Below are positions 1-64,000 of a DNA stretch of 64,000 nt, in pieces. Under the pieces are notes generated by a model. The model worked only from the letters and a program-made list of their open reading frames with translations, had not been told where the DNA came from and made no database searches. This DNA is from Edaphobacter paludis (GTDB lineage Bacteria; Acidobacteriota; Terriglobia; Terriglobales; Acidobacteriaceae): positions 3,038,001 to 3,102,000 of the forward strand of contig NZ_CP121194.1 in assembly GCF_039993895.1 (NCBI RefSeq), in the 5' to 3' direction. The stretch's first letter is position 1, and each line of letters starts with the position of its first letter. The position numbers and the translations under genes were made by a program.

Positions 1-162
1 GGTCTCCCCAGAAGGGAGTCAACAAAAGACATCGTTTCTGTATAGTAACCCGACTGTCAAACCAAGCATCTAACTTCTTTTGCTGCCTTACCGTACCCTC
101 AAACTGCATTCATCGCCTTTATCATCAAAATAAAAAAACCTAATCCGAAATCAGGAGTCCCC

Positions 163-729
163 ATGCCCTCGACCCTATACGACGTTCCCGTCACTCGAAT
201 TACCGGCGAAACCACTTCGCTCTCGGACTATCGCGGCAAAGTCCTGCTCGTTGTCAATGTCGCCTCGCAATGCGGCCTCACGCCCCAATACGACGCCCTC
301 GAAAAGCTCTACACCCGTTTCAAGGATTCCGGCCTCGTCGTACTGGGCTTTCCCGCCAACGATTTCGGCTCGCAGGAGCCCGGAACCAATGAGGAGATCC
401 AGACCTTCTGCCGCAGCAACTTCGGCGTCAACTTCCCCATGTTCTCGAAGATCGCCGTCACTGGACCCGGCATCCACCCCCTCTATAAGTCCCTCATCGA
501 AGCCAAGCCCAAAGCCACCGGCGACGGCCGCGCCGCCATGCGCGAGAACCTCAACGGCTTCCTCGGCAAGAAGCACAACTCCACCACCAATCCCGAACCC
601 GGCATCCTCTGGAACTTCGAGAAATTTCTCGTCGATCGCAACGGCAACGTAGTCGCCCGCTTCTCCCCCGAAGTCACCCCGGACGACCCAGCCGTCATCT
701 CCGCCATCGAATCCGCTCTCGCCAAATAA
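163..729 (+). CDS. Glutathione peroxidase family thiol peroxidase (188 aa)
   Basis: Reduces hydroperoxides in the cytoplasm; no signal peptide is seen. The peroxidatic Cys37 sits in VASQCGLT. Gln71 (SQEPG) and Trp150-Asn151 (LWNFEKF) complete the GPx catalytic tetrad. Cys83 (FCRSNFG) is in the position of the resolving Cys of thioredoxin-dependent GPx enzymes, so thioredoxin rather than glutathione is the likely reductant (inference). The family FPCNQF block reads FPANDF, so the additional Cys there is lost. The length is normal for the family. The ATG start has a GGAG about 7 nt upstream. The gene appears to be alone, with the next gene starting about 115 nt downstream. Confidence 0.95.
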   Translation: MPSTLYDVPVTRITGETTSLSDYRGKVLLVVNVASQCGLTPQYDALEKLYTRFKDSGLVVLGFPANDFGSQEPGTNEEIQTFCRSNFGVNFPMFSKIAVTGPGIHPLYKSLIEAKPKATGDGRAAMRENLNGFLGKKHNSTTNPEPGILWNFEKFLVDRNGNVVARFSPEVTPDDPAVISAIESALAK

Positions 730-844
730 CTGCAAGGCTGGATGGGTGATCCTTTCTCATCCAGCCGAAATTCGACCGTCATAGTTCCGCTTGCCTTTAC
801 CCCTCTCTTCCATTCAAATGGCAGCAACATCCGAGAACCCCTCT

Positions 845-1954
845 ATGCGCCTCGCAGCCCTAGCCCTCCTCTTCTCCTCTGCCATCGCCGCCTCAGCCCA
901 AACCATGTCGGCCCCCACCGCGCAGACGCCTCCCGCCGCCACAACTTGGCCCACGCAGGACGGCACCTACATCATCAAAAACTTCCGCTTCGGCACCGGC
1001 GAAACCCTCCCCGAGCTGAAACTCCACTACCTCACCCTCGGCACGCCGCACCGCAACGCCGCCGGCCACATCGATAACGCCATCCTCCTGCTCCACGGCA
1101 CTGGCGGAAGCGCCCACTCGCTGCTCGCGCCGCAGTTCTCTAACATCCTCTTCGGTCCCGGCCAGCCTCTCGACATCACGAAGTACTACCTCATCTTTCC
1201 CGACGACATCGGCCACGGCCAGTCCAGCAAGCCCAGTGACGGCCTCCACATGCGCTTTCCCCATTACGACTACGACGACATGGTCTCGAGCCAGCACACG
1301 ATGTTGATGGATGGCCTCCACGTCGATCACCTCCGCCTCATCTTCGGCACCTCCATGGGCTGCATGCAGTCCTTTGTCTGGGGCGAAACCTACCCCAACT
1401 TCGCCGACGCCCTCATGCCCATGGCCTGCCTCCCCGTCCAGATCGCGGGACGCAACCGCATGATGCGCTACATGGCCATCGAAAACATCAAGAACGATCC
1501 TGGCTGGAAGAACGGTGAGTACCCCACCGAACCCACCGTCGGCCTTCGCACCGCCTACGAGATCTTCCTCATCATGGGCTCCAGCCCGCTCCAGATGCAG
1601 AAGAACGAACCCACCCGCGCCGAAGCCGAGGCCTATGCAGACAAGTACCTCGCGCGAGGCGTCGCCAACACGGACGCCAACGACTTCATCTACTACACCG
1701 ACGCCTCCCGCAACTACGATCCCAGCGCCCGCCTGTCCACCATCACCGTCCCCGTCCTCTGGATCAACTCCGCCGACGACTTCATCAATCCGCCCGAGCT
1801 AGGCATCGCCGAAAAGATGGTGCCGCTCATGCCTCACGCCAAGTTCATCCTCATCCCCATCTCCGACGCCACCCGCGGCCACGGCACCCACACCCAGGCC
1901 GCCGTCTGGAAGGACTACATGGCCGACTTCCTGCGCCAGACCGACAAAAATTAA
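845..1954 (+). CDS. Secreted alpha/beta hydrolase, homoserine O-acetyltransferase-like (369 aa)
   Basis: An alpha/beta-hydrolase of the MetX-like group. The nucleophile elbow GTSMG holds Ser170, and an oxyanion-side HGTGG lies near residue 84. A late Asp in NSADDF and a His in RGHGTH would complete the triad. The chosen ATG gives a clear signal peptide (hydrophobic run then ASAQT, residues 1-20), so the protein is exported; this argues against a cytoplasmic methionine-biosynthesis role. In-frame upstream starts (TTG at 791, ATG at 818) would bury the signal sequence and are less likely. Substrate unknown; probably an esterase or acyltransferase on an extracellular substrate (inference). Confidence 0.85.
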   Translation: MRLAALALLFSSAIAASAQTMSAPTAQTPPAATTWPTQDGTYIIKNFRFGTGETLPELKLHYLTLGTPHRNAAGHIDNAILLLHGTGGSAHSLLAPQFSNILFGPGQPLDITKYYLIFPDDIGHGQSSKPSDGLHMRFPHYDYDDMVSSQHTMLMDGLHVDHLRLIFGTSMGCMQSFVWGETYPNFADALMPMACLPVQIAGRNRMMRYMAIENIKNDPGWKNGEYPTEPTVGLRTAYEIFLIMGSSPLQMQKNEPTRAEAEAYADKYLARGVANTDANDFIYYTDASRNYDPSARLSTITVPVLWINSADDFINPPELGIAEKMVPLMPHAKFILIPISDATRGHGTHTQAAVWKDYMADFLRQTDKN

Positions 1955-1978
1955 CCCACAGCAGTTAGTCTGTGACTA

Positions 1979-3253
1979 GTGACCCTGACTCTCAACAATT
2001 TTTTTGGGCTCCTCGGCGGCCTGCTCGTCCTGGCCTTCGTGACCAACCGTTTCTCCCGTCGCACCCGCGTACCGGACGTCATTGTGCTGCTGGCCTGCGG
2101 AATCGTCCTCGGCCCGGTTCTCCATTGGATCAACGCGGACCGTTTTCCTGAACTCATCCGCGGCGTTGGCACCGTCGCGCTCATTCTGATCCTCTTCGCC
2201 GCCGGTCTGGAGCTTGACCTGCGTCGTGCCTTGAAGCAGTTCACCGCTGGCATGACGCTTGCCCTCTTCAGCTATGGCCTGACGCTCGCCAGCGTAGCCT
2301 GGTTCAGCATACATATCCTGGGCATGGCGCGAATGCCCGCGCTTCTGGCCGCGGCGGCGCTGGCCTGTATGAGCAGCTCCATCATCCTTCCTACTCTCGA
2401 TCAGCTCGACCTTCGCCACGATCTCAAAACCACCCTCGTCATCGAAGCCTCCTTCGGCGACGGTCTCGGCGCTATCGGCGTAGGTGTTCTCCTCGGGCTC
2501 GCGGGCGATGGAAGCATCACCGCCAGAAGAAGCGGCAGCGCCATTCTCGGCGGCGTCTTCGCCCTCTTCGTCTTCAAATTCCTGCTGGCGTTTGTCGTCG
2601 CCATCGTCGCCGGATTCCTCTGGGTGCGATTGCTGCCGCGCGTCTCCGACAAGCAGTTCTGGCAGGTCCTCACCTTCGCCGTCGTCCTGATCGTGTACTC
2701 CATCACCGACGCCATCGGCGGGAGCGCCCTCTTCGCCGTCATGGTCTTTGGCGCGACACTCGCCAGCCTGCTCGATCCACAGAACTCCATGCAAAGGTTC
2801 GGATTCGAGATCCTGGCGGCAGGTCACAGCGACAAGATCCATTCCTTCCATTCCGAGCTGGCATTTCTCGTCCGCAGCTTCTTCTTCGTTCTGCTCGGTG
2901 CGATGATCCAGTTCAGCGGATTGAAGAAGCAGATCCTGCCCAGCCTGGGCATTCTGACTGTATTTCTGATTGCGCGCATCCTTGCCGTGTCGTGCAGCAG
3001 AATCGTGTGGCGGGGAACCTCCTACCGGGAGCTGGAGTTCGCCACCCTGCTGATTCCCCGCGGCCTCATCACCGCCGTCCTCGCCCTCGAAGTCATTCAG
3101 GCAGCCCCCACCGGGCTCGCCTACTTCCCTTCCTTGACCTTCGCTCTCATCCTGTTCACCAACGTTCTCGTTCTTCCCGCATCAATCCGAGCGCGGGCCC
3201 TTGCCATCATCTCTACCCCTACGCCGCCAACCGGCGAATTACCATCCTCTTAG
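1979..3253 (+). CDS. Cation/proton antiporter, CPA2 type (424 aa)
   Basis: A polytopic inner-membrane protein with about 12 hydrophobic segments, matching the Na+/H+ exchanger domain of the CPA2 (KefB/NapA) group. The N-terminal half carries the typical IVLGPVLHW segment after helix 2, and the 'FAAGLELDLR' stretch (about residue 75) is a family hallmark. There is no C-terminal TrkA/RCK nucleotide-binding domain, so it is the short membrane-only form. The GTG start 24 nt after the preceding stop lacks a clear Shine-Dalgarno, and a slightly different start is possible. It probably exchanges Na+ or K+ for protons, but the ion cannot be told from sequence. Confidence 0.88.
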   Translation: MTLTLNNFFGLLGGLLVLAFVTNRFSRRTRVPDVIVLLACGIVLGPVLHWINADRFPELIRGVGTVALILILFAAGLELDLRRALKQFTAGMTLALFSYGLTLASVAWFSIHILGMARMPALLAAAALACMSSSIILPTLDQLDLRHDLKTTLVIEASFGDGLGAIGVGVLLGLAGDGSITARRSGSAILGGVFALFVFKFLLAFVVAIVAGFLWVRLLPRVSDKQFWQVLTFAVVLIVYSITDAIGGSALFAVMVFGATLASLLDPQNSMQRFGFEILAAGHSDKIHSFHSELAFLVRSFFFVLLGAMIQFSGLKKQILPSLGILTVFLIARILAVSCSRIVWRGTSYRELEFATLLIPRGLITAVLALEVIQAAPTGLAYFPSLTFALILFTNVLVLPASIRARALAIISTPTPPTGELPSS

Positions 3254-3664
3254 GCGCTTCCAGCGAATCTCCTGCCTTCTCGATATTGTCATCCTCCGTC
3301 GCGTGCCAATGAGGGTGCTTCTAGGCGGGACAATGATTCTTCGAAGCGTTCCACAACCGCTACTGTCACAAGTCATTGAAGAACCAGCATCTTCTCCGAG
3401 CGGTTTAAATGATTCACAGCATAGGCAACCTTTTTCCCATTTGCAACACAATGCGAAGGCAACTTCCTAAGTTGCCGGCACAGATTTGCACATACTATCG
3501 AGTCGAGACCTTTCCGCTCGGCAGATATAGCCCTTCAAGTCACTGAAACAAATATATTTACAGAATTTATTCCCTGAAAATAATATCTGGCTGCCAACTT
3601 GCTAGTAGCTCAAGTGCATCAGGGACCCATAAATTCTGAATCTTTATATATAGAAAAGGCACAC
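3254..3664. other. Intergenic region ahead of PEP-CTERM gene 1
   Basis: 411 nt with no convincing gene. It holds the sigma-54-type promoter described separately and an AT-rich stretch (about 3540-3590) just upstream of it, unusual for this GC-rich genome. Such a stretch could hold an activator or IHF-type bending site (inference). Confidence 0.5.
3588..3603 (+). promoter_or_regulatory. Sigma-54 (-24/-12) promoter of PEP-CTERM gene 1
   Basis: TGGCTGCCAACTTGCT has GG and GC separated by exactly 10 nt, with TGGC at -24 and TTGCT at -12, close to the RpoN consensus TGGCACG-N4-TTGCW. The predicted transcript start is near 3614, giving a 5' UTR of about 50 nt. Confidence 0.7.
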
Positions 3665-4294
3665 ATGAAACTGAATAAGCGCATTCTCCTTGCCATTCCC
3701 TGCCTGGTAGCTTTCATAGCCGTAACAGGTTCTGCGCACGCATCAACCTTCAGCGGCACCATCTTTGAAAACTCAACCTCTTATCCCAATTCTCTGCCCG
3801 CCACGACCTCGGGACTCACTCCCTCCGCAACGTTTAGTGTGGATGGCATCAACTTCAACTCCAACAACGGAGCAGGCGACTACACCATCGCGGGCTTCCT
3901 TACCTCCGGCGGCAATACCGTCACCAACCAGTCTGCCAGCTTTGCCGGCATCGCGGGCGATACGCTGAACAACTCGATCATGGAGTTTACCGGTTACACC
4001 AACCTCGTCGCCGGTCAGACCTACAACGTCATCCACGATGACGGAGCCATTCTTTACATCAACGGCGTGCAGGTCTTCAATGCAGGCGCACCCACCGCGG
4101 CCGAGACCTCCAACTTCGTCGCCTCAGCCACTGGCACGTTCGCGGTTGACCTCCTCTATGCTGAGGTAAACGGAGCTCCTGCTGTCCTTACCTCTGACCT
4201 GGTTGCCACGACCCCGGAACCCAGCAGCTTCATTTTGCTTGGCAGCGGCCTTATCGGCGTAGCCGGTCTCGTTCGTCGGCGCATGGGCGTCTAA
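3665..4294 (+). CDS. PEP-CTERM sorting domain protein 1 (209 aa)
   Basis: An exported surface or EPS-associated protein. Residues 1-27 form a Sec signal peptide ending in AHAS. The C-terminus has the full PEP-CTERM tripartite signal: TPEPSS, then a hydrophobic helix (FILLGSGLIGVAGL), then basic RRRMGV, recognised by exosortase. The middle is rich in Ser, Thr, Gly and Asn and contains DDGAILYINGVQVFN, reminiscent of a PA14-like carbohydrate-binding strand (tentative). The ATG with AAAAGG upstream was chosen because it puts the signal sequence at the N-terminus. The gene is monocistronic, with a strong terminator after it. Confidence 0.9.
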   Translation: MKLNKRILLAIPCLVAFIAVTGSAHASTFSGTIFENSTSYPNSLPATTSGLTPSATFSVDGINFNSNNGAGDYTIAGFLTSGGNTVTNQSASFAGIAGDTLNNSIMEFTGYTNLVAGQTYNVIHDDGAILYINGVQVFNAGAPTAAETSNFVASATGTFAVDLLYAEVNGAPAVLTSDLVATTPEPSSFILLGSGLIGVAGLVRRRMGV

Positions 4295-4338
4295 CATCGC
4301 CATTGCGTCACCGAAACCAGCATCAAGGTTATATGCAA

Positions 4339-4385
4339 TGACGGAGAAGCGGTTAGGAACAACTTCCTAACAGCTTCTCCGTCAT
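4339..4385. terminator. Bidirectional terminator between PEP-CTERM gene 1 and sucA
   Basis: Near-perfect inverted repeat: 4339-4350 pairs with 4373-4384 and 4352-4359 pairs with 4364-4371. There is one G/A mismatch and a CAAC loop. It lies between two convergent genes and can serve both strands. Confidence 0.85.
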
Positions 4386-4391
4386 CTGTAT

Positions 4392-6881
4392 TTAAGTAGA
4401 CTTAGCGCCAAACGCTAGATCGATCAGGGTCTTCTCTTCCATATCGTGCGCCTTCGCCGAGCCGGTGGCCGGAGTCGCGCTTGGACTTCGCTTTACGCTC
4501 AGCACCGCACGATCGCCGGCAAGACGCCGTAGCAGAGGCAGCACATAGAACGCCGCGCCCATGTTCGCCGGCTCTTCCTGTACCCAAACAATCTCCTCAG
4601 CGCCGGGATGCTGATCGAGCGCAGCCTGTAGTTCCTCCTCAGGCCACGGGTAGAGCTGCTCGACAAAGATGATGCCGACGCTCATATCCTTTCGCTTCGC
4701 CCGCTCCATACGCAGGTTGTGTCCGATCTTGCCGCTGCAAACCAGCAACCGCCGCGGATCAGTCACCTCGTTATCAGGCAGAACATTCTGATAACGGTCG
4801 CGGGCGAAGTCAGATAAGTGTGACGAAGCATCGGGATGACGCAACATGCTCTTTGGCGTAAACACGATCAGCGGCTTGCGCCACGGTCGCAATGCCTGAC
4901 GCCGCAGCAGATGAAAATATTGCGCGGCCGTCGATGGCTGGCAGATCTGAATATTGTCGTTCGCCGCCAGTTGCAGATAACGCTCCAGGCGGGCGCTCGA
5001 GTGCTCCGGGCCTTGTCCCTCGTAACCGTGAGGCAGCAGCATCACAATACCCGAGAGCAGTCCCCACTTCATCTCGCTCGACGCGATGAACTGGTCGATA
5101 ATGACCTGCGCCCCATTGGCAAAGTCGCCAAACTGCGCCTCCCAAAGCACCAGCGCCTCGGGATAGTCCCGAGCAAACCCATACTCAAAGCCGAGCACCG
5201 CAGCCTCGGACAACAGCGAATTATATACCTCGAACCGGGCCTGTCCCTCACTCAGATGGGCCAGCGGAATGTACTTCGTCTCGGTCTCCGTGTCGACCAT
5301 CACCGCGTGGCGCTGGTTGAACGTTCCTCGCTGCGAGTCCTGCCCTGTCAGCCGGACCAGCGTTCCCGACTCCAGCAAGGAAGCATAAGCCACCAGTTCT
5401 GCCGCGCCGTAATCGAAAGGCCGCGTGCCAGCGCCCATCTCCACCCGCTGCTCAAACAGCTTCTTCACCTTCGGATGAATGTGAAAGTCGCTGGGATACT
5501 TCGTCAGGGCGAGCACCAGCTCATTGACGCGCTCACTCGGCAAACCGGTCGGGACATCGTCCTCTGGCAACAATTCCCCGCCCTTATAAGAGCTCCAGTA
5601 ATCGGGCATCTCGCGCAACAGCGGCACGCGCTCGGCCTTGGTCGCGGCCTTCTGGTCGTCGAGCAGCTCCTGCTGGATCTGATGCACCTCGGCCGCTGGA
5701 TCGACACCGATCCGCTGCGCATAAATCTGGTACAGCGGTGGATGGTCCTTGATTTTGGCATAGCGGCGCGGTTGCGTGACCGTAGGATCGTCAACCTCGC
5801 TATGTCCGTGCCGTCGATAACCAATCAAGTCCACCACAACGTCGGAGTGGAAGCGATGCCGGAACTCCGCCGCAATTGCAGCCACACGGACCACCGCGTC
5901 GGGGTCTTCGGCGTTCACATGGAAGATCGGAATGGGCAGTCGCTTGGCGACGTCCGACGAAAAGCGAGACGAGTTCGACTCTTCGGGAATCGCCGTGAAG
6001 CCAAGCAGGTTGTTGACGATGACATGCACCGTCCCGCCCACGTTGTACCCATGCAGCGTCGCCATGTTCAACGACTCGGCAAGAATGCCCTGTCCCGCGA
6101 ACGCCGCATCGCCATGAATGATGAGCGGCAACACCGCATCCTTGCCACCCTTGCCGATGCGCTCCTGCTTCGCGCGCGCGCGTCCCAGCACAACGGGATC
6201 AACCGCCTCAAGATGGCTCGGGTTTGACGCCAGATGCAGGCCAATCACTTCACCCTTCGGCGAACGGTACTCGCCGGTGGCGCCGATGTGGTACTTCACA
6301 TCTCCTCCGCCCATCGTGCTGCGCGGATCGACATCTTCGAACTTGGTGAAGATCTCCGACGCCTTGCGGCCAATCGTGTTGGTCATGACATTCAGGCGTC
6401 CACGATGACTCATGCCCATGACGCACTTCGTCACTCCAAGCCCTGCGCTCACCGCAAGAACTCGGTCGAGAAAAGGGATCAGAACGGTGAGGCCTTCAAG
6501 CGAGAAGCGCTTCGTTCCCAGATAACGGGACTGAATAACCTGCTCGAAGATATCGCCGCGAATAAGCTGGGTGAGAATAAGTTTCTGGTCAGCAGTAGGT
6601 GGCGTCTGCTCGATGCGTTCCTGCAACCACTGCCGCTGTTCCGGGCTGGGGATATGCATGAACTCGGCTGCAATGGTGCCGCAGTAATATTTGCGGGCCT
6701 CTGCGGCAGCTTCGCCTTCGGGTGCCGGGGTGGGAAACGGCTCAGGCGGAAGGTATTGACCGAGCGGATCGAGGGAGGCCTGAAGGTATCCCCAGCGGCG
6801 AAAGATATCGAAAACTGTTTCACGGTCTTGCTGTTCTGCTACGGGAGCCGGTGGGGTCACTACCCCTGCCTTGGTGGCCAT
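4392..6881 (-). CDS. sucA: 2-oxoglutarate dehydrogenase E1 component (829 aa)
   Basis: The thiamine-diphosphate-dependent E1 subunit of the TCA-cycle 2-oxoglutarate dehydrogenase complex; it decarboxylates 2-oxoglutarate and transfers succinyl to the lipoyl group of E2. Visible motifs: MSHRGRLNVM and LASNPSHLEA, which carry the active-site His pair of the SucA family; GDAAFAGQG...VIVNN, the ThDP/Mg2+ motif; and QDSQRGTFNQRH in the transketolase pyrimidine domain. About 100 residues shorter than E. coli SucA, mostly at the N-terminus. The E2 (sucB) and E3 (lpd) genes are not adjacent, so the complex is encoded at dispersed loci. Confidence 0.96.
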   Translation of the reverse strand: MATKAGVVTPPAPVAEQQDRETVFDIFRRWGYLQASLDPLGQYLPPEPFPTPAPEGEAAAEARKYYCGTIAAEFMHIPSPEQRQWLQERIEQTPPTADQKLILTQLIRGDIFEQVIQSRYLGTKRFSLEGLTVLIPFLDRVLAVSAGLGVTKCVMGMSHRGRLNVMTNTIGRKASEIFTKFEDVDPRSTMGGGDVKYHIGATGEYRSPKGEVIGLHLASNPSHLEAVDPVVLGRARAKQERIGKGGKDAVLPLIIHGDAAFAGQGILAESLNMATLHGYNVGGTVHVIVNNLLGFTAIPEESNSSRFSSDVAKRLPIPIFHVNAEDPDAVVRVAAIAAEFRHRFHSDVVVDLIGYRRHGHSEVDDPTVTQPRRYAKIKDHPPLYQIYAQRIGVDPAAEVHQIQQELLDDQKAATKAERVPLLREMPDYWSSYKGGELLPEDDVPTGLPSERVNELVLALTKYPSDFHIHPKVKKLFEQRVEMGAGTRPFDYGAAELVAYASLLESGTLVRLTGQDSQRGTFNQRHAVMVDTETETKYIPLAHLSEGQARFEVYNSLLSEAAVLGFEYGFARDYPEALVLWEAQFGDFANGAQVIIDQFIASSEMKWGLLSGIVMLLPHGYEGQGPEHSSARLERYLQLAANDNIQICQPSTAAQYFHLLRRQALRPWRKPLIVFTPKSMLRHPDASSHLSDFARDRYQNVLPDNEVTDPRRLLVCSGKIGHNLRMERAKRKDMSVGIIFVEQLYPWPEEELQAALDQHPGAEEIVWVQEEPANMGAAFYVLPLLRRLAGDRAVLSVKRSPSATPATGSAKAHDMEEKTLIDLAFGAKST

Positions 6882-6986
6882 TGCGTCCTCACTTCAGATC
6901 TATTCGCGATCGTTCGCGTGCTTCTTTTATGCTAGACCTTTCGGCGATGCACCGCACGTCCTTCATCAAACTTGTGCGATAGGCGA

Positions 6987-8498
6987 CTACAAAGTTGCAC
7001 TCTGCAGCCAGGGCTGGAACTCCTCGTCGCCAAATCCCAGCACCTCGCTTCGGGTCGGCTTGCCCGATGCCACGGCGAGCATCTCTTCAAATATCCTGGC
7101 GCCAGCCTCCTGCACCGTCTCATCGCCGTCGATGATCGTGCCGCAGTTGATGTCCATATCGTCGGCCATCCGGTTGTAAAGAGGAGTGTTGGAGGCCAGC
7201 TTGAGCGACGGTGTCGGCTTGCAGCCAAAGACAGAACCCCGACCCGTTGTGAAGCATAGAAGGTTTGCCCCGCTCGCAACCTGACCAGTGGCCGAGACCG
7301 GATCAAAGCCGGGGGAATCCATAAAGACGAGGCCCCTTTTATGGACTGGCTCGGCGTAACGATAGACCTCGATCAGGTTCGTTGTTCCGCCCTTCGAGAT
7401 GGCTCCGAGCGATTTCTCAAGAATCGTCGTCAGACCTCCGGTCTTGTTTCCGGGCTGCGGATTGTTGTCGATGGAGCCCTTGTGGCGCGCGGTGTACTCC
7501 TCCCACCAGTGGATGCGCTCGATCAGCCGGGCAGCCACTTCGGGGCTGGCAGCTCGGCGGGTGAGAAGGTGCTCGGCACCATAAATCTCCGGCGTCTCAG
7601 AGAGAATGGCGGTCCCCCCGTTCCTAACCAAAAGATCCACAGCAGCCCCCAATGCCGGGTTGGCGCTGATGCCGGAGTAGGCGTCGGAGCCACCGCATTG
7701 CAGACCTACGATCAGATTCGAGGCGGAGACAGGAGTGCGGCTTACCTGGTTCGCCTGCTCCAACATCTCCCGGACGGTGACTATCCCGTTGCGGATGGCG
7801 GCAGCAGTGCCCCCCTCTTCCTGAATGGTGCTGGTACGGAGGTTGGAGGAGCGGCCGGTAAGAGCCACCAGACTGTCTATCTGATTGGTCTCGCAGCCGA
7901 GGCCGAGGAGCAGGACTCCCGCGAAGTTGGGATGGGTAGCGTACCCGGCAAAGACACGGCGGAGTAGGTCGGCGGGTTCGCCGTGCTCGGCCATGCCGCA
8001 GCCGGTGCCATGTGTGATGGCGACCACACCGTCGACATTCGGATAGGCACTGAGAACCTCAGGCGTGAAGTGCGCGGCAATGCGGCGGGCGACGGTGGCA
8101 GAGCAGTTGACCGTCGTAAGGACGCCGACGTAATTACGGGTGGCGACGCGGCCATCGGACCGGACGATTCCCTGAAAGATAGCTGCACTGGCGGAGTCGA
8201 AGAGTTCGGTTGAGTGGGCCTCGGTGCCGATGGAGTAATCGCGCTCGAAGTTTCCCGTGACGAGATTATGCGTGTGAACGTGCTCACCAACTGCAATAGG
8301 CTTACTGGCGAAACCTATGATTTGATTGAATTTTCGAATGGGGTGGCCAGTTGAAATGGCGCGGAGGGCTATCTTATGACCGGCAGGGATATCAGCTAGG
8401 GCTGTGATGTTCAGGTCAGGAATGGGGGTGTTCGCCGCGACCGGGTGCAGGGCGACGGCTACATCGTCAGAGTTGCCAAGGATAAGCATTTTAGGCAT
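6987..8498 (-). CDS. UxaA/GarD family sugar-acid dehydratase (503 aa)
   Basis: Iron-dependent dehydration of a hexonate or hexarate (altronate, galactarate or relatives) in uronic-acid breakdown. The N-terminal SAF domain (about residues 1-90, ending GEHVHTHN) is fused to the dehydratase domain, as in E. coli UxaA (495 aa) and GarD. Conserved blocks are THGTGCGMAEHG, LGLGCETNQ, GLQCGGSDAYSGI and PGNKTGG. The C-terminal MDINCGTIIDGDET block looks more like GarD than UxaA, so the exact substrate is left open. A good AAGGAAAG precedes the ATG. No uxuA/uxaB/uxaC genes lie beside it; it sits alone between sucA and a divergent secreted-protein gene. Confidence 0.85.
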   Translation of the reverse strand: MPKMLILGNSDDVAVALHPVAANTPIPDLNITALADIPAGHKIALRAISTGHPIRKFNQIIGFASKPIAVGEHVHTHNLVTGNFERDYSIGTEAHSTELFDSASAAIFQGIVRSDGRVATRNYVGVLTTVNCSATVARRIAAHFTPEVLSAYPNVDGVVAITHGTGCGMAEHGEPADLLRRVFAGYATHPNFAGVLLLGLGCETNQIDSLVALTGRSSNLRTSTIQEEGGTAAAIRNGIVTVREMLEQANQVSRTPVSASNLIVGLQCGGSDAYSGISANPALGAAVDLLVRNGGTAILSETPEIYGAEHLLTRRAASPEVAARLIERIHWWEEYTARHKGSIDNNPQPGNKTGGLTTILEKSLGAISKGGTTNLIEVYRYAEPVHKRGLVFMDSPGFDPVSATGQVASGANLLCFTTGRGSVFGCKPTPSLKLASNTPLYNRMADDMDINCGTIIDGDETVQEAGARIFEEMLAVASGKPTRSEVLGFGDEEFQPWLQSATL

Positions 8499-8641
8499 TG
8501 ACTTTCCTTTTCCTCAGCACTGTAGCGAGAAATGCGCGACGCAGTGTTATTGGTACGACCACAGTCTACTCTATTACACGCAAACGATTTCCGATACTCT
8601 TGCCGCCAAGGCTGGGGAACTGTTCCCCATAAGATGGGGAC

Positions 8642-9529
8642 ATGGCGGGTGTCTCTTCGAGGATCTTGATTTTGACCGTGGCTTTGGGGTGGGGCGTGGC
8701 CGGTGGAAGAGCGCAGGGTCTGAACGCAGAAAAACCGCTGCCGGACATTCCCGCGCTGATGCATGAGGTGGAAACTCATCAAAAGGAGGCTGAGGCTGTT
8801 CAGAAAGACTACTTGTATCATGCGGTGGATATGGTGCAGCAACTCGACGGAAACGGCAGGGTGAAGAAGACTGAAACCGAGGAGTATGACGTCTTCTGGG
8901 TGGAGGGCGTGCAAGTCCACAAGTTAACAAAGAAAAATGGGAAAGAGCTAAGCGCGGGCGAACAGCAGAAACAAAACAAACGGATCGACAAAGAGGTGAC
9001 CAGGGCCAGAGAGAGGCGAGCGAAGGCCGAAGCCGAAGGAAAGACGACCGATTCCAATGGCTATGAGGAGGTCACCGTATCGCGTCTGCTCGAATTGGGC
9101 AGCTTCAGCAACGCACGGCGGGTCATGCTGAATGGGCGGAAGACGATCGCTGTGGATTACGTGGGCGATCCCAAGGCCAGAACACGCAACCGTCTGGAAA
9201 ACTTGATTCGCGATGTGGCCGGAACCGTGTGGGTGGATGAAGACGACGATGCTATTTCAAAGCTCGAAGGACATTTTCTGGATACATTCAAAATTGGGGC
9301 AGGGCTGGTGGTGAACATCCAGAAAGGCACGAGCTTTTCACTGGAGCAGCGGAAGATAAATGATGAGGTTTGGCTCCCAGTTGAGGTGGATGGCCGAGGA
9401 ACGGCGCGGGTGTTTCTGCTCTTCAGATTTAATGGAAACTTTCGAGAGGTTGATTCGGGATATAGGAAGTTCAAGGTCACCAGTACGATCTTGCCGGGGA
9501 TAGGAAAGCCTTCGGATCGCTCCCAATGA
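8642..9529 (+). CDS. Secreted hypothetical protein (295 aa)
   Basis: I do not recognise a named family. A signal peptide is clear (residues 1-25, ending GGRAQG). The mature protein has a charged, probably coiled-coil region (about residues 100-130, rich in Lys, Arg and Glu) and a beta-rich C-terminal half: KTIAVDYVGDPKARTRN, GTVWVDEDDD and WLPVEVDGRGTAR. The alternating beta pattern resembles LolA/LppX-type outer-membrane lipoprotein-sorting folds (tentative inference). It is transcribed divergently from the dehydratase and ends at a good intrinsic terminator. Confidence 0.75.
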   Translation: MAGVSSRILILTVALGWGVAGGRAQGLNAEKPLPDIPALMHEVETHQKEAEAVQKDYLYHAVDMVQQLDGNGRVKKTETEEYDVFWVEGVQVHKLTKKNGKELSAGEQQKQNKRIDKEVTRARERRAKAEAEGKTTDSNGYEEVTVSRLLELGSFSNARRVMLNGRKTIAVDYVGDPKARTRNRLENLIRDVAGTVWVDEDDDAISKLEGHFLDTFKIGAGLVVNIQKGTSFSLEQRKINDEVWLPVEVDGRGTARVFLLFRFNGNFREVDSGYRKFKVTSTILPGIGKPSDRSQ

Positions 9530-9566
9530 AAGAAAATATCCATAGAATCGCAGTGTGTTAAACGCG

Positions 9567-9594
9567 GAAAGGGACAGCCTGAGCCGTCCCTTTC
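9567..9594. terminator. Terminator between the secreted protein gene and the cold-shock gene
   Basis: Hairpin GAAAGGGAC (9567-9575) paired with GTCCCTTTC (9586-9594), followed on the plus strand by a T-rich run (cttttttgtttc). It lies between convergent genes. Confidence 0.8.
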
Positions 9595-9629
9595 GCAAAT
9601 CTTTTTTGTTTCTGTGGTGTCTCTAAAGA

Positions 9630-9830
9630 CTAGAGAGGCTGGACGTCAGACGCCTGCCATCCCTTGGGTCCTTTGACCACGTTGAATTGTACGGCCTGGC
9701 CTTCCTGAAGGCTTTTGAAACCGTTTGAATTGATCGCCGAGTAGTGTACGAATACATCCTCGCCGTTCTGACGGCTGATAAAGCCAAACCCCTTGGCATC
9801 GTTAAACCACTTTACTGTTCCCTGTTCCAT
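9630..9830 (-). CDS. Cold-shock domain protein (66 aa)
   Basis: A single OB-fold cold-shock domain that binds single-stranded RNA or DNA as an RNA chaperone. RNP1 is visible as KGFGFISR and RNP2 as DVFVHYSAI, with GTVKWFN at the start. The full length of 66 aa is normal for CspA-type proteins. The ATG at 9830 was chosen over upstream in-frame starts because it begins exactly at the domain and has AAGGAAAG in front. Whether it is cold-inducible cannot be told from sequence. Confidence 0.95.
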
Positions 9831-10025
9831 TGTTTCTTTCCTTGTACTACTTATGAATTTCCGTAGATCCAAATCGGGGTTCTTACACTGGCTTGCGCTG
9901 CAGAAAACCAATCTGTTTCAAACGATGTGGAAAGGTTAGCACATTTGCCAAGTTTTTTAATCAAAAGCGGAAAATACTTTATTTACTCACTTTAAGGTGT
10001 AGCGCTTTTGACCATGCAAACAAAG

Positions 10026-10808
10026 CTATTTATTGGACGGAAGATGTGAGTGGACAATCTGTTCCGCCTGAGCGAGGACTTCTTCGAGGGTCATGGTGGT
10101 GGAATCGAGTACGACAGCGTCGGGTGCAGGTTGAAGGGGAGATTCGGCGCGGTGGCGGTCGCGGTAGTCGCGTTCCTTGAGGTCGCGGAGGATGGCTTCT
10201 TCGGCGACGCGCTGCTGCTCAGCAGATTGTGGCTCGGGGATCTGGCGGTCTGAGTTCTGTGGAATCGTGGGTGACTCCGTGGGAACGGTCTGACGGTAGC
10301 GGCGATTGCCGCGAACCTCAGGTGCGGCGTCGAGAAAGATCTTCACTTCTGCGTCGGGAAAGACGGCGGTGCCGATGTCGCGGCCTTCCATGACGACCCC
10401 GCCCTGCTCGCCGAGCGCGCGCTGCTGAAGCACCATCCAGGCGCGGAGGTTGTGGTGAATCGAGATCTGCGAGGCGGCGGAAGTGACGTCCTGATCGCGG
10501 ATGCGGCGGGAGACGTCGATTCCGTCGAGCAGCACGCGGTTGCCCTCAAGCTGCGGTTCGAGAGTGATGCGGGTGTGATTAGCGAGCTCGAGCAGAGGAG
10601 CCTCTTCGTCGAAGGCAAAATCGTTTTCGATCGCCTTGAGCGCGAGGGCGCGGTACATCGCCCCGGTTTCGAGATTGAGGAAGCCGAAACGGCGGGCGAG
10701 GTGGGCGGCCAGAGTGCTTTTGCCTGCGCCAGCTGGGCCGTCAATGGCGATGACGGGCCGCTGGCGTTTGCTGCGCTCAGGCTGAGAGGTAGCGGGGGAT
10801 GGCGTCAT
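10026..10808 (-). CDS. cmk: Cytidylate kinase (260 aa)
   Basis: Phosphorylates CMP and dCMP with ATP in pyrimidine nucleotide salvage. The P-loop GPAGAGKST lies near residue 25, followed by NLETGAMYRALA (NMP-binding) and EGRDIGTAVFPDA. The ERDYRDRHR block near the C-terminus is the LID-region Arg motif. About 20 extra residues rich in Pro, Gln and Ser (PTIPQNSDRQIPEPQS) are inserted between RRYRQ and the LID helix, compared with E. coli Cmk. The start overlaps the stop of the upstream disordered-protein gene by 4 nt (ATGA), indicating translational coupling. Confidence 0.95.
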   Translation of the reverse strand: MTPSPATSQPERSKRQRPVIAIDGPAGAGKSTLAAHLARRFGFLNLETGAMYRALALKAIENDFAFDEEAPLLELANHTRITLEPQLEGNRVLLDGIDVSRRIRDQDVTSAASQISIHHNLRAWMVLQQRALGEQGGVVMEGRDIGTAVFPDAEVKIFLDAAPEVRGNRRYRQTVPTESPTIPQNSDRQIPEPQSAEQQRVAEEAILRDLKERDYRDRHRAESPLQPAPDAVVLDSTTMTLEEVLAQAEQIVHSHLPSNK

Positions 10809-13066
10809 TCGGCGGAGGCACCTTTTTCAGGTTTGAATTTACGCGCTGGCGCCCGTTTGCCGAAGGGTTTTTTGTTGCCCTTGAACTTATCGAAGGTGTT
10901 GGCCGGCTTGCCGGATTCGCCTGCAGCAGATCTGCCGTAGGGCTTTTTGCCGCCGAAGCTGCTGCCGGACTTTCCGGCGTAGCTTCCACCCGATTTGCTG
11001 TACGGCTTCTTCGCTCCGAAGCCGCCCGAGGGTTTGCCTGCGTAGCTGCCTGAACCTTCGGGGCGGAAGGGACGGCTGGGGCGTTCACCACGATCTGAGG
11101 AGAAGGGACGCGCTGGCCGATCCGGCCGGTCGGAAGAGAACGAACGAGCGGGACGGTCGGGACGATCGGATCTCTCCGGACGGTCGGAAGAAAATGGACG
11201 GGAGGGACGGTCCGAGAAGGGACGCGCAGGTCGGTCGCCCCGGGGTGCGTCGAATTTGCGGAAAGGCGGGCCGCTGGGGCGTTCACCGCGTCCGCTACGC
11301 TCGCCACGGTCATCGCGGTCGCGGGAGAAGCTCGGCTTGCCGCCGAAACGGGATGGGCCTGCGCCGCCTTCGCGGGGAGGGCGGGGGCTGAAGCTGCCGG
11401 TTGTGCGCGGACCTCCGAAGGCAGGCTTGTCGCCAAAGGTTCGGCGCGGGGGACGGGAGTCGCTGTCGCCCTCAGGACGCGGGGTGAACTCGCGGCGCGG
11501 CGGACGGGAGTCGCCAAAGTCACGACGCGGGGGGCGCGAGTCCCCAAAATCACGCCGAGGTGGGCGCGAATCGCCGAAGTCGCGGCGCGGGGGACGGCTA
11601 TCCCCGAAGTCGCGACGGGGTGGACGGCTGTCGCCGCGATCAAAGGATTTTCCGGCGAAGCCTTCACGCTTGCGGTCGAAGGTTCCGGGTTTGGAGAAGG
11701 TACTGCGAGGCGGGCGAGAGTCGCCCGATTCGCCCTCGCGAGGGAATGGAGGCCGGCTGCTGGGACGGTCGCTGCGGAAAGCCGGTTTGCTGCCGAAGGA
11801 CGGCTTGTTTCCAAAGGACGGTCTCGATCCAAAAGCAGGGCGTTTCCCTTCCCGGTCAAAGCTGGGCTTGCGGGTGTAGGGGCGAGGTGCGTCGCCGCTC
11901 GCCGCGTCTTCGCCGCGTACGGTCGAAGGTGTGCGCGATGCAGCGAGGCGGTCTGCCTTCTCCTCTTCCCAGGGCTTGGTGAAGCTGGGGCGGTCGGGGC
12001 GGTTGGACTCGCGGGTGAAGGGACGGCGCTCGCGGTTGGAGGTCTCAAACGGCTTGTTTACAAACCCTGTCCCGACCTTGCGAGGCTTGGGAACAAACTT
12101 CTTGATGCGGTCGGAGGATTCGGTTTCGCCTTCCGCTTCGGCGGCGATGGCAAATGCGTTGGCATCGTCGGGCGCGGGCGCGGCAATAGCGAGGAACTCG
12201 GGAAGTTCTCCGTTGACATGGAGGACGGTGCGGCCTTCGATGGCGATGGTTTCGAGCTGACGGGCCGACATGAGCGCGTGGACGACGTCACGGATTCGCG
12301 AACGGGCGGCTACAGGCGAGAGGAAGGTTTCTACGTCGTCTTCGGTGGCTACGATTGCCTGGCCAAGATAGAGAGAGGTGAGTGCCGAGAGTGCAGTCGG
12401 CTGGCCTGCGTTGGCTCCCGCCTTGATCTGCTTGGTGAAGCGCGTGGTGGTCAGCTCCCAGAGGGTAGCGGCACCATCGGACTGTGGGATAGGAATGACG
12501 CGGAGATGCTGCCAGAGTTCGGTAAGGGCGCGAAGGACGGCGGCCTCGGTGACCTCTTTGCCAAGCTGCGTTGCGAGGTCGTAGGCGCTCATAGTAATGC
12601 GCTCTACCAGCAGGTTGTAAGTGGCAAGGGCCAGCGGGGAGACTTTGGCCGCTCCGCTGGTGGTGGGAGGCTGCTTCCAGGCCTTGTCGCCGCGGAGCGT
12701 GAAGATGTAGGGGAACGCCAGGGGGGAGACGATGAAGTCTGGCGTCTCGGTGCCGGTGCCACTGGGAGTGCCAAGGAGGTTGAGCGGGATCGCTCCGCCG
12801 TCTGCGATGAGGCGGGCCAGGAGGCTGCGCGGCTCGTCGGTCTCGGCCAGTGTAGGCGCGGCGTTCGGTGTGCCGAGGATGGCCTCCACGAAGGTCGGCG
12901 CGGGCGATGGGATCTGCTGGGCGCGCGAGGTGTAGAGGACCAGGCCAGAGGCGTTGAGCCAGTCGCGGAGCATGTTGATGGTGAGAATGGGTTCGGCGTT
13001 CTGGTGCCAGTGGGTGAGGCGGGCGGCGGCGAGCTGGTCAGCCGTGGAGTTGCTTAGGTTACTCAA
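10805..13066 (-). CDS. Protein with winged-helix-like N-terminus and long disordered basic tail (753 aa)
   Basis: Not a family I can name. Residues 1-330 look globular, with alpha-helical stretches and two regions (about 160-220 and 240-300) with the spacing of winged-helix domains. Residues about 340-753 are low complexity, rich in Arg, Pro, Gly, Ser, Asp and Phe. They include five tandem GDSRPPRRDF units (30-bp repeats at 11486-11635) and many DRPxRPFSSDRP, KPSFG and GGKKPYG motifs. Such RGG/RPP tails typify RNA-binding, condensate-forming proteins. It is translationally coupled to cmk. A role in RNA metabolism is inference. DNA binding is also possible. Confidence 0.75.
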   Translation of the reverse strand: MSNLSNSTADQLAAARLTHWHQNAEPILTINMLRDWLNASGLVLYTSRAQQIPSPAPTFVEAILGTPNAAPTLAETDEPRSLLARLIADGGAIPLNLLGTPSGTGTETPDFIVSPLAFPYIFTLRGDKAWKQPPTTSGAAKVSPLALATYNLLVERITMSAYDLATQLGKEVTEAAVLRALTELWQHLRVIPIPQSDGAATLWELTTTRFTKQIKAGANAGQPTALSALTSLYLGQAIVATEDDVETFLSPVAARSRIRDVVHALMSARQLETIAIEGRTVLHVNGELPEFLAIAAPAPDDANAFAIAAEAEGETESSDRIKKFVPKPRKVGTGFVNKPFETSNRERRPFTRESNRPDRPSFTKPWEEEKADRLAASRTPSTVRGEDAASGDAPRPYTRKPSFDREGKRPAFGSRPSFGNKPSFGSKPAFRSDRPSSRPPFPREGESGDSRPPRSTFSKPGTFDRKREGFAGKSFDRGDSRPPRRDFGDSRPPRRDFGDSRPPRRDFGDSRPPRRDFGDSRPPRREFTPRPEGDSDSRPPRRTFGDKPAFGGPRTTGSFSPRPPREGGAGPSRFGGKPSFSRDRDDRGERSGRGERPSGPPFRKFDAPRGDRPARPFSDRPSRPFSSDRPERSDRPDRPARSFSSDRPDRPARPFSSDRGERPSRPFRPEGSGSYAGKPSGGFGAKKPYSKSGGSYAGKSGSSFGGKKPYGRSAAGESGKPANTFDKFKGNKKPFGKRAPARKFKPEKGASAE
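11486..11635 (-). repeat. Five tandem 30-bp coding repeats (GDSRPPRRDF units)
   Basis: Contiguous in-frame 30-bp units at 11486-11515, 11516-11545, 11546-11575, 11576-11605 and 11606-11635. They differ mostly at synonymous positions, and the unit at 11486 (last in protein order) ends REF instead of RDF. This pattern suggests selection on the peptide, not recent slippage. Confidence 0.9.
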
Positions 13067-13637
13067 GGTGTTGCCTTCCTGCTGGGGCGAAACTACCGCG
13101 CGACAGCAATTCTCCAGCCTGAGCTGAAGAAGGACGATCTGATGATCTTTGGTTCGACGGGGAGGGTAGGCGATCTATTCGCTGAACCCCACCGCACATT
13201 TATAAGAATACTCAAGGTCGAGAGTCGGTCTGGGGGCGTTGAAGCCTTGGCAGGTATGTACCCCCCCTCCTACTTAAGTCCTAAAGTATTGGAACCAGAA
13301 GGTTTAAGTCTGGAATTCCATCCAGGCCATTTTTAAAACGAACACCCGGCTTGGCCGGGTCTCTGTCTTCTGTACTTGATTAAAGTTTACCAGCAATGTC
13401 AAGGATTGGATTGTGTGAACGGAGTAGGTTGCGGAATAAACCGTAGCCGAAAACCGTACCTCAGGGGCTAAAGCCCCATTCAGACAGAGCAGTTACGGCA
13501 CGGCTGAAGCCGTGCCGTAAGCAAAGCTTGCTATTTGCGGTGAAGCCGTGCCCTTAAGCAAAACTGACTATTTCGCAGCCTGTGAAGGCGTGCCCTTAAG
13601 CAAAAGGGGAGATGGGCACTCTGCTCTGAGCACTGCC
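13067..13637. other. Repeat-rich intergenic region upstream of the disordered-protein gene
   Basis: 571 nt without a credible gene. It contains a C-run element (about 13256-13330), a hairpin ACCCGGC-TTG-GCCGGGT at 13344-13360, and the palindromic repeat cluster at 13464-13610. The promoter for the minus-strand gene starting at 13066 should lie here, but I could not identify it confidently. Confidence 0.5.
13464..13610. repeat. Palindromic intergenic repeat cluster
   Basis: GGGGCTAAAGCCCC (13464-13477) is followed by a perfect 28-nt palindrome at 13493-13520 (13-nt arms, core GGCACGGCTGA). Three imperfect direct repeats begin TGAAGSCGTGCC and continue into TTAAGCAAAA or TAAGCAAA; they start at 13505, 13541 and 13583. 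This looks like a mosaic of short REP-like dispersed elements. Confidence 0.75.
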
Positions 13638-15560
13638 TTATATCCGCTGAAAGGCTTTAGCGATGTCTTTATGCGAGTAGCGCAGGGCGATGGGGCGGCC
13701 ATGCGGACAGCTGGTGGGATGCTCGGTTTTTCCCAGTTCGGTGAGCAGCCAGTCGATCTTTGCGGGGTCGAGGGGCATGTTGATTTTGATGGCCGCGTGG
13801 CAGGCGATGCTGGCAGCGATGCGACGGCGGCGAGTCTCGGAGTTCTCCGCCTGCTGCTCGCGGTCGGGAACGGCGAGGACTTCTTCGAGCATTCGTTCGA
13901 GCTCCCTGCCTTCGAGGCCTACCGGAGCAGCCTTAATGGCGATGGTGCTGGGGCCGAAGGGTTCGGCTTCAAAGCCGTTGCGGTCAAGCTCGTCGGCAAG
14001 GCGGGCGAAGGTGACCATCTGTGCGGGGAGGAGATCGACCAGCACGGGCATCAGCAGACGTTGGCGCTGGACCTGCTCCACCTCACGGGCGCGGAGAATC
14101 TTCTCGAACAGGACGCGCTCGTGGGCGACGTGCTGGTCGACGATCCAGAGGCCTTCGTCGTTGACGGCGAGGATGAAGGAGTCGCGGAGCTGGCCCAGGG
14201 GCTTCAGTGTGGCGAGAGCGTTGAGGGTTTCGCTTTCGTTCGGCGATTCCTCAGTTTCGTAGCCGACGGGGATTTGCACTTCGGGGAAGGCGAGGCGGCC
14301 GGGGGATTCGGATACTTGGGGAGCAGCCAGATTGAAAGGAACGGTGTCGGCTGAGGTTGGATCGGCGTCGGATTGGGGCTGCCCATTTGGCTCAAAGACG
14401 GGTTGTGATGGGCCATCGCTCATGGGGCTTACATCAAGCAGCAACGAAGCGCTGGCGTGCGGAGTGTTGTGCAGAGCGGCGGCGAAGCTGGCCACAGGGC
14501 GGCTCTGCATGAGCGTGGTGCGGACGGTATCGCGGATGAAGTCGTGGACGAAGCTGGACTGGCGGAAGCGGACCTCGGTTTTGGCAGGATGAACGTTGAC
14601 GTCTACCTCTTGCGGCGGCATTTCGAGAAAGAGGAGAACCACGGGAAAGGAGGTCGGCGGAATGATGTTGCGGTAGGCCTCGTTGAGCGCGTGGAGGACG
14701 AGCTTGTCGCGGACGAGGCGGTGATTGACGAAGACGTAGACGGAGTTGCGGTTGAGCTTTTGCAGCTCGGGCTTGGAGACGAAGCCGGTGATGCGGAGGT
14801 AGCCGGGATCGGGCGGCGTGTAGTCCTGCTCGCGCTTCCAGGGTGGAGGCTCGGGGAGACCAGCGCGGGTGAAGTCGAGCTCGGCGGTGGTGGGCAGCAT
14901 GAGGTTCGAGGTCTCGCGGCCAAAGATCTGGAAGAGGCGGTCGGAGCTATTACTGACTGCGGGCGCTATGAGCAGGGCCTGAGTCGCGCTGTGCAGCTCG
15001 AAGTGTTTTGTCGGATGGGCAAGGGCGTAGTGAGTGACGAGAGCAGCGATGTGCGAGAGCTCGGTCTGCTCGGAGCGGAGGAATTTGCGGCGGGCGGGAG
15101 TGTTGAAGAAGAGGTCGCGGATGGTGATGGTGGTTCCGGCGGGCAGGCCCGCCTCTTCGACGCGGAGGATGTTGCCTCCGGCGATCTCGACCAGGGTTCC
15201 GGCTGCATCTTCCGCTGCGCGAGTTTCGAGGGTGAGTCGGGAGACGCTGGCGATGCTTGGCAGCGCCTCGCCACGGAAGCCAAGGGTGGCGATGGAAAGC
15301 AGGTCGTCGGAGGTGCGGAGCTTGCTGGTGGCATGACGCTCGAAGGCAAGCAGAGCGTCGTCCTTGACCATGCCGTGGCCGTTGTCGGCGATGCGGATGA
15401 GCTTGCGACCTCCGGCTTCGACCTCGATGCGGATGCGGGTGGCACCGGCGTCGATGGAGTTCTCAAGCAGCTCTTTGACGACTGAGGCTGGGCGTTCGAC
15501 GACTTCTCCGGCGGCTATCTGGTTGGCTACCAGGTCAGAGAGGATTCGGATACGGCCCAT
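13638..15560 (-). CDS. mutL: DNA mismatch repair protein MutL (640 aa)
   Basis: Matchmaker ATPase of mismatch repair. The N-terminal GHKL ATPase motifs are ELLENSIDAGA, IADNGHGM, and ATSKL plus TLGFRGEAL. The C-terminal domain keeps the endonuclease motif as DQHVAHERVLFE (consensus DQHAX2EX4E with A to V), plus ACHAAIK, CPHGRPI and the final FQRI. It is therefore probably a nicking MutL, as in bacteria without MutH. The middle linker (about residues 380-440) is variable. The ATG start gives a normal N-terminus (IRILSDLVANQIAAGEVV). Confidence 0.96.
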   Translation of the reverse strand: MGRIRILSDLVANQIAAGEVVERPASVVKELLENSIDAGATRIRIEVEAGGRKLIRIADNGHGMVKDDALLAFERHATSKLRTSDDLLSIATLGFRGEALPSIASVSRLTLETRAAEDAAGTLVEIAGGNILRVEEAGLPAGTTITIRDLFFNTPARRKFLRSEQTELSHIAALVTHYALAHPTKHFELHSATQALLIAPAVSNSSDRLFQIFGRETSNLMLPTTAELDFTRAGLPEPPPWKREQDYTPPDPGYLRITGFVSKPELQKLNRNSVYVFVNHRLVRDKLVLHALNEAYRNIIPPTSFPVVLLFLEMPPQEVDVNVHPAKTEVRFRQSSFVHDFIRDTVRTTLMQSRPVASFAAALHNTPHASASLLLDVSPMSDGPSQPVFEPNGQPQSDADPTSADTVPFNLAAPQVSESPGRLAFPEVQIPVGYETEESPNESETLNALATLKPLGQLRDSFILAVNDEGLWIVDQHVAHERVLFEKILRAREVEQVQRQRLLMPVLVDLLPAQMVTFARLADELDRNGFEAEPFGPSTIAIKAAPVGLEGRELERMLEEVLAVPDREQQAENSETRRRRIAASIACHAAIKINMPLDPAKIDWLLTELGKTEHPTSCPHGRPIALRYSHKDIAKAFQRI

Positions 15561-15624
15561 AGAGTGCGATTGTACGGGAGCGCGGTGTGCGAATCCCGCT
15601 GGGATGGGGTGGGGGACAAAAAAG

Positions 15625-15651
15625 TGGCCGCCCCTGTGAGAAGGGCGGCCA
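15625..15651 (-). terminator. Terminator of PEP-CTERM gene 2
   Basis: TGGCCGCCC/GGGCGGCCA 9-bp stem with a 9-nt loop, followed on the minus strand by CTTTTTTG. It lies directly after the PEP-CTERM stop and before mutL. Confidence 0.85.
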
Positions 15652-15665
15652 TAGGCGCTGGTTTG

Positions 15666-16256
15666 CTAAAGGGAGCGGATGGCCTGCGGCGCCATCCGGC
15701 GATAAAGGGTGGCTGCGGCGCCAAGAAGTCCGGTGGCGAACAGCAGAAGCGAAGAGGGCTCTGGAACCGGCGAAGGAGAGCCTGGATCGCCCTGGCCTGC
15801 GGTGAAGGTGCCATAGGAGGCAGCCTGGCCATTGTCGTAATAGAAGGCGTAGCCCGAGGTGGAATCGAGGGTGAAGCGGTTGGGAGTGGTTCCGATGGTC
15901 TCGGCGAAGGTGATGTCGTTGAGGTTCCCGTCAAGGAAGCGCACGAGGGTGGTTCCGTTCGCTCCAGCGAGGGAGAAGTTCTGGCCGTCGATATTGAAAG
16001 TAACGTCGAGCAGTTTGCCGTTGGCCTGGGTGTAATCGACCTGTCCGGTTGCGGGCGCGGCGCTGTCGACGGTGATGGTTCCGCTCCCACCGTAGAGCGA
16101 ACCTGAGCCGGGGGTGAGGGTCAGGTCGTAGGTGACGGGTGAGGCGTGCAGGGTGGCAGGCGCGCCCAGAGCAAGAACGGCTGCGCAGAGGGTGATGAGG
16201 GTGGCTTTGATGATTGTTGCTTTGCGGTTCCGGCGAGTTCCAGGCAGAGAGTGCAT
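15666..16256 (-). CDS. PEP-CTERM sorting domain protein 2 (196 aa)
   Basis: An exported exosortase substrate. The signal peptide spans residues 1-38 (basic RRNRK, then a hydrophobic core ending TLHAS). The C-terminal sorting signal is PVPEPSS, a hydrophobic helix (LLLFATGLLGAAATL), then YRRMAPQ. The body is a short, probably all-beta domain (GSGTITVDSA, DVTFNIDGQNFSLAG). The function is not known beyond surface or EPS association. It is preceded by a sigma-54-type promoter and has its own terminator, so it is probably monocistronic. Confidence 0.9.
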   Translation of the reverse strand: MHSLPGTRRNRKATIIKATLITLCAAVLALGAPATLHASPVTYDLTLTPGSGSLYGGSGTITVDSAAPATGQVDYTQANGKLLDVTFNIDGQNFSLAGANGTTLVRFLDGNLNDITFAETIGTTPNRFTLDSTSGYAFYYDNGQAASYGTFTAGQGDPGSPSPVPEPSSLLLFATGLLGAAATLYRRMAPQAIRSL

Positions 16257-16599
16257 TGAGAATCCTTCAAAAGAGATATGTACTGAATCACTGTCAACGT
16301 TCAGGTAGTAAGCATTTGGGTCGCCAAAGTTGCAGAAACGCTAATTTCAAAGAAAAGCTCAGTAAATGCAGATTGGGCTGTATTTGGCTCGATTTCCTGT
16401 CCCCTCATTTACCCACGTGTGCATTTTTTTGCCACTTCCAACCTAGACCGCTTGGTAGTTCCAAAAAATGGCTGGTGGCCAGACCACTTATAAGTTATGT
16501 ACACTTCGCTGGCTGAGAACTCGATGATTTTGCACGGATCTATTTTTTGGCTGGAAAACGGTATGACCACGTCGATACGACACATCAGGGAGAGAATGC
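16257..16599. other. Divergent promoter region, PEP-CTERM gene 2 and exported oxidoreductase
   Basis: 343 nt without a gene. It holds the minus-strand sigma-54 element at 16311-16326. The plus-strand promoter of the oxidoreductase gene is not clear. Confidence 0.5.
16311..16326 (-). promoter_or_regulatory. Sigma-54 (-24/-12) promoter of PEP-CTERM gene 2
   Basis: Read on the minus strand, TGGCGACCCAAATGCT: GG-N10-GC spacing, perfect TGGC at -24, and ATGCT at -12 (one mismatch to TTGCW). 55 nt separate the -12 GC from the start codon. Confidence 0.6.
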
Positions 16600-17955
16600 A
16601 TGGCATCGCAGGACACGAACCGAAGGGATTTTTTGAAGATAGGCAGCTCGGCGCTGGCGGCTACGGCCGTCTCCTGGAATGCAACGAGCTACGCGAGCAT
16701 TGTTGGAGCGAATGACCGGGTCAAGGTCGGGATTGTAGGCTGCGGCGACCGGATGAAGGGCGCCCTGATCCCTGCGTTTCAGGCAAATGCGAAGGACATG
16801 AACTTCGAGATCGTTGCGGTGTCCGATATCTGGAACCGGCGGCGGGAGGAAGGCGCTGCCTACATTCAAAAGCTGAGTGGCAACCAGATCGCGACGGTGC
16901 GGAACAATGACGAGCTTTATGCGCGCAAGGATGTGGATGCCGTTTTGGTAGCGACCGCTGACTTTCAACATGCTCGTCATGGGACGGAGGCTGTAAACGC
17001 CGGGCGCGATGCCTATGTTGAGAAGCCGACCGCCCACACGATGGAGGACGCTCGCCTGTTTCGCGCGGCGGTGCATAAGACGGGAAAGATCGTGCAGGTG
17101 GGTACGCAGCGGCGCAGCACTCCCAGCTATATGAAAGCTGCCGAGTACATCAAGTCGGGCAAGTTCGGCGACATCGTGATGGTGGAGATGACGTGGAATG
17201 TCAATCAGCCTGGGCGCTGGCGCAGGCCCGATGTGGTGCCGTTGTTGAAGGAAGAGGACACGGACTGGAAGCGCTACCTGATGAACCGTCCCTATGAGCC
17301 GTTCGATGCGCGGAAGTATCTTGAGTTCCGGCTGTTCTGGCCGTACTCCTCGGGGATACCCGACCAGTGGCTGGTGCACCAGATCGACACGGTCCACTGG
17401 TTCAGTGGATTGCCGCATCCGCGCAGCGTGGTGGCCAACGGCGGGATTTATCTGTGGAAGGACGGCCGCAAGAACTGGGACACGATGACGGCGGTCTTCG
17501 ACTATGGCCCGCTGGATGATCTGTCGAAGGGATTTCAGGTGCAATATACTTCGCGCTTCACGAATTCAGCGGGCGGGGTAAAGGAGCTGTACTACTCGAA
17601 TGGCGGGATGCTGGATATGTCGAAGCAGACGGTTACGCCTACGGGAGGCCTGACGGCGAAGTCGGCGGCCGAGATGAAGATGCAGCCGAATCTTCTGCCC
17701 AGCTTTCCGCTGGTGGAGCATGCAGAGGCGATGGAGACAGGCCTTGGCACCCACGTCGATTCGGAGACCTCGGCGAACATGCGCAACTGGATGGAGTGCG
17801 TGCGGTCGCGCAAGACGCCGAACGCCGACATCGAGGCCGGGTATAGCCACTCGATTGCGCTGTGCATGAATATTGCCGCCATCCAGACGGGGGAGAAGGT
17901 GACCTTCGACGATAAGACGCAGCAGGTGATGGCGGGGGGAAAGGTCCATGCATAA
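16600..17955 (+). CDS. Tat-exported Gfo/Idh/MocA family oxidoreductase (451 aa)
   Basis: An NAD(P)-dependent sugar oxidoreductase-type protein. The twin-arginine signal NRRDFLKIGSSALAAT (residues 7-23) directs folded export with cofactor. The Rossmann motif follows as KVGIVGCGDRMKG, and the catalytic EKP triad motif appears as VEKPTAHTMED. The C-terminal substrate domain contains DQWLVHQIDTVHW. An SD-like GGGAGAGA precedes the ATG. The 3' end overlaps the DUF6807 gene by 8 nt, so the two probably act together on an extracytoplasmic glycoside or sugar derivative (inference). Confidence 0.93.
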   Translation: MASQDTNRRDFLKIGSSALAATAVSWNATSYASIVGANDRVKVGIVGCGDRMKGALIPAFQANAKDMNFEIVAVSDIWNRRREEGAAYIQKLSGNQIATVRNNDELYARKDVDAVLVATADFQHARHGTEAVNAGRDAYVEKPTAHTMEDARLFRAAVHKTGKIVQVGTQRRSTPSYMKAAEYIKSGKFGDIVMVEMTWNVNQPGRWRRPDVVPLLKEEDTDWKRYLMNRPYEPFDARKYLEFRLFWPYSSGIPDQWLVHQIDTVHWFSGLPHPRSVVANGGIYLWKDGRKNWDTMTAVFDYGPLDDLSKGFQVQYTSRFTNSAGGVKELYYSNGGMLDMSKQTVTPTGGLTAKSAAEMKMQPNLLPSFPLVEHAEAMETGLGTHVDSETSANMRNWMECVRSRKTPNADIEAGYSHSIALCMNIAAIQTGEKVTFDDKTQQVMAGGKVHA

Positions 17956-19003
17956 GTGGGTCTTGTGCGGCGTGATGGCTATGGTGGGAATGGGAAGTTC
18001 GGCTCAGGCTTTTGCAAAAACGGCGGAGAATGCTGTGAAGGTCACAGCGGATGAGGCGCAGCAGCGCGTCGATGTCACCATCGATGGCAAGCCGTTTACC
18101 TCGTACGTGTGGCCTTCGACGCTGAAGAAGCCGGTCTTGTTTCCGCTGATCGCGGCGGATGGCGTTACGGTGACCCGGGGGTATCCGCTCGCTCCTCGAG
18201 ATGGGGAGCGGGTGGACCATCCGCACCATGCGGGTCTGTGGTTCAACTATGGCAACGTAAACGGGTTCGATTTCTGGAACAATTCGGATGCGATCAAGCC
18301 GGAGAACCGCGAGAAGATGGGCACGATCCATCAGGAGAAGATCGTATCCACCAAGAGTGGGCACGATCGCGGCGAGCTGGTGGTCGATTCAGTATGGGTT
18401 ACGGGGAAGAATCAAAAGATTATCAACGAGACGACCCGCTACGTGTTTTCGCAGCATGGCGATGAGCGGGTGATTGATTTCATCACTACGCTTCATGCTT
18501 TGGATAAGGTGGTCTTCAACGACGACAAGGAAGGCGTGCTGGGAATTCGCGTTGCACATTTTCTGGAGTCGGCGACGGAGAAGGGCGGTATCTTTTCCGA
18601 TGCCAGCGGACACCCAACCGAGGTGGCGGCTGGCAATACTGCGGGAGCGACTGGGGTCTACCTGACCAGCGAGGGCAAGAAAGGCGATGCTGTCTGGTCG
18701 ACGCGAGGACGCTGGTGTGAGCTGACCGGCACCACGCCTGATGGCAAGACGGAGACGATCGCGATTCTCGACAACCCGACGAACCCGGGGTATCCGACTT
18801 ACTGGCATGCTCGTGGATATGGTCTGTTCGCCGCGAACCCGCTGGGGCGGAAGATATTCGTTCCTTCGCAGACGGCGTTTGATTTCACCATCGATAAAGG
18901 GCAGAGTGCGACATTTCGGTATCGGGTGATTTTGCTCTCTCATGCTGCAACGGCCGAAGAGATGAATCGCGCGGCGGACCGGTTTGCCGCGGAGTACAAG
19001 TAG
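17948..19003 (+). CDS. Exported DUF6807 (PmoA-like) family protein (351 aa)
   Basis: A family often annotated DUF6807 or 'PmoA family' that commonly neighbours Gfo/Idh/MocA genes in Acidobacteriota, Planctomycetota and Bacteroidota. A Sec signal peptide (residues 1-23, ending SAQAFA) is visible. Characteristic conserved patches are DHPHHAGLWFNYGNVNG and WCELTG. The His-rich DHPHH patch could bind a metal (inference). Enzymatic activity is not established to my knowledge. It is coupled to the preceding oxidoreductase by overlap, with a strong Shine-Dalgarno (GGGGGGAAAGG) inside the upstream gene. Confidence 0.88.
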   Translation: MHKWVLCGVMAMVGMGSSAQAFAKTAENAVKVTADEAQQRVDVTIDGKPFTSYVWPSTLKKPVLFPLIAADGVTVTRGYPLAPRDGERVDHPHHAGLWFNYGNVNGFDFWNNSDAIKPENREKMGTIHQEKIVSTKSGHDRGELVVDSVWVTGKNQKIINETTRYVFSQHGDERVIDFITTLHALDKVVFNDDKEGVLGIRVAHFLESATEKGGIFSDASGHPTEVAAGNTAGATGVYLTSEGKKGDAVWSTRGRWCELTGTTPDGKTETIAILDNPTNPGYPTYWHARGYGLFAANPLGRKIFVPSQTAFDFTIDKGQSATFRYRVILLSHAATAEEMNRAADRFAAEYK

Positions 19004-19063
19004 AACGTCGATTAGAGCGATTCTCCTCCAGATGTAGGTTGCGGTGATTCGAGCAAAACGCAG

Positions 19064-19078
19064 ATTCCCTTCGGGAAT
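19064..19078. repeat. Short palindrome in the 3' intergenic region
   Basis: ATTCCCTTCGGGAAT lies within CGCAGATTCCC...GGGAATGACAAACG. It resembles a short dispersed repeat that I believe is frequent in Terriglobia intergenic regions. It occurs once here, so the repeat status is from memory. Confidence 0.4.
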
Positions 19079-19121
19079 GACAAACGAAGGAAGCTACACC
19101 TGAGAGGAAATAGCTATAAAT

Positions 19122-19157
19122 AAATTGAGGGATGGGCTAATACCCATCCCTCAATTT
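19122..19157. terminator. Bidirectional terminator between DUF6807 gene and pyk
   Basis: 15-bp perfect stem, 19122-19136 paired with 19143-19157, loop CTAATA, flanked by A- and T-rich sequence. It lies between convergent genes. Confidence 0.9.
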
Positions 19158-19172
19158 GTTGTTTGGTTAAGA

Positions 19173-20702
<1,530 letters not shown>

Positions 20703-20779
20703 GAAATCGATTGCCGCATTCTTTCTAACCCCGCGTGGACCGCAAGGTATACCAGTGAGTTTTGCTACCGTTCGCAATT

Positions 20780-21679
20780 TTACCCGGTGGAAGGGCTCTG
20801 TGCGCCTGCGACGGTTGAATCAGCTTGAACAGATGGAAAAAAGTGGGCGTTGCACTGCGCGTTGAACTCCGCTCCGCAGAGCACGCTGAGCGAGATGATG
20901 TAAAGCCAGAAGAGCAACGCGATGCCCGCGCCGAGCGAGCCGTAGACCTGCGAGTAGTTGGCGAACCGGGTAACGTACCAGCCGAACGCCAGGGTGGTCA
21001 GGAACCACATGGCGGTGGCGAGGACGGCGCCGGGGATCGTCCGTTTCCATGACTGTCGCATGGGCGTGCCCATGTGGTAGATGAGAGCGATGATGCCGAT
21101 GCTGCCGGTGAAGGCAATCATCCAGCGGGCGATGACGGCAATCACGTAGACCGGAGTGCGTGCAAAGGGCATCATGTGCATCGCCAGCAACGTAGTGATG
21201 AAGTGTCCAAAGACGACGAGCGTGCTGGCAATGGCAAGCGGGATGAGCGAGAGAGGGACGAGGACATAGGCCCGGACGCGGCGCTGCCAGAACGTCCAGC
21301 AATCGGGCGGAAGGCCGTGGGCGCGGCGAAAGCCTTCCATAAACGTGGCGATAACGCTGGAGGCTCCAGTAACGCTGACCAGGATGCCAATGATGATGGC
21401 GCGAATGGATTGCGGATTGTGACGCGTAGTGGCGAAGTAGCCCTCAAGAAGAGGAGTGACGTCAGAGGGCAGGATGCTGTCGAAAAAAAGAGAGAGCTGG
21501 AAGCGGAGTGGGGCCATGCCCGGAAGAAAGCCGACGAAGGCTGCGGCAATGATGAGCGCGGGAAAGAGTGAGATCATTGCTGAATAGGCTGCAGACTGGG
21601 CTACATTCAAGCAGTCGTGCGCCGCTATGTTGAGCAGTGTGCGGTGGAAGAGGGAGGAGATGCGAAGGAGTCTTCTCAA
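20780..21679 (-). CDS. YihY/BrkB family inner-membrane protein (299 aa)
   Basis: A polytopic membrane protein with six predicted hydrophobic segments and the family signature NVAQSAAYSAMISLFPAL near residue 30. The family was once misnamed ribonuclease BN; its transport or envelope role is unresolved. It has the usual length and ends soon after the last helix (VLCGAEFNAQC) with a short soluble tail. It lies between the thioredoxin-like gene (40 nt upstream) and pyk (77 nt downstream), all on the minus strand, so a three-gene transcript is plausible. Confidence 0.9.
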   Translation of the reverse strand: MRRLLRISSLFHRTLLNIAAHDCLNVAQSAAYSAMISLFPALIIAAAFVGFLPGMAPLRFQLSLFFDSILPSDVTPLLEGYFATTRHNPQSIRAIIIGILVSVTGASSVIATFMEGFRRAHGLPPDCWTFWQRRVRAYVLVPLSLIPLAIASTLVVFGHFITTLLAMHMMPFARTPVYVIAVIARWMIAFTGSIGIIALIYHMGTPMRQSWKRTIPGAVLATAMWFLTTLAFGWYVTRFANYSQVYGSLGAGIALLFWLYIISLSVLCGAEFNAQCNAHFFPSVQADSTVAGAQSPSTG

Positions 21680-21719
21680 GATTGGCGCCGAGCAAGAAAC
21701 GTGAGAGTGGGGCGCTGAA

Positions 21720-22244
21720 TCAGCCCTTCCACTGGTTGAGGAACGCGGTGACAGCGCCCGAACTCATGTTGCGCATATTTTCGAACTGTCCCGTCTGCTG
21801 GGAGTAGAGCAGCTTGCCATGGGCGTCGAGAACGGCGAGCGCAGGGACGCCTTTGTTGATGGGAATCTCATATCTCTTTGGAACATCGAGGTTGCGATCC
21901 ATGTGGCCGATGTAGATGTGGACCAGCACAAAATGTTTGGCAAGCAGATCGGCGTTGGGGCTCTGATGGAGATAGATGTCGAGGATCTGGCAGTCGCCGC
22001 ACCAGTCGCCGCCGAAGTCGAGCAGGACGCGCTTGTGCTCGGCGCGAGCTTTCTTGAGGGCGGCGGCGATATCAGCGTTGGGGTTCGCGGTCTCGGAGTA
22101 GATCTGCTTCTTGACGAACGGCATGGTGAGAGGTGACTGGGCAGAGCCGGGAACAGCAATGGTGAGCGAGAGGATGCCCAACGCCACAAGGGCCATGCAG
22201 AGTTTGGAGATTCGGTTCGAGAGCCTTGAAGACTTCAAGATCAT
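21720..22244 (-). CDS. Exported thioredoxin-fold protein (174 aa)
   Basis: A thioredoxin-like protein of the Thioredoxin_7/DUF953-like type. The signal peptide spans about residues 1-36 (ends GSAQS). The redox motif is WCGDC (Cys82, Cys85) instead of the classic WCGPC, within LLDFGGDWCGDCQ. The cis-Pro strand appears as KGVPALAVLD. It is presumably a periplasmic disulfide reductase or a partner of cytochrome-c or DsbD-type systems, but no such genes are next to it. An AGGAAGG lies about 10 nt before the ATG. Confidence 0.88.
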   Translation of the reverse strand: MILKSSRLSNRISKLCMALVALGILSLTIAVPGSAQSPLTMPFVKKQIYSETANPNADIAAALKKARAEHKRVLLDFGGDWCGDCQILDIYLHQSPNADLLAKHFVLVHIYIGHMDRNLDVPKRYEIPINKGVPALAVLDAHGKLLYSQQTGQFENMRNMSSGAVTAFLNQWKG

Positions 22245-22586
22245 GGAGAAGTGCCTTCCTTGCAGCCGCTGCCGCGAGCGCGTGCCACTGTAACTGTAAA
22301 TGATGCATGAAGCGGGCGGCGTGACGCAAAGTCTTCAGGCGCATATCTCCGGACGCGTATCAATGATGCCCAGTGGTGTCGGCTGCGAGAGCTCCAGCGG
22401 TCTCGCCATACCATACGGCGATGGCGCGCAAGAGCTTAAAGTTCTCAGTTAGATAACACCCGCTAATAATCAATGAGTTTCCTCTTGACTGTTCAGTAAC
22501 CCGGTGTCATTCTAGGCACATCAGGCGTTCCGTTATCGGACGTGTGCTGCGGTCCTTGCTCTGGAATCCGCCCGCTACATACAACT
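22245..22586. other. Divergent intergenic region ahead of the XRE regulator
   Basis: 342 nt without a credible gene. It holds the sigma-70-type promoter at 22485-22513 for the plus-strand regulator and the unresolved promoter of the thioredoxin-like gene. Confidence 0.5.
22485..22513 (+). promoter_or_regulatory. Sigma-70-type promoter for the XRE-uppS cluster
   Basis: TTGACT, 17-nt spacer, CATTCT. The predicted start is near 22520, leaving a leader of about 65 nt before the regulator ATG. Confidence 0.55.
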
Positions 22587-23117
22587 ATGGCAACCATGAT
22601 GGCGCCCGTCGAACAACGTGAGGTATTGCGTTGCGATCATTGCAGCCTGGTGCAGTTTCGCCCGTCGAACGCACTTTGCCGCCGCTGCCACAAATGCCTT
22701 GAGGTCGAGGAGCCAGAACCGGTTCCCGCTCTCAAGATCGTTCCCCCACAAGCCACGCAAGAAGGTGGCATTCAGGTAGCTACTGCTGTTCGTGACCTGC
22801 GCCACGTGCGCAATTTGTCACAGCGTCAGCTGGCAGCGCGCATGAATGTGCCGCGCACCTATATCTCCAAGATCGAGAACGGCAAGGCTATGCCGACCTT
22901 GTCCTCGCTCGACCGCCTGGCAAAGGCGCTTCAGGTGGATATCTCTACCCTGCTGCGCGATTCCACGAACCGCCATCGCGACGAAACGGCTGTGCTGATG
23001 ACCGATCCCTTCCTCGCCGAGATTGCCGAGTACACCTCGCAGCTCGACGCTCTGCAGCGGTCGATCTTCCTCAATCATGTCCGCGAGTTAGCTGCCGGAC
23101 GCCGCCGCACCGCGTAG
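22587..23117 (+). CDS. XRE family regulator with N-terminal zinc ribbon (176 aa)
   Basis: Domain order: a zinc ribbon (Cys16, Cys19, Cys31, Cys34; CDHC...CRRC), a linker, a helix-turn-helix of the XRE/Cro type at about residues 66-122 (LSQRQLAARMNVPRTYISKIENG), and a helical C-terminal tail. The ATG at 22587 is preferred over an upstream in-frame start because it falls just before the ribbon. It sits directly upstream of uppS in the same direction (about 115 nt), which suggests it regulates the isoprenoid/envelope cluster or itself (inference). A CxxC ribbon fused to XRE is uncommon and could sense zinc or redox state. Confidence 0.88.
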   Translation: MATMMAPVEQREVLRCDHCSLVQFRPSNALCRRCHKCLEVEEPEPVPALKIVPPQATQEGGIQVATAVRDLRHVRNLSQRQLAARMNVPRTYISKIENGKAMPTLSSLDRLAKALQVDISTLLRDSTNRHRDETAVLMTDPFLAEIAEYTSQLDALQRSIFLNHVRELAAGRRRTA

Positions 23118-23232
23118 CCTGGGCCGACCTCGTGCCGCAGCGCGTTCCCTTCACGGGAATGGGTTGCGGCACCTCTCCTTCGCCCTGCGAACCTCTACCA
23201 TAAGCGGCGTTCATTGCACACGCTAACTCAGT

Positions 23233-24192
23233 GTGCTAGCGTCAGTCTTTGCGAGGTTGTTTTTGCCGTCACCATCTCCCAATCGAGTCCCCAGCCGCCT
23301 TCACGAACTCTCCCCTGAGGAGCAGAGCGTTTATCGGCAGCTCGACCCCACCAAAATCCCCCAACATGTCGCCATCATTATGGATGGCAATGGCCGCTGG
23401 GCGGGTAAACGTGCGCTCAAGCGCTTCCTCGGCCATCAACAGGGAGCTGAGTCCGTACAGTACGTTGTCGAGACCGCCTCGCGTATCGACCTTCCCTTCC
23501 TGACGCTCTACGCTTTCTCACTGGAAAATAATCTGCGCCGCCCCAAGGCCGAGGTCAGCTTCCTGATGAAGCTGCTCAAGAGCTATCTCATCGGCAACGT
23601 TAAGCGCATGAACGACAACAACGTTCGCATGGCCTACATCGGCCGCACCTACGATCTCCCCACCGAGGTGCAGGAGACGATGCAGTGGGCCTCCGAGGCT
23701 ACGGCAAAAAATACCGGCACCACCCTCACGCTGGCCCTCAACTACGGCGCCCGCTCCGAGATCGTCGACGCCTTCCGCAAGATTCTCACCAACCTTGCCG
23801 CCGAGGCGCACACTCGCGGTTGCTCGGTCGAAGACCTCCTCGGCGCAGGCGCGCTGGACTCGCTCGACGAGCCCACCATCAGCCGCGCACTCTACACGGC
23901 GCACATGCCCGATCCCGACCTGATCATTCGCACCAGCGGTGAGCAGCGCATCTCCAACTTCCTGCTCTGGCAGATCGCTTACTCCGAGATCTTCGTCACC
24001 GACCGCCTCTGGCCCGACTTTCGCGGCATCCATCTGCTCGAAGCGCTGGTCAACTATCAGGGCCGCGACCGCCGCTACGGTGGCCTCAGCGATGCCCACT
24101 CCGACGAGAAGATTGACACCCTCCAGCCCGTCTCCGAGCTGGAGACCGAGATTGCCACGGAACTCAACCCCCACGAATTGACCCGTCGTTGA
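23233..24192 (+). CDS. uppS: Isoprenyl transferase / undecaprenyl diphosphate synthase (319 aa)
   Basis: A cis-prenyltransferase that builds the C55 lipid carrier for peptidoglycan and polysaccharides. Motifs: HVAIIMDGNGRWA with catalytic Asp51, AFSLENNLRRPKAEV, RTSGEQRISNFLLWQ and DRLWPDF. An N-terminal extension of about 40 residues and a C-terminal acidic tail (about residues 285-319) exceed the E. coli enzyme (253 aa). The GTG start is uncertain; TTG codons downstream (for example 23263) are alternatives that would shorten the extension. It heads the uppS-cdsA-dxr-rseP order, which is conserved in many bacteria. Confidence 0.94.
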   Translation: MLASVFARLFLPSPSPNRVPSRLHELSPEEQSVYRQLDPTKIPQHVAIIMDGNGRWAGKRALKRFLGHQQGAESVQYVVETASRIDLPFLTLYAFSLENNLRRPKAEVSFLMKLLKSYLIGNVKRMNDNNVRMAYIGRTYDLPTEVQETMQWASEATAKNTGTTLTLALNYGARSEIVDAFRKILTNLAAEAHTRGCSVEDLLGAGALDSLDEPTISRALYTAHMPDPDLIIRTSGEQRISNFLLWQIAYSEIFVTDRLWPDFRGIHLLEALVNYQGRDRRYGGLSDAHSDEKIDTLQPVSELETEIATELNPHELTRR

Positions 24193-24343
24193 GCTGGAAT
24201 CTTTCTCTATTCCGGTTCGGGGGGCCTCATTCAGAGCGGTTTCTGCGATGGGTGAAAATATAAATCTCTCTCACGTTGCTCCTGATCTCGCATTATCGCG
24301 CTAAGCAAAAATTACGCTCTGACCTGTATTCTTTTCCATACTC

Positions 24344-25207
24344 ATGAAACGCATCCTTACTGCCATCGTTCTCATCGCTGCCGTCTTCGCGCTCATCTTC
24401 TTCGGCCAGCTGTGGATGATCACGCTCTTCGCGGCCATTATCGCGGAGCTCGCTGCTTACGAATATCTCAAGCTCGCTGCCGTCGGTGCCGAAACCCATG
24501 GCGCGCAACTCCGCATCCCGCTGTGGTGGATGACGCTCGGCACGGCGCTCGCCTTCGTCGTCACGCTGCCCAACTTCCCCGTCGAGGCGCAGCTTCCGGT
24601 CCTCAGCGCGCTCACGCTCGCTCTCTTCGCCTGGAACGGCTTCCGTTCGCCGCTCATCCAGGTGCTGCCCGACACCGCACAGGGACTCTTCGGCCTCATC
24701 TACATCGCCTATCCGCTCACCCTGATTCCCCTTATCTGGAAGAAGGAGGACGGAACCGCTCTGGTAATCTTCCTGATGGTCTGCGTCTGGGCCGGAGATA
24801 TCGCGGCGCTCTACATCGGCCGCCGATTCGGCCGCCACAAACTCGCCCCGCGGCTCAGTCCGGGCAAGACCTGGGAGGGCTCCGCAGCCAGCATCGTCGG
24901 CAGCATCATCGCGGCCTTTATCGTCATCTACCTCGGCGATGTGCTCAGCTCGCACGGCAACCTGGTGCTCCATACCTCAGAGCCGATGTGGCAGTCCCTC
25001 CTGCTCGCCGCTGTCCTCAACATTGCAGCACAGTTGGGCGACCTGCTGGAGTCCGCCATCAAACGCGGAGCCGGAGTGAAAGACTCGGGCACGATGCTTC
25101 CTGGCCACGGCGGGATGCTCGATCGCATCGACGCCCTGCTGCTTGCCGCCCCCATTCTTTGGTTTGTCCTCATCCTCAAAGACGCCTTCGGCATGGGACG
25201 TTTTTAA
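24344..25207 (+). CDS. cdsA: Phosphatidate cytidylyltransferase (287 aa)
   Basis: Makes CDP-diacylglycerol from phosphatidate and CTP at the inner membrane, feeding phospholipid synthesis. There are about eight hydrophobic segments. The CdsA signature is complete near the C-terminus: SAIKRGAGVKDSG then LPGHGGMLDRID. It follows uppS by about 150 nt and is in the usual uppS-cdsA-dxr-rseP order. Confidence 0.96.
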   Translation: MKRILTAIVLIAAVFALIFFGQLWMITLFAAIIAELAAYEYLKLAAVGAETHGAQLRIPLWWMTLGTALAFVVTLPNFPVEAQLPVLSALTLALFAWNGFRSPLIQVLPDTAQGLFGLIYIAYPLTLIPLIWKKEDGTALVIFLMVCVWAGDIAALYIGRRFGRHKLAPRLSPGKTWEGSAASIVGSIIAAFIVIYLGDVLSSHGNLVLHTSEPMWQSLLLAAVLNIAAQLGDLLESAIKRGAGVKDSGTMLPGHGGMLDRIDALLLAAPILWFVLILKDAFGMGRF

Positions 25208-25299
25208 AAACGCCAACCCTTCATGCGCCATTTGAGTGAACCCAGGCATCAAACCGCTTGTGTCCGTTGTTCTTACACCGGCACCGCAAAGGAGAACGA

Positions 25300-25656
25300 A
25301 TGAATCTCAGAAATGCTCTGCTTGGGATTGTGGCAGTAACGACGTTGGCGTTCGTCCCTGGATCCCTCATCGCGCAAGGACCGCCTCCGCCGGAATATCG
25401 GAGTGGATATGGCCCGCAGCAGCCTTGGGAGACGGCTCCGCCTGAATATCAGGAGATTGAACGTCGCGGCTTTCACGATGGCATTGAAGGTGCCCGCAAA
25501 GACTACGGAAACCATCGCCGTCCCGATGTAAATAATCGCGACGAGTACCGGCATCCGCATGTTTCGCGCCAGGATCGCCGGGCCTACCGCGAAGCATTTC
25601 GTCGCGGCTATAGTGTAGGAGTTGAGCACCTCATGAACGGCAACATGCGCCGCTAA
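25300..25656 (+). CDS. Small secreted hypothetical protein (118 aa)
   Basis: Not a named family. The signal peptide spans residues 1-25 (ends SLIAQG). It is followed by a Pro/Gln/Tyr-rich stretch (PPPPEYRSGYGPQQPW) and a charged region with two RGFHDG/RRGYSVG-like motifs: RRGFHDGIEGARKDYGN and YREAFRRGYSVGVEHLM. The spacing suggests a repeated helix-Gly motif. An excellent AAGGAGAACGA precedes the ATG. It is inserted between cdsA and dxr, an otherwise conserved gene pair, and is followed by its own terminator. A periplasmic or envelope role is inference. Confidence 0.85.
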   Translation: MNLRNALLGIVAVTTLAFVPGSLIAQGPPPPEYRSGYGPQQPWETAPPEYQEIERRGFHDGIEGARKDYGNHRRPDVNNRDEYRHPHVSRQDRRAYREAFRRGYSVGVEHLMNGNMRR

Positions 25657-25680
25657 TCAGCGGGTATCCGTCGTGCAAAG

Positions 25681-25702
25681 AGCCCCGGCCAAAACCGGGG
25701 CT
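25681..25702 (+). terminator. Terminator after the small secreted protein gene
   Basis: AGCCCCGG-CCAAAA-CCGGGGCT hairpin followed by TTCGTCTT. It separates the small secreted gene from dxr. Confidence 0.8.
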
Positions 25703-25807
25703 TTCGTCTTGCCGCTCAAGGAGTAACGTTATTTGCTACAAGAGTCTTTCTTCTCAATCAGAATCGAGATTTATGTATAAGCTCTATTGTCTGAGAAAAT
25801 AAGGCTC

Positions 25808-27022
25808 GTGAAAAAACTCGCCATTTTAGGTTCCACCGGCTCCATCGGCAACAGCACCCTCTCCATCTGCGAGTCATTCCCCGATCGCTACCAAGTCGTC
25901 TCATTGGCCGCAGGCCAAAACGTCGAGATCGCCTTTGCCCAATGCGAACGCTGGCGGCCAAAGGTCATCTCCCTCGCCACCGAAGAACTGGCAGGCCAGC
26001 TTCAGGGCCGCCTCAAGGCAGCAGGGATCACTGGCATCGAAGTCGTCCACGGCACCGCCGGAACCGTCCGCGTCGCCACCCTGCCCGAAGTGGACTTCGT
26101 CGTCTCCGCCATCGTCGGCGTCGCCGGACTCGAAGCCACCTACGCCGCCGTCTGCGCGGGCAAGACCATCGGCCTCGCCAACAAGGAGTGCCTCGTAGCT
26201 GCCGGCGAACTCATCATCGCCGCCGCGAAGGAGCACAACGTAGCCCTGCTCCCTATCGACTCCGAGCACAACGCCGTCCACCAGGCCATGCGCGGAGGCA
26301 CACCCGCCGAGGTCAAGCAGATCTGGCTCACCGCCTCCGGTGGCCCCTTCCGCAATACACCGTTGGCCGACTTCGAGCACATCACTCCTGCACAGGCGCT
26401 CAAGCACCCCACCTGGGTCATGGGGCAGCGCATCACCATCGACTCTGCCACCATGATGAACAAGGGCTTCGAGGTCATCGAGGCCTGCCGCCTCTTCGAC
26501 CTGCCACCCGCCCAGGTCCGTGTCACTATTCATCCGCAGTCCACCGTCCACTCGCTGGTCGAGTTCGTCGACGGCAGCATCCTTGCCCAGATCTCGGTAA
26601 CTGACATGCGCCTCCCCATCCTCTATGCGCTGGCCTATCCCGAACGCGTGGCCGTGACGGAAAAAGAGGCACTTACCTTCGACCTGACCACGCTTAGCCA
26701 GCTCGATTTCTCGCAGCCCGACCTCACCCGTTTCCCCTGCCTCCGCCTTGCCTACGAAGCCGCCGCCGCTGGTGGCAAAGCGCCCATCGCCCTCAACGCC
26801 GCCGACGAGATCGCGGTCGCCGCCTTCCTCAATCCTGACCCCGGTAGATCCATCCCTTTTATGGGTATTCCGCGTACAATTGAGGATGTGCTGATCGAAA
26901 CCTCCGGCCCGCGTCCTGCCACCATCCAGCAAGTGCTGGAAGCAGACCTTGCCGCGAGAGAGTGTGCATGCGAAGTGATCGCCCGGCAGTTCACCGGCGG
27001 ACTTCGGAATCGGCACAAGTAG
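25808..27022 (+). CDS. dxr: 1-deoxy-D-xylulose-5-phosphate reductoisomerase (404 aa)
   Basis: The second step of the MEP isoprenoid pathway (DXP + NADPH to MEP). NADPH-binding GSTGSIG lies at residues 8-14. The metal and substrate residues DSEH (Asp151, Glu153) are in LLPIDSEHNAV. TASGGPF, DSATMMNKGFEVIEA and HPQSTVHSLVEFVDGS follow. The GTG at 25808 with AAGG upstream is preferred over a TTG seven codons earlier because it places the Rossmann motif at the normal position. It supplies the isoprenoid precursors used by uppS in this cluster. Confidence 0.95.
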   Translation: MKKLAILGSTGSIGNSTLSICESFPDRYQVVSLAAGQNVEIAFAQCERWRPKVISLATEELAGQLQGRLKAAGITGIEVVHGTAGTVRVATLPEVDFVVSAIVGVAGLEATYAAVCAGKTIGLANKECLVAAGELIIAAAKEHNVALLPIDSEHNAVHQAMRGGTPAEVKQIWLTASGGPFRNTPLADFEHITPAQALKHPTWVMGQRITIDSATMMNKGFEVIEACRLFDLPPAQVRVTIHPQSTVHSLVEFVDGSILAQISVTDMRLPILYALAYPERVAVTEKEALTFDLTTLSQLDFSQPDLTRFPCLRLAYEAAAAGGKAPIALNAADEIAVAAFLNPDPGRSIPFMGIPRTIEDVLIETSGPRPATIQQVLEADLAARECACEVIARQFTGGLRNRHK

Positions 27023-27062
27023 CCACAACTTTCCTTATCAGCAACGAGGTCTCCACTCTCCC

Positions 27063-28418
27063 ATGTCGACAGTCATTCAGCTTGCCATCGTCCTTGGCAT
27101 CATGGTTCTGGTGCACGAATTCGGCCACTTCGCTGTCGCCAAGCTCTGCAAAGTTCGCGTCGAAGTCTTCTCCATCGGCTTCGGCACTCGCCTCTTTGGC
27201 TTCAAACGCGGCGACACCGACTATCGACTCAGCCTTCTTCCCCTCGGCGGCTACGTCAAGATGGCAGGCGAGATGCCCGGCGAAGCCAAGAGCGACGACC
27301 CCGGCGAACTGGAGAACCATCCCCGCTGGCAGCGCGTCCTCATCGCCCTCGCCGGCCCCTTCGCCAACTTTCTGCTCGCCATCGCCCTGATGACCGGCGT
27401 CTATATGATTCACAATGAGGTTCGGGCCTTCCTCAACGGCCCAGCCCACGTCGACTACGTCTCGCTTAACACACCCGCGGCCCACACCGGCATCCGCGGC
27501 GGCGACACCATCGTCCACTACGACACCATCGAAAATCCCACCTGGGATCAGGTTGCGGTTCGCTCGATGCTGAATCTCAACCAGAGCATCGCCTTCTCCT
27601 ACATTCACGACGGCCAACGAACCAATACTAAGCTCTTCGTTGAAGCCAAAGGCGGACCGGAAAACTTCACCCTCGACACACTCGGGTTCGTCCCAATCAT
27701 GCAGGACACGCCGGTCCAGGTCAGGAGTCTCGCAGGAGAGGAGAACCTCCCCGCCGCTCGCGCAGGCCTTCAGCCCGGCGACAAGATAGTGACTCTTGAC
27801 GGACTTCATCTTCACTCCGTCGACGCTCTCCACGCCTATCTGCAGGACGAGGCTGGCAAGCCTGTCGCCCTTGTGATCGACCGGCACGGCGCCACCCTTC
27901 CCGTCACCCTGAATCCAGTCCTCGGAGATGCAGGAGATGGCACAAAGTATTACCAGTTCGGATTCCTCGCCGTTCAGCCACCGGTCACGGTGCAGCGTCT
28001 CCCCTTCGACAAGGCTGTAGTCGCGTCATGGCAATTCAATAAAAAAGGCTCGCTGCTCATCGTCGAAGTCCTCAAACGCATGTTCACACGCCAGGTTTCG
28101 GTGCGCAGCTTAAGCGGGCCCATCGGCATCGGCCAGCAGATCCACGAGGCCGTCGACATGCCCGGCTGGATGCCCATCATCGGGTTGATGGCCTATATCT
28201 CGCTGAACCTTGGCATCTTCAATCTGTTGCCCATCCCTATTCTCGATGGTGGCATGATCCTCTTTCTTATCATCGAAAGCATCATCCGCCGCGACGTCAA
28301 TCAGCAGCTCAAAGAGCGCGTCTACCAAGTGGCTTTTGTCTGCATTATCCTCTTCGCCGCCTTTGTTATCTTCAACGACATTACCAAGCTTTCCATCTTC
28401 ACAAAGGTCAAGCCGTAG
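27063..28418 (+). CDS. rseP: RIP metalloprotease RseP, site-2 protease (451 aa)
   Basis: An intramembrane zinc protease that cleaves anti-sigma factors and remnant signal peptides. The HEFGH zinc motif is at residues 18-22 in the first helix. Two PDZ domains occupy about residues 120-300; GLQPGDKIVTLDG in the second is typical. NLLPIPILDGG near residue 390 supplies the third zinc ligand. Full-length for the family. It starts 41 nt after dxr, so it is very likely cotranscribed. Confidence 0.95.
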   Translation: MSTVIQLAIVLGIMVLVHEFGHFAVAKLCKVRVEVFSIGFGTRLFGFKRGDTDYRLSLLPLGGYVKMAGEMPGEAKSDDPGELENHPRWQRVLIALAGPFANFLLAIALMTGVYMIHNEVRAFLNGPAHVDYVSLNTPAAHTGIRGGDTIVHYDTIENPTWDQVAVRSMLNLNQSIAFSYIHDGQRTNTKLFVEAKGGPENFTLDTLGFVPIMQDTPVQVRSLAGEENLPAARAGLQPGDKIVTLDGLHLHSVDALHAYLQDEAGKPVALVIDRHGATLPVTLNPVLGDAGDGTKYYQFGFLAVQPPVTVQRLPFDKAVVASWQFNKKGSLLIVEVLKRMFTRQVSVRSLSGPIGIGQQIHEAVDMPGWMPIIGLMAYISLNLGIFNLLPIPILDGGMILFLIIESIIRRDVNQQLKERVYQVAFVCIILFAAFVIFNDITKLSIFTKVKP

Positions 28419-28492
28419 ATTAGCTCAGCGCTTCAGTCACACGAATCGACACAAACAGAAGAGGCTCCAGTCTCGCGATGTACTGGCGTCAA

Positions 28493-29542
28493 TCACGCCA
28501 GCACATCGACCACTTGATATCCCTTTAACTTCCCCGCTTCTGTGAGAGTCAGATTCTCTGGCCGATACTCCGCCATTCCGTCCAATCGCATCTGCACCGT
28601 GTTGGCCATCGCCGCATTGGCAGGAATCTCTCGATGTTCCGGGAAACCCCAGGGAACCATCTTCCACTCATCATGTGCCGCGCCCAGTGCACTGCTCGGG
28701 TCGATCTTCAAATACCTCGACCTCGCATCCTCATCGAACACAAGACCGCATTTGATCGCATTTTTCAGCATCCAGCCCAACGTAATCTCTGATAACCGGC
28801 AGTCATCGTACCCTCCGCCGTCGTCGCAATGAACGCCCGAAAACCAAACCTGCTGCACCTGATCGTCGTTGTCCCGCGGCGACCCATCGGCATTCGTCCA
28901 CAAGGTAGGCTTGAACGGCGCACGCCGCTCATCGATGCAGATCGCGTGAAAGGCACTCTTTACACAAGGATGCAGCGAAGTGTCCAGAAAGCCATACTTC
29001 TGCTGGTGCAGCACGCTGAACAGCAACCCCGGAACGCCCAGCGACCCGACCGTATCCCAGACCCCAATCATCCGCACATCTGCCGCAGTCAGCCTATACT
29101 CCGCATCGAGCGCGTCCTTCGCGGCAACCCGCAGCTTCGGATCGGTCTGGCGGTAGGCACTGAAGATCTTCTGCACCGTCCTGTTGTCGAAGTTCTTGGT
29201 CGGCACACCAAACCCGGCAATCATCCCGCCCAGGCTACGCGCCGTATAAGCTCCGCGGCTAAACCCGAAGATGTAAATCTGATCTCCCGGGTCCCACACA
29301 TAAGCCAGAAATTCATAACCGTCCTGGACCTTCTGAAACAGCCCTTCGCCCATCGCTCCGCCTGCCAGATGGTCGATCGGCGTACCATCCGTGCCCACCC
29401 CGCTATCGTAGTAACGCATCTGATCGGGAGAGTCAGCGAGCGCGCAGTACAGTTTGCGGACGTTCGTATCATTCGCAACCGCTCCAATGCCATGGGGCGA
29501 GTTCCATGTCCCGTCCGTACAGATAATGATCTTCTTTGCCAT
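28493..29542 (-). CDS. DUF2235 alpha/beta-hydrolase domain protein (349 aa)
   Basis: The DUF2235 family includes phospholipase effectors of type VI secretion (Tle1-like) as well as stand-alone cytoplasmic proteins. The N-terminal ICTDGTWNSP block and the nucleophile elbow GFSRGAYTARSL (Ser95) are clear. RNDEDQ-like acidic and His positions follow (SGVHCDDGGGYDD). A near-perfect AGGAGG precedes the ATG at 29542. No T6SS genes (VgrG, PAAR, Tli immunity) are next to it and no signal peptide is seen, so a housekeeping lipase or hydrolase role is at least as likely. Confidence 0.9.
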   Translation of the reverse strand: MAKKIIICTDGTWNSPHGIGAVANDTNVRKLYCALADSPDQMRYYDSGVGTDGTPIDHLAGGAMGEGLFQKVQDGYEFLAYVWDPGDQIYIFGFSRGAYTARSLGGMIAGFGVPTKNFDNRTVQKIFSAYRQTDPKLRVAAKDALDAEYRLTAADVRMIGVWDTVGSLGVPGLLFSVLHQQKYGFLDTSLHPCVKSAFHAICIDERRAPFKPTLWTNADGSPRDNDDQVQQVWFSGVHCDDGGGYDDCRLSEITLGWMLKNAIKCGLVFDEDARSRYLKIDPSSALGAAHDEWKMVPWGFPEHREIPANAAMANTVQMRLDGMAEYRPENLTLTEAGKLKGYQVVDVLA

Positions 29543-29619
29543 CTGATCCTCCTGTTTGGGGCCCGGAGGCACAATATTACCTCTCACAGAAGCTCCAATT
29601 GAGATAAATTGACTGCACG

Positions 29620-30723
29620 ATGACGCGCAACCACGAACTCCTCAAAATCGCCGGCACTCTCGTCCTCCTGGCCACGCTGGGAGCAGCCAAACCTTCCCAC
29701 TGGCAGATTGGCCCCTTCACTCGTCCGACCAACGGCCCGGTGATCACGCCGGATAAAACCGCCGTCTTCAACGATCCCATCGCGAAGACTCCTATCCACT
29801 GGGAGGCGCTCCACACCTTCAATCCAGCCGCAATCGTCCGCGACGGAAAGATCGTCGTCCTCTATCGCGCCGAAGACGATACCGGAGCCATGGTGATCGG
29901 CGAGCACACCTCCCGCCTCGGCCTCGCCACCAGCGACGACGGCATCCATTTCACGCGCCTTCCCGAGCCCGTCTTCTACCCGGCCGAAGACGCCCAGAAG
30001 TCTCGCGAGTGGCCCGGTGGAGTAGAAGACCCGCGCATCGTCGAGAGCGAAGACGGCACCTACGTCCTCACCTACACCCAGTGGAATCGAGTTACCTATT
30101 CCATCGGCATAGCTTCCTCAAAGGACCTTCAGCACTGGACCAAGTACGGTCCTGTCTTCCTCGGCGCAGCCAACGGCAAATATGACAACCTGAAATACAA
30201 GTCAGGCGGCATCGTTACGCATCTGGTCAACGACCGCCTCATCGCCGCCCGGATCAACGGCAAGTACTGGATGTACTGGGGCGAAGGCGCGATTCACCTT
30301 GCCACCTCCACCGACCTTATCCACTGGACGCCGGTAGAAGACGCCAGCGGTAATCCCATCGAAGTCCTCACCAAACGTCCTGGCCACTTCGACAGCGGCT
30401 TCCCCGAGACCGGCCCGCCGCCCATCCTGACCGACGCCGGCATCGTCGTCCTCTATAACGGAAAAAACGATCCGACCAACGGCGATCGCGCCCTTGGCCC
30501 CAACGCCTACGCCGCAGGCGAAGCTCTCTTCGATGCTCACGATCCGACCCATCTCATAGCGCGAACTGAAGAGCCCGTACTCAAACCTGAAAAGCCTTAC
30601 GAAAAGACCGGCCAATACGTCGCTGGAACCACGTTCGCCGAAGGTCTCATCCGTTTCCACGACAAATGGTTTCTCTACTATGGTTGCGCGGACTCCGAGG
30701 TCGGTGTAGTCGAGGCTCCTTAG
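29620..30723 (+). CDS. Exported GH130-like glycosidase/phosphorylase (367 aa)
   Basis: A five-bladed beta-propeller of the GH130 type (beta-1,2- or beta-1,4-mannoside phosphorylases and hydrolases). Visible family blocks: TFNPAAIVRDG, GGVEDPRIVE with the candidate acid Asp, SGFPETGPPPI and LYYGCADSEVGV. An N-terminal hydrophobic segment (residues 9-22) suggests export, which fits a periplasmic mannoside-hydrolysing subgroup better than a cytoplasmic phosphorylase (inference). The ATG start has a weak Shine-Dalgarno. It is divergent from the DUF2235 gene. Confidence 0.85.
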   Translation: MTRNHELLKIAGTLVLLATLGAAKPSHWQIGPFTRPTNGPVITPDKTAVFNDPIAKTPIHWEALHTFNPAAIVRDGKIVVLYRAEDDTGAMVIGEHTSRLGLATSDDGIHFTRLPEPVFYPAEDAQKSREWPGGVEDPRIVESEDGTYVLTYTQWNRVTYSIGIASSKDLQHWTKYGPVFLGAANGKYDNLKYKSGGIVTHLVNDRLIAARINGKYWMYWGEGAIHLATSTDLIHWTPVEDASGNPIEVLTKRPGHFDSGFPETGPPPILTDAGIVVLYNGKNDPTNGDRALGPNAYAAGEALFDAHDPTHLIARTEEPVLKPEKPYEKTGQYVAGTTFAEGLIRFHDKWFLYYGCADSEVGVVEAP

Positions 30724-30816
30724 AAAATTAACGCGCCGCGGGTCGCTTCCGAGATGCAGGCATCCTACTCACATCACGATGAAGGACCAGTAACTCATCT
30801 CACGGAGCAGCAGCCA

Positions 30817-31869
30817 ATGGCAACCAGCAGCGAAGAAACGACATGGAAGCAGATCACGCTGTTCCTTCTGACTTTCAGCAGCGTCATCGTCTGCGCGCTG
30901 CTCCTCTGGCCCTTCTTCGGAGCAATCGTCGGTGCCATCGTCCTTGCCGTCATCACGCAGCATCCCTATGACTGGCTGGCCACAAAGATCCGGAACCGCT
31001 CCGCGGCCGCCGCTCTTGGGCTCGCACTCGTCCTGCTGGCTTTCGTCGTCCCGGGATTCTTTCTCGCACAAAATATCGGCAAGCAGGCGATCGCTGTTGT
31101 CAGCACAGTTCGCAATGATGCCACTCAGGAAAAGTTCAGCGAGTTCCTCGGAGGCCACCCCGCTGCCGCCTCCCGCGTCGAGGTCGTCTCCAACTCCATC
31201 GATCCCGGCCACGCCGCTCAAGCCGCCGCCGCTTACGTCGGAAGCAAAATTGGTGGTCTTCTCGGCAACTCCGTGCGCCTTATCACCCAGCTTGTGGTCA
31301 TGCTCTTCCTACTCTTCTTCCTCTTCCGCGACCGCTCCCTCGCGCTGACTTTTCTTCATTCGCTTCTTCCTCTCCGTACGGAGGAGAGCAGCGAACTGCT
31401 CACAAGAGTCGGCGACACGATCTTCACCACCGCTCTCGGCAGACTGGCAGTTGCCGGAGTACAAGGTGTCCTTATCGGTCTTGCCTTCTGGGTTCTGGGC
31501 GTTCCCGGCGTCATCCTCTGGGCCTTCACCACAGCAGTCATGGCGATGATTCCCGCCTTCGGTACGCTCCTCGTCTGGGGCCCCATCGCCATCTATCTCG
31601 GGATCTCGGGCCATTGGGGAAAGGCTCTTCTGCTCGTCATCTGGGGAGGCGTCATCGTCAGCACCATCGACAACTTCCTTTACCCCATCCTCGTTGGCAC
31701 TCGACTGCGCAGCCACACCGCGACCATTCTCATCTCGATCCTCGGCGGCATTGCTTTGTTCGGAATCATGGGCGTCATTCTCGGCCCGGTCTTCTTCACC
31801 ATCGCCTCCACGTTACTCGAGTTCTGGCGCGCCCGCACCGGCAACTCATCCATTCAGATATCCAGTTAG
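30817..31869 (+). CDS. AI-2E family (PerM-like) transporter (350 aa)
   Basis: A polytopic membrane protein of the AI-2E/PerM exporter family, with seven to eight hydrophobic segments. The soluble middle region (about residues 90-150) separates the first helices from the C-terminal bundle. Family motifs are GVQGVLIGLAFWVLGVPG, IPAFGTLLVWGP and DNFLYPILVGTRL. The substrate is unknown; family members have been linked to autoinducer-2 or ion export. The ATG at 30817 (GGAG 9 nt upstream) is preferred; an in-frame ATG at 30754 would add 21 hydrophilic residues. Confidence 0.9.
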   Translation: MATSSEETTWKQITLFLLTFSSVIVCALLLWPFFGAIVGAIVLAVITQHPYDWLATKIRNRSAAAALGLALVLLAFVVPGFFLAQNIGKQAIAVVSTVRNDATQEKFSEFLGGHPAAASRVEVVSNSIDPGHAAQAAAAYVGSKIGGLLGNSVRLITQLVVMLFLLFFLFRDRSLALTFLHSLLPLRTEESSELLTRVGDTIFTTALGRLAVAGVQGVLIGLAFWVLGVPGVILWAFTTAVMAMIPAFGTLLVWGPIAIYLGISGHWGKALLLVIWGGVIVSTIDNFLYPILVGTRLRSHTATILISILGGIALFGIMGVILGPVFFTIASTLLEFWRARTGNSSIQISS

Positions 31870-32041
31870 TGTTTCGTAAGAGCAAGGAGTGTCATCTCGA
31901 CAAGAGGGTGGCGCGCCTTTGTCACCGCAGGGAAAATGCATCGGTCAACCGAGAAATGTACTCAATGTCCGTAAACATTACAATCCGATAAACGAACAAA
32001 TGTGCGATCTCCATTGACACCATCGCGCCAACAGGCGAAAC

Positions 32042-33907
32042 ATGGAAACCCAAGGAGCCTTCCTCCCTATGAAGACAGCACCCTCCACAGCCACTCCTCC
32101 CACAACCAATAAACATCTGATCCGCTGGGTGGAGAAGATGGCGGAGTTGACGCAGCCCGATCACATTCACTGGATCGATGGATCAAAAAAAGAGTACGAC
32201 CATCTCTGCGACGTCCTCGTCGAAGCCGGGACATTCTTCCCGCTCAATGAAAAGCTCTGGCCGGGTTGCTTCTACGCCCGTTCCTCTCCCAATGATGTGG
32301 CGCGCGTCGAAGACCGTACCTTCATCTGCTCTCTCTCCAAAGACAACGCCGGCCCCACCAACAACTGGGAAGATCCCTTCACCATCCGGCGCAAGCTGAA
32401 GCAGCTCTTTCGCGGCAGCATGCGTGGCCGCACCATGTACGTCATGCCCTTCAGCATGGGCCCGGTCGGCTCGCCGATGTCACAGATCGGTGTCCAGCTC
32501 ACGGACTCCGCCTACGCCGTCGTCAACATGCGCATCATGGCACGCATCGGCGCTCCTGTCTTCGCCGAGATCGACAAGGACATCAAGCGCGTGGTGCCTT
32601 GCCTGCACTCCGTAGGTGCCCCTCTGGCGCCCGGAGAAAAGGACGTTCCCTGGCCCTGCAACGACACCAAGTACATCGTGCACTTCCCCGAGACCCGCGA
32701 GATCTGGAGCTACGGCTCGGGCTACGGTGGCAATGCCCTGCTCGGCAAAAAATGCTTCGCTCTCCGCATTGCCTCCAACATCGCCCGCGACGAGGGCTGG
32801 ATGGCCGAGCACATGTTAATCCTCGGCGTCGAATCTCCACCCGACAAGATGGGCAAGACTGAAAAGACTTACGTTGCCGCTGCTTTTCCATCAGCCTGCG
32901 GCAAGACCAACTTCGCCATGATGATCCCGCCCGCAGGCTTCGATGGCTGGAAGATCTTGACCATTGGCGACGATATCGCCTGGATCAAGCCCGACGCCAC
33001 CGGCCAGCTCCGCGCCATCAACCCTGAGGCAGGCTTCTTCGGTGTAGCCCCTGGCACCAGTGCAAAGACCAACCCCAACGCCATGGCCACGCTGGCCAAA
33101 AACACTATCTTCACCAACGTTGCTCTCACTCCCGACGGCGGCGTCTGGTGGGAGGGCATGACCGACAAGCCGCCCGCCGAGTGTCTGGACTGGCAAGGCA
33201 ACAAGTGGACCCCGGCCATCGGCAAAAAGACCGGCCGCCCCGCCGCGCATCCTAACGGGCGCTTCACCGCTCCCGCCAGCCAGTGCCCTACCATCGATCC
33301 CAACTGGGAGGCACCCGACGGCGTTCCTATCTCCGCCTTCATCTTCGGCGGCCGTCGCGCCACCACCATGCCGCTCGTCTATCAGGCCTTCAACTGGTCT
33401 GCCGGCGTCTACATCGGAGCCACCATGGGCAGCGAGACCACTGCTGCCGCCGGAGGCGCTGTCGGCAAAGTCCGCCGCGATCCCATGGCCATGCTGCCCT
33501 TCTGCGGCTATCACATGGGCGACTACTTCCGTCACTGGCTGCGCATGCAGCGCACCCTCTCCGCCACACCGCGCGTCTTCCACGTCAACTGGTTCCGCAA
33601 AGATGCGGAGGGCAAGTTCCTCTGGCCCGGCTTCAGCGAAAACATGCGTGTTCTTAAATGGATCGTCGATCGCGTCCACGGCCGCGCCCTGGGCAAAGAA
33701 ACTCCCATTGGCTGGACCCCGCACTACGAGGACATCAACTGGAAGGGCCTCAACTTCCCTCGCGAAGCCTTCGACGAACTTCAAAAAGTTAACCGCACGC
33801 AATGGAGGCACGAGGTTATGAGCCACGAAGAGCTCTTCCTACTCGTTCACGACCACCTGCCCCCCGAGATGATCTACGAAAGAGAACTCCTCATCTGCAG
33901 ACTCTGA
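32042..33907 (+). CDS. pckG: GTP-dependent phosphoenolpyruvate carboxykinase (621 aa)
   Basis: Interconverts oxaloacetate and PEP with GTP/GDP, the entry to gluconeogenesis. The hallmark kinase-1a motif is FPSACGKTN (residues 282-290) with the reactive Cys286. Other blocks are [14 protein letters not shown] (substrate), GDDIAWIKP (metal) and FFGVAPGTS. Its 621-residue length separates it from the ATP type (about 540). It is monocistronic, with about 170 nt of leader on one side and 220 nt on the other. An ATG 9 codons downstream is an alternative start. Confidence 0.96.
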
Positions 33908-34128
33908 CAAGCGGCATCACTGACATGCAAGATGCAGGGAGATCTCCGCAAGAAAGTAAGCCCTTCAATCTATCTTCGACCTAGCAACCCGCTCTCGATT
34001 CCCGGCTTCTTACTAACTGGGAACGAGATTAGCCGCGAGTTTCGATCTGAGACTGTCTATCTCCCGTACGTAAGCCGCCTGATTAACCAAGCGTGGCTCA
34101 GACCAGCCCAGACTCATGAGGTAATAAC

Positions 34129-34536
34129 GTGACATTTTTTCGCATTACACTCCCACGCATATCTATGATTGCGTGCTTAGCACTGACTTCTGTCCTATTG
34201 ATGCCAACAACATCGTTCGGCCAGGACCAGACCAGTGCTCCCACTTCTACCAGTCCAGACAACACTGCAAGGAACAAAGCACACCACAATACCGCCGATC
34301 AGCAATCGAACGCGACCTCTGACCGCATGCTCACAAAGCACATCCGTCAGTCATTGATCGCAGACAAGTCGCTTTCCATGTACGGCCACAACGTCAAGAT
34401 CATTACGCGCGATGGAATGGTGACATTGAAGGGGCCCGTGCACTCGGAGGAGGAGAAGCAGACCATTGCCTCCAAAGCAGCAGAGGTCGCCGGCGGTGCG
34501 GACAAAGTCACCAATCAACTTACGGTCAAACAGTAG
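34129..34536 (+). CDS. Exported BON-domain protein (135 aa)
   Basis: The signal peptide spans residues 1-31 (ends TSFGQD). A Ser/Thr/Asn-rich linker and one BON domain (about residues 65-135; LTKHIRQSLIADKSLSMYG, VTLKGPVHSEEEKQTI) follow. BON domains bind phospholipid surfaces and stabilise the envelope, as in OsmY. The GTG start has GAGG about 8 nt upstream; an ATG 12 codons later is the alternative. It lies 39 nt upstream of the glycine-zipper stress protein, so the pair is probably one envelope- or osmotic-stress operon (inference). Confidence 0.9.
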   Translation: MTFFRITLPRISMIACLALTSVLLMPTTSFGQDQTSAPTSTSPDNTARNKAHHNTADQQSNATSDRMLTKHIRQSLIADKSLSMYGHNVKIITRDGMVTLKGPVHSEEEKQTIASKAAEVAGGADKVTNQLTVKQ

Positions 34537-34575
34537 GACCTGCTCGCTCATAAAGCGTTGCAGAAGGAGATTTAT

Positions 34576-35244
34576 ATGGCAGGGAAAAACACAGCAGCAT
34601 TCGGCATTTACTCAACTAGAACGGCCGCAGAAGCCGCAGTCGATCAACTCACCGCAGCGGGCTTTTCGCATCAGGACGTCTCGGTTCTCATGTCCGATAA
34701 GCAGGGATCGAAGGACTTTGCCACCGAGAAGAACACCAAGGCTCCTGAAGGCGCCGCAACTGGCGTAGGCGTTGGCGGAGCAGTTGGCGGAACGCTCGGG
34801 CTGCTCGCCGGCATCGGCGCTTTGGCTATTCCCGGCGTCGGTCCGCTGATTGCAGCAGGACCGATCATGGGCGCACTCGCGGGTCTGGGCGTCGGCGGAG
34901 CAGTGGGTGGTCTTGTGGGAGCCCTGGTTGGAATGGGCATTCCCGAGTATGAAGCGAAGCGTTACGAAGGCCGCGTTAAGGATGGCGGTATCCTCGTCTC
35001 GGTTCACTGCGATAGCTCCGAAGAGGTCTCCCGTGCGAAGGATATCCTCAAGGAAACGGGCGGTGAGGACATCGCCTCCTCCGGCGAAAAGTCCGTCAGC
35101 ACCCATGGTGTAGAAACCGACCGCCGGGATACGGAGCGCGTCCACACAAACACCCTTCACACCAACCGTCTGGACAACGAAGATGTCGATGGCAATGTGC
35201 TTGTCGAGCGCGATGTTGTCATTGAGCGCGTTAACAAACGGTAG
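34576..35244 (+). CDS. General-stress (YflT-like) protein with glycine-zipper region (222 aa)
   Basis: Residues 5-45 match the YflT/general stress protein 17M type (AFGIYSTRTAAEAAVDQL...DVSVLM). A central Gly/Ala-rich glycine-zipper (about residues 60-125; GVGVGGAVGGTLGLLAG) probably inserts in a membrane. The C-terminal part repeats the ferredoxin-like element (GGILVSVHCDSSEEVSRAKDIL) and ends in a charged tail. A strong AAGGAGAT precedes the ATG at 34576. Probably stress-induced together with the BON protein (inference). Confidence 0.88.
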   Translation: MAGKNTAAFGIYSTRTAAEAAVDQLTAAGFSHQDVSVLMSDKQGSKDFATEKNTKAPEGAATGVGVGGAVGGTLGLLAGIGALAIPGVGPLIAAGPIMGALAGLGVGGAVGGLVGALVGMGIPEYEAKRYEGRVKDGGILVSVHCDSSEEVSRAKDILKETGGEDIASSGEKSVSTHGVETDRRDTERVHTNTLHTNRLDNEDVDGNVLVERDVVIERVNKR

Positions 35245-35271
35245 AGCTCGCTTTAGAAGCGTTCCACCGTA

Positions 35272-35302
35272 GAGTACGCATCCTCAAAAGGGATGCGTAC
35301 TC
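35272..35302 (+). terminator. Terminator of the BON/stress-protein operon
   Basis: 12-bp perfect stem GAGTACGCATCC/GGATGCGTACTC with loop TCAAAAG, followed by TCATTTAAG. It insulates the upstream operon from the YeiH locus. Confidence 0.85.
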
Positions 35303-35436
35303 TCATTTAAGTCTCTCCGAATACTCCCAAAAAGGCTGATTTGAACCCTGATGACCTCGATCCCCGAAGTCGCTATCCCCCCGGATTCAAAGCCGTTCAC
35401 CGTCTCGAACCCAGCTGATTAGGCCCCACAATCCGC

Positions 35437-35465
35437 TTGACTCCAGTTAGAATTCCTTCTATCTT
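35437..35465 (+). promoter_or_regulatory. Sigma-70-type promoter P1 upstream of the YeiH locus
   Basis: TTGACT, exact 17-nt spacer, TATCTT. The first ATG downstream (35472) begins 6 nt after the -10 box, so it coincides with the expected transcript start. Confidence 0.65.
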
Positions 35466-35471
35466 AAGCAA

Positions 35472-35582
35472 ATGGCTAGACTCCCTTCGGGTTGAGTCAG
35501 TCATAACGAAGTCCACCCACTTCGTTGCTTTACCGGAATACCCACGCAACAGCCCCCACCGCGCTGCGTGGGTTTCCTCTTT
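35472..35582 (+). ncRNA. Candidate small RNA or leader with leaderless 7-codon ORF
   Basis: The segment between P1 and a terminator contains a leaderless-type mini-ORF (35472-35495, MARLPSG), a hairpin with GACTC/GAGTC arms (35479-35498) and a perfect AACGAAGT/ACTTCGTT hairpin (35505-35526). It ends in the terminator stem ACCCACGCA/TGCGTGGGT (35540-35573). It is about 110 nt, well structured, and matches no riboswitch family I recognise. It could be a free small RNA, a leader attenuator for the YeiH operon, or both. Confidence 0.4.
35540..35582 (+). terminator. Terminator T1 upstream of the Cys-rich ORF
   Basis: ACCCACGCA (35540-35548) pairs with TGCGTGGGT (35565-35573) around a 16-nt loop, followed by TTCCTCTTT. 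The outer stem ACCCACG is shared with T2 at 35780-35822. Confidence 0.7.
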
Positions 35583-35620
35583 AAGATCCGCCATAAGTCC
35601 AACAATTTACTCGCTAGACC

Positions 35621-35649
35621 TTGACGCCTCCGCCCAAACCCTCTATCCT
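35621..35649 (+). promoter_or_regulatory. Sigma-70-type promoter P2 of the Cys-rich ORF
   Basis: TTGACG, exact 17-nt spacer, TATCCT. The ATG of the Cys-rich ORF starts 6 nt after the -10 box, so the predicted mRNA is leaderless. No Shine-Dalgarno is present, consistent with this. Confidence 0.65.
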
Positions 35650-35655
35650 CACTTC

Positions 35656-35742
35656 ATGGGATTGATGCACATCGCGGCTTGTACCTGTTGCCTCTGTTGT
35701 ATGGGCAATGGCTGCTGCTGCGTCGGATCTTCCCCAACCTAA
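35656..35742 (+). CDS. Leaderless cysteine-rich mini-ORF, candidate attenuator peptide (28 aa)
   Basis: 28 codons encode eight cysteines: CTCCLCC at residues 9-15 and CCC at 20-22, ending VGSSPT. It starts at the predicted transcript start of P2, has no ribosome-binding site, and stops 38 nt before an intrinsic terminator. A CTAAGC/GCTTAG hairpin (35739-35744 with 35762-35767) covers the stop codon. The arrangement resembles the polycysteine leaderless ORFs that act as cysteine-responsive attenuators in mycobacteria (known), placed here ahead of a putative sulfur-anion exporter (inference). It could also be a functional metal-binding peptide. Too short for codon statistics. Confidence 0.55.
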   Translation: MGLMHIAACTCCLCCMGNGCCCVGSSPT

Positions 35743-35779
35743 GCGAATAGTAAAAATTTCAGCTTAGACACTTCAGGAA

Positions 35780-35822
35780 CCCACGTATCAGCGTAAATCG
35801 CGATACGTGGGTTTTTTCTTTT
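35780..35822 (+). terminator. Terminator T2 between the Cys-rich ORF and the YeiH operon
   Basis: CCCACGTATC (35780-35789) pairs with GATACGTGGG (35802-35811) over a 12-nt loop, extended by flanking AA/TT, then TTTTTTCTTTTT. A textbook intrinsic terminator, well placed to act as an attenuator for the downstream genes. Confidence 0.85.
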
Positions 35823-35849
35823 TCCGAACCAAGTGCAGGAGACGACATC

Positions 35850-35996
35850 ATGGCAATCTCTCAAGACCACCACACACCGGCCAAACCTCACGCTGCCAGT
35901 CGGCTGTCCATCAATGTCGACCTGATCGCCGTCACCATTGCGCTCACCCTCGCGGCGCTCATCCGTTTCAACATCATTCCCTCCATCCCGTTTTAA
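35850..35996 (+). CDS. Single-helix membrane microprotein upstream of YeiH (48 aa)
   Basis: ATG with GGAG 9 nt upstream (CAGGAGACGACATC). The N-terminal 20 residues are hydrophilic (SQDHHTPAKPHAASR). Residues about 23-40 form one hydrophobic helix (DLIAVTIALTLAALI), and the peptide ends NIIPSIPF. It sits 28 nt ahead of the YeiH start and directly after terminator T2, so it is the first gene of the attenuated transcript. I know of no named family. It could be an accessory subunit or regulator of YeiH (inference). It is not a broken YeiH N-terminus, because YeiH has its own complete first helix. Confidence 0.7.
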   Translation: MAISQDHHTPAKPHAASRLSINVDLIAVTIALTLAALIRFNIIPSIPF

Positions 35997-36024
35997 CCTG
36001 TTCCCTCGCCCCAGCCCTAACACA

Positions 36025-37122
36025 ATGTCCACCCATACTCTACCCAACCCGACCGCCAGTCCGGCATCTTCCCCTGCCGCTCGTTTCGTCAGGACGATTC
36101 CCGGTATGGCGTTGCTCTTCGGTGTTGGCCTTCTGGGCAAGCTCTTCGAACACGTCATCGCCATCCTGCACGCCCAGCATCCTGCGTGGCCTCTTCCGCA
36201 CATCGAGTACGTTCTCTGGGCCATCATCCTCGGCCTGGTCATCAGCAACACCTTCGGCGTCGCTCGCATCTTCCAGCCCGGCGTGGCTACCTACGAGCTT
36301 TGGCTCAAGCTCGGCATCGTTCTGATCGGTGCCCGCTTCCTGATGCAGGACCTCTTTCACATCGGCGGTATGACGCTCGTCCTCGTCGCCATCGAGCTCG
36401 TTCTTTCGCTCACCGTCATGACCCTGCTCGGGCGCATCTTCAAGCTCCCGCCCAAACTCACCAGCCTGCTTTCGATCGGCAGCAGCGTCTGCGGAGTCAC
36501 CGCCATCATGGCCACCCAGGGAGCCATCGACGCCAGCGAAGAGGACACCTCGACCGCCATGGCCGCTATCCTCACGCTCGGCGCCATCGCTCTCTTCACC
36601 TTCCCTGCCATCGGCCACGCTCTCCACATGAGCCAGCAGTCCTACGGCATTTGGGCCGGGCTCGCCGTCGATAACACCGCCGAAGCGACCGTCACCGGAG
36701 CCATCTACGGCGACGCCGCCGGACGCTTCGCCGTCCTCTCCAAAACCGCGCGTTCGTCCTTCCTCGGCTTCGTCGTCCTCGGCTACGCCGTCTACTGGGC
36801 ATCGCAAGGGAAGGCGGCCGCGGTCGAGAACAAAGCGCTCTTCCTCTGGCAGAAGTTCCCCAAGTTTGTCCTCGGCTTCATCGCCATCTCAGTGCTCGCA
36901 ACAGCAGGCTTCTTCACCCACGGCCAGCTCAACAGCCTCTCCAATCTCTCCCGCTGGGCCTTCCTGCCCGCCTTCGCCGGTGTCGGCGTTCGCACGAATC
37001 TAAGAGACCTCGTCGGTCAGGGCTGGCGTCCTCTGATCGTCGGCATCCTCGGCGAAGTCTTCATCGCCCTCGTCACTCTCGGCCTCGTCTACTGGAGCTA
37101 CCACCGCGGAGCGATCCAATGA
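36025..37122 (+). CDS. YeiH family putative sulfate/sulfur-anion exporter (365 aa)
   Basis: A polytopic inner-membrane protein of the YeiH (Cons_hypoth698) family, annotated as putative sulfate exporters. About ten hydrophobic segments are seen, with family blocks LGLVISNTFG, KLGIVLIGARFLMQD, SIGSSVCGVTAIMAT and AVDNTAEATVTGA. The ATG at 36025 was chosen because it leaves a short hydrophilic N-terminus before the first helix. In enterobacteria yeiH is tied to sulfur-anion stress through the LysR regulator YeiE (known, details limited). No LysR gene is adjacent here; the Cys-rich attenuator may replace it (inference). Its stop overlaps the start of the CCCC-tail peptide. Confidence 0.92.
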   Translation: MSTHTLPNPTASPASSPAARFVRTIPGMALLFGVGLLGKLFEHVIAILHAQHPAWPLPHIEYVLWAIILGLVISNTFGVARIFQPGVATYELWLKLGIVLIGARFLMQDLFHIGGMTLVLVAIELVLSLTVMTLLGRIFKLPPKLTSLLSIGSSVCGVTAIMATQGAIDASEEDTSTAMAAILTLGAIALFTFPAIGHALHMSQQSYGIWAGLAVDNTAEATVTGAIYGDAAGRFAVLSKTARSSFLGFVVLGYAVYWASQGKAAAVENKALFLWQKFPKFVLGFIAISVLATAGFFTHGQLNSLSNLSRWAFLPAFAGVGVRTNLRDLVGQGWRPLIVGILGEVFIALVTLGLVYWSYHRGAIQ

Positions 37123-37244
37123 CGGCTCTTTCAAATACGACATCAAACGCCCGGGTGCCCCGTCCTTCGCAGCCTTACCGTGAAGGGCTGGATGTAAATT
37201 CTCGCCCCAGAATCATGCCCCAAAGCTGTTGTTGTTGCGCCTAA
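37119..37244 (+). CDS. 41-aa peptide with C-terminal SCCCCA, coupled to YeiH
   Basis: Its ATG overlaps the YeiH TGA (ATGA, 37119-37122), the classic translational-coupling arrangement. The peptide is hydrophilic, rich in Arg, Pro and Ser (NARVPRPSQPYREG), and ends MPQSCCCCA: four consecutive Cys one residue before the C-terminus. It has no hydrophobic helix. The end could bind a metal or thiophilic anion, be lipidated, or report Cys-tRNA supply to downstream mRNA (all inference). The coupling and the second poly-Cys tract at one locus make chance less likely, but the ORF is short. Confidence 0.55.
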   Translation: MTALSNTTSNARVPRPSQPYREGLDVNSRPRIMPQSCCCCA

Positions 37245-37342
37245 GCAAGAACCAGCTCCCCTAAAAAACTTAAAGAAGAACGCGCACCCTCGCACCTTAA
37301 CCAACCAGCGAGGAGCGCTCCCACATATATTTCGGAGACCTT

Positions 37343-40300
37343 ATGCACTACTTAATCACTAAAAAAATCCCGGTTATCGCCGCAATCCTAGCGATCTTTA
37401 TCACCATCGCCGCCCACGCGCAGATCGTCGGTGGAACCCTCTCCGGCACCATCACCGACACCACAGGCGCGGCTCTCGCCAACGCAAAGGTCCTCGTCCA
37501 CAACGACGAAACCGGCAACGAGCGCAATCTCACCACCGCATCCGACGGCCGCTACTCCGCGCCCTCAATCCCCGTAGGCACCTACACCGTCACCGCAGAA
37601 CTCCCCGGCTTCAGCCCGGCACACCGCGCTGAAATCGCGCTCACCGTAGGCCAGAGCAAGCAGATCGACCTCACCCTCTCGCTCGACTCAGTAGCGCAGC
37701 AGGTCACCGTGCAGGAGACGCCCTCGGTCGTCAACACTTCTACTCAGCAGACCTCTGGCCTCGTCGACGAACGCCAGATCAAGCAGCTTCCTCTCAACGG
37801 CCGCAGCTACGACCAGCTCATCACTCTCAATCCCGGCGTCGTCAACTACACCGGCCAGCGCTCCGGCACCATCGGCACTTCAAACTCATCTGTCGGCAAC
37901 ATGTTCGCCATCTCCGGCCGCCGCCCGCAAGACAATCTCTTCCTGCTCAACGGTGTTGAGTACACCGGCGCCTCGCTCATCAACGTGACCCCTGGTGGCA
38001 CCAGCGGTCAACTCCTCGGCGTCGATGCCGTCCGCGAGTTGAACGTCGTCAGCGACACCTACTCCGCCAGCTACGGTAAGCGCCAGGGCGCGCAGATTTC
38101 AATCGTAACCGCGTCAGGCACAAATCATCTGCACGGCTCCGCGTATGAATTCATTCGCAACTCCGCTCTCGACGCCCGCAACTACTTCGATCAGGCCGCC
38201 ATCCCCGAGTTCCAGCGCAACAACTTCGGCGGCTCGCTCGGCGGCCCCATCAAGAAGGACAAGCTACTTCTCTTCGCCAACTACGAAGGCTATCGACAGA
38301 ACCTCGGCCTCTCCGATGTCACCCTCGTCCCGGATAACGCCTCTCGCGCCGCCGCGGTAGCCAGCGTTAAACCTCTTCTCGCCTTGTGGCCCGCAGCAAA
38401 CGGCCCCGAACTCGGCAGCGGTATTGCCCTCGCCTACTCCAGCCCCATGCAGCACATCCGCGAAGACTTCGGTACTACGCGCTTCGACTACAACATCAGC
38501 CCGAAAGACCTCTTCTTCAGCGTCTACACGATCGACGACTCCACCGCCAACACGCCCACGCAAAACCCCCTCTCGCTCATCAACGAGAGCCTGCGCGAAC
38601 AGGTCCTCAGCGCACAGGAGCAGCACGTCTTCTCCGCGCAACTGCTCAACACCGCTCGCGTCGGCTTCTCGCGCGCCTCTTTCTTCTTCATCGGAGCAAC
38701 GCCAGTGAATGTTCCCGGCTGGGTAGCAGGCAAACCCATCGGAGCCATCGTCATCGCAGGCAGCACCGCCAGCAACGGCTCATCGCAGATCACAGGAGCA
38801 GGCGGCAACGTAGGCTCCGATAACACCACCACCCGCAACCTCGTCACCTTCGACGATCACATCTTCTGGAGCCACGGACGCCACCAGATCGAAGCGGGCG
38901 GCTGGATTCAGCGCTTGCAATCAAACGACAACCTCGCTCAGAACCAATACGGGCAAGCCTCCTTCGCCTCGCTCGCAACCTTCCTGCAAGGCACCGTCAA
39001 GACCTTCACCGTAGTCCCCGCGCCCACCGAACTCGGCTGGCGCTCCTTCCTCGGCGCAGGCTACATCGAAGACACCATCCACTTCACCCCACGCCTCGAA
39101 GTTCGCGCTGGCTTTCGCTTCGAATCCACCAACGGCTTCAACGAAGCCCAGGGCCGTGCCTCTAACTACGCCTTTACCAACGGCGTCATCAACACCAATC
39201 CAACCACCGGCTCGGCAGCCCTCAGCACCAACCGCGCCAGGTTCCTCCCCGAACCGCGCGTCGGTCTCGCCTGGGACGTCCTCGGCAACGGAAAAACCGC
39301 CGTCCGCGCAGGCTTCGGCGTTCATCGCTCGCTGCTCGATAATCTCGACTACCGCCTCGACCAGTCCGCCCCCTACAACACCACACTCTCGCTCTCGAAC
39401 GTCCCCGTCTCCAGCCTCAACATCAATGCGAACACCAAACCCTCAGCCAGTTCGCTCGTCTCCCCTTCCAGCGTTCAGCCCGACATCTACACGCCTACCG
39501 TCCTAAGCTGGGACCTCCGCGTCGAGCAGCAGCTAGCGCCCAACACCTCTCTCACCGTCAGCTACGTCGGCTCGCATGGTTATCACCAGATCCTCTCTCA
39601 AGATCTGAACGAACCGATCCCGGTCACGCTCCCCAACGGCACCGTCTTCTTCAACACCACGACGAAAGCCAACCCACTCGTAGCCAACACCACTTCATGG
39701 GTCTCGCAAGGCATCAGCAACTACAACGCCCTCGAAGTAGATCTGCACCGCAACTTCGCCAATGGCTTCCAGCTCCGCGGCAACTACACCTGGTCTAAAA
39801 ATCTCGACAACGGCTCGGCATGGAACACCAGCGTCAGCGCCAACACGCCCGCCTTCACCATGTATCCCGCGAACCCCAACCTCGACTACGGCCCATCAGC
39901 CAGCGACATCCGCAACCTCGCCTCGATTAACGGCACGTACGATCTTCCCTTCGGTGCAGACCACCGCTTCGGAGCCCACCTCAATAACTTCGCCAACCGC
40001 ACCGTCAGTGGTTGGACGGTCAGCGCCATCGCAGCCATCCAGTCCGGCTTTCCCTTTTCGCCGCAGCTCGGCTACAACCCCACTGGCAGCGGAGACACCC
40101 GCAACCCAGTCCGCCCCAATATCAACCCGAACTTCCACGGCAACCTCTACCCGCACACGCCGACCCAGTTCTTCAACGCAGCCGCCTTCAGCGCACCCGC
40201 CTACGGAACCTTCGGCAACCTTGGCCGCGACACCCTCGTCGGCCCCAACCTCACTAACCTCGATCTCTCGCTTCATAAATCAACCCAGATCAGCGAGCGC

Positions 40301-40510
40301 CTCCACGCCCAGTTCCGCGCCGAGTTCTTCAACATCCTCAACCACACCAACTTCGCTACACCCAACCCGGTCGTCTTCTCCTCCGGCCCATCACAGGGAA
40401 CCACGGCCAACCAGAATGCACCCGTCGTCGCCAGCCCCACCGCCGGCGTCGTCACCTCCACCGCCACCAGCTCTCGCCAGATCCAATTCGGACTGAAGCT
40501 GCTCTTCTAG
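37343..40510 (+). CDS. Oar-like TonB-dependent receptor with CarboxypepD_reg domain (1055 aa)
   Basis: An outer-membrane receptor of the large acidobacterial Oar-like family. The signal peptide spans residues 1-26 (ends AHAQ). The carboxypeptidase-regulatory Ig-like domain follows at about 29-115 (GTLSGTITDTTGAALANA). A plug occupies about 125-250 (RQIKQLPLNGRSYDQLI), then a 22-strand-type barrel ending in LKLLF with the terminal Phe of outer-membrane barrels. GGAG precedes the ATG. These receptors are usually linked to glycan or siderophore uptake; the ligand here is unknown. It follows the YeiH locus by about 100 nt, so a sulfur-compound ligand is possible but unproven. Confidence 0.92.
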   Translation: MHYLITKKIPVIAAILAIFITIAAHAQIVGGTLSGTITDTTGAALANAKVLVHNDETGNERNLTTASDGRYSAPSIPVGTYTVTAELPGFSPAHRAEIALTVGQSKQIDLTLSLDSVAQQVTVQETPSVVNTSTQQTSGLVDERQIKQLPLNGRSYDQLITLNPGVVNYTGQRSGTIGTSNSSVGNMFAISGRRPQDNLFLLNGVEYTGASLINVTPGGTSGQLLGVDAVRELNVVSDTYSASYGKRQGAQISIVTASGTNHLHGSAYEFIRNSALDARNYFDQAAIPEFQRNNFGGSLGGPIKKDKLLLFANYEGYRQNLGLSDVTLVPDNASRAAAVASVKPLLALWPAANGPELGSGIALAYSSPMQHIREDFGTTRFDYNISPKDLFFSVYTIDDSTANTPTQNPLSLINESLREQVLSAQEQHVFSAQLLNTARVGFSRASFFFIGATPVNVPGWVAGKPIGAIVIAGSTASNGSSQITGAGGNVGSDNTTTRNLVTFDDHIFWSHGRHQIEAGGWIQRLQSNDNLAQNQYGQASFASLATFLQGTVKTFTVVPAPTELGWRSFLGAGYIEDTIHFTPRLEVRAGFRFESTNGFNEAQGRASNYAFTNGVINTNPTTGSAALSTNRARFLPEPRVGLAWDVLGNGKTAVRAGFGVHRSLLDNLDYRLDQSAPYNTTLSLSNVPVSSLNINANTKPSASSLVSPSSVQPDIYTPTVLSWDLRVEQQLAPNTSLTVSYVGSHGYHQILSQDLNEPIPVTLPNGTVFFNTTTKANPLVANTTSWVSQGISNYNALEVDLHRNFANGFQLRGNYTWSKNLDNGSAWNTSVSANTPAFTMYPANPNLDYGPSASDIRNLASINGTYDLPFGADHRFGAHLNNFANRTVSGWTVSAIAAIQSGFPFSPQLGYNPTGSGDTRNPVRPNINPNFHGNLYPHTPTQFFNAAAFSAPAYGTFGNLGRDTLVGPNLTNLDLSLHKSTQISERLHAQFRAEFFNILNHTNFATPNPVVFSSGPSQGTTANQNAPVVASPTAGVVTSTATSSRQIQFGLKLLF

Positions 40511-40561
40511 CCCCATCGCTAAACCAACCGAATCAACCCAAGTCCCCATCTTCGCGACAGA

Positions 40562-40588
40562 CCACCGTCGCCAAGGTGGGGTTTTTGC
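40562..40588 (+). terminator. Terminator after the TonB-dependent receptor gene
   Basis: CCACC (40562-40566) pairs with GGTGG (40575-40579) around GTCGCCAA, then GGTTTTTGC. Confidence 0.6.
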
Positions 40589-40622
40589 ATCCCACCCCAA
40601 AGTAAACTAACCCAAGCGCCTC

Positions 40623-42308
40623 ATGCCCTTCGAAGCCCCCAACACCGGCCCGGCAACTCCTCCGTCAGAAAACCCCAGCGGCTTCGCGCCGCTCCGCATC
40701 CCACTGTTCCGCGACCGATGGATCGCCAGCACCATCTCCTCGGTCGGCACCTGGATGCAGGACACAGCGGGCACCTGGTTCATGACCTCGCTCACCGCGT
40801 CTCCTCTGCTCATCGCCCTGATGCAGACCGCGGCCAGCCTCCCCGTCCTTTTCTTCGGCCTCCTCGCCGGGGCCACCGCCGACATCTTCGACCGCCGCAA
40901 GCTCCTCATCTTCTGGCAGGCATGGATGCTCGTCTCCGTCGGCGTCCTCGCCATCCTCACCTTCCTCGGCTACGTCTCTCCGTGGACGCTGCTCGGTCTC
41001 ACCTTCATGCTCAACATCGGCTCCGCCATGAACAACCCGGCATGGCAGGCCATCATCCCCGAACTCGTCCCCCGCGACCTCATCCCCGACACCGTCGCCC
41101 TCAACGCCGCCAGCAACAACCTCGCCCGCGCCCTTGGCCCCGCGCTCGGCGGATTGATGGTCGCAGGCTTCCAGCGCATCTACACCGGCGCAGGTTCGGT
41201 CTTCCTGCTCAACGCGCTCTCGTATGCCGCCGTCATCTGGGTGCTCGTTAACTGGAAGCGCACGCCGCTCTTCAAATCCGTTCTCCCCTCCGAGCGCATT
41301 GCCGGCTCCATCCGCTCCGGCCTTCGCTATATCCGGTACGCACCCGACGTCCGCGCCTCGCTCATCCGCGCCTTCACCTTTACCTTCTTCGTCTCGGCCA
41401 TCTGGTCGCTGCTCGCCGTCGTCGCCCTGCGCGACCTCCATCAAGGAGCGCTCGGCTATGGCATCCTCAACGGCTCCCTCGGCCTCGGTGCACTGGTCGC
41501 AGCCACGTCGCTTCCCCGCATCCGCCGCCGCTTGTCGGCCGACAGCATTATCGCCTTCTCAACGAGCTACATCGTCGCCGATCTCCTCATCCTCGCCTTC
41601 ATCCATATGCCCGCAGTCATCATCCCCAGCCTCATCCTCTCGGGCTTCGCCTGGACCAGCACCATGTCCAGCCTCAATACCTCCGTTCAACTCGCCGTCC
41701 CACCCTGGGTACAGGCTCGCGCCCTCGGAACCTACCTCATGACCTTCCAGGGAGGACTCGCTCTCGGCTCCGTCCTCTGGGGCGTTCTCGCGTCCCACTT
41801 CTCCACCACAACCTCGCTCACGACCGCCGCTTGCGGTCTTGCTCTCAGCTTCCCTCTCACCCGACGCTTCCACATCCTGCAAGGTCCCGTCCCCGACCAC
41901 ACTCCCTACCAATGGAAGCGTCCCGCGCCCCAACCCATTCCCTTCCCCAGCATGGACTCCGAGCCAGCCGACGACCTCAACTCCGCCGGTCCCGTCCGCA
42001 TCTCCGTCGACTACCGCATCCCTGCCGAAGACTACGCCGAGTTCACTCAGGCCATCCACCAGCTACGTGGCGTCCGCCTCCGCGACGGCGCTATCCGCTG
42101 GGGAATCTATCGCGACGCCACTGACCCTGAGCACCTCAATGAAACCTTTGTCATGGAGTCGTGGCTCGACTACCTCCGCTCTCGCGAGCGCGTCACCGCC
42201 GCCGACGAACAGATCCGCGAGCGCGTCCGCGCCCTCCACCGCGGCTCCGAGCCACCCCGCGCCACCTTCCAGATCTACGCCAAAGAGATAACCGCCCCTG
42301 GCGACTAG
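40623..42308 (+). CDS. MFS exporter, MFS_3/EntS-like (561 aa)
   Basis: A major facilitator of the MFS_3 type (relatives include the enterobactin exporter EntS). About eleven to twelve hydrophobic segments occupy residues 35-420, with GLLAGATADIFDRRKLLI as the loop 2-3 motif. The C-terminal 130 residues form a soluble ferredoxin-like domain (VRISVDYRIPAEDYAEF...FVMESWLDYLRSRERV) resembling antibiotic-biosynthesis-monooxygenase/NIPSNAP folds, as in many MFS_3 proteins. The substrate is unknown. It may work with the neighbouring outer-membrane protein or TonB receptor in small-molecule export or uptake (inference). Confidence 0.9.
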   Translation: MPFEAPNTGPATPPSENPSGFAPLRIPLFRDRWIASTISSVGTWMQDTAGTWFMTSLTASPLLIALMQTAASLPVLFFGLLAGATADIFDRRKLLIFWQAWMLVSVGVLAILTFLGYVSPWTLLGLTFMLNIGSAMNNPAWQAIIPELVPRDLIPDTVALNAASNNLARALGPALGGLMVAGFQRIYTGAGSVFLLNALSYAAVIWVLVNWKRTPLFKSVLPSERIAGSIRSGLRYIRYAPDVRASLIRAFTFTFFVSAIWSLLAVVALRDLHQGALGYGILNGSLGLGALVAATSLPRIRRRLSADSIIAFSTSYIVADLLILAFIHMPAVIIPSLILSGFAWTSTMSSLNTSVQLAVPPWVQARALGTYLMTFQGGLALGSVLWGVLASHFSTTTSLTTAACGLALSFPLTRRFHILQGPVPDHTPYQWKRPAPQPIPFPSMDSEPADDLNSAGPVRISVDYRIPAEDYAEFTQAIHQLRGVRLRDGAIRWGIYRDATDPEHLNETFVMESWLDYLRSRERVTAADEQIRERVRALHRGSEPPRATFQIYAKEITAPGD

Positions 42309-42341
42309 CTACCGCAGGTTCACCGAATCAATGGCTCGCCA

Positions 42342-43274
42342 CTAGTTGCTCCCATGAAGATGCATCTTCACCAACATTGGCATCAATCCAGACTTGCCAC
42401 CCGCATCGTCATCACCGCCCGCTCCCTTTGGCCCCCATGTCCAGTAGAGCGACAGATAGGTATACGTCTCCGGCTGTCCCACAATGCTGCGTCCCGCTGC
42501 AAACAATAGATCAAACCCCGGCGTGAATTCATACGATCCCCCGAGATCGGCCATGGTCGAAGACCGGGTGCTCGTAGCAGCCTCCCCTTCAGCGCCATGC
42601 CCAAACAGCTCCATGCCAAGCATCAGCTTCTTGTTCACCTGCCTCTGGACCAACCACCCGGCAAAGGGATAGTTTTTGTATCCCGATTGAGGAACGACCG
42701 CTTCTCCACCGCCGCCATAGCTCGTCCAGGGACCCCAACTCTTCTGTATCCAAAGCGGCAGACGGTACCATGTGGTCCCCACCCCCAATCCATTCGCCGC
42801 ACTTCCACTTGGCAACTCGACAAAAGGAAATATCCCAACCTCGGGCCCCCGCTTCGTTTCCTTCACAAATCGTGCCTTTATTCCCAGCTCCGTATCGCCA
42901 ATCCCGTAATGCACCGGCCCGCCATTCGGCGGAAAATTTGCGCCCACGGGAACCACCAGGTGCAATTGAACATTCGGCACAACACCCCAATTCATCTCAA
43001 AGCTGGGCACCTCCAGCGTCGTCCCACCCGGAACCGTTCCATCAGACAGCTCAAATGCATACGCTTCAAAATGCCGGTAGGCTACGGGATCGGGATCATC
43101 CGTTTGAAACGGAGGCCCGGCAAACATCGTTCTCCCGGAGAGTGCGAACAGAGCCAATGCCCAGCCATACGTTCGTAGTCTTCCTGAACTACGAAGCCAC
43201 CACTGAAAGAGCCCTCTTCTGTCCAGTTCCTTACGCAGACTCACTATGAGTCTGGCATTCTGCTGGTAGCCCAT
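42342..43274 (-). CDS. Outer-membrane beta-barrel protein, MetA-pathway-like family (310 aa)
   Basis: A hydrophobic segment at about residues 37-47 precedes the typical start of the mature protein, FAGPPFQTDDPDPVAYRH. Alternating aromatic beta-strands follow to the C-terminus. This matches the acidobacterial and proteobacterial 'transporter/phenol MetA degradation-like' barrels. GGAGGAGCGA precedes the ATG, so the unusually long hydrophilic N-terminus (residues 1-35) is probably real. It is convergent with the MFS gene (33 nt gap). Function unknown; probably an outer-membrane channel. Confidence 0.82.
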   Translation of the reverse strand: MGYQQNARLIVSLRKELDRRGLFQWWLRSSGRLRTYGWALALFALSGRTMFAGPPFQTDDPDPVAYRHFEAYAFELSDGTVPGGTTLEVPSFEMNWGVVPNVQLHLVVPVGANFPPNGGPVHYGIGDTELGIKARFVKETKRGPEVGIFPFVELPSGSAANGLGVGTTWYRLPLWIQKSWGPWTSYGGGGEAVVPQSGYKNYPFAGWLVQRQVNKKLMLGMELFGHGAEGEAATSTRSSTMADLGGSYEFTPGFDLLFAAGRSIVGQPETYTYLSLYWTWGPKGAGGDDDAGGKSGLMPMLVKMHLHGSN

Positions 43275-43448
43275 TCGCTCCTCCGCCGTTCGCTGTTGTT
43301 TGACTTAATCAGCTTCTCCGATTCGGATCGAATCGACAACCTATCGAAAATTCCGCTGCCAAGGCACTCAAAAGCTAAGAAGGCGCGGAAGAGATTTATG
43401 AGAAACAGGTTGAGCCCGACCGCGATGAGATCACTGTCAAACTTCAGT

Positions 43449-45245
43449 TCAGTAAGCTGGAGGCCACTGTTCTCTGTAGATCAATTTCGCCCAGGACCGT
43501 AGCCCTCTCTCCGGCTTCTCTTCTAAAGACTCCGCAAGCCATTCGCGAACGGGCACACCGAAGCCGGTCTTCTTCCGGTTCAGAATCGAGGGTGGCAATT
43601 CCTTGGATGGTGTGCTTGCCATCTCCAGTTTCGTCGGAGGGCGACGAGAGCGAATCAGCGGGGCTATCTGCCGAAGCAAAAACTGGTCCACGAATGGTGT
43701 TCTGATCTCAACGGAATGAGCCATACCTGCCCAATCGGCGTCCCGTAAAAGCTGGTTGCGCATATAGCGTGTGCTCTCCAGAAAACAAATCTGAAGATGC
43801 AGAGGAAATTCTTTCAGCCTCTCCAGTTCTTTTCTTTCAAAGTCAGACTGCTCCAGATCTCTCAAACCGGCTTCGGCCAAATCGGCACCCAGAACGCCAG
43901 GAAGCTCCCAAGGCATGAAGAGGCTTCGGCGAAGCAGATATGCGCCTTCCAGCGTCCCTCCATACTCCAGAATTCCAGCGTATTTCGGAGAGGTAATTCT
44001 TTTCAAAAATTGTTCGCTAAATTTCCTGATCGCACCTCCGAATCCGCGCGCCACCCCAAGTGCGGAAGCAATGTGCATCATCTTTGGAATCTGCCGGAAA
44101 CTTCCATAGCCTCCAAAAAGTTCGTCTCCTCCAATTCCTGAAAGCGCGACTTTGAACCCGCACTCTTTCGCCATCTTTGCAATGAAATAGGTGTTGACCC
44201 CATCAATCGTGGGTTGGTCCATCGCATGAAGAAAGCGAGTGGATTCGGCCTCAAAATCGGCACGGCCCACCATCTTGACCTGCTGCCACACTCCGTAGTG
44301 CTCCGCAATTTGCGTTGCTTCAGCCGTCTCATCGCTCGACGTATCTTTGTAAGCGTCGAACCCGAGCGTAAGAGCTCTTAGCTCCTGCGGATTGAAGCTC
44401 TTTGAAGCAAGACCTAAAATCGTCGACGAATCCAGACCGGCAGACAAAAATACCCCAACCGGTACATCCGATATAAAGTGCGCCTTGACGCTATCCGAAA
44501 GAGCACTTTGCAGTTGAGTCCTGTTACCTCCGTCGGTTGCCAGGATCGAGCCTCCGGCCAGGGTTTCAGCGATGGAACAAAACTGCCTGTATTTTGGTTC
44601 TTTGCCTCTTTGTAACCAGAGCGAATGGCCACTCCGAAGAGAACGGATTCCTCGATACAGTGTGTGTGGCTCCGGAACACTGCCCCAAAGAAAAAATCCC
44701 GCATGGCCCGCCGGCTCAGTGGAGAGATCGATTCCTGGTACCTTCAGCAGTGACTTCACCTGAGAAGAAAACCAGACTCCGTCTGGCGTCTCTCCCAGAT
44801 ACAGCGGCTTAATGCCGTAGGGGTCGCGGGCCAGAAACAGTCCCTGATTACGCTCGTCCCAGATTGCAAAAGCAAACATGCCACGCAGAAATTCGAGTGC
44901 TTGCTCTCCGAATCGCTGGTACAGCGCCAGAATGACTTCAGTGTCAGAAGTTCCCTTGAATGGGTAATTCGGGAGCCAACTGCGCAATTCCGGTGCGTTA
45001 TAAATTTCGCCATTAAACGTAATGACCAGGTTTCCATCATCCGAATGCATCGGTTGCGCGCCCGTCTCACTCAAGTCCTGAATAGACAAACGACGATGCA
45101 TCAACACCGCCCTGTTGGCGGGCTGTTTCCAGATTCCGAATCCGTCCGGCCCCCTGCTCTGCAATGAATCCAAGACCGTCTGCTGGACCTCTACAACCGG
45201 TAATCCCCCACCACTGGCGCTATAAAATCCAGCTATCCCGCACAT
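43449..45245 (-). CDS. asnB: Glutamine-hydrolysing asparagine synthase-like amidotransferase (598 aa)
   Basis: Class II glutamine amidotransferase (nucleophile Cys2 in MCGIAGFYS) fused to an ATP-pyrophosphatase synthetase domain. The synthetase P-loop reads FLSAGLDSST (canonical SGGLDSS with G to A), as in paralogues found in polysaccharide clusters. TFNGEIYNAPELR, RDPYGIKPLY and SGIGGDELFGGYG are intact. GGGGAG precedes the ATG. Base composition is visibly more AT-rich than the housekeeping genes. It is divergent from a type III PKS and close to a PEP-CTERM gene, so it may amidate a secondary-metabolite or EPS precursor instead of making asparagine (inference). Confidence 0.88.
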   Translation of the reverse strand: MCGIAGFYSASGGGLPVVEVQQTVLDSLQSRGPDGFGIWKQPANRAVLMHRRLSIQDLSETGAQPMHSDDGNLVITFNGEIYNAPELRSWLPNYPFKGTSDTEVILALYQRFGEQALEFLRGMFAFAIWDERNQGLFLARDPYGIKPLYLGETPDGVWFSSQVKSLLKVPGIDLSTEPAGHAGFFLWGSVPEPHTLYRGIRSLRSGHSLWLQRGKEPKYRQFCSIAETLAGGSILATDGGNRTQLQSALSDSVKAHFISDVPVGVFLSAGLDSSTILGLASKSFNPQELRALTLGFDAYKDTSSDETAEATQIAEHYGVWQQVKMVGRADFEAESTRFLHAMDQPTIDGVNTYFIAKMAKECGFKVALSGIGGDELFGGYGSFRQIPKMMHIASALGVARGFGGAIRKFSEQFLKRITSPKYAGILEYGGTLEGAYLLRRSLFMPWELPGVLGADLAEAGLRDLEQSDFERKELERLKEFPLHLQICFLESTRYMRNQLLRDADWAGMAHSVEIRTPFVDQFLLRQIAPLIRSRRPPTKLEMASTPSKELPPSILNRKKTGFGVPVREWLAESLEEKPERGLRSWAKLIYREQWPPAY

Positions 45246-45440
45246 AACTCCCCGATTCTGTTTTTCGCGCTAACAAGATTCCTACAGCAATCGACATGCC
45301 ATTATCGGAAATTGCTCCCATTAAAACAGTAGCATGCGCTTACTTAAGGCAAACTTAATGCCGAGAAGGCCCTGCAAGTCCCTTGATTGCAAATTTTCTC
45401 ACCGAACAAAAAGCGAAACGAAAAGATAGCAAGAAAAAGG

Positions 45441-45469
45441 TTTACACATATTTAATGATCATGTAGAAA
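45441..45469 (+). promoter_or_regulatory. Sigma-70-type promoter of the type III PKS gene
   Basis: TTTACA, 17-nt spacer, TAGAAA. This implies a leader of about 190 nt before the PKS start codon. Confidence 0.45.
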
Positions 45470-45532
45470 ATCATCTAGGCACAGGCAACCTTTAATTGGT
45501 CTATACTGTGTGCATAGCCCCAAGCGGCCTCT

Positions 45533-45582
45533 CCTGTGCGCTGGATGTGATACTGCCAGCTCCCTCTCCACAGGTTTTTTTT
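45533..45582 (+). terminator. Hairpin plus T8 inside the PKS leader, candidate attenuator
   Basis: Outer stem CCTGTG/CACAGG (45533-45538 with 45569-45574) and inner stem GCTGG/CCAGC (45540-45544 with 45556-45560), followed immediately by eight T residues. It lies 85 nt before the PKS start codon in the same orientation. Confidence 0.6.
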
Positions 45583-45667
45583 GCAATCCTTCTGCCAAAA
45601 ATTCACTTGCTGATGTCTGGTTGTCAGCGATGCAGTAATTCCAATCTCCTTATGAGGTCGTACAACT

Positions 45668-46744
45668 ATGCGTATCGCATCTGTAGGCACAGCGTTTCCT
45701 GCTCATCGCTATCCCCAGGCAGTCATTACGGAAGCTCTCAAGGAGCGCATGCAGGACAAGTTGGAGATCCCTGCCGTAATGAATCGCCTTCACTCCAATT
45801 GCGGCGTGGATTTTCGCCACATCATGTTTCCCCTTGACACCCTGGGCACCCTCTCCGGATTCGGACCGACGAATGACCTGTGGATCAAGGGAGCGCTCGA
45901 ACTTGGTCAGCAGGCCATTCAAAAGGCCCTCGATCGGGTCGGTCTCACTCCGTCGGATATCTCGGCCATCTTCTTCACCTCCGTCACAGGCATTGCCTGC
46001 CCCAGCATTGATGCTCGCCTCGTCAATCTGATGGGCTTCCCCCGCGACATCAAACGCACCCCGATCTTTGGTCTCGGCTGTGTCGCCGGAGCGGCAGGTA
46101 TCTCTCGCGCAACCGATTATGTACGCGCCTACCCCAAACAATATGCTCTTCTCCTCTCGGTCGAGCTTTGCTCGCTTACCTGGCAGGAGGATGACTACTC
46201 CATGGCCAATCTCGTCGCCTGCGGACTCTTCGGCGATGGTGCCGCCGCCGTTGTTCTGGCGGGAGAAGAAACGCCGCTCGCCCAAAAGCCCACCAGCGTT
46301 GAAGAGCCATGCCCACGCGTCGTTGCCACCCGCTCTACGTTTTACCCCGATACGGAACACCTCATGGGATGGAACATCGATGACAGCGGCTTTAACATCG
46401 TCCTCTCCGCTGATGTTCCCGAACTCGTCAGCACGAAGCTTCGCGCCACGGTCGAGGACTTCCTCGCAGACAATGATATGAGCATGGGACAAATTTGCAG
46501 CTTCATCATGCATAGTGGGGGACCCAAGGTTCTCAAAGCCATGGAAAGCAGTTTGGATCTTCCCCCCAATGCTCTGGCCGCTTCCTGGAACAGCCTGCGC
46601 CAGCGCGGAAACCTATCCTCCGCCTCAGTTTTGACGGTAATGCAGGACTTTCTGCTCAACCGGCCGGGAAGCCCCGGCTGCTATAGCATGATGGGTGCAA
46701 TGGGTCCGGCCTTCTGCTCCGAACTGCTTCTGCTTCAGTGGTAA
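45668..46744 (+). CDS. Type III polyketide synthase (358 aa)
   Basis: A chalcone/stilbene-synthase-like ketosynthase that condenses an acyl-CoA starter with malonyl-CoA. The catalytic triad is visible: Cys138 in FGLGCVAGAAG, His282 in FIMHSGGP and Asn315 in RQRGNLSSAS. The ISAIFFTSVTGIACPSID and GLFGDGAAAVVL blocks are typical of bacterial alkylresorcinol/alkylpyrone synthases. TATGAGGT precedes the ATG. The usual partner genes (isoprenylcysteine-type methyltransferase, FAD oxidoreductase) are absent. Product not predictable; perhaps a phenolic lipid or pyrone. Confidence 0.92.
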   Translation: MRIASVGTAFPAHRYPQAVITEALKERMQDKLEIPAVMNRLHSNCGVDFRHIMFPLDTLGTLSGFGPTNDLWIKGALELGQQAIQKALDRVGLTPSDISAIFFTSVTGIACPSIDARLVNLMGFPRDIKRTPIFGLGCVAGAAGISRATDYVRAYPKQYALLLSVELCSLTWQEDDYSMANLVACGLFGDGAAAVVLAGEETPLAQKPTSVEEPCPRVVATRSTFYPDTEHLMGWNIDDSGFNIVLSADVPELVSTKLRATVEDFLADNDMSMGQICSFIMHSGGPKVLKAMESSLDLPPNALAASWNSLRQRGNLSSASVLTVMQDFLLNRPGSPGCYSMMGAMGPAFCSELLLLQW

Positions 46745-46769
46745 CTGACTTAGACTATTTAGGTTAAGA

Positions 46770-46803
46770 GCAAAACGGGAGCCAATTGCAGCTCCCGTTT
46801 TGC
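46770..46803. terminator. Bidirectional terminator between the PKS and PEP-CTERM gene 3
   Basis: 13-bp perfect stem, 46770-46782 with 46791-46803 (GCAAAACGGGAGC arm), loop CAATTGCA, followed by GTTTTAC on the plus strand and A-to-T-rich sequence on the other. Confidence 0.9.
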
Positions 46804-46829
46804 GTTTTACTAGACGTTGAGATTACTAC

Positions 46830-47441
46830 TTAGACGTTGAACTTGCGGCGAGCCAATCCAACAACTCCAAGCAGACCGGTGCCGAAGAGCGCAAGCGAAG
46901 CTGGCTCAGGAACTGGGCTGGTTGAACCGGACGCGGAGAACGTGGTGACGGTTCCCGTGGGCTGCCCTGGCGAATACTGGGTCGTGAACAGGAAGGTACC
47001 TGGGGTCGGATCGAATGCATGGGCTCCGGTGCCTGTGAAGTCTCCCGTTCCTGTGACAATCAGGCAGGTGGCATCATTCGTGCATCCCATCGTACCGTTC
47101 GTCACATACATAGCATTATACGAAGCGATGTCGAAGCCGAAGGTCTCGCCGCCACCGGTAACCGTGAACAGCGGAGGAAGCAACGGAGGAGCAATGTTGT
47201 TTCCATTGGAATAAGGAAGCGGCCCAGGAATAAAGTTGATAGCATCGCCGTCAGCCAGATACGTAGCGAAGCTGCCGCCCAGAGCGCCTTGAACAGTGGA
47301 AGTGCCGGGAGCGAACGTGATGGTTGAAGTGGTGAAAGAATCAGATCCGCCAGCATTAATGAAACCATTGATGGAATCGGCGTGGGCAACAGCAACGCTG
47401 CTGAACGCCAAAGCAGTGAGTACAACGAGATGTTTGATCAT
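46830..47441 (-). CDS. PEP-CTERM sorting domain protein 3 (203 aa)
   Basis: Signal peptide residues 1-21 (ends VAHAD). The body is a Gly/Thr-rich beta domain with one disulfide-sized pair (MGCTNDATCL). The sorting signal is PVPEPAS, helix LALFGTGLLGVVGL, then ARRKFNV. An exosortase substrate on the cell surface or in EPS; molecular role unknown. It differs in the body sequence from the two other PEP-CTERM proteins in the window but shares their promoter type and sorting tail. The ATG start lies about 48 nt from the predicted sigma-54 start site. Confidence 0.9.
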   Translation of the reverse strand: MIKHLVVLTALAFSSVAVAHADSINGFINAGGSDSFTTSTITFAPGTSTVQGALGGSFATYLADGDAINFIPGPLPYSNGNNIAPPLLPPLFTVTGGGETFGFDIASYNAMYVTNGTMGCTNDATCLIVTGTGDFTGTGAHAFDPTPGTFLFTTQYSPGQPTGTVTTFSASGSTSPVPEPASLALFGTGLLGVVGLARRKFNV

Positions 47442-47951
47442 ATAGGTCTCCGGTAGAAAGATGATGTTGACGTTCGAGCGACTTCCTCGCCATTACTAGT
47501 AGCAGGTGGCGTGCCAACCTCAAGTGGAAAACCTTCCTCGCTTAATACCGTGAAAAGAACGACTTAATTTATCTTTTGCCCCTCAGGCAACCTGCAAAGA
47601 GCAAATATTTGCACAATAGGGAAAGTACTTTACCTAAAATGCCATCTTTATGCCCTTTCAACAGTAAGCAGCCCACCCCGATGGGAGAGACGATGGATTG
47701 GGATCATCGCCTGACCATGTCCATGCAAGTGAAGGAGGACCAAAGGTTGGCGTGAATCGGATTGGAAGAGCAACCTTCGCCTTTTGCCGTCCGTTGATAG
47801 CGAAGTCGGGGCAGAATCTTCGTCAAAGTTTCGTCAGTATGGAGAAGATGGGCCGGAAAGAGCCGGGCGACCCAAGCCTGGGAAGCGCCGCTAGCCATGC
47901 CGATGTCATGGACTTTGCGCACCGATGGTAGCCGTCAATCATCTAAGGGAT
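47442..47951. other. Intergenic region between PEP-CTERM gene 3 and the VOC gene
   Basis: 510 nt. It contains the minus-strand sigma-54 promoter at 47501-47516. The rest (about 47640-47930) has open frames on both strands but none with a recognisable product or good start, so I call no gene there. Confidence 0.5.
47501..47516 (-). promoter_or_regulatory. Sigma-54 (-24/-12) promoter of PEP-CTERM gene 3
   Basis: Minus strand TGGCACGCCACCTGCT: perfect TGGCACG at -24, CTGCT at -12, GG-N10-GC spacing. 60 nt separate the -12 GC from the start codon. Confidence 0.75.
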
Positions 47952-48440
47952 ATGAGTGAAGTAACAATCGATTCGGGAGCACGGATTGGGCATGTCCATT
48001 TGAAGGTTGCCGATCTGGAGCGAGCGCTGAAATTTTACTGTGGGGTGCTTGGATTCGAGTTGACGCAGCGATTTGGTAACTCTGCCGCGTTTATATCGGC
48101 GGGTGGATATCACCACCACATCGGGCTGAATACGTGGGAGAGCGCAGGCGGGGCTGCTCCGGCACCGGGAACTACGGGGCTTTATCATCTGGCGATTGTG
48201 TATCCGACGCAGGCTGCGCTGGCGGATGCTTTGCAGAGACTGATGAAGGCGGGAGTGCCTCTCGATGGCGCGGCTGATCATGGAGTGAGCGAGGCACTGT
48301 ATCTACGCGATCCGGATGGAAACGGAGTCGAACTGTATTGGGATCGTCCACGCGAAGACTGGCCCAGAAGTGCAGACGGTGAACTGGCGATGTTTACCCG
48401 GCCGCTCAATTTGCAGGTGTTACTGGCGTCCGGTAGCTAA
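47952..48440 (+). CDS. VOC superfamily protein, glyoxalase/extradiol dioxygenase type (162 aa)
   Basis: Two beta-alpha-beta-beta-beta modules. Candidate metal ligands are His in IGHVHLKV, His in GLYHLAIVYP and Glu in DPDGNGVELYWD; a YHHHIGLNTW block ends module 1. It is most like the CatE-type catechol 2,3-dioxygenase/glyoxalase group common in Bacillus and soil bacteria. The ATG at 47952 (AAGGG just upstream) is preferred over an in-frame ATG at 47925 because the fold begins at RIGHVHLK. Substrate unknown. It stands alone, convergent with the HIRAN gene. Confidence 0.85.
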   Translation: MSEVTIDSGARIGHVHLKVADLERALKFYCGVLGFELTQRFGNSAAFISAGGYHHHIGLNTWESAGGAAPAPGTTGLYHLAIVYPTQAALADALQRLMKAGVPLDGAADHGVSEALYLRDPDGNGVELYWDRPREDWPRSADGELAMFTRPLNLQVLLASGS

Positions 48441-48492
48441 TCAACTATCAATGATGCATTCCCACCCTTCGCGACGATTGACTACCCGCCAT

Positions 48493-49185
48493 TCAACAAC
48501 TATGAATGATCATGAACAGTAATGCTGCGAGGATAATGAAGAGAGCCATGCCCAAGGTTTTTCCCGGCGGCTGTGATTCTGCTGCATGCTTCTGAAATTT
48601 GTAATTGGGGTAATACTTCGCAAGGAACTCACTGCCGCTTATGCCTGAACCTAAATCCACACTACTGGAGGCATTCTTTAGTTTCACCATGCAAACTGTA
48701 ACTCCCCAATTCTTAGTGTCAGCCGCATGAAGAACTCTGCGAACATAACACCGCCACGACACACCTTTGTTGAGACTGCGAGTTACCTCACCAGCTAGCC
48801 GTTCGTTAAGATAGCCTATTCCCAGACCATTCTGGGTGCACAAAAGGATTGCATTTGGGTCAAATTTATTCTGGGGTTCTTTGCGAAACTCCAGCTCTTG
48901 ACACACGATGAGACTTTGGATCGTGTCTTGGCGACTAGAACTATCGGAATTCTGGAAACTGACGCCCACTACCTTCGTGTAGAAATGTTTATCAACTGAA
49001 TTGCCCAGTTTACGGAACAAATTTCTTTCGTATGCAGTATTTTCCTGCACCACTTTGTTTACTGGTTTTTCTTTAGCTTGCTCCAAGAGTTCATTGTGTG
49101 AATCAAGAGCTTTCCTTAACCTGTTAGCGGATTTAGCAATCTTGAACACTTCGCGAGTGACTTTGAACTTTTTGTTACGGGCCAT
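48493..49185 (-). CDS. HIRAN-domain protein with C-terminal membrane anchor (230 aa)
   Basis: N-terminal basic/coiled region (residues 1-60, KSANRLRKALDSHNELLEQ). A HIRAN domain follows at about 71-152 (VVGVSFQNSD...LEFRKEPQNKFDPNAILL...GIGYLNERLAGEV). It ends with one hydrophobic helix at 209-228 (LGMALFIILAALLFMII) and HSC. HIRAN domains bind DNA ends or damaged DNA and usually sit in helicases or nucleases; a tail-anchored stand-alone form is unusual. The gene is clearly more AT-rich than its neighbours, suggesting transfer. No other defence or mobile gene is adjacent except the rpoC terminator. Confidence 0.8.
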   Translation of the reverse strand: MARNKKFKVTREVFKIAKSANRLRKALDSHNELLEQAKEKPVNKVVQENTAYERNLFRKLGNSVDKHFYTKVVGVSFQNSDSSSRQDTIQSLIVCQELEFRKEPQNKFDPNAILLCTQNGLGIGYLNERLAGEVTRSLNKGVSWRCYVRRVLHAADTKNWGVTVCMVKLKNASSSVDLGSGISGSEFLAKYYPNYKFQKHAAESQPPGKTLGMALFIILAALLFMIIHSC

Positions 49186-49215
49186 AGGGTCAGAGTAGAT
49201 GACGTTTTAAGACAA

Positions 49216-49247
49216 AACAACGGCAGAGCCGAAGCTCTGCCGTTGTT
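49216..49247. terminator. Terminator of the rpl-rpo operon (after rpoC)
   Basis: 14-bp perfect stem, 49216-49229 with 49234-49247, tetraloop CGAA, followed on the minus strand by TTGTCTTAAAA. It ends the rplA-rplJ-rplL-rpoB-rpoC transcript and insulates the HIRAN gene. Confidence 0.9.
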
Positions 49248-49283
49248 GGTTTTTACGCGTAGCGTCGAGAACGGTACGAAGTA

Positions 49284-53474
<4,191 letters not shown>

Positions 53475-53608
53475 ATTGGGCGTCTCCCTTGTGTCCTGCG
53501 CGTGCAGGTTGCAGCATGTCGCTGCGGTTACTAAATCTCTTTGCGATGACTTGTGGCGCATCGCGTTGCCGGTAGTTCTGGTGCTGTTGCTCGTCTTTCA
53601 ATTGTCTT

Positions 53609-53654
53609 GCCACTCGAAAGTGGCGGCCCGGAGAGGAAAAAATACTCTCCGGGC
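53609..53654 (-). other. Two tandem hairpins in the rpoB-rpoC gap
   Basis: GCCCGGAGAG (53626-53635) pairs with CTCTCCGGGC (53645-53654). GCCACT (53609-53614) pairs with AGTGGC (53619-53624). On the coding strand the first hairpin follows the rpoB stop by about 10 nt and has a T-rich loop, not a T-tail, so it looks like a processing site more than a terminator. Confidence 0.7.
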
Positions 53655-53663
53655 TTTATTGCA

Positions 53664-58151
<4,488 letters not shown>

Positions 58152-58801
58152 GCTCTCTCCTGAATACTTACCTTCGAGGTCCTCGCTGAAGCTTTGACTG
58201 CCCACCGAAAGGCCCGTCAACGCTGGCGAGGGGAGGGTTGGGTACGGCCCTCCGGGTTTGGTTCTGCTTGCGCAGTTGCTGATGTTTTGAGCCCTGCTGC
58301 CCTCGATTGCTGCAGGTCCCGTGCGCAGAATGTCTTGCCGTATGCAACCTTCGGCACTCAATCAAACTCGTAACTCATGAAACTTTTACTGTTCGCCGAT
58401 GCTAGGAACTGCTATAAAGAACGCGTACTGAAGTTCTGGGCGTCCGCAAAAAGCGGAAATGCCGATAAACGCGGCAAAGCGCTCGAAAGGACAGCGTGTC
58501 CCATGAGCGCAAAGGTCGACTTGTGCACTGTTTCTGTCGTTGTGGTGTAGATGCCTGCCGCCGTTTGAGGCTCGCCGTGCCCCAAAGTTGCTGCGCTCGC
58601 TTGTCCCATGACACTATGCGCTTCTGCCGCTCGAAACACATAATGGCCGACTCCTTAGCCTGTCTTGCTAACAGGATGAGCCGGATTTACTGCCAATAGC
58701 CTGCCGGTTTTTACCGTCCGCCAAACAGCACGCTAAGGCGGAACGAATCTTCTCTGTTAGAGAATATCGCGTTCTGCCTCAGCGTGCAAGTTTGTGGCCA
58801 A
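58152..58801. other. Long rplL-rpoB intercistronic region
   Basis: 650 nt on the operon strand without a credible gene. It includes a long hairpin 44 nt downstream of the rplL stop in minus-strand order past the last codons (58728-58787). The length resembles the E. coli rplL-rpoB spacer, which holds an attenuator and an RNase III site (known there, inferred here). Confidence 0.5.
58728..58787 (-). other. Long stem-loop between rplL and rpoB
   Basis: GCACGCT (58728-58734) pairs with AGCGTGC (58781-58787). Interior GGC/GCC and GAACG/CGTTC helices and a TCTCT/AGAGA apical stem continue it, making an extended 60-nt structure with small bulges. No T-tract follows, so a processing site or partial attenuator is likelier than a full terminator. 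Confidence 0.7.
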
Positions 58802-59176
58802 TTACTTGATTTCGACGGTTGCGACGCCTTCGAATTTCTTCGCGATAGCAGCTGCATCATCCTTCGAAATGTTCTCCTTCAAGGGCTTAGGAGCTCCATC
58901 GACCAGGTCCTTGGCTTCCTTCAGCCCAAGCGCGGTCACTTCGCGTACAGCCTTGATGGTGTTGATCTTATTCGCGCCGGCATCCTTCAGGATGACGGTG
59001 AACTCGGTCTTCTCTTCAACCGGTGCCGCTGCTGCTGCGCCGCCGCCTGCTGCCGGGGCCGCAACTGCTGCCGCTGCCGAAACGCCGAGACGCTCTTCGA
59101 GCTTCTTGACCAGAGCCGAAGCCTCGAGGAGGCTGAGGCTAACGATTGAATCTTCCAACTGCTGGATGTCTGCCAT
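58802..59176 (-). CDS. rplL: 50S ribosomal protein L7/L12 (124 aa)
   Basis: Stalk protein that recruits translational GTPases. The N-terminal dimer/L10-binding helices ([19 protein letters not shown]) are followed by an Ala/Gly-rich hinge (about residues 35-52), then the conserved C-terminal domain ([39 protein letters not shown]). Standard length. It lies in the usual rplJ-rplL order, with a 153-nt gap to rplJ. Confidence 0.98.
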
Positions 59177-59329
59177 TTTATTTCTCCAATATAAGTCTGA
59201 ACTTTAGTAGTGCCTGCTGCCGATTACTTCTCCGAAACCCGACTGCGCTCCGGTTGCCTATGCCCTTCCGGGTTTCCGTTGCGCCCAGACCAGCGCACCC
59301 AAAAAGACCAGGCGAAACTTGTCGCCCAC

Positions 59330-60103
59330 TTAGCCTTCGACGGGGTCTGTGGTCGCTGCTTCCCCACCCTGAGTTGCAGTGGAGTTCTCCGGCTGCACTG
59401 CTCCGGAGGGCTGTTCGCCTGCTGCAGCCTCTTCGATATGCGCCTCGGCGACCTTCTCGCCCGCAGAAGCCTCGGATTCGTCCTTCGCAGGAGCTTCCTT
59501 TTCTGGCTTCTCTTCCGCCTTTTCAGACTTCTCTTCTGCCGCAGCTTCCGCCTTCGAAGGAGCAGACTGGGCCGGAGCCGCAAACTTCTCCTTCTCCACA
59601 CCCTGATTGATAACCACAGCCAGATCGCGGCCAGTAGCGTTGATCACCGTAGCCAGACGCTGCGCGGGAGACTGAATCAGGAAGAGGAGCTTCGAGAAGA
59701 GCTCTTCCTTGCCCGGCATGGTCGCCAGTTCGCCAATCTCGCGAACGTCGATCACCTTGCCGTCAATAATGCCTAGCTTGAAGGTAAACTCGGCGTTATC
59801 CTTCACCCAGGTCGAGAGCGCCTTTGCCAGCGCCACCGGGTCGCCCGAGGTGTAAGCCACCGACGAAACGCCCTTGAGGCCCTTCAGCGCGGCCTCGATC
59901 TTGGTTCCCTCAGCCGCACGCGCGGCCAGCTTGTTTTTGACGACGTGATAGCTGCCGCCTGCACCGCGAACCGCCTTGCGCAGCTCGAAATCCTTCGATG
60001 CGGTCAGACCGGAAAACGTGCCGATGATAGCCGAGGTCGAGCCTTCGAGCTCGCTCGCCAGCTTCTTAACCTTGTCCGTCTTTACTGCTCTGGTCAATGC
60101 CAT
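59330..60103 (-). CDS. rplJ: 50S ribosomal protein L10 with acidic C-terminal extension (257 aa)
   Basis: Stalk base protein that anchors L7/L12 dimers. The rRNA-binding N-terminal domain is normal (SAIIGTFSGLTASKDFELRK, SYHVVKNKLA), and the L12-binding helix (GKEELFSKLLFLIQSPAQRLATVI) is present. Residues about 174-257 form an Ala/Glu/Lys/Pro-rich low-complexity tail (KAEAAAEEKSEKAEEKPEKE) with no counterpart in E. coli L10 (165 aa). The effect of the tail is unknown; it may be a lineage-specific disordered extension near the stalk (inference). Confidence 0.96.
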   Translation of the reverse strand: MALTRAVKTDKVKKLASELEGSTSAIIGTFSGLTASKDFELRKAVRGAGGSYHVVKNKLAARAAEGTKIEAALKGLKGVSSVAYTSGDPVALAKALSTWVKDNAEFTFKLGIIDGKVIDVREIGELATMPGKEELFSKLLFLIQSPAQRLATVINATGRDLAVVINQGVEKEKFAAPAQSAPSKAEAAAEEKSEKAEEKPEKEAPAKDESEASAGEKVAEAHIEEAAAGEQPSGAVQPENSTATQGGEAATTDPVEG

Positions 60104-60127
60104 GACTGAATCCTCTTCGCTTTCGCT

Positions 60128-60160
60128 GCCCCGCTCCTCGCTTAAGCGGCCAGAAGGGGC
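60128..60160 (-). promoter_or_regulatory. Structured rplJ leader (candidate autoregulatory hairpin)
   Basis: GCCCC (60128-60132) pairs with GGGGC (60156-60160) around an inner CGCTTAAGCG self-complementary loop, inside the 94-nt rplA-rplJ gap. L10-L12 commonly represses its own operon through a leader just upstream of rplJ. I cannot confirm the kink-turn, so this is a placement-based suggestion. Confidence 0.35.
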
Positions 60161-60197
60161 TTACTTCTATAAAAAATTAGTAAACCTAAAATATTGC

Positions 60198-60908
60198 TTA
60201 GGCTTTGCCGGCTGCCTCAGCAGCGGCGTAATCGAGCTGGATGCCAGGGCCCATCGTCGAGCTAAGCGTTACCGCCTTGATGTACTTACCCTTGGCCGCC
60301 GATGGCTTCGCCTTGACCACACTCATGATCACGGTCATGGCATTATCAACCAGCTTCTGCGGATCGAACGACAGCTTGCCAACCGGAACGTGGACCAGAG
60401 CAGTCTTGTCGGTGCGGAACTCAACCTTACCCGCCTTGATCTCTTTGACCGCAGCCGCGACATCGGTCGTAACCGTGCCAGTCTTCGGGTTCGGCATCAG
60501 ACCCTTCGGACCAAGCACCTTACCCAGACGACCGACCGACTTCATCATGTCCGGTGTAGCGATCAGCGCATCGAAGGCCGTCCAGCCTTCTTTCTGAATC
60601 TTCTCGACCAGCTCTTCGCCGCCGAAGAACTCAGCGCCGGCAGCCTCGGCATCGCGGACCTTGTCGCCCGAAGCGATGACGGCAACGATCTTCGACTTGC
60701 CCAGGCCGTGCGGCAGAACAACCGTGCCGCGCACCATCTGGTCGGCGTGCTTGGGGTCAACCCCAAGACGCATCGTCAGATCGACAGTCTCGTCGAACTT
60801 CGCATACTTTGCTTTTTGTAGGAGCGGAACTGCGTCCGCCAGAACGTAAGGACGGGGCTCAACCAGCGCGCGCGCCTTCGTCAAATTCTTGGAGATCTTC
60901 CTTGCCAT
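60198..60908 (-). CDS. rplA: 50S ribosomal protein L1 (236 aa)
   Basis: L1 stalk protein of the large subunit and a translational repressor in many bacteria. Signature: [19 protein letters not shown]-terminal [16 protein letters not shown] and the domain II block [21 protein letters not shown] are present. The ATG at 60908 with GAGGGAAA upstream gives the canonical length; longer in-frame starts are rejected. Unusually rplK is not directly upstream: the next gene is an unrelated reductase, so rplA heads this operon. Confidence 0.97.
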
Positions 60909-60993
60909 TTTCCCTCGTCTCCCACCCCTCTGGAACTGTTCCTCCGGGCGTGGTTCTCGACTGGCCCCAACTGAGCGTTGAGACACTCTTATA

Positions 60994-61022
60994 AGTATGC
61001 CGGAAGGGGCGATCAACGTCAA
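60994..61022 (-). promoter_or_regulatory. Sigma-70-type promoter of the rplA-rpoC operon
   Basis: On the minus strand TTGACG (61017-61022), 17-nt spacer, CATACT (60994-60999), about 80 nt before the rplA start codon. Confidence 0.6.
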
Positions 61023-61158
61023 TAAATTAAATGCTGCATTGATATATGAGTGCCGATTGATATCTCGTAGCTAGCCACAATCTAGCTCGCGGTTGGGGCA
61101 GTCGCAGCAATGGCCTAGCTCGCCATCTAGGCTTGCAAAGCTAGCGGCTTTCTGCAAC

Positions 61159-62046
61159 TCATAATGTCCTGGGATCTGCAATACTCGCTTCCAGAAGCGC
61201 AACCGCCATCTGATTACAAGGCGTGGGAATCCCATGCTTCTTTCCCAGCCGCACAATCACCCCATTCCGCGCATCGATCTCCATCGGCCGACCCGCCAGC
61301 CGATCGGCATGCAGCGAATTGACCCCATCCGCAGGCGCTACCCGATAAGCCCGCAAAACCGCCTCCGCAACATCGTCGTCCAACCGCGCACCCTCTGCCC
61401 GTCCCACGGCTGCGCACTCGCGAACAATCTGCAGCGCCGTTTCGCCAATGGCCTCGCCGCGCAGCACACCCGACGGCTGCAACAGCAGCGCTGGCAATAC
61501 TCCCGCCGCATTATGGCAAAGCTTTCTCCACGCGACCGTCACAAAGTCTGACACCACCACAGCATCCGCCGCCGTCCCGGCAAACAGCTCCACGAACGCC
61601 CTGCCCAACTCGCCCTCCGTGGCCTTCAGATGCATCACCCCACGCTGGCGAACCCTCTCCGGAGACTGCCGCTCTGCCGGGCAATCGACGATCACCGGCA
61701 GAATCGCATCCATCGGCACATACGGCACAAACCGCTCGCGATGCTCCACCCCATTCTGCAAAACCGCCACCGGAGCACCCTCGGCACGAAGCCGCTCCAG
61801 CCACTTCGCCGCCCCCGCGACATCGTACGCCTTGGTCGCCACCAGAACCCAATCGACCGCACCTACATCCGCCGGATCGGTCGCCACCGTGGCCTGCACC
61901 TTCACCGGCCCATCAGGCGTATCTACTGTCAGCCCCGCCAGCGGACGCCGCACACACAGCACCACCTCATGCCCGCCCGCCTGCTGCAACAGAGCGGCAA
62001 TCACGCCGCCAATCGCTCCCACTCCAATAATCGCTATCCGAGCCAC
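61159..62046 (-). CDS. panE: 2-dehydropantoate 2-reductase (295 aa)
   Basis: NADPH-dependent reduction of ketopantoate to pantoate in coenzyme A synthesis. The Rossmann motif GVGAIG is at residues 8-13. The catalytic Lys lies in VAWRKLCHNA and the substrate-binding Glu in NSLHADRLAGRPMEIDARNG. Normal length. It begins 43 nt after the membrane-anchored protein gene on the same strand, so the two may be cotranscribed. As with all members of this family, an ApbA-like reductase for another 2-oxoacid cannot be excluded. Confidence 0.92.
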   Translation of the reverse strand: MARIAIIGVGAIGGVIAALLQQAGGHEVVLCVRRPLAGLTVDTPDGPVKVQATVATDPADVGAVDWVLVATKAYDVAGAAKWLERLRAEGAPVAVLQNGVEHRERFVPYVPMDAILPVIVDCPAERQSPERVRQRGVMHLKATEGELGRAFVELFAGTAADAVVVSDFVTVAWRKLCHNAAGVLPALLLQPSGVLRGEAIGETALQIVRECAAVGRAEGARLDDDVAEAVLRAYRVAPADGVNSLHADRLAGRPMEIDARNGVIVRLGKKHGIPTPCNQMAVALLEASIADPRTL

Positions 62047-62089
62047 GCAAACACCTCTTCTGGCGATGTTAGCCCAGAAGCAGCCAGCT

Positions 62090-63097
62090 TCAGAAACGGT
62101 ACCCCGGCTTCAACTCACACCGATAAACCGTCGTCTTGTCCTTCTCGTTATTGGTCCGAGCGCTACAATTCGCCCAGCTCAAATAAAGGTCCGGCCCCAG
62201 CGGAAATACCATCGGAGCGCCATCAATCTCGCCCTCGAGACTCACGCCCTCCTGCGTAGGCGGCAGCGTAAAGTTCAGCGTCCGGCCAAAGATCACAGGG
62301 TACGACTCGCGCACATTGGAGCTGATCGCCGTATGAAACACCTCGGCCTCCAGCAGAAACGTCGCCGTATTCGACCAGTCCAGCGCTGAGACGGTGATAT
62401 ATCGTCCACCATGCTCAAACCCGCTCGAGTCGATCGACGTAAACGGACACGGCCCCGCAATACACGAAGCGCGTACATTCCCGAACGAGTTATCCTGCCC
62501 CGCATCAAGCGACGCCGATCCCTTCGACGCCTTCCACTTCTTGTCCGGCGAACACGGAAGATGCTTCTCGCAGGGAACGTTGCCCTGATTGACCACCTGA
62601 AACGTCCGCACCGCGCTGCCCACGTTCTTCTCCGTCCGCGAGTTGATCGTGTAGCGCACTCGTATGTTCGAAACCACCGACTCCTTGACGTTAGTCTTCG
62701 CGAGTTCCGGAACCGGCTCCATGGCCACGACATGCAGCTTGTCGTCGATCAGCAATCGACCCGCCTCAAGATTGAGATCGAAAGGCTCGAAATCAGCATG
62801 CTGAAAGTGCACCACGATCGGCTGCCCCGACCACACCTGCCTCTGGAGTTCGAGCCTGAAGTACCCCGACGCATCCGACTCGGTAGAGGCGCTCACCACA
62901 CCATCGGACGCAGTGACGGCGACATTCTCGATTGGCAACTCTTTTCTCGTATCGGGGTCGCGCCGTATCACCGCACCCTCGATCGGAACCGTTCGCCGTA
63001 TCGACGGAGGCTTGTGCCAATGCGCGCGCACCAGCAGCACAGCCACTATCGCTACGGCAACCGCGATCATCGTCCAGACAAAATCTTTACCCTTCAT
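62090..63097 (-). CDS. Membrane-anchored CarboxypepD_reg-like protein (335 aa)
   Basis: One N-terminal signal anchor (residues 7-24, TMIAVAVAIVAVLLV) followed by an Ig-like carboxypeptidase-regulatory domain at about 37-125 (VPIEGAVIRRDPDTRKELPIEN...SGYFRLEL). A beta-rich C-terminal domain has several Cys (about 185-215; NVPCEKHLPCSPDKKW, SCIAGPCPF, later WANCSA and YRCEL). The protein should sit in the periplasm tethered to the inner membrane. The carboxypeptidase-like domain is a structural module, not an enzyme. Function unknown. It is upstream of and possibly cotranscribed with panE. Confidence 0.82.
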   Translation of the reverse strand: MKGKDFVWTMIAVAVAIVAVLLVRAHWHKPPSIRRTVPIEGAVIRRDPDTRKELPIENVAVTASDGVVSASTESDASGYFRLELQRQVWSGQPIVVHFQHADFEPFDLNLEAGRLLIDDKLHVVAMEPVPELAKTNVKESVVSNIRVRYTINSRTEKNVGSAVRTFQVVNQGNVPCEKHLPCSPDKKWKASKGSASLDAGQDNSFGNVRASCIAGPCPFTSIDSSGFEHGGRYITVSALDWSNTATFLLEAEVFHTAISSNVRESYPVIFGRTLNFTLPPTQEGVSLEGEIDGAPMVFPLGPDLYLSWANCSARTNNEKDKTTVYRCELKPGYRF

Positions 63098-63235
63098 TCC
63101 TCACCGGTAACTCCTCATTGGACGCGCGAGTTGCGCAATCCGCTGCTCAACGCTCATGATTGTCTCCGACATGCATCTAACTCATGCAGGGTATGTCCAG
63201 TATCGAACTCCTGGGCGAATTTATGGAAGAGATGA

Positions 63236-64000
63236 ATGAGTGTGGATGAGAACGAAGAAATAAACAAGCGGATTCGCCAGATCACCGGACAACTTGGCAA
63301 AGGCACTTCAAGACGAAAACTGCTCCATCAAATGGCCGGCATCTCTCTCGCCCTGCCGCTCGCGCAATGGAGTGCGCTCCCTCTGCTCGCGAAGCCGCTT
63401 GCGCAGAAGGCCGCCCCGGAAAAAACGACCGGACCCCATACCGAACAGCCCCATACATCCCCCGCCCCGCCCCCGCTGGCCAGCGCCCTCTCTCCCGAAG
63501 ACGACAAGCTTCTCGACGAGATCGAACGCGCCAGCTTCCTCTTCTTCTGGGAGCAAGCCAACCCGCAGACCGGCCTCATCAAAGACCGCTGCAACACGCG
63601 CATCAAAGACACCAGCAACGTCGCCAGCATCGCCTCCACCGGCTTCGGCCTCACCGCCATCTGCATCGCGGAAAAGCGCGGTTTCATTCCCCGCAACGAA
63701 GCCCGTCTGCGCGTCATCAACACGCTTGAATATCTATGGAAGAAGCTACCCACCCATCGCGGTTTCTTCTACCACTTCGCCGACATCAACTCCGGCGAAC
63801 GCATCTGGGACTCGGAGATCTCCTCGGTCGACACCGCCATCCTGCTCTGCGGCATCCTTACCTGCCGCCAACACTTCGACGACCACGGCGTCAACGGCCT
63901 CTCCGAAGCCATCTTCAACCGCGTCGACTGGACCTGGCTCTCCGAAGACACCTCTCTTCTCCCCATGGGCTGGACGCCCGAATTTGGTTTCCTCTCCTCC
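63236..64000 (+). CDS. Tat-exported glucoamylase-family protein, 3' end outside the window (255+ aa)
   Basis: Open at the window end. The ATG at 63236 has GGAAGAG 7 nt upstream. A Tat-like signal (SRRKLLHQMAGISLALPL, about residues 24-41) is followed by a Pro/Ala-rich linker. The glycoamylase-like (alpha/alpha)6 barrel domain then begins (DEIERASFLFFWEQANPQTG, FGLTAICIAEKRGF, GFFYHFADINSGERIWDSEI). This family (PF10091-type, related to GH144 beta-1,2-glucanases) is common in Acidobacteriota. The second half of the catalytic domain is not in the window, so activity is inferred from the family only. Confidence 0.88.
   Translation, partial: MSVDENEEINKRIRQITGQLGKGTSRRKLLHQMAGISLALPLAQWSALPLLAKPLAQKAAPEKTTGPHTEQPHTSPAPPPLASALSPEDDKLLDEIERASFLFFWEQANPQTGLIKDRCNTRIKDTSNVASIASTGFGLTAICIAEKRGFIPRNEARLRVINTLEYLWKKLPTHRGFFYHFADINSGERIWDSEISSVDTAILLCGILTCRQHFDDHGVNGLSEAIFNRVDWTWLSEDTSLLPMGWTPEFGFLSS

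Follow-up and report, generated by a model that had tools for sequence, protein, structure and literature searches.

Ribosome-mediated transcription attenuators of the trp and his type are composed of four RNA segments (1–4), with the sensor codons placed in a short ORF. The leader analysed here resembles that type in its short sensor ORF and its predicted segments 1–4, but shows no Shine–Dalgarno sequence, would lack a 5′ UTR and has Cys as its sensor residue. Leaderless polycysteine short ORFs are known from mycobacteria (Canestrari et al., 2020, as related in PMC9031893, PMC9094748 and PMC13236596; a precursor is found in PMC4633059). The mycobacterial ORFs resemble the present ones in being leaderless (predicted here), in their contiguous Cys codons and in their position ahead of genes for Cys or sulfur metabolism; the likeness is one of description. 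They are reported to act by translation attenuation (PMC13236596), whereas the ORF here belongs to another phylum and is accompanied by an intrinsic terminator, which is conserved, and by a candidate antiterminator. Candidate leader peptides of actinobacterial cys operons, which carry Cys runs near the stop codon 5′ of cys genes, resemble the class B leaders described below; that source reports no conserved terminator hairpins in the Mycobacterium cys regions, whereas such hairpins were present here in classes A and C (PMC1262725). In Rhodobacterales, the uORF uORFC-8-2 ahead of cysS likewise combines tandem Cys codons with a U-run terminator and has been proposed to act by ribosome-mediated attenuation, but its target is cysS and it has two conserved Cys codons (PMC8632094), in contrast to the sulfate-assimilation targets, the three to 11 Cys codons and the leaderless geometry found here. 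No Cys-leader device of Acidobacteria was seen among the papers listed in searches of an open-licence library, the broader searches included. Relative to the mycobacterial devices, novelty appears to lie in the phylum, in the use of an intrinsic terminator and in the extension to several operons.

The window, i.e. the whole stretch of 64 000 nt that was analysed, belongs to the genome of Edaphobacter paludis (4.04 Mb, single contig). The promoter, the 28-codon ORF with eight Cys codons and no Shine–Dalgarno sequence, and the T-run terminator given in the preliminary description were all read in the sequence, and the microprotein and yeiH-like genes that it placed 3′ of the leader were recovered from the ORFs and a PF03601 match (Table 1). 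The −35 and −10 boxes are separated by 17 nt and the −10 box lies 6 nt from the ATG at 35656, 5′ of which no Shine–Dalgarno sequence was visible; the mini-ORF encodes MGLMHIAACTCCLCCMGNGCCCVGSSPT, and its stop codon is separated by 37 nt from the terminator stem. Taken alone, neither the promoter-like sites (two, compared with 0.7 expected) nor the terminator-like sites (four, compared with 1.6 expected) in 35001–37200 were much above chance, so the case for the leader rests on its conservation among relatives. Rfam covariance models gave no match in window positions 34000–41000 up to an E value of 1, and in five related loci they detected one tRNA and three candidates below the gathering score, none of them at a leader; a riboswitch or T-box was dropped on these grounds.

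Table 1. Features of the yeiH leader region in the window, and loci carrying related elements
Feature	Position	Strand	Remarks
sRNA-like unit	35470-35582	+	promoter TTGACT 35437-35442 and TATCTT 35460-35465; own terminator
Leader promoter, −35 box TTGACG	35621-35626	+	read directly
Leader promoter, −10 box TATCCT	35644-35649	+	read directly
Poly-Cys mini-ORF (sensor), putatively leaderless	35656-35742	+	28 codons, 8 Cys
Segment 2 (mini-ORF 3′ part), candidate antiterminator strand	35713-35726	+	RNA modelling; mismatches in the window pairing
Hairpin across the mini-ORF stop codon	35739-35767	+	CTAAGC 35739-35744 with GCTTAG 35762-35767; single-leader RNAfold
Intrinsic terminator (segments 3 and 4)	35780-35817	+	stem CCCACGTATC 35780-35789 / GATACGTGGG 35802-35811, then TTTTTT
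One-helix microprotein, 48 aa	35850-35996	+	SD-like CAGGAG upstream
yeiH-like membrane protein, 365 aa	36025-37122	+	PF03601 match
Second Cys mini-ORF	37119-37244	+	ends in SCCCCA; start codon overlaps yeiH stop
Outer-membrane protein, CarboxypepD_reg domain	37343-40510	+	PF13620, PF25183; 3′ of the second Cys ORF
sRNA-like unit, relatives	L051, L052, L053, L112-L114, L116, L117, L119, L122, L127-L130, L137		
sRNA-like unit, further copies	L110:2708-2820; L124:2808-2930		nearly 2 kb from the yeiH leader
Class B yeiH leaders	L149, L150, L153-L155, L157, L160, L177, L188		Cys run near or at the ORF end

The reading that best fits the sequence comparisons and the RNA modelling, and a probable one, is that a sulfate-assimilation regulon is controlled by leaderless attenuators in which the ribosome senses the cysteine supply. 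From the layout of the leader we infer that the transcript would begin at, or a few bases from, the ATG at 35656, so that a ribosome could start directly on its 5′ end. With ample Cys-tRNA, this ribosome would translate past the poly-Cys stretch, reach the stop codon and mask segment 2, the terminator (3:4) would form and transcription would end 5′ of the microprotein gene and yeiH. If charged Cys-tRNA were scarce, the ribosome would stall in the Cys clusters and open the mini-ORF's own 1:2 hairpin, and the freed segment 2 (approximately 35713–35726) would pair with the terminator 5′ arm (35780–35793), allowing polymerase read-through.

Conservation of the leader was assessed using YeiH searches of 150 genomes of the family, 51 of which contained a match at 1e-20, and of named genomes, from which the best 80 loci of 315 confirmed stretches were used; the best titled match was L110, an Acidobacteriales MAG with 90 % identity. 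A poly-Cys short ORF (≤45 aa, with CCC or two CC, ≤700 nt 5′ of yeiH) was present in the sense orientation at 45 of these best 80 loci, compared with four of 80 in the antisense orientation; at L115 and L183 the upstream sequence was shorter than 700 nt. At 32 of the 33 closest loci (the window and L110–L141, the exception being L123) a poly-Cys ORF was preceded by a TTGAC/TAnnnT promoter. Conservation of the Cys codons across related genomes, which the preliminary description had named as a point on which the attenuator could fail, was therefore found. The 32 leaders of this type (class A) include near-identical ones (L134–L136; L114 and L116). Their −35/−10 spacer was 17 nt in 31 cases and 18 nt in L119, the start codon was GTG in L118 and L126, and the −10 box lay 6–11 nt from the start codon in 31 of the 32, a distance that fits a leaderless start.

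A stricter scan (TTGAC, spacer, TAnnnY, 3–9 nt, start codon and poly-Cys ORF) of both strands of the 80 loci (1.55 Mb of strand) returned 38 matches, all of them in the sense orientation and upstream of yeiH: 26 lay within 700 nt and the other 12 at 2.1–4.3 kb. Terminators were located by script in 26 of the 32 class A leaders; the script took a wrong hairpin in L138 and found nothing in five leaders, and these other six terminators were judged by eye, the weakest being that of L125. The Cys codons of the 32 leaders were predominantly TGT (157 TGT and 106 TGC; UGU in 157 of 263), compared with one TGT and 33 TGC in the yeiH genes of L110–L141 (p 2.8e-11). This preference for UGU may raise the sensitivity to scarce Cys-tRNA or may reflect RNA pairing.

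Beyond the yeiH leader, the same genome contains three more poly-Cys ORFs, none of them mentioned in the preliminary description. The first, MVSPIICACCCCRMVTARCPR, is located 98 nt upstream of cysD in the cysD–cysN operon and 7 nt after a TATAGT box; it was found among short ORFs around sites of DNA patterns. The second, MAIFCASRCCMCCCDSVRLRLCPAS, was found through a PF01077 search and follows TTGACG, TATCCT and 7 nt, with a T-run hairpin behind it; in the operon downstream of MAIFCASRCCMCCCDSVRLRLCPAS, the gene for a NIR_SIR protein of 573 aa is accompanied by two siroheme genes. Since this protein scored below the cut-offs of all NCBIfam models of nitrite and sulfite reductases, the label ‘sulfite’ rests on context. 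The third begins on the yeiH stop codon and precedes the gene for the outer-membrane protein; an ORF with CC or more at the yeiH stop was seen at 18 of 33 loci, a count made without a control. As leader finders, the DNA patterns TGYTGYTGYTGY (52 sites in the genome, compared with 28 in the reversed control) and TGYTGYNNNTGYTGY (45 compared with 26) were rejected, most sites not being leaders.

The two sister leaders recurred in the family. cysD was present in 63 of the 150 genomes (at 1e-40) and a poly-Cys ORF preceded it at 15 of 30 loci examined (three of 30 on the reverse strand). The NIR_SIR gene was present in 97 of the 150 (at 1e-60), and a poly-Cys ORF preceded it at 19 of 30 loci, 15 of them with a promoter (three of 30 on the reverse strand), a leader count that includes L238, which lies at a contig edge and whose distance is unreliable. 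With the same type of sensor at the cysDN and the sulfite-reductase-like/siroheme operons, the YeiH-like protein would be induced along with sulfate assimilation when Cys is short. Conservation and the sister leaders thus lend strong support to the earlier proposal of a leaderless Cys-responsive attenuator, and the RNA modelling described below does so less firmly.

The function of the target is less clear. The preliminary description had called it a sulfur-anion exporter, which was not established: the protein matches PF03601 but reached only 111 bits with TIGR00698, the NCBI model of YeiH as a putative sulfate exporter, the cut-off of which is 232.6, and a sequence search at an E value of 0.01 yielded no relative with a solved structure. 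In Salmonella, yeiH is required for sulfite resistance and is called poorly characterised (PMC12880088). A protective exporter, in which YeiH would remove the sulfite of assimilation and be co-induced with sulfate reduction, has slightly less than an even chance of being the target and is compatible with the attenuator. Besides the Salmonella phenotype, gene order points this way. The ORFs were listed in five of the 12 loci with distant strict-scan leaders and Pfam domains in four (L145, L165, L168 and L174); in all four annotated loci a nitrite/sulfite reductase gene (PF01077) lies between the leader and yeiH, and in three (L165, L168 and L174) siroheme-synthesis domains do so as well. The NIR_SIR protein also co-occurred with strong YeiH matches (33 genomes, cut at approximately 1e-120), being present in 32 of these 33 genomes compared with 65 of the other 117 (Fisher p 1.5e-6, kinship ignored); for CysD the figures were 26 of 33 and 37 of 117 (Fisher p 1.4e-6, kinship likewise ignored). 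The score below the TIGR00698 cut-off argues against an exporter, and room for uptake is left by the genome, which lacks SulP and PHO4 matches as well as any CysTW-like permease scoring above the cut-off, yet encodes three TSUP proteins. A role in uptake, or a protective one while sulfate is being assimilated, would fit the co-regulation of yeiH with this pathway at least equally well. That YeiH is the sole sulfate importer was not concluded, in view of the three TSUP proteins and of three CysD-encoding genomes (G012, G019 and G044) that had no match to YeiH, SulP or PHO4.

Elsewhere in the genome lies the gene for another YeiH relative, distant at 32 % identity (G000:C1:3930811–3931596, minus strand). 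The microprotein had no Pfam or NCBIfam match; its 67 database homologues, probably including the query itself, were hypothetical where named, the closest named one being from Edaphobacter. A microprotein-like ORF with a similar C-terminal motif preceded yeiH at 57 of 81 loci, again counted without a control.

Whether the class A leaders have the pairing potential for antitermination was examined by RNA folding. The RNAalifold consensus of 20 group-1 and 12 group-2 leaders consisted of a self-hairpin of the mini-ORF and the terminator, with pairs changed on both sides at eight of 33 positions in group 1 and seven of 29 in group 2; among terminator pairs, two in A2 and two in A3 were changed on both sides. 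The hairpin across the stop codon, which occurred in many folds of single leaders, was absent from this consensus. The mini-ORF was more stable than peptide-preserving recodings (mean z −2.08, negative in 32 of 32). The preliminary description had reported no obvious antiterminator; modelling supplied a candidate, in which the 3′ part of the mini-ORF pairs with the terminator 5′ arm; in the window this helix contains mismatches. In the stall model, pairing of the 5′ arm was computed before its 3′ arm exists. The mean modelled pairing probability of the 5′ arm was 0.80 with the ribosome at the first Cys pair, 0.54 without a ribosome and 0.32 with the ribosome at the stop codon; the difference between the stalled and the stop-codon ribosome exceeded 0.2 in 31 of 32 leaders, and under modelled stalling the main partner was the 3′ part of the mini-ORF in all 32. 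The value of 0.80 for the real leaders compares with 0.55 when the segment was dinucleotide-shuffled and 0.69 for recoded ORFs with the peptide kept, and only 14 of the 32 leaders singly reached p 0.05 against shuffles.

Comparative tests of this duplex were mixed. Peptide-preserving recoding weakened it little (mean z −0.81). The 10-bp antiterminator helix of A2 was 77.1 % paired, compared with 25–42 % in slid versions, but its covariation was not above that of shuffles (77.7 %). In 29 class A leaders, own and cross-species duplexes were alike (−21.6 and −21.1), so this all-group swap gave no support for co-evolution. Sorted by group, class C leaders paired better with their own terminators (−16.3 kcal/mol) than with those swapped within the group (−15.5) or taken from other groups (−7.8), and G1 behaved in the same way (−17.3, −15.7 and −12.8), whereas in G2 the terminators of other groups were nearly as good (−13.6, −12.7 and −13.0); these means include L134–L136 and L141, whose arm was wrongly picked. 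The grouped test therefore favours co-evolution in G1 and in class C, whereas G2 lends it no support. Being related, the sequences are not independent observations, and the statistics ignore phylogeny. From the modelling taken as a whole, the antiterminator is likely to be real.

Class C, the kind of leader seen ahead of the nitrite/sulfite reductase gene at the annotated distant loci, comprised 16 leaders among the 80 yeiH loci, found by a motif-directed search that was built after seeing examples and run without a control; with the 45 loci of the short-ORF screen, 61 of the 80 loci carried a leader of either screen and 19 carried none. In class C, six pairs (UCUGGC/GCCAGA) were invariant in 16 of 16 leaders and the outer two varied. 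By eye, L168 and L174 retained the 8-bp pairing with both strands altered relative to the other class C leaders.

Class B leaders mostly have a TGnTAnAA-like −10 box approximately 8–12 nt 5′ of the ATG (by eye). No obvious intrinsic terminator was seen by eye in any of the nine class B leaders printed, in seven of the eight cysD leaders printed or after the second Cys ORF of the window, so another read-out must exist at these sites. Several class B and cysD leaders are C-rich downstream. These features favour an alternative in which the mini-ORF acts not through an antiterminator but via Rho or via translation of the gene that follows; a ribosome that stalls close to the Cys codons would then block Rho loading or open the next ribosome-binding site. 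Both variants have precedents, Rho having been suggested for actinobacterial cys leaders (PMC1262725) and translation attenuation stated for Mycobacterium smegmatis (PMC13236596). As an account of the mini-ORF, this is nevertheless unlikely, given that the class A and C terminators are conserved and complementary to the mini-ORF.

It is far less probable that the mini-ORF product is a functional Cys-rich microprotein which binds metal or takes part in redox reactions and acts in trans. The positions of the Cys clusters are conserved within groups, which speaks for such a peptide, but residues outside the clusters vary between groups and operons, and the class C peptide tail ISGQRSFRT coincides with near-invariant nucleotides that are complementary to the terminator. 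That a Cys-rich ORF happens by chance to lie between a promoter and a terminator of the ordinary kind, with which the near-expectation single-site scans would agree, is contradicted by the conservation and specificity of the comparative data and can practically be dismissed.

The attenuator reading can be extended to an Acidobacteriaceae RNA regulon responding to Cys-tRNA that would comprise cysDN, the sulfite-reductase-like/siroheme operon, the YeiH-like protein and the outer-membrane protein. The yeiH operon would then have two serial Cys checkpoints, the first leaderless and equipped with terminator and antiterminator, the other formed by the ORF that is coupled to the stop codon of yeiH; the YeiH-like protein would serve sulfur acquisition rather than plain export, and a dedicated neighbouring sRNA would add a further layer. 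That all of these parts hold jointly is a tentative proposal and somewhat improbable. If true, one amino-acid sensor would govern several unlinked sulfur operons. The role of YeiH-type proteins becomes testable as well, since regulation through Cys scarcity would link this branch either with the acquisition of sulfur or with protection while it is assimilated.

The sRNA-like unit upstream of the leader, likewise absent from the preliminary description, is 113 nt long, had a mean identity of 93 % across 14 loci and a fold z of −5.79, and matched no Rfam family. Its loops are C-rich (CCACCC and CCCCCACC). Under strict filters, a covariance model of the unit detected one copy in each of four of the 150 family genomes, all four belonging to the genus of the window and all four with the unit close upstream of yeiH. 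Applied to 26 sources (the window and 25 loci), the model gave four strong matches and, weakly, recognized six attenuator terminators.
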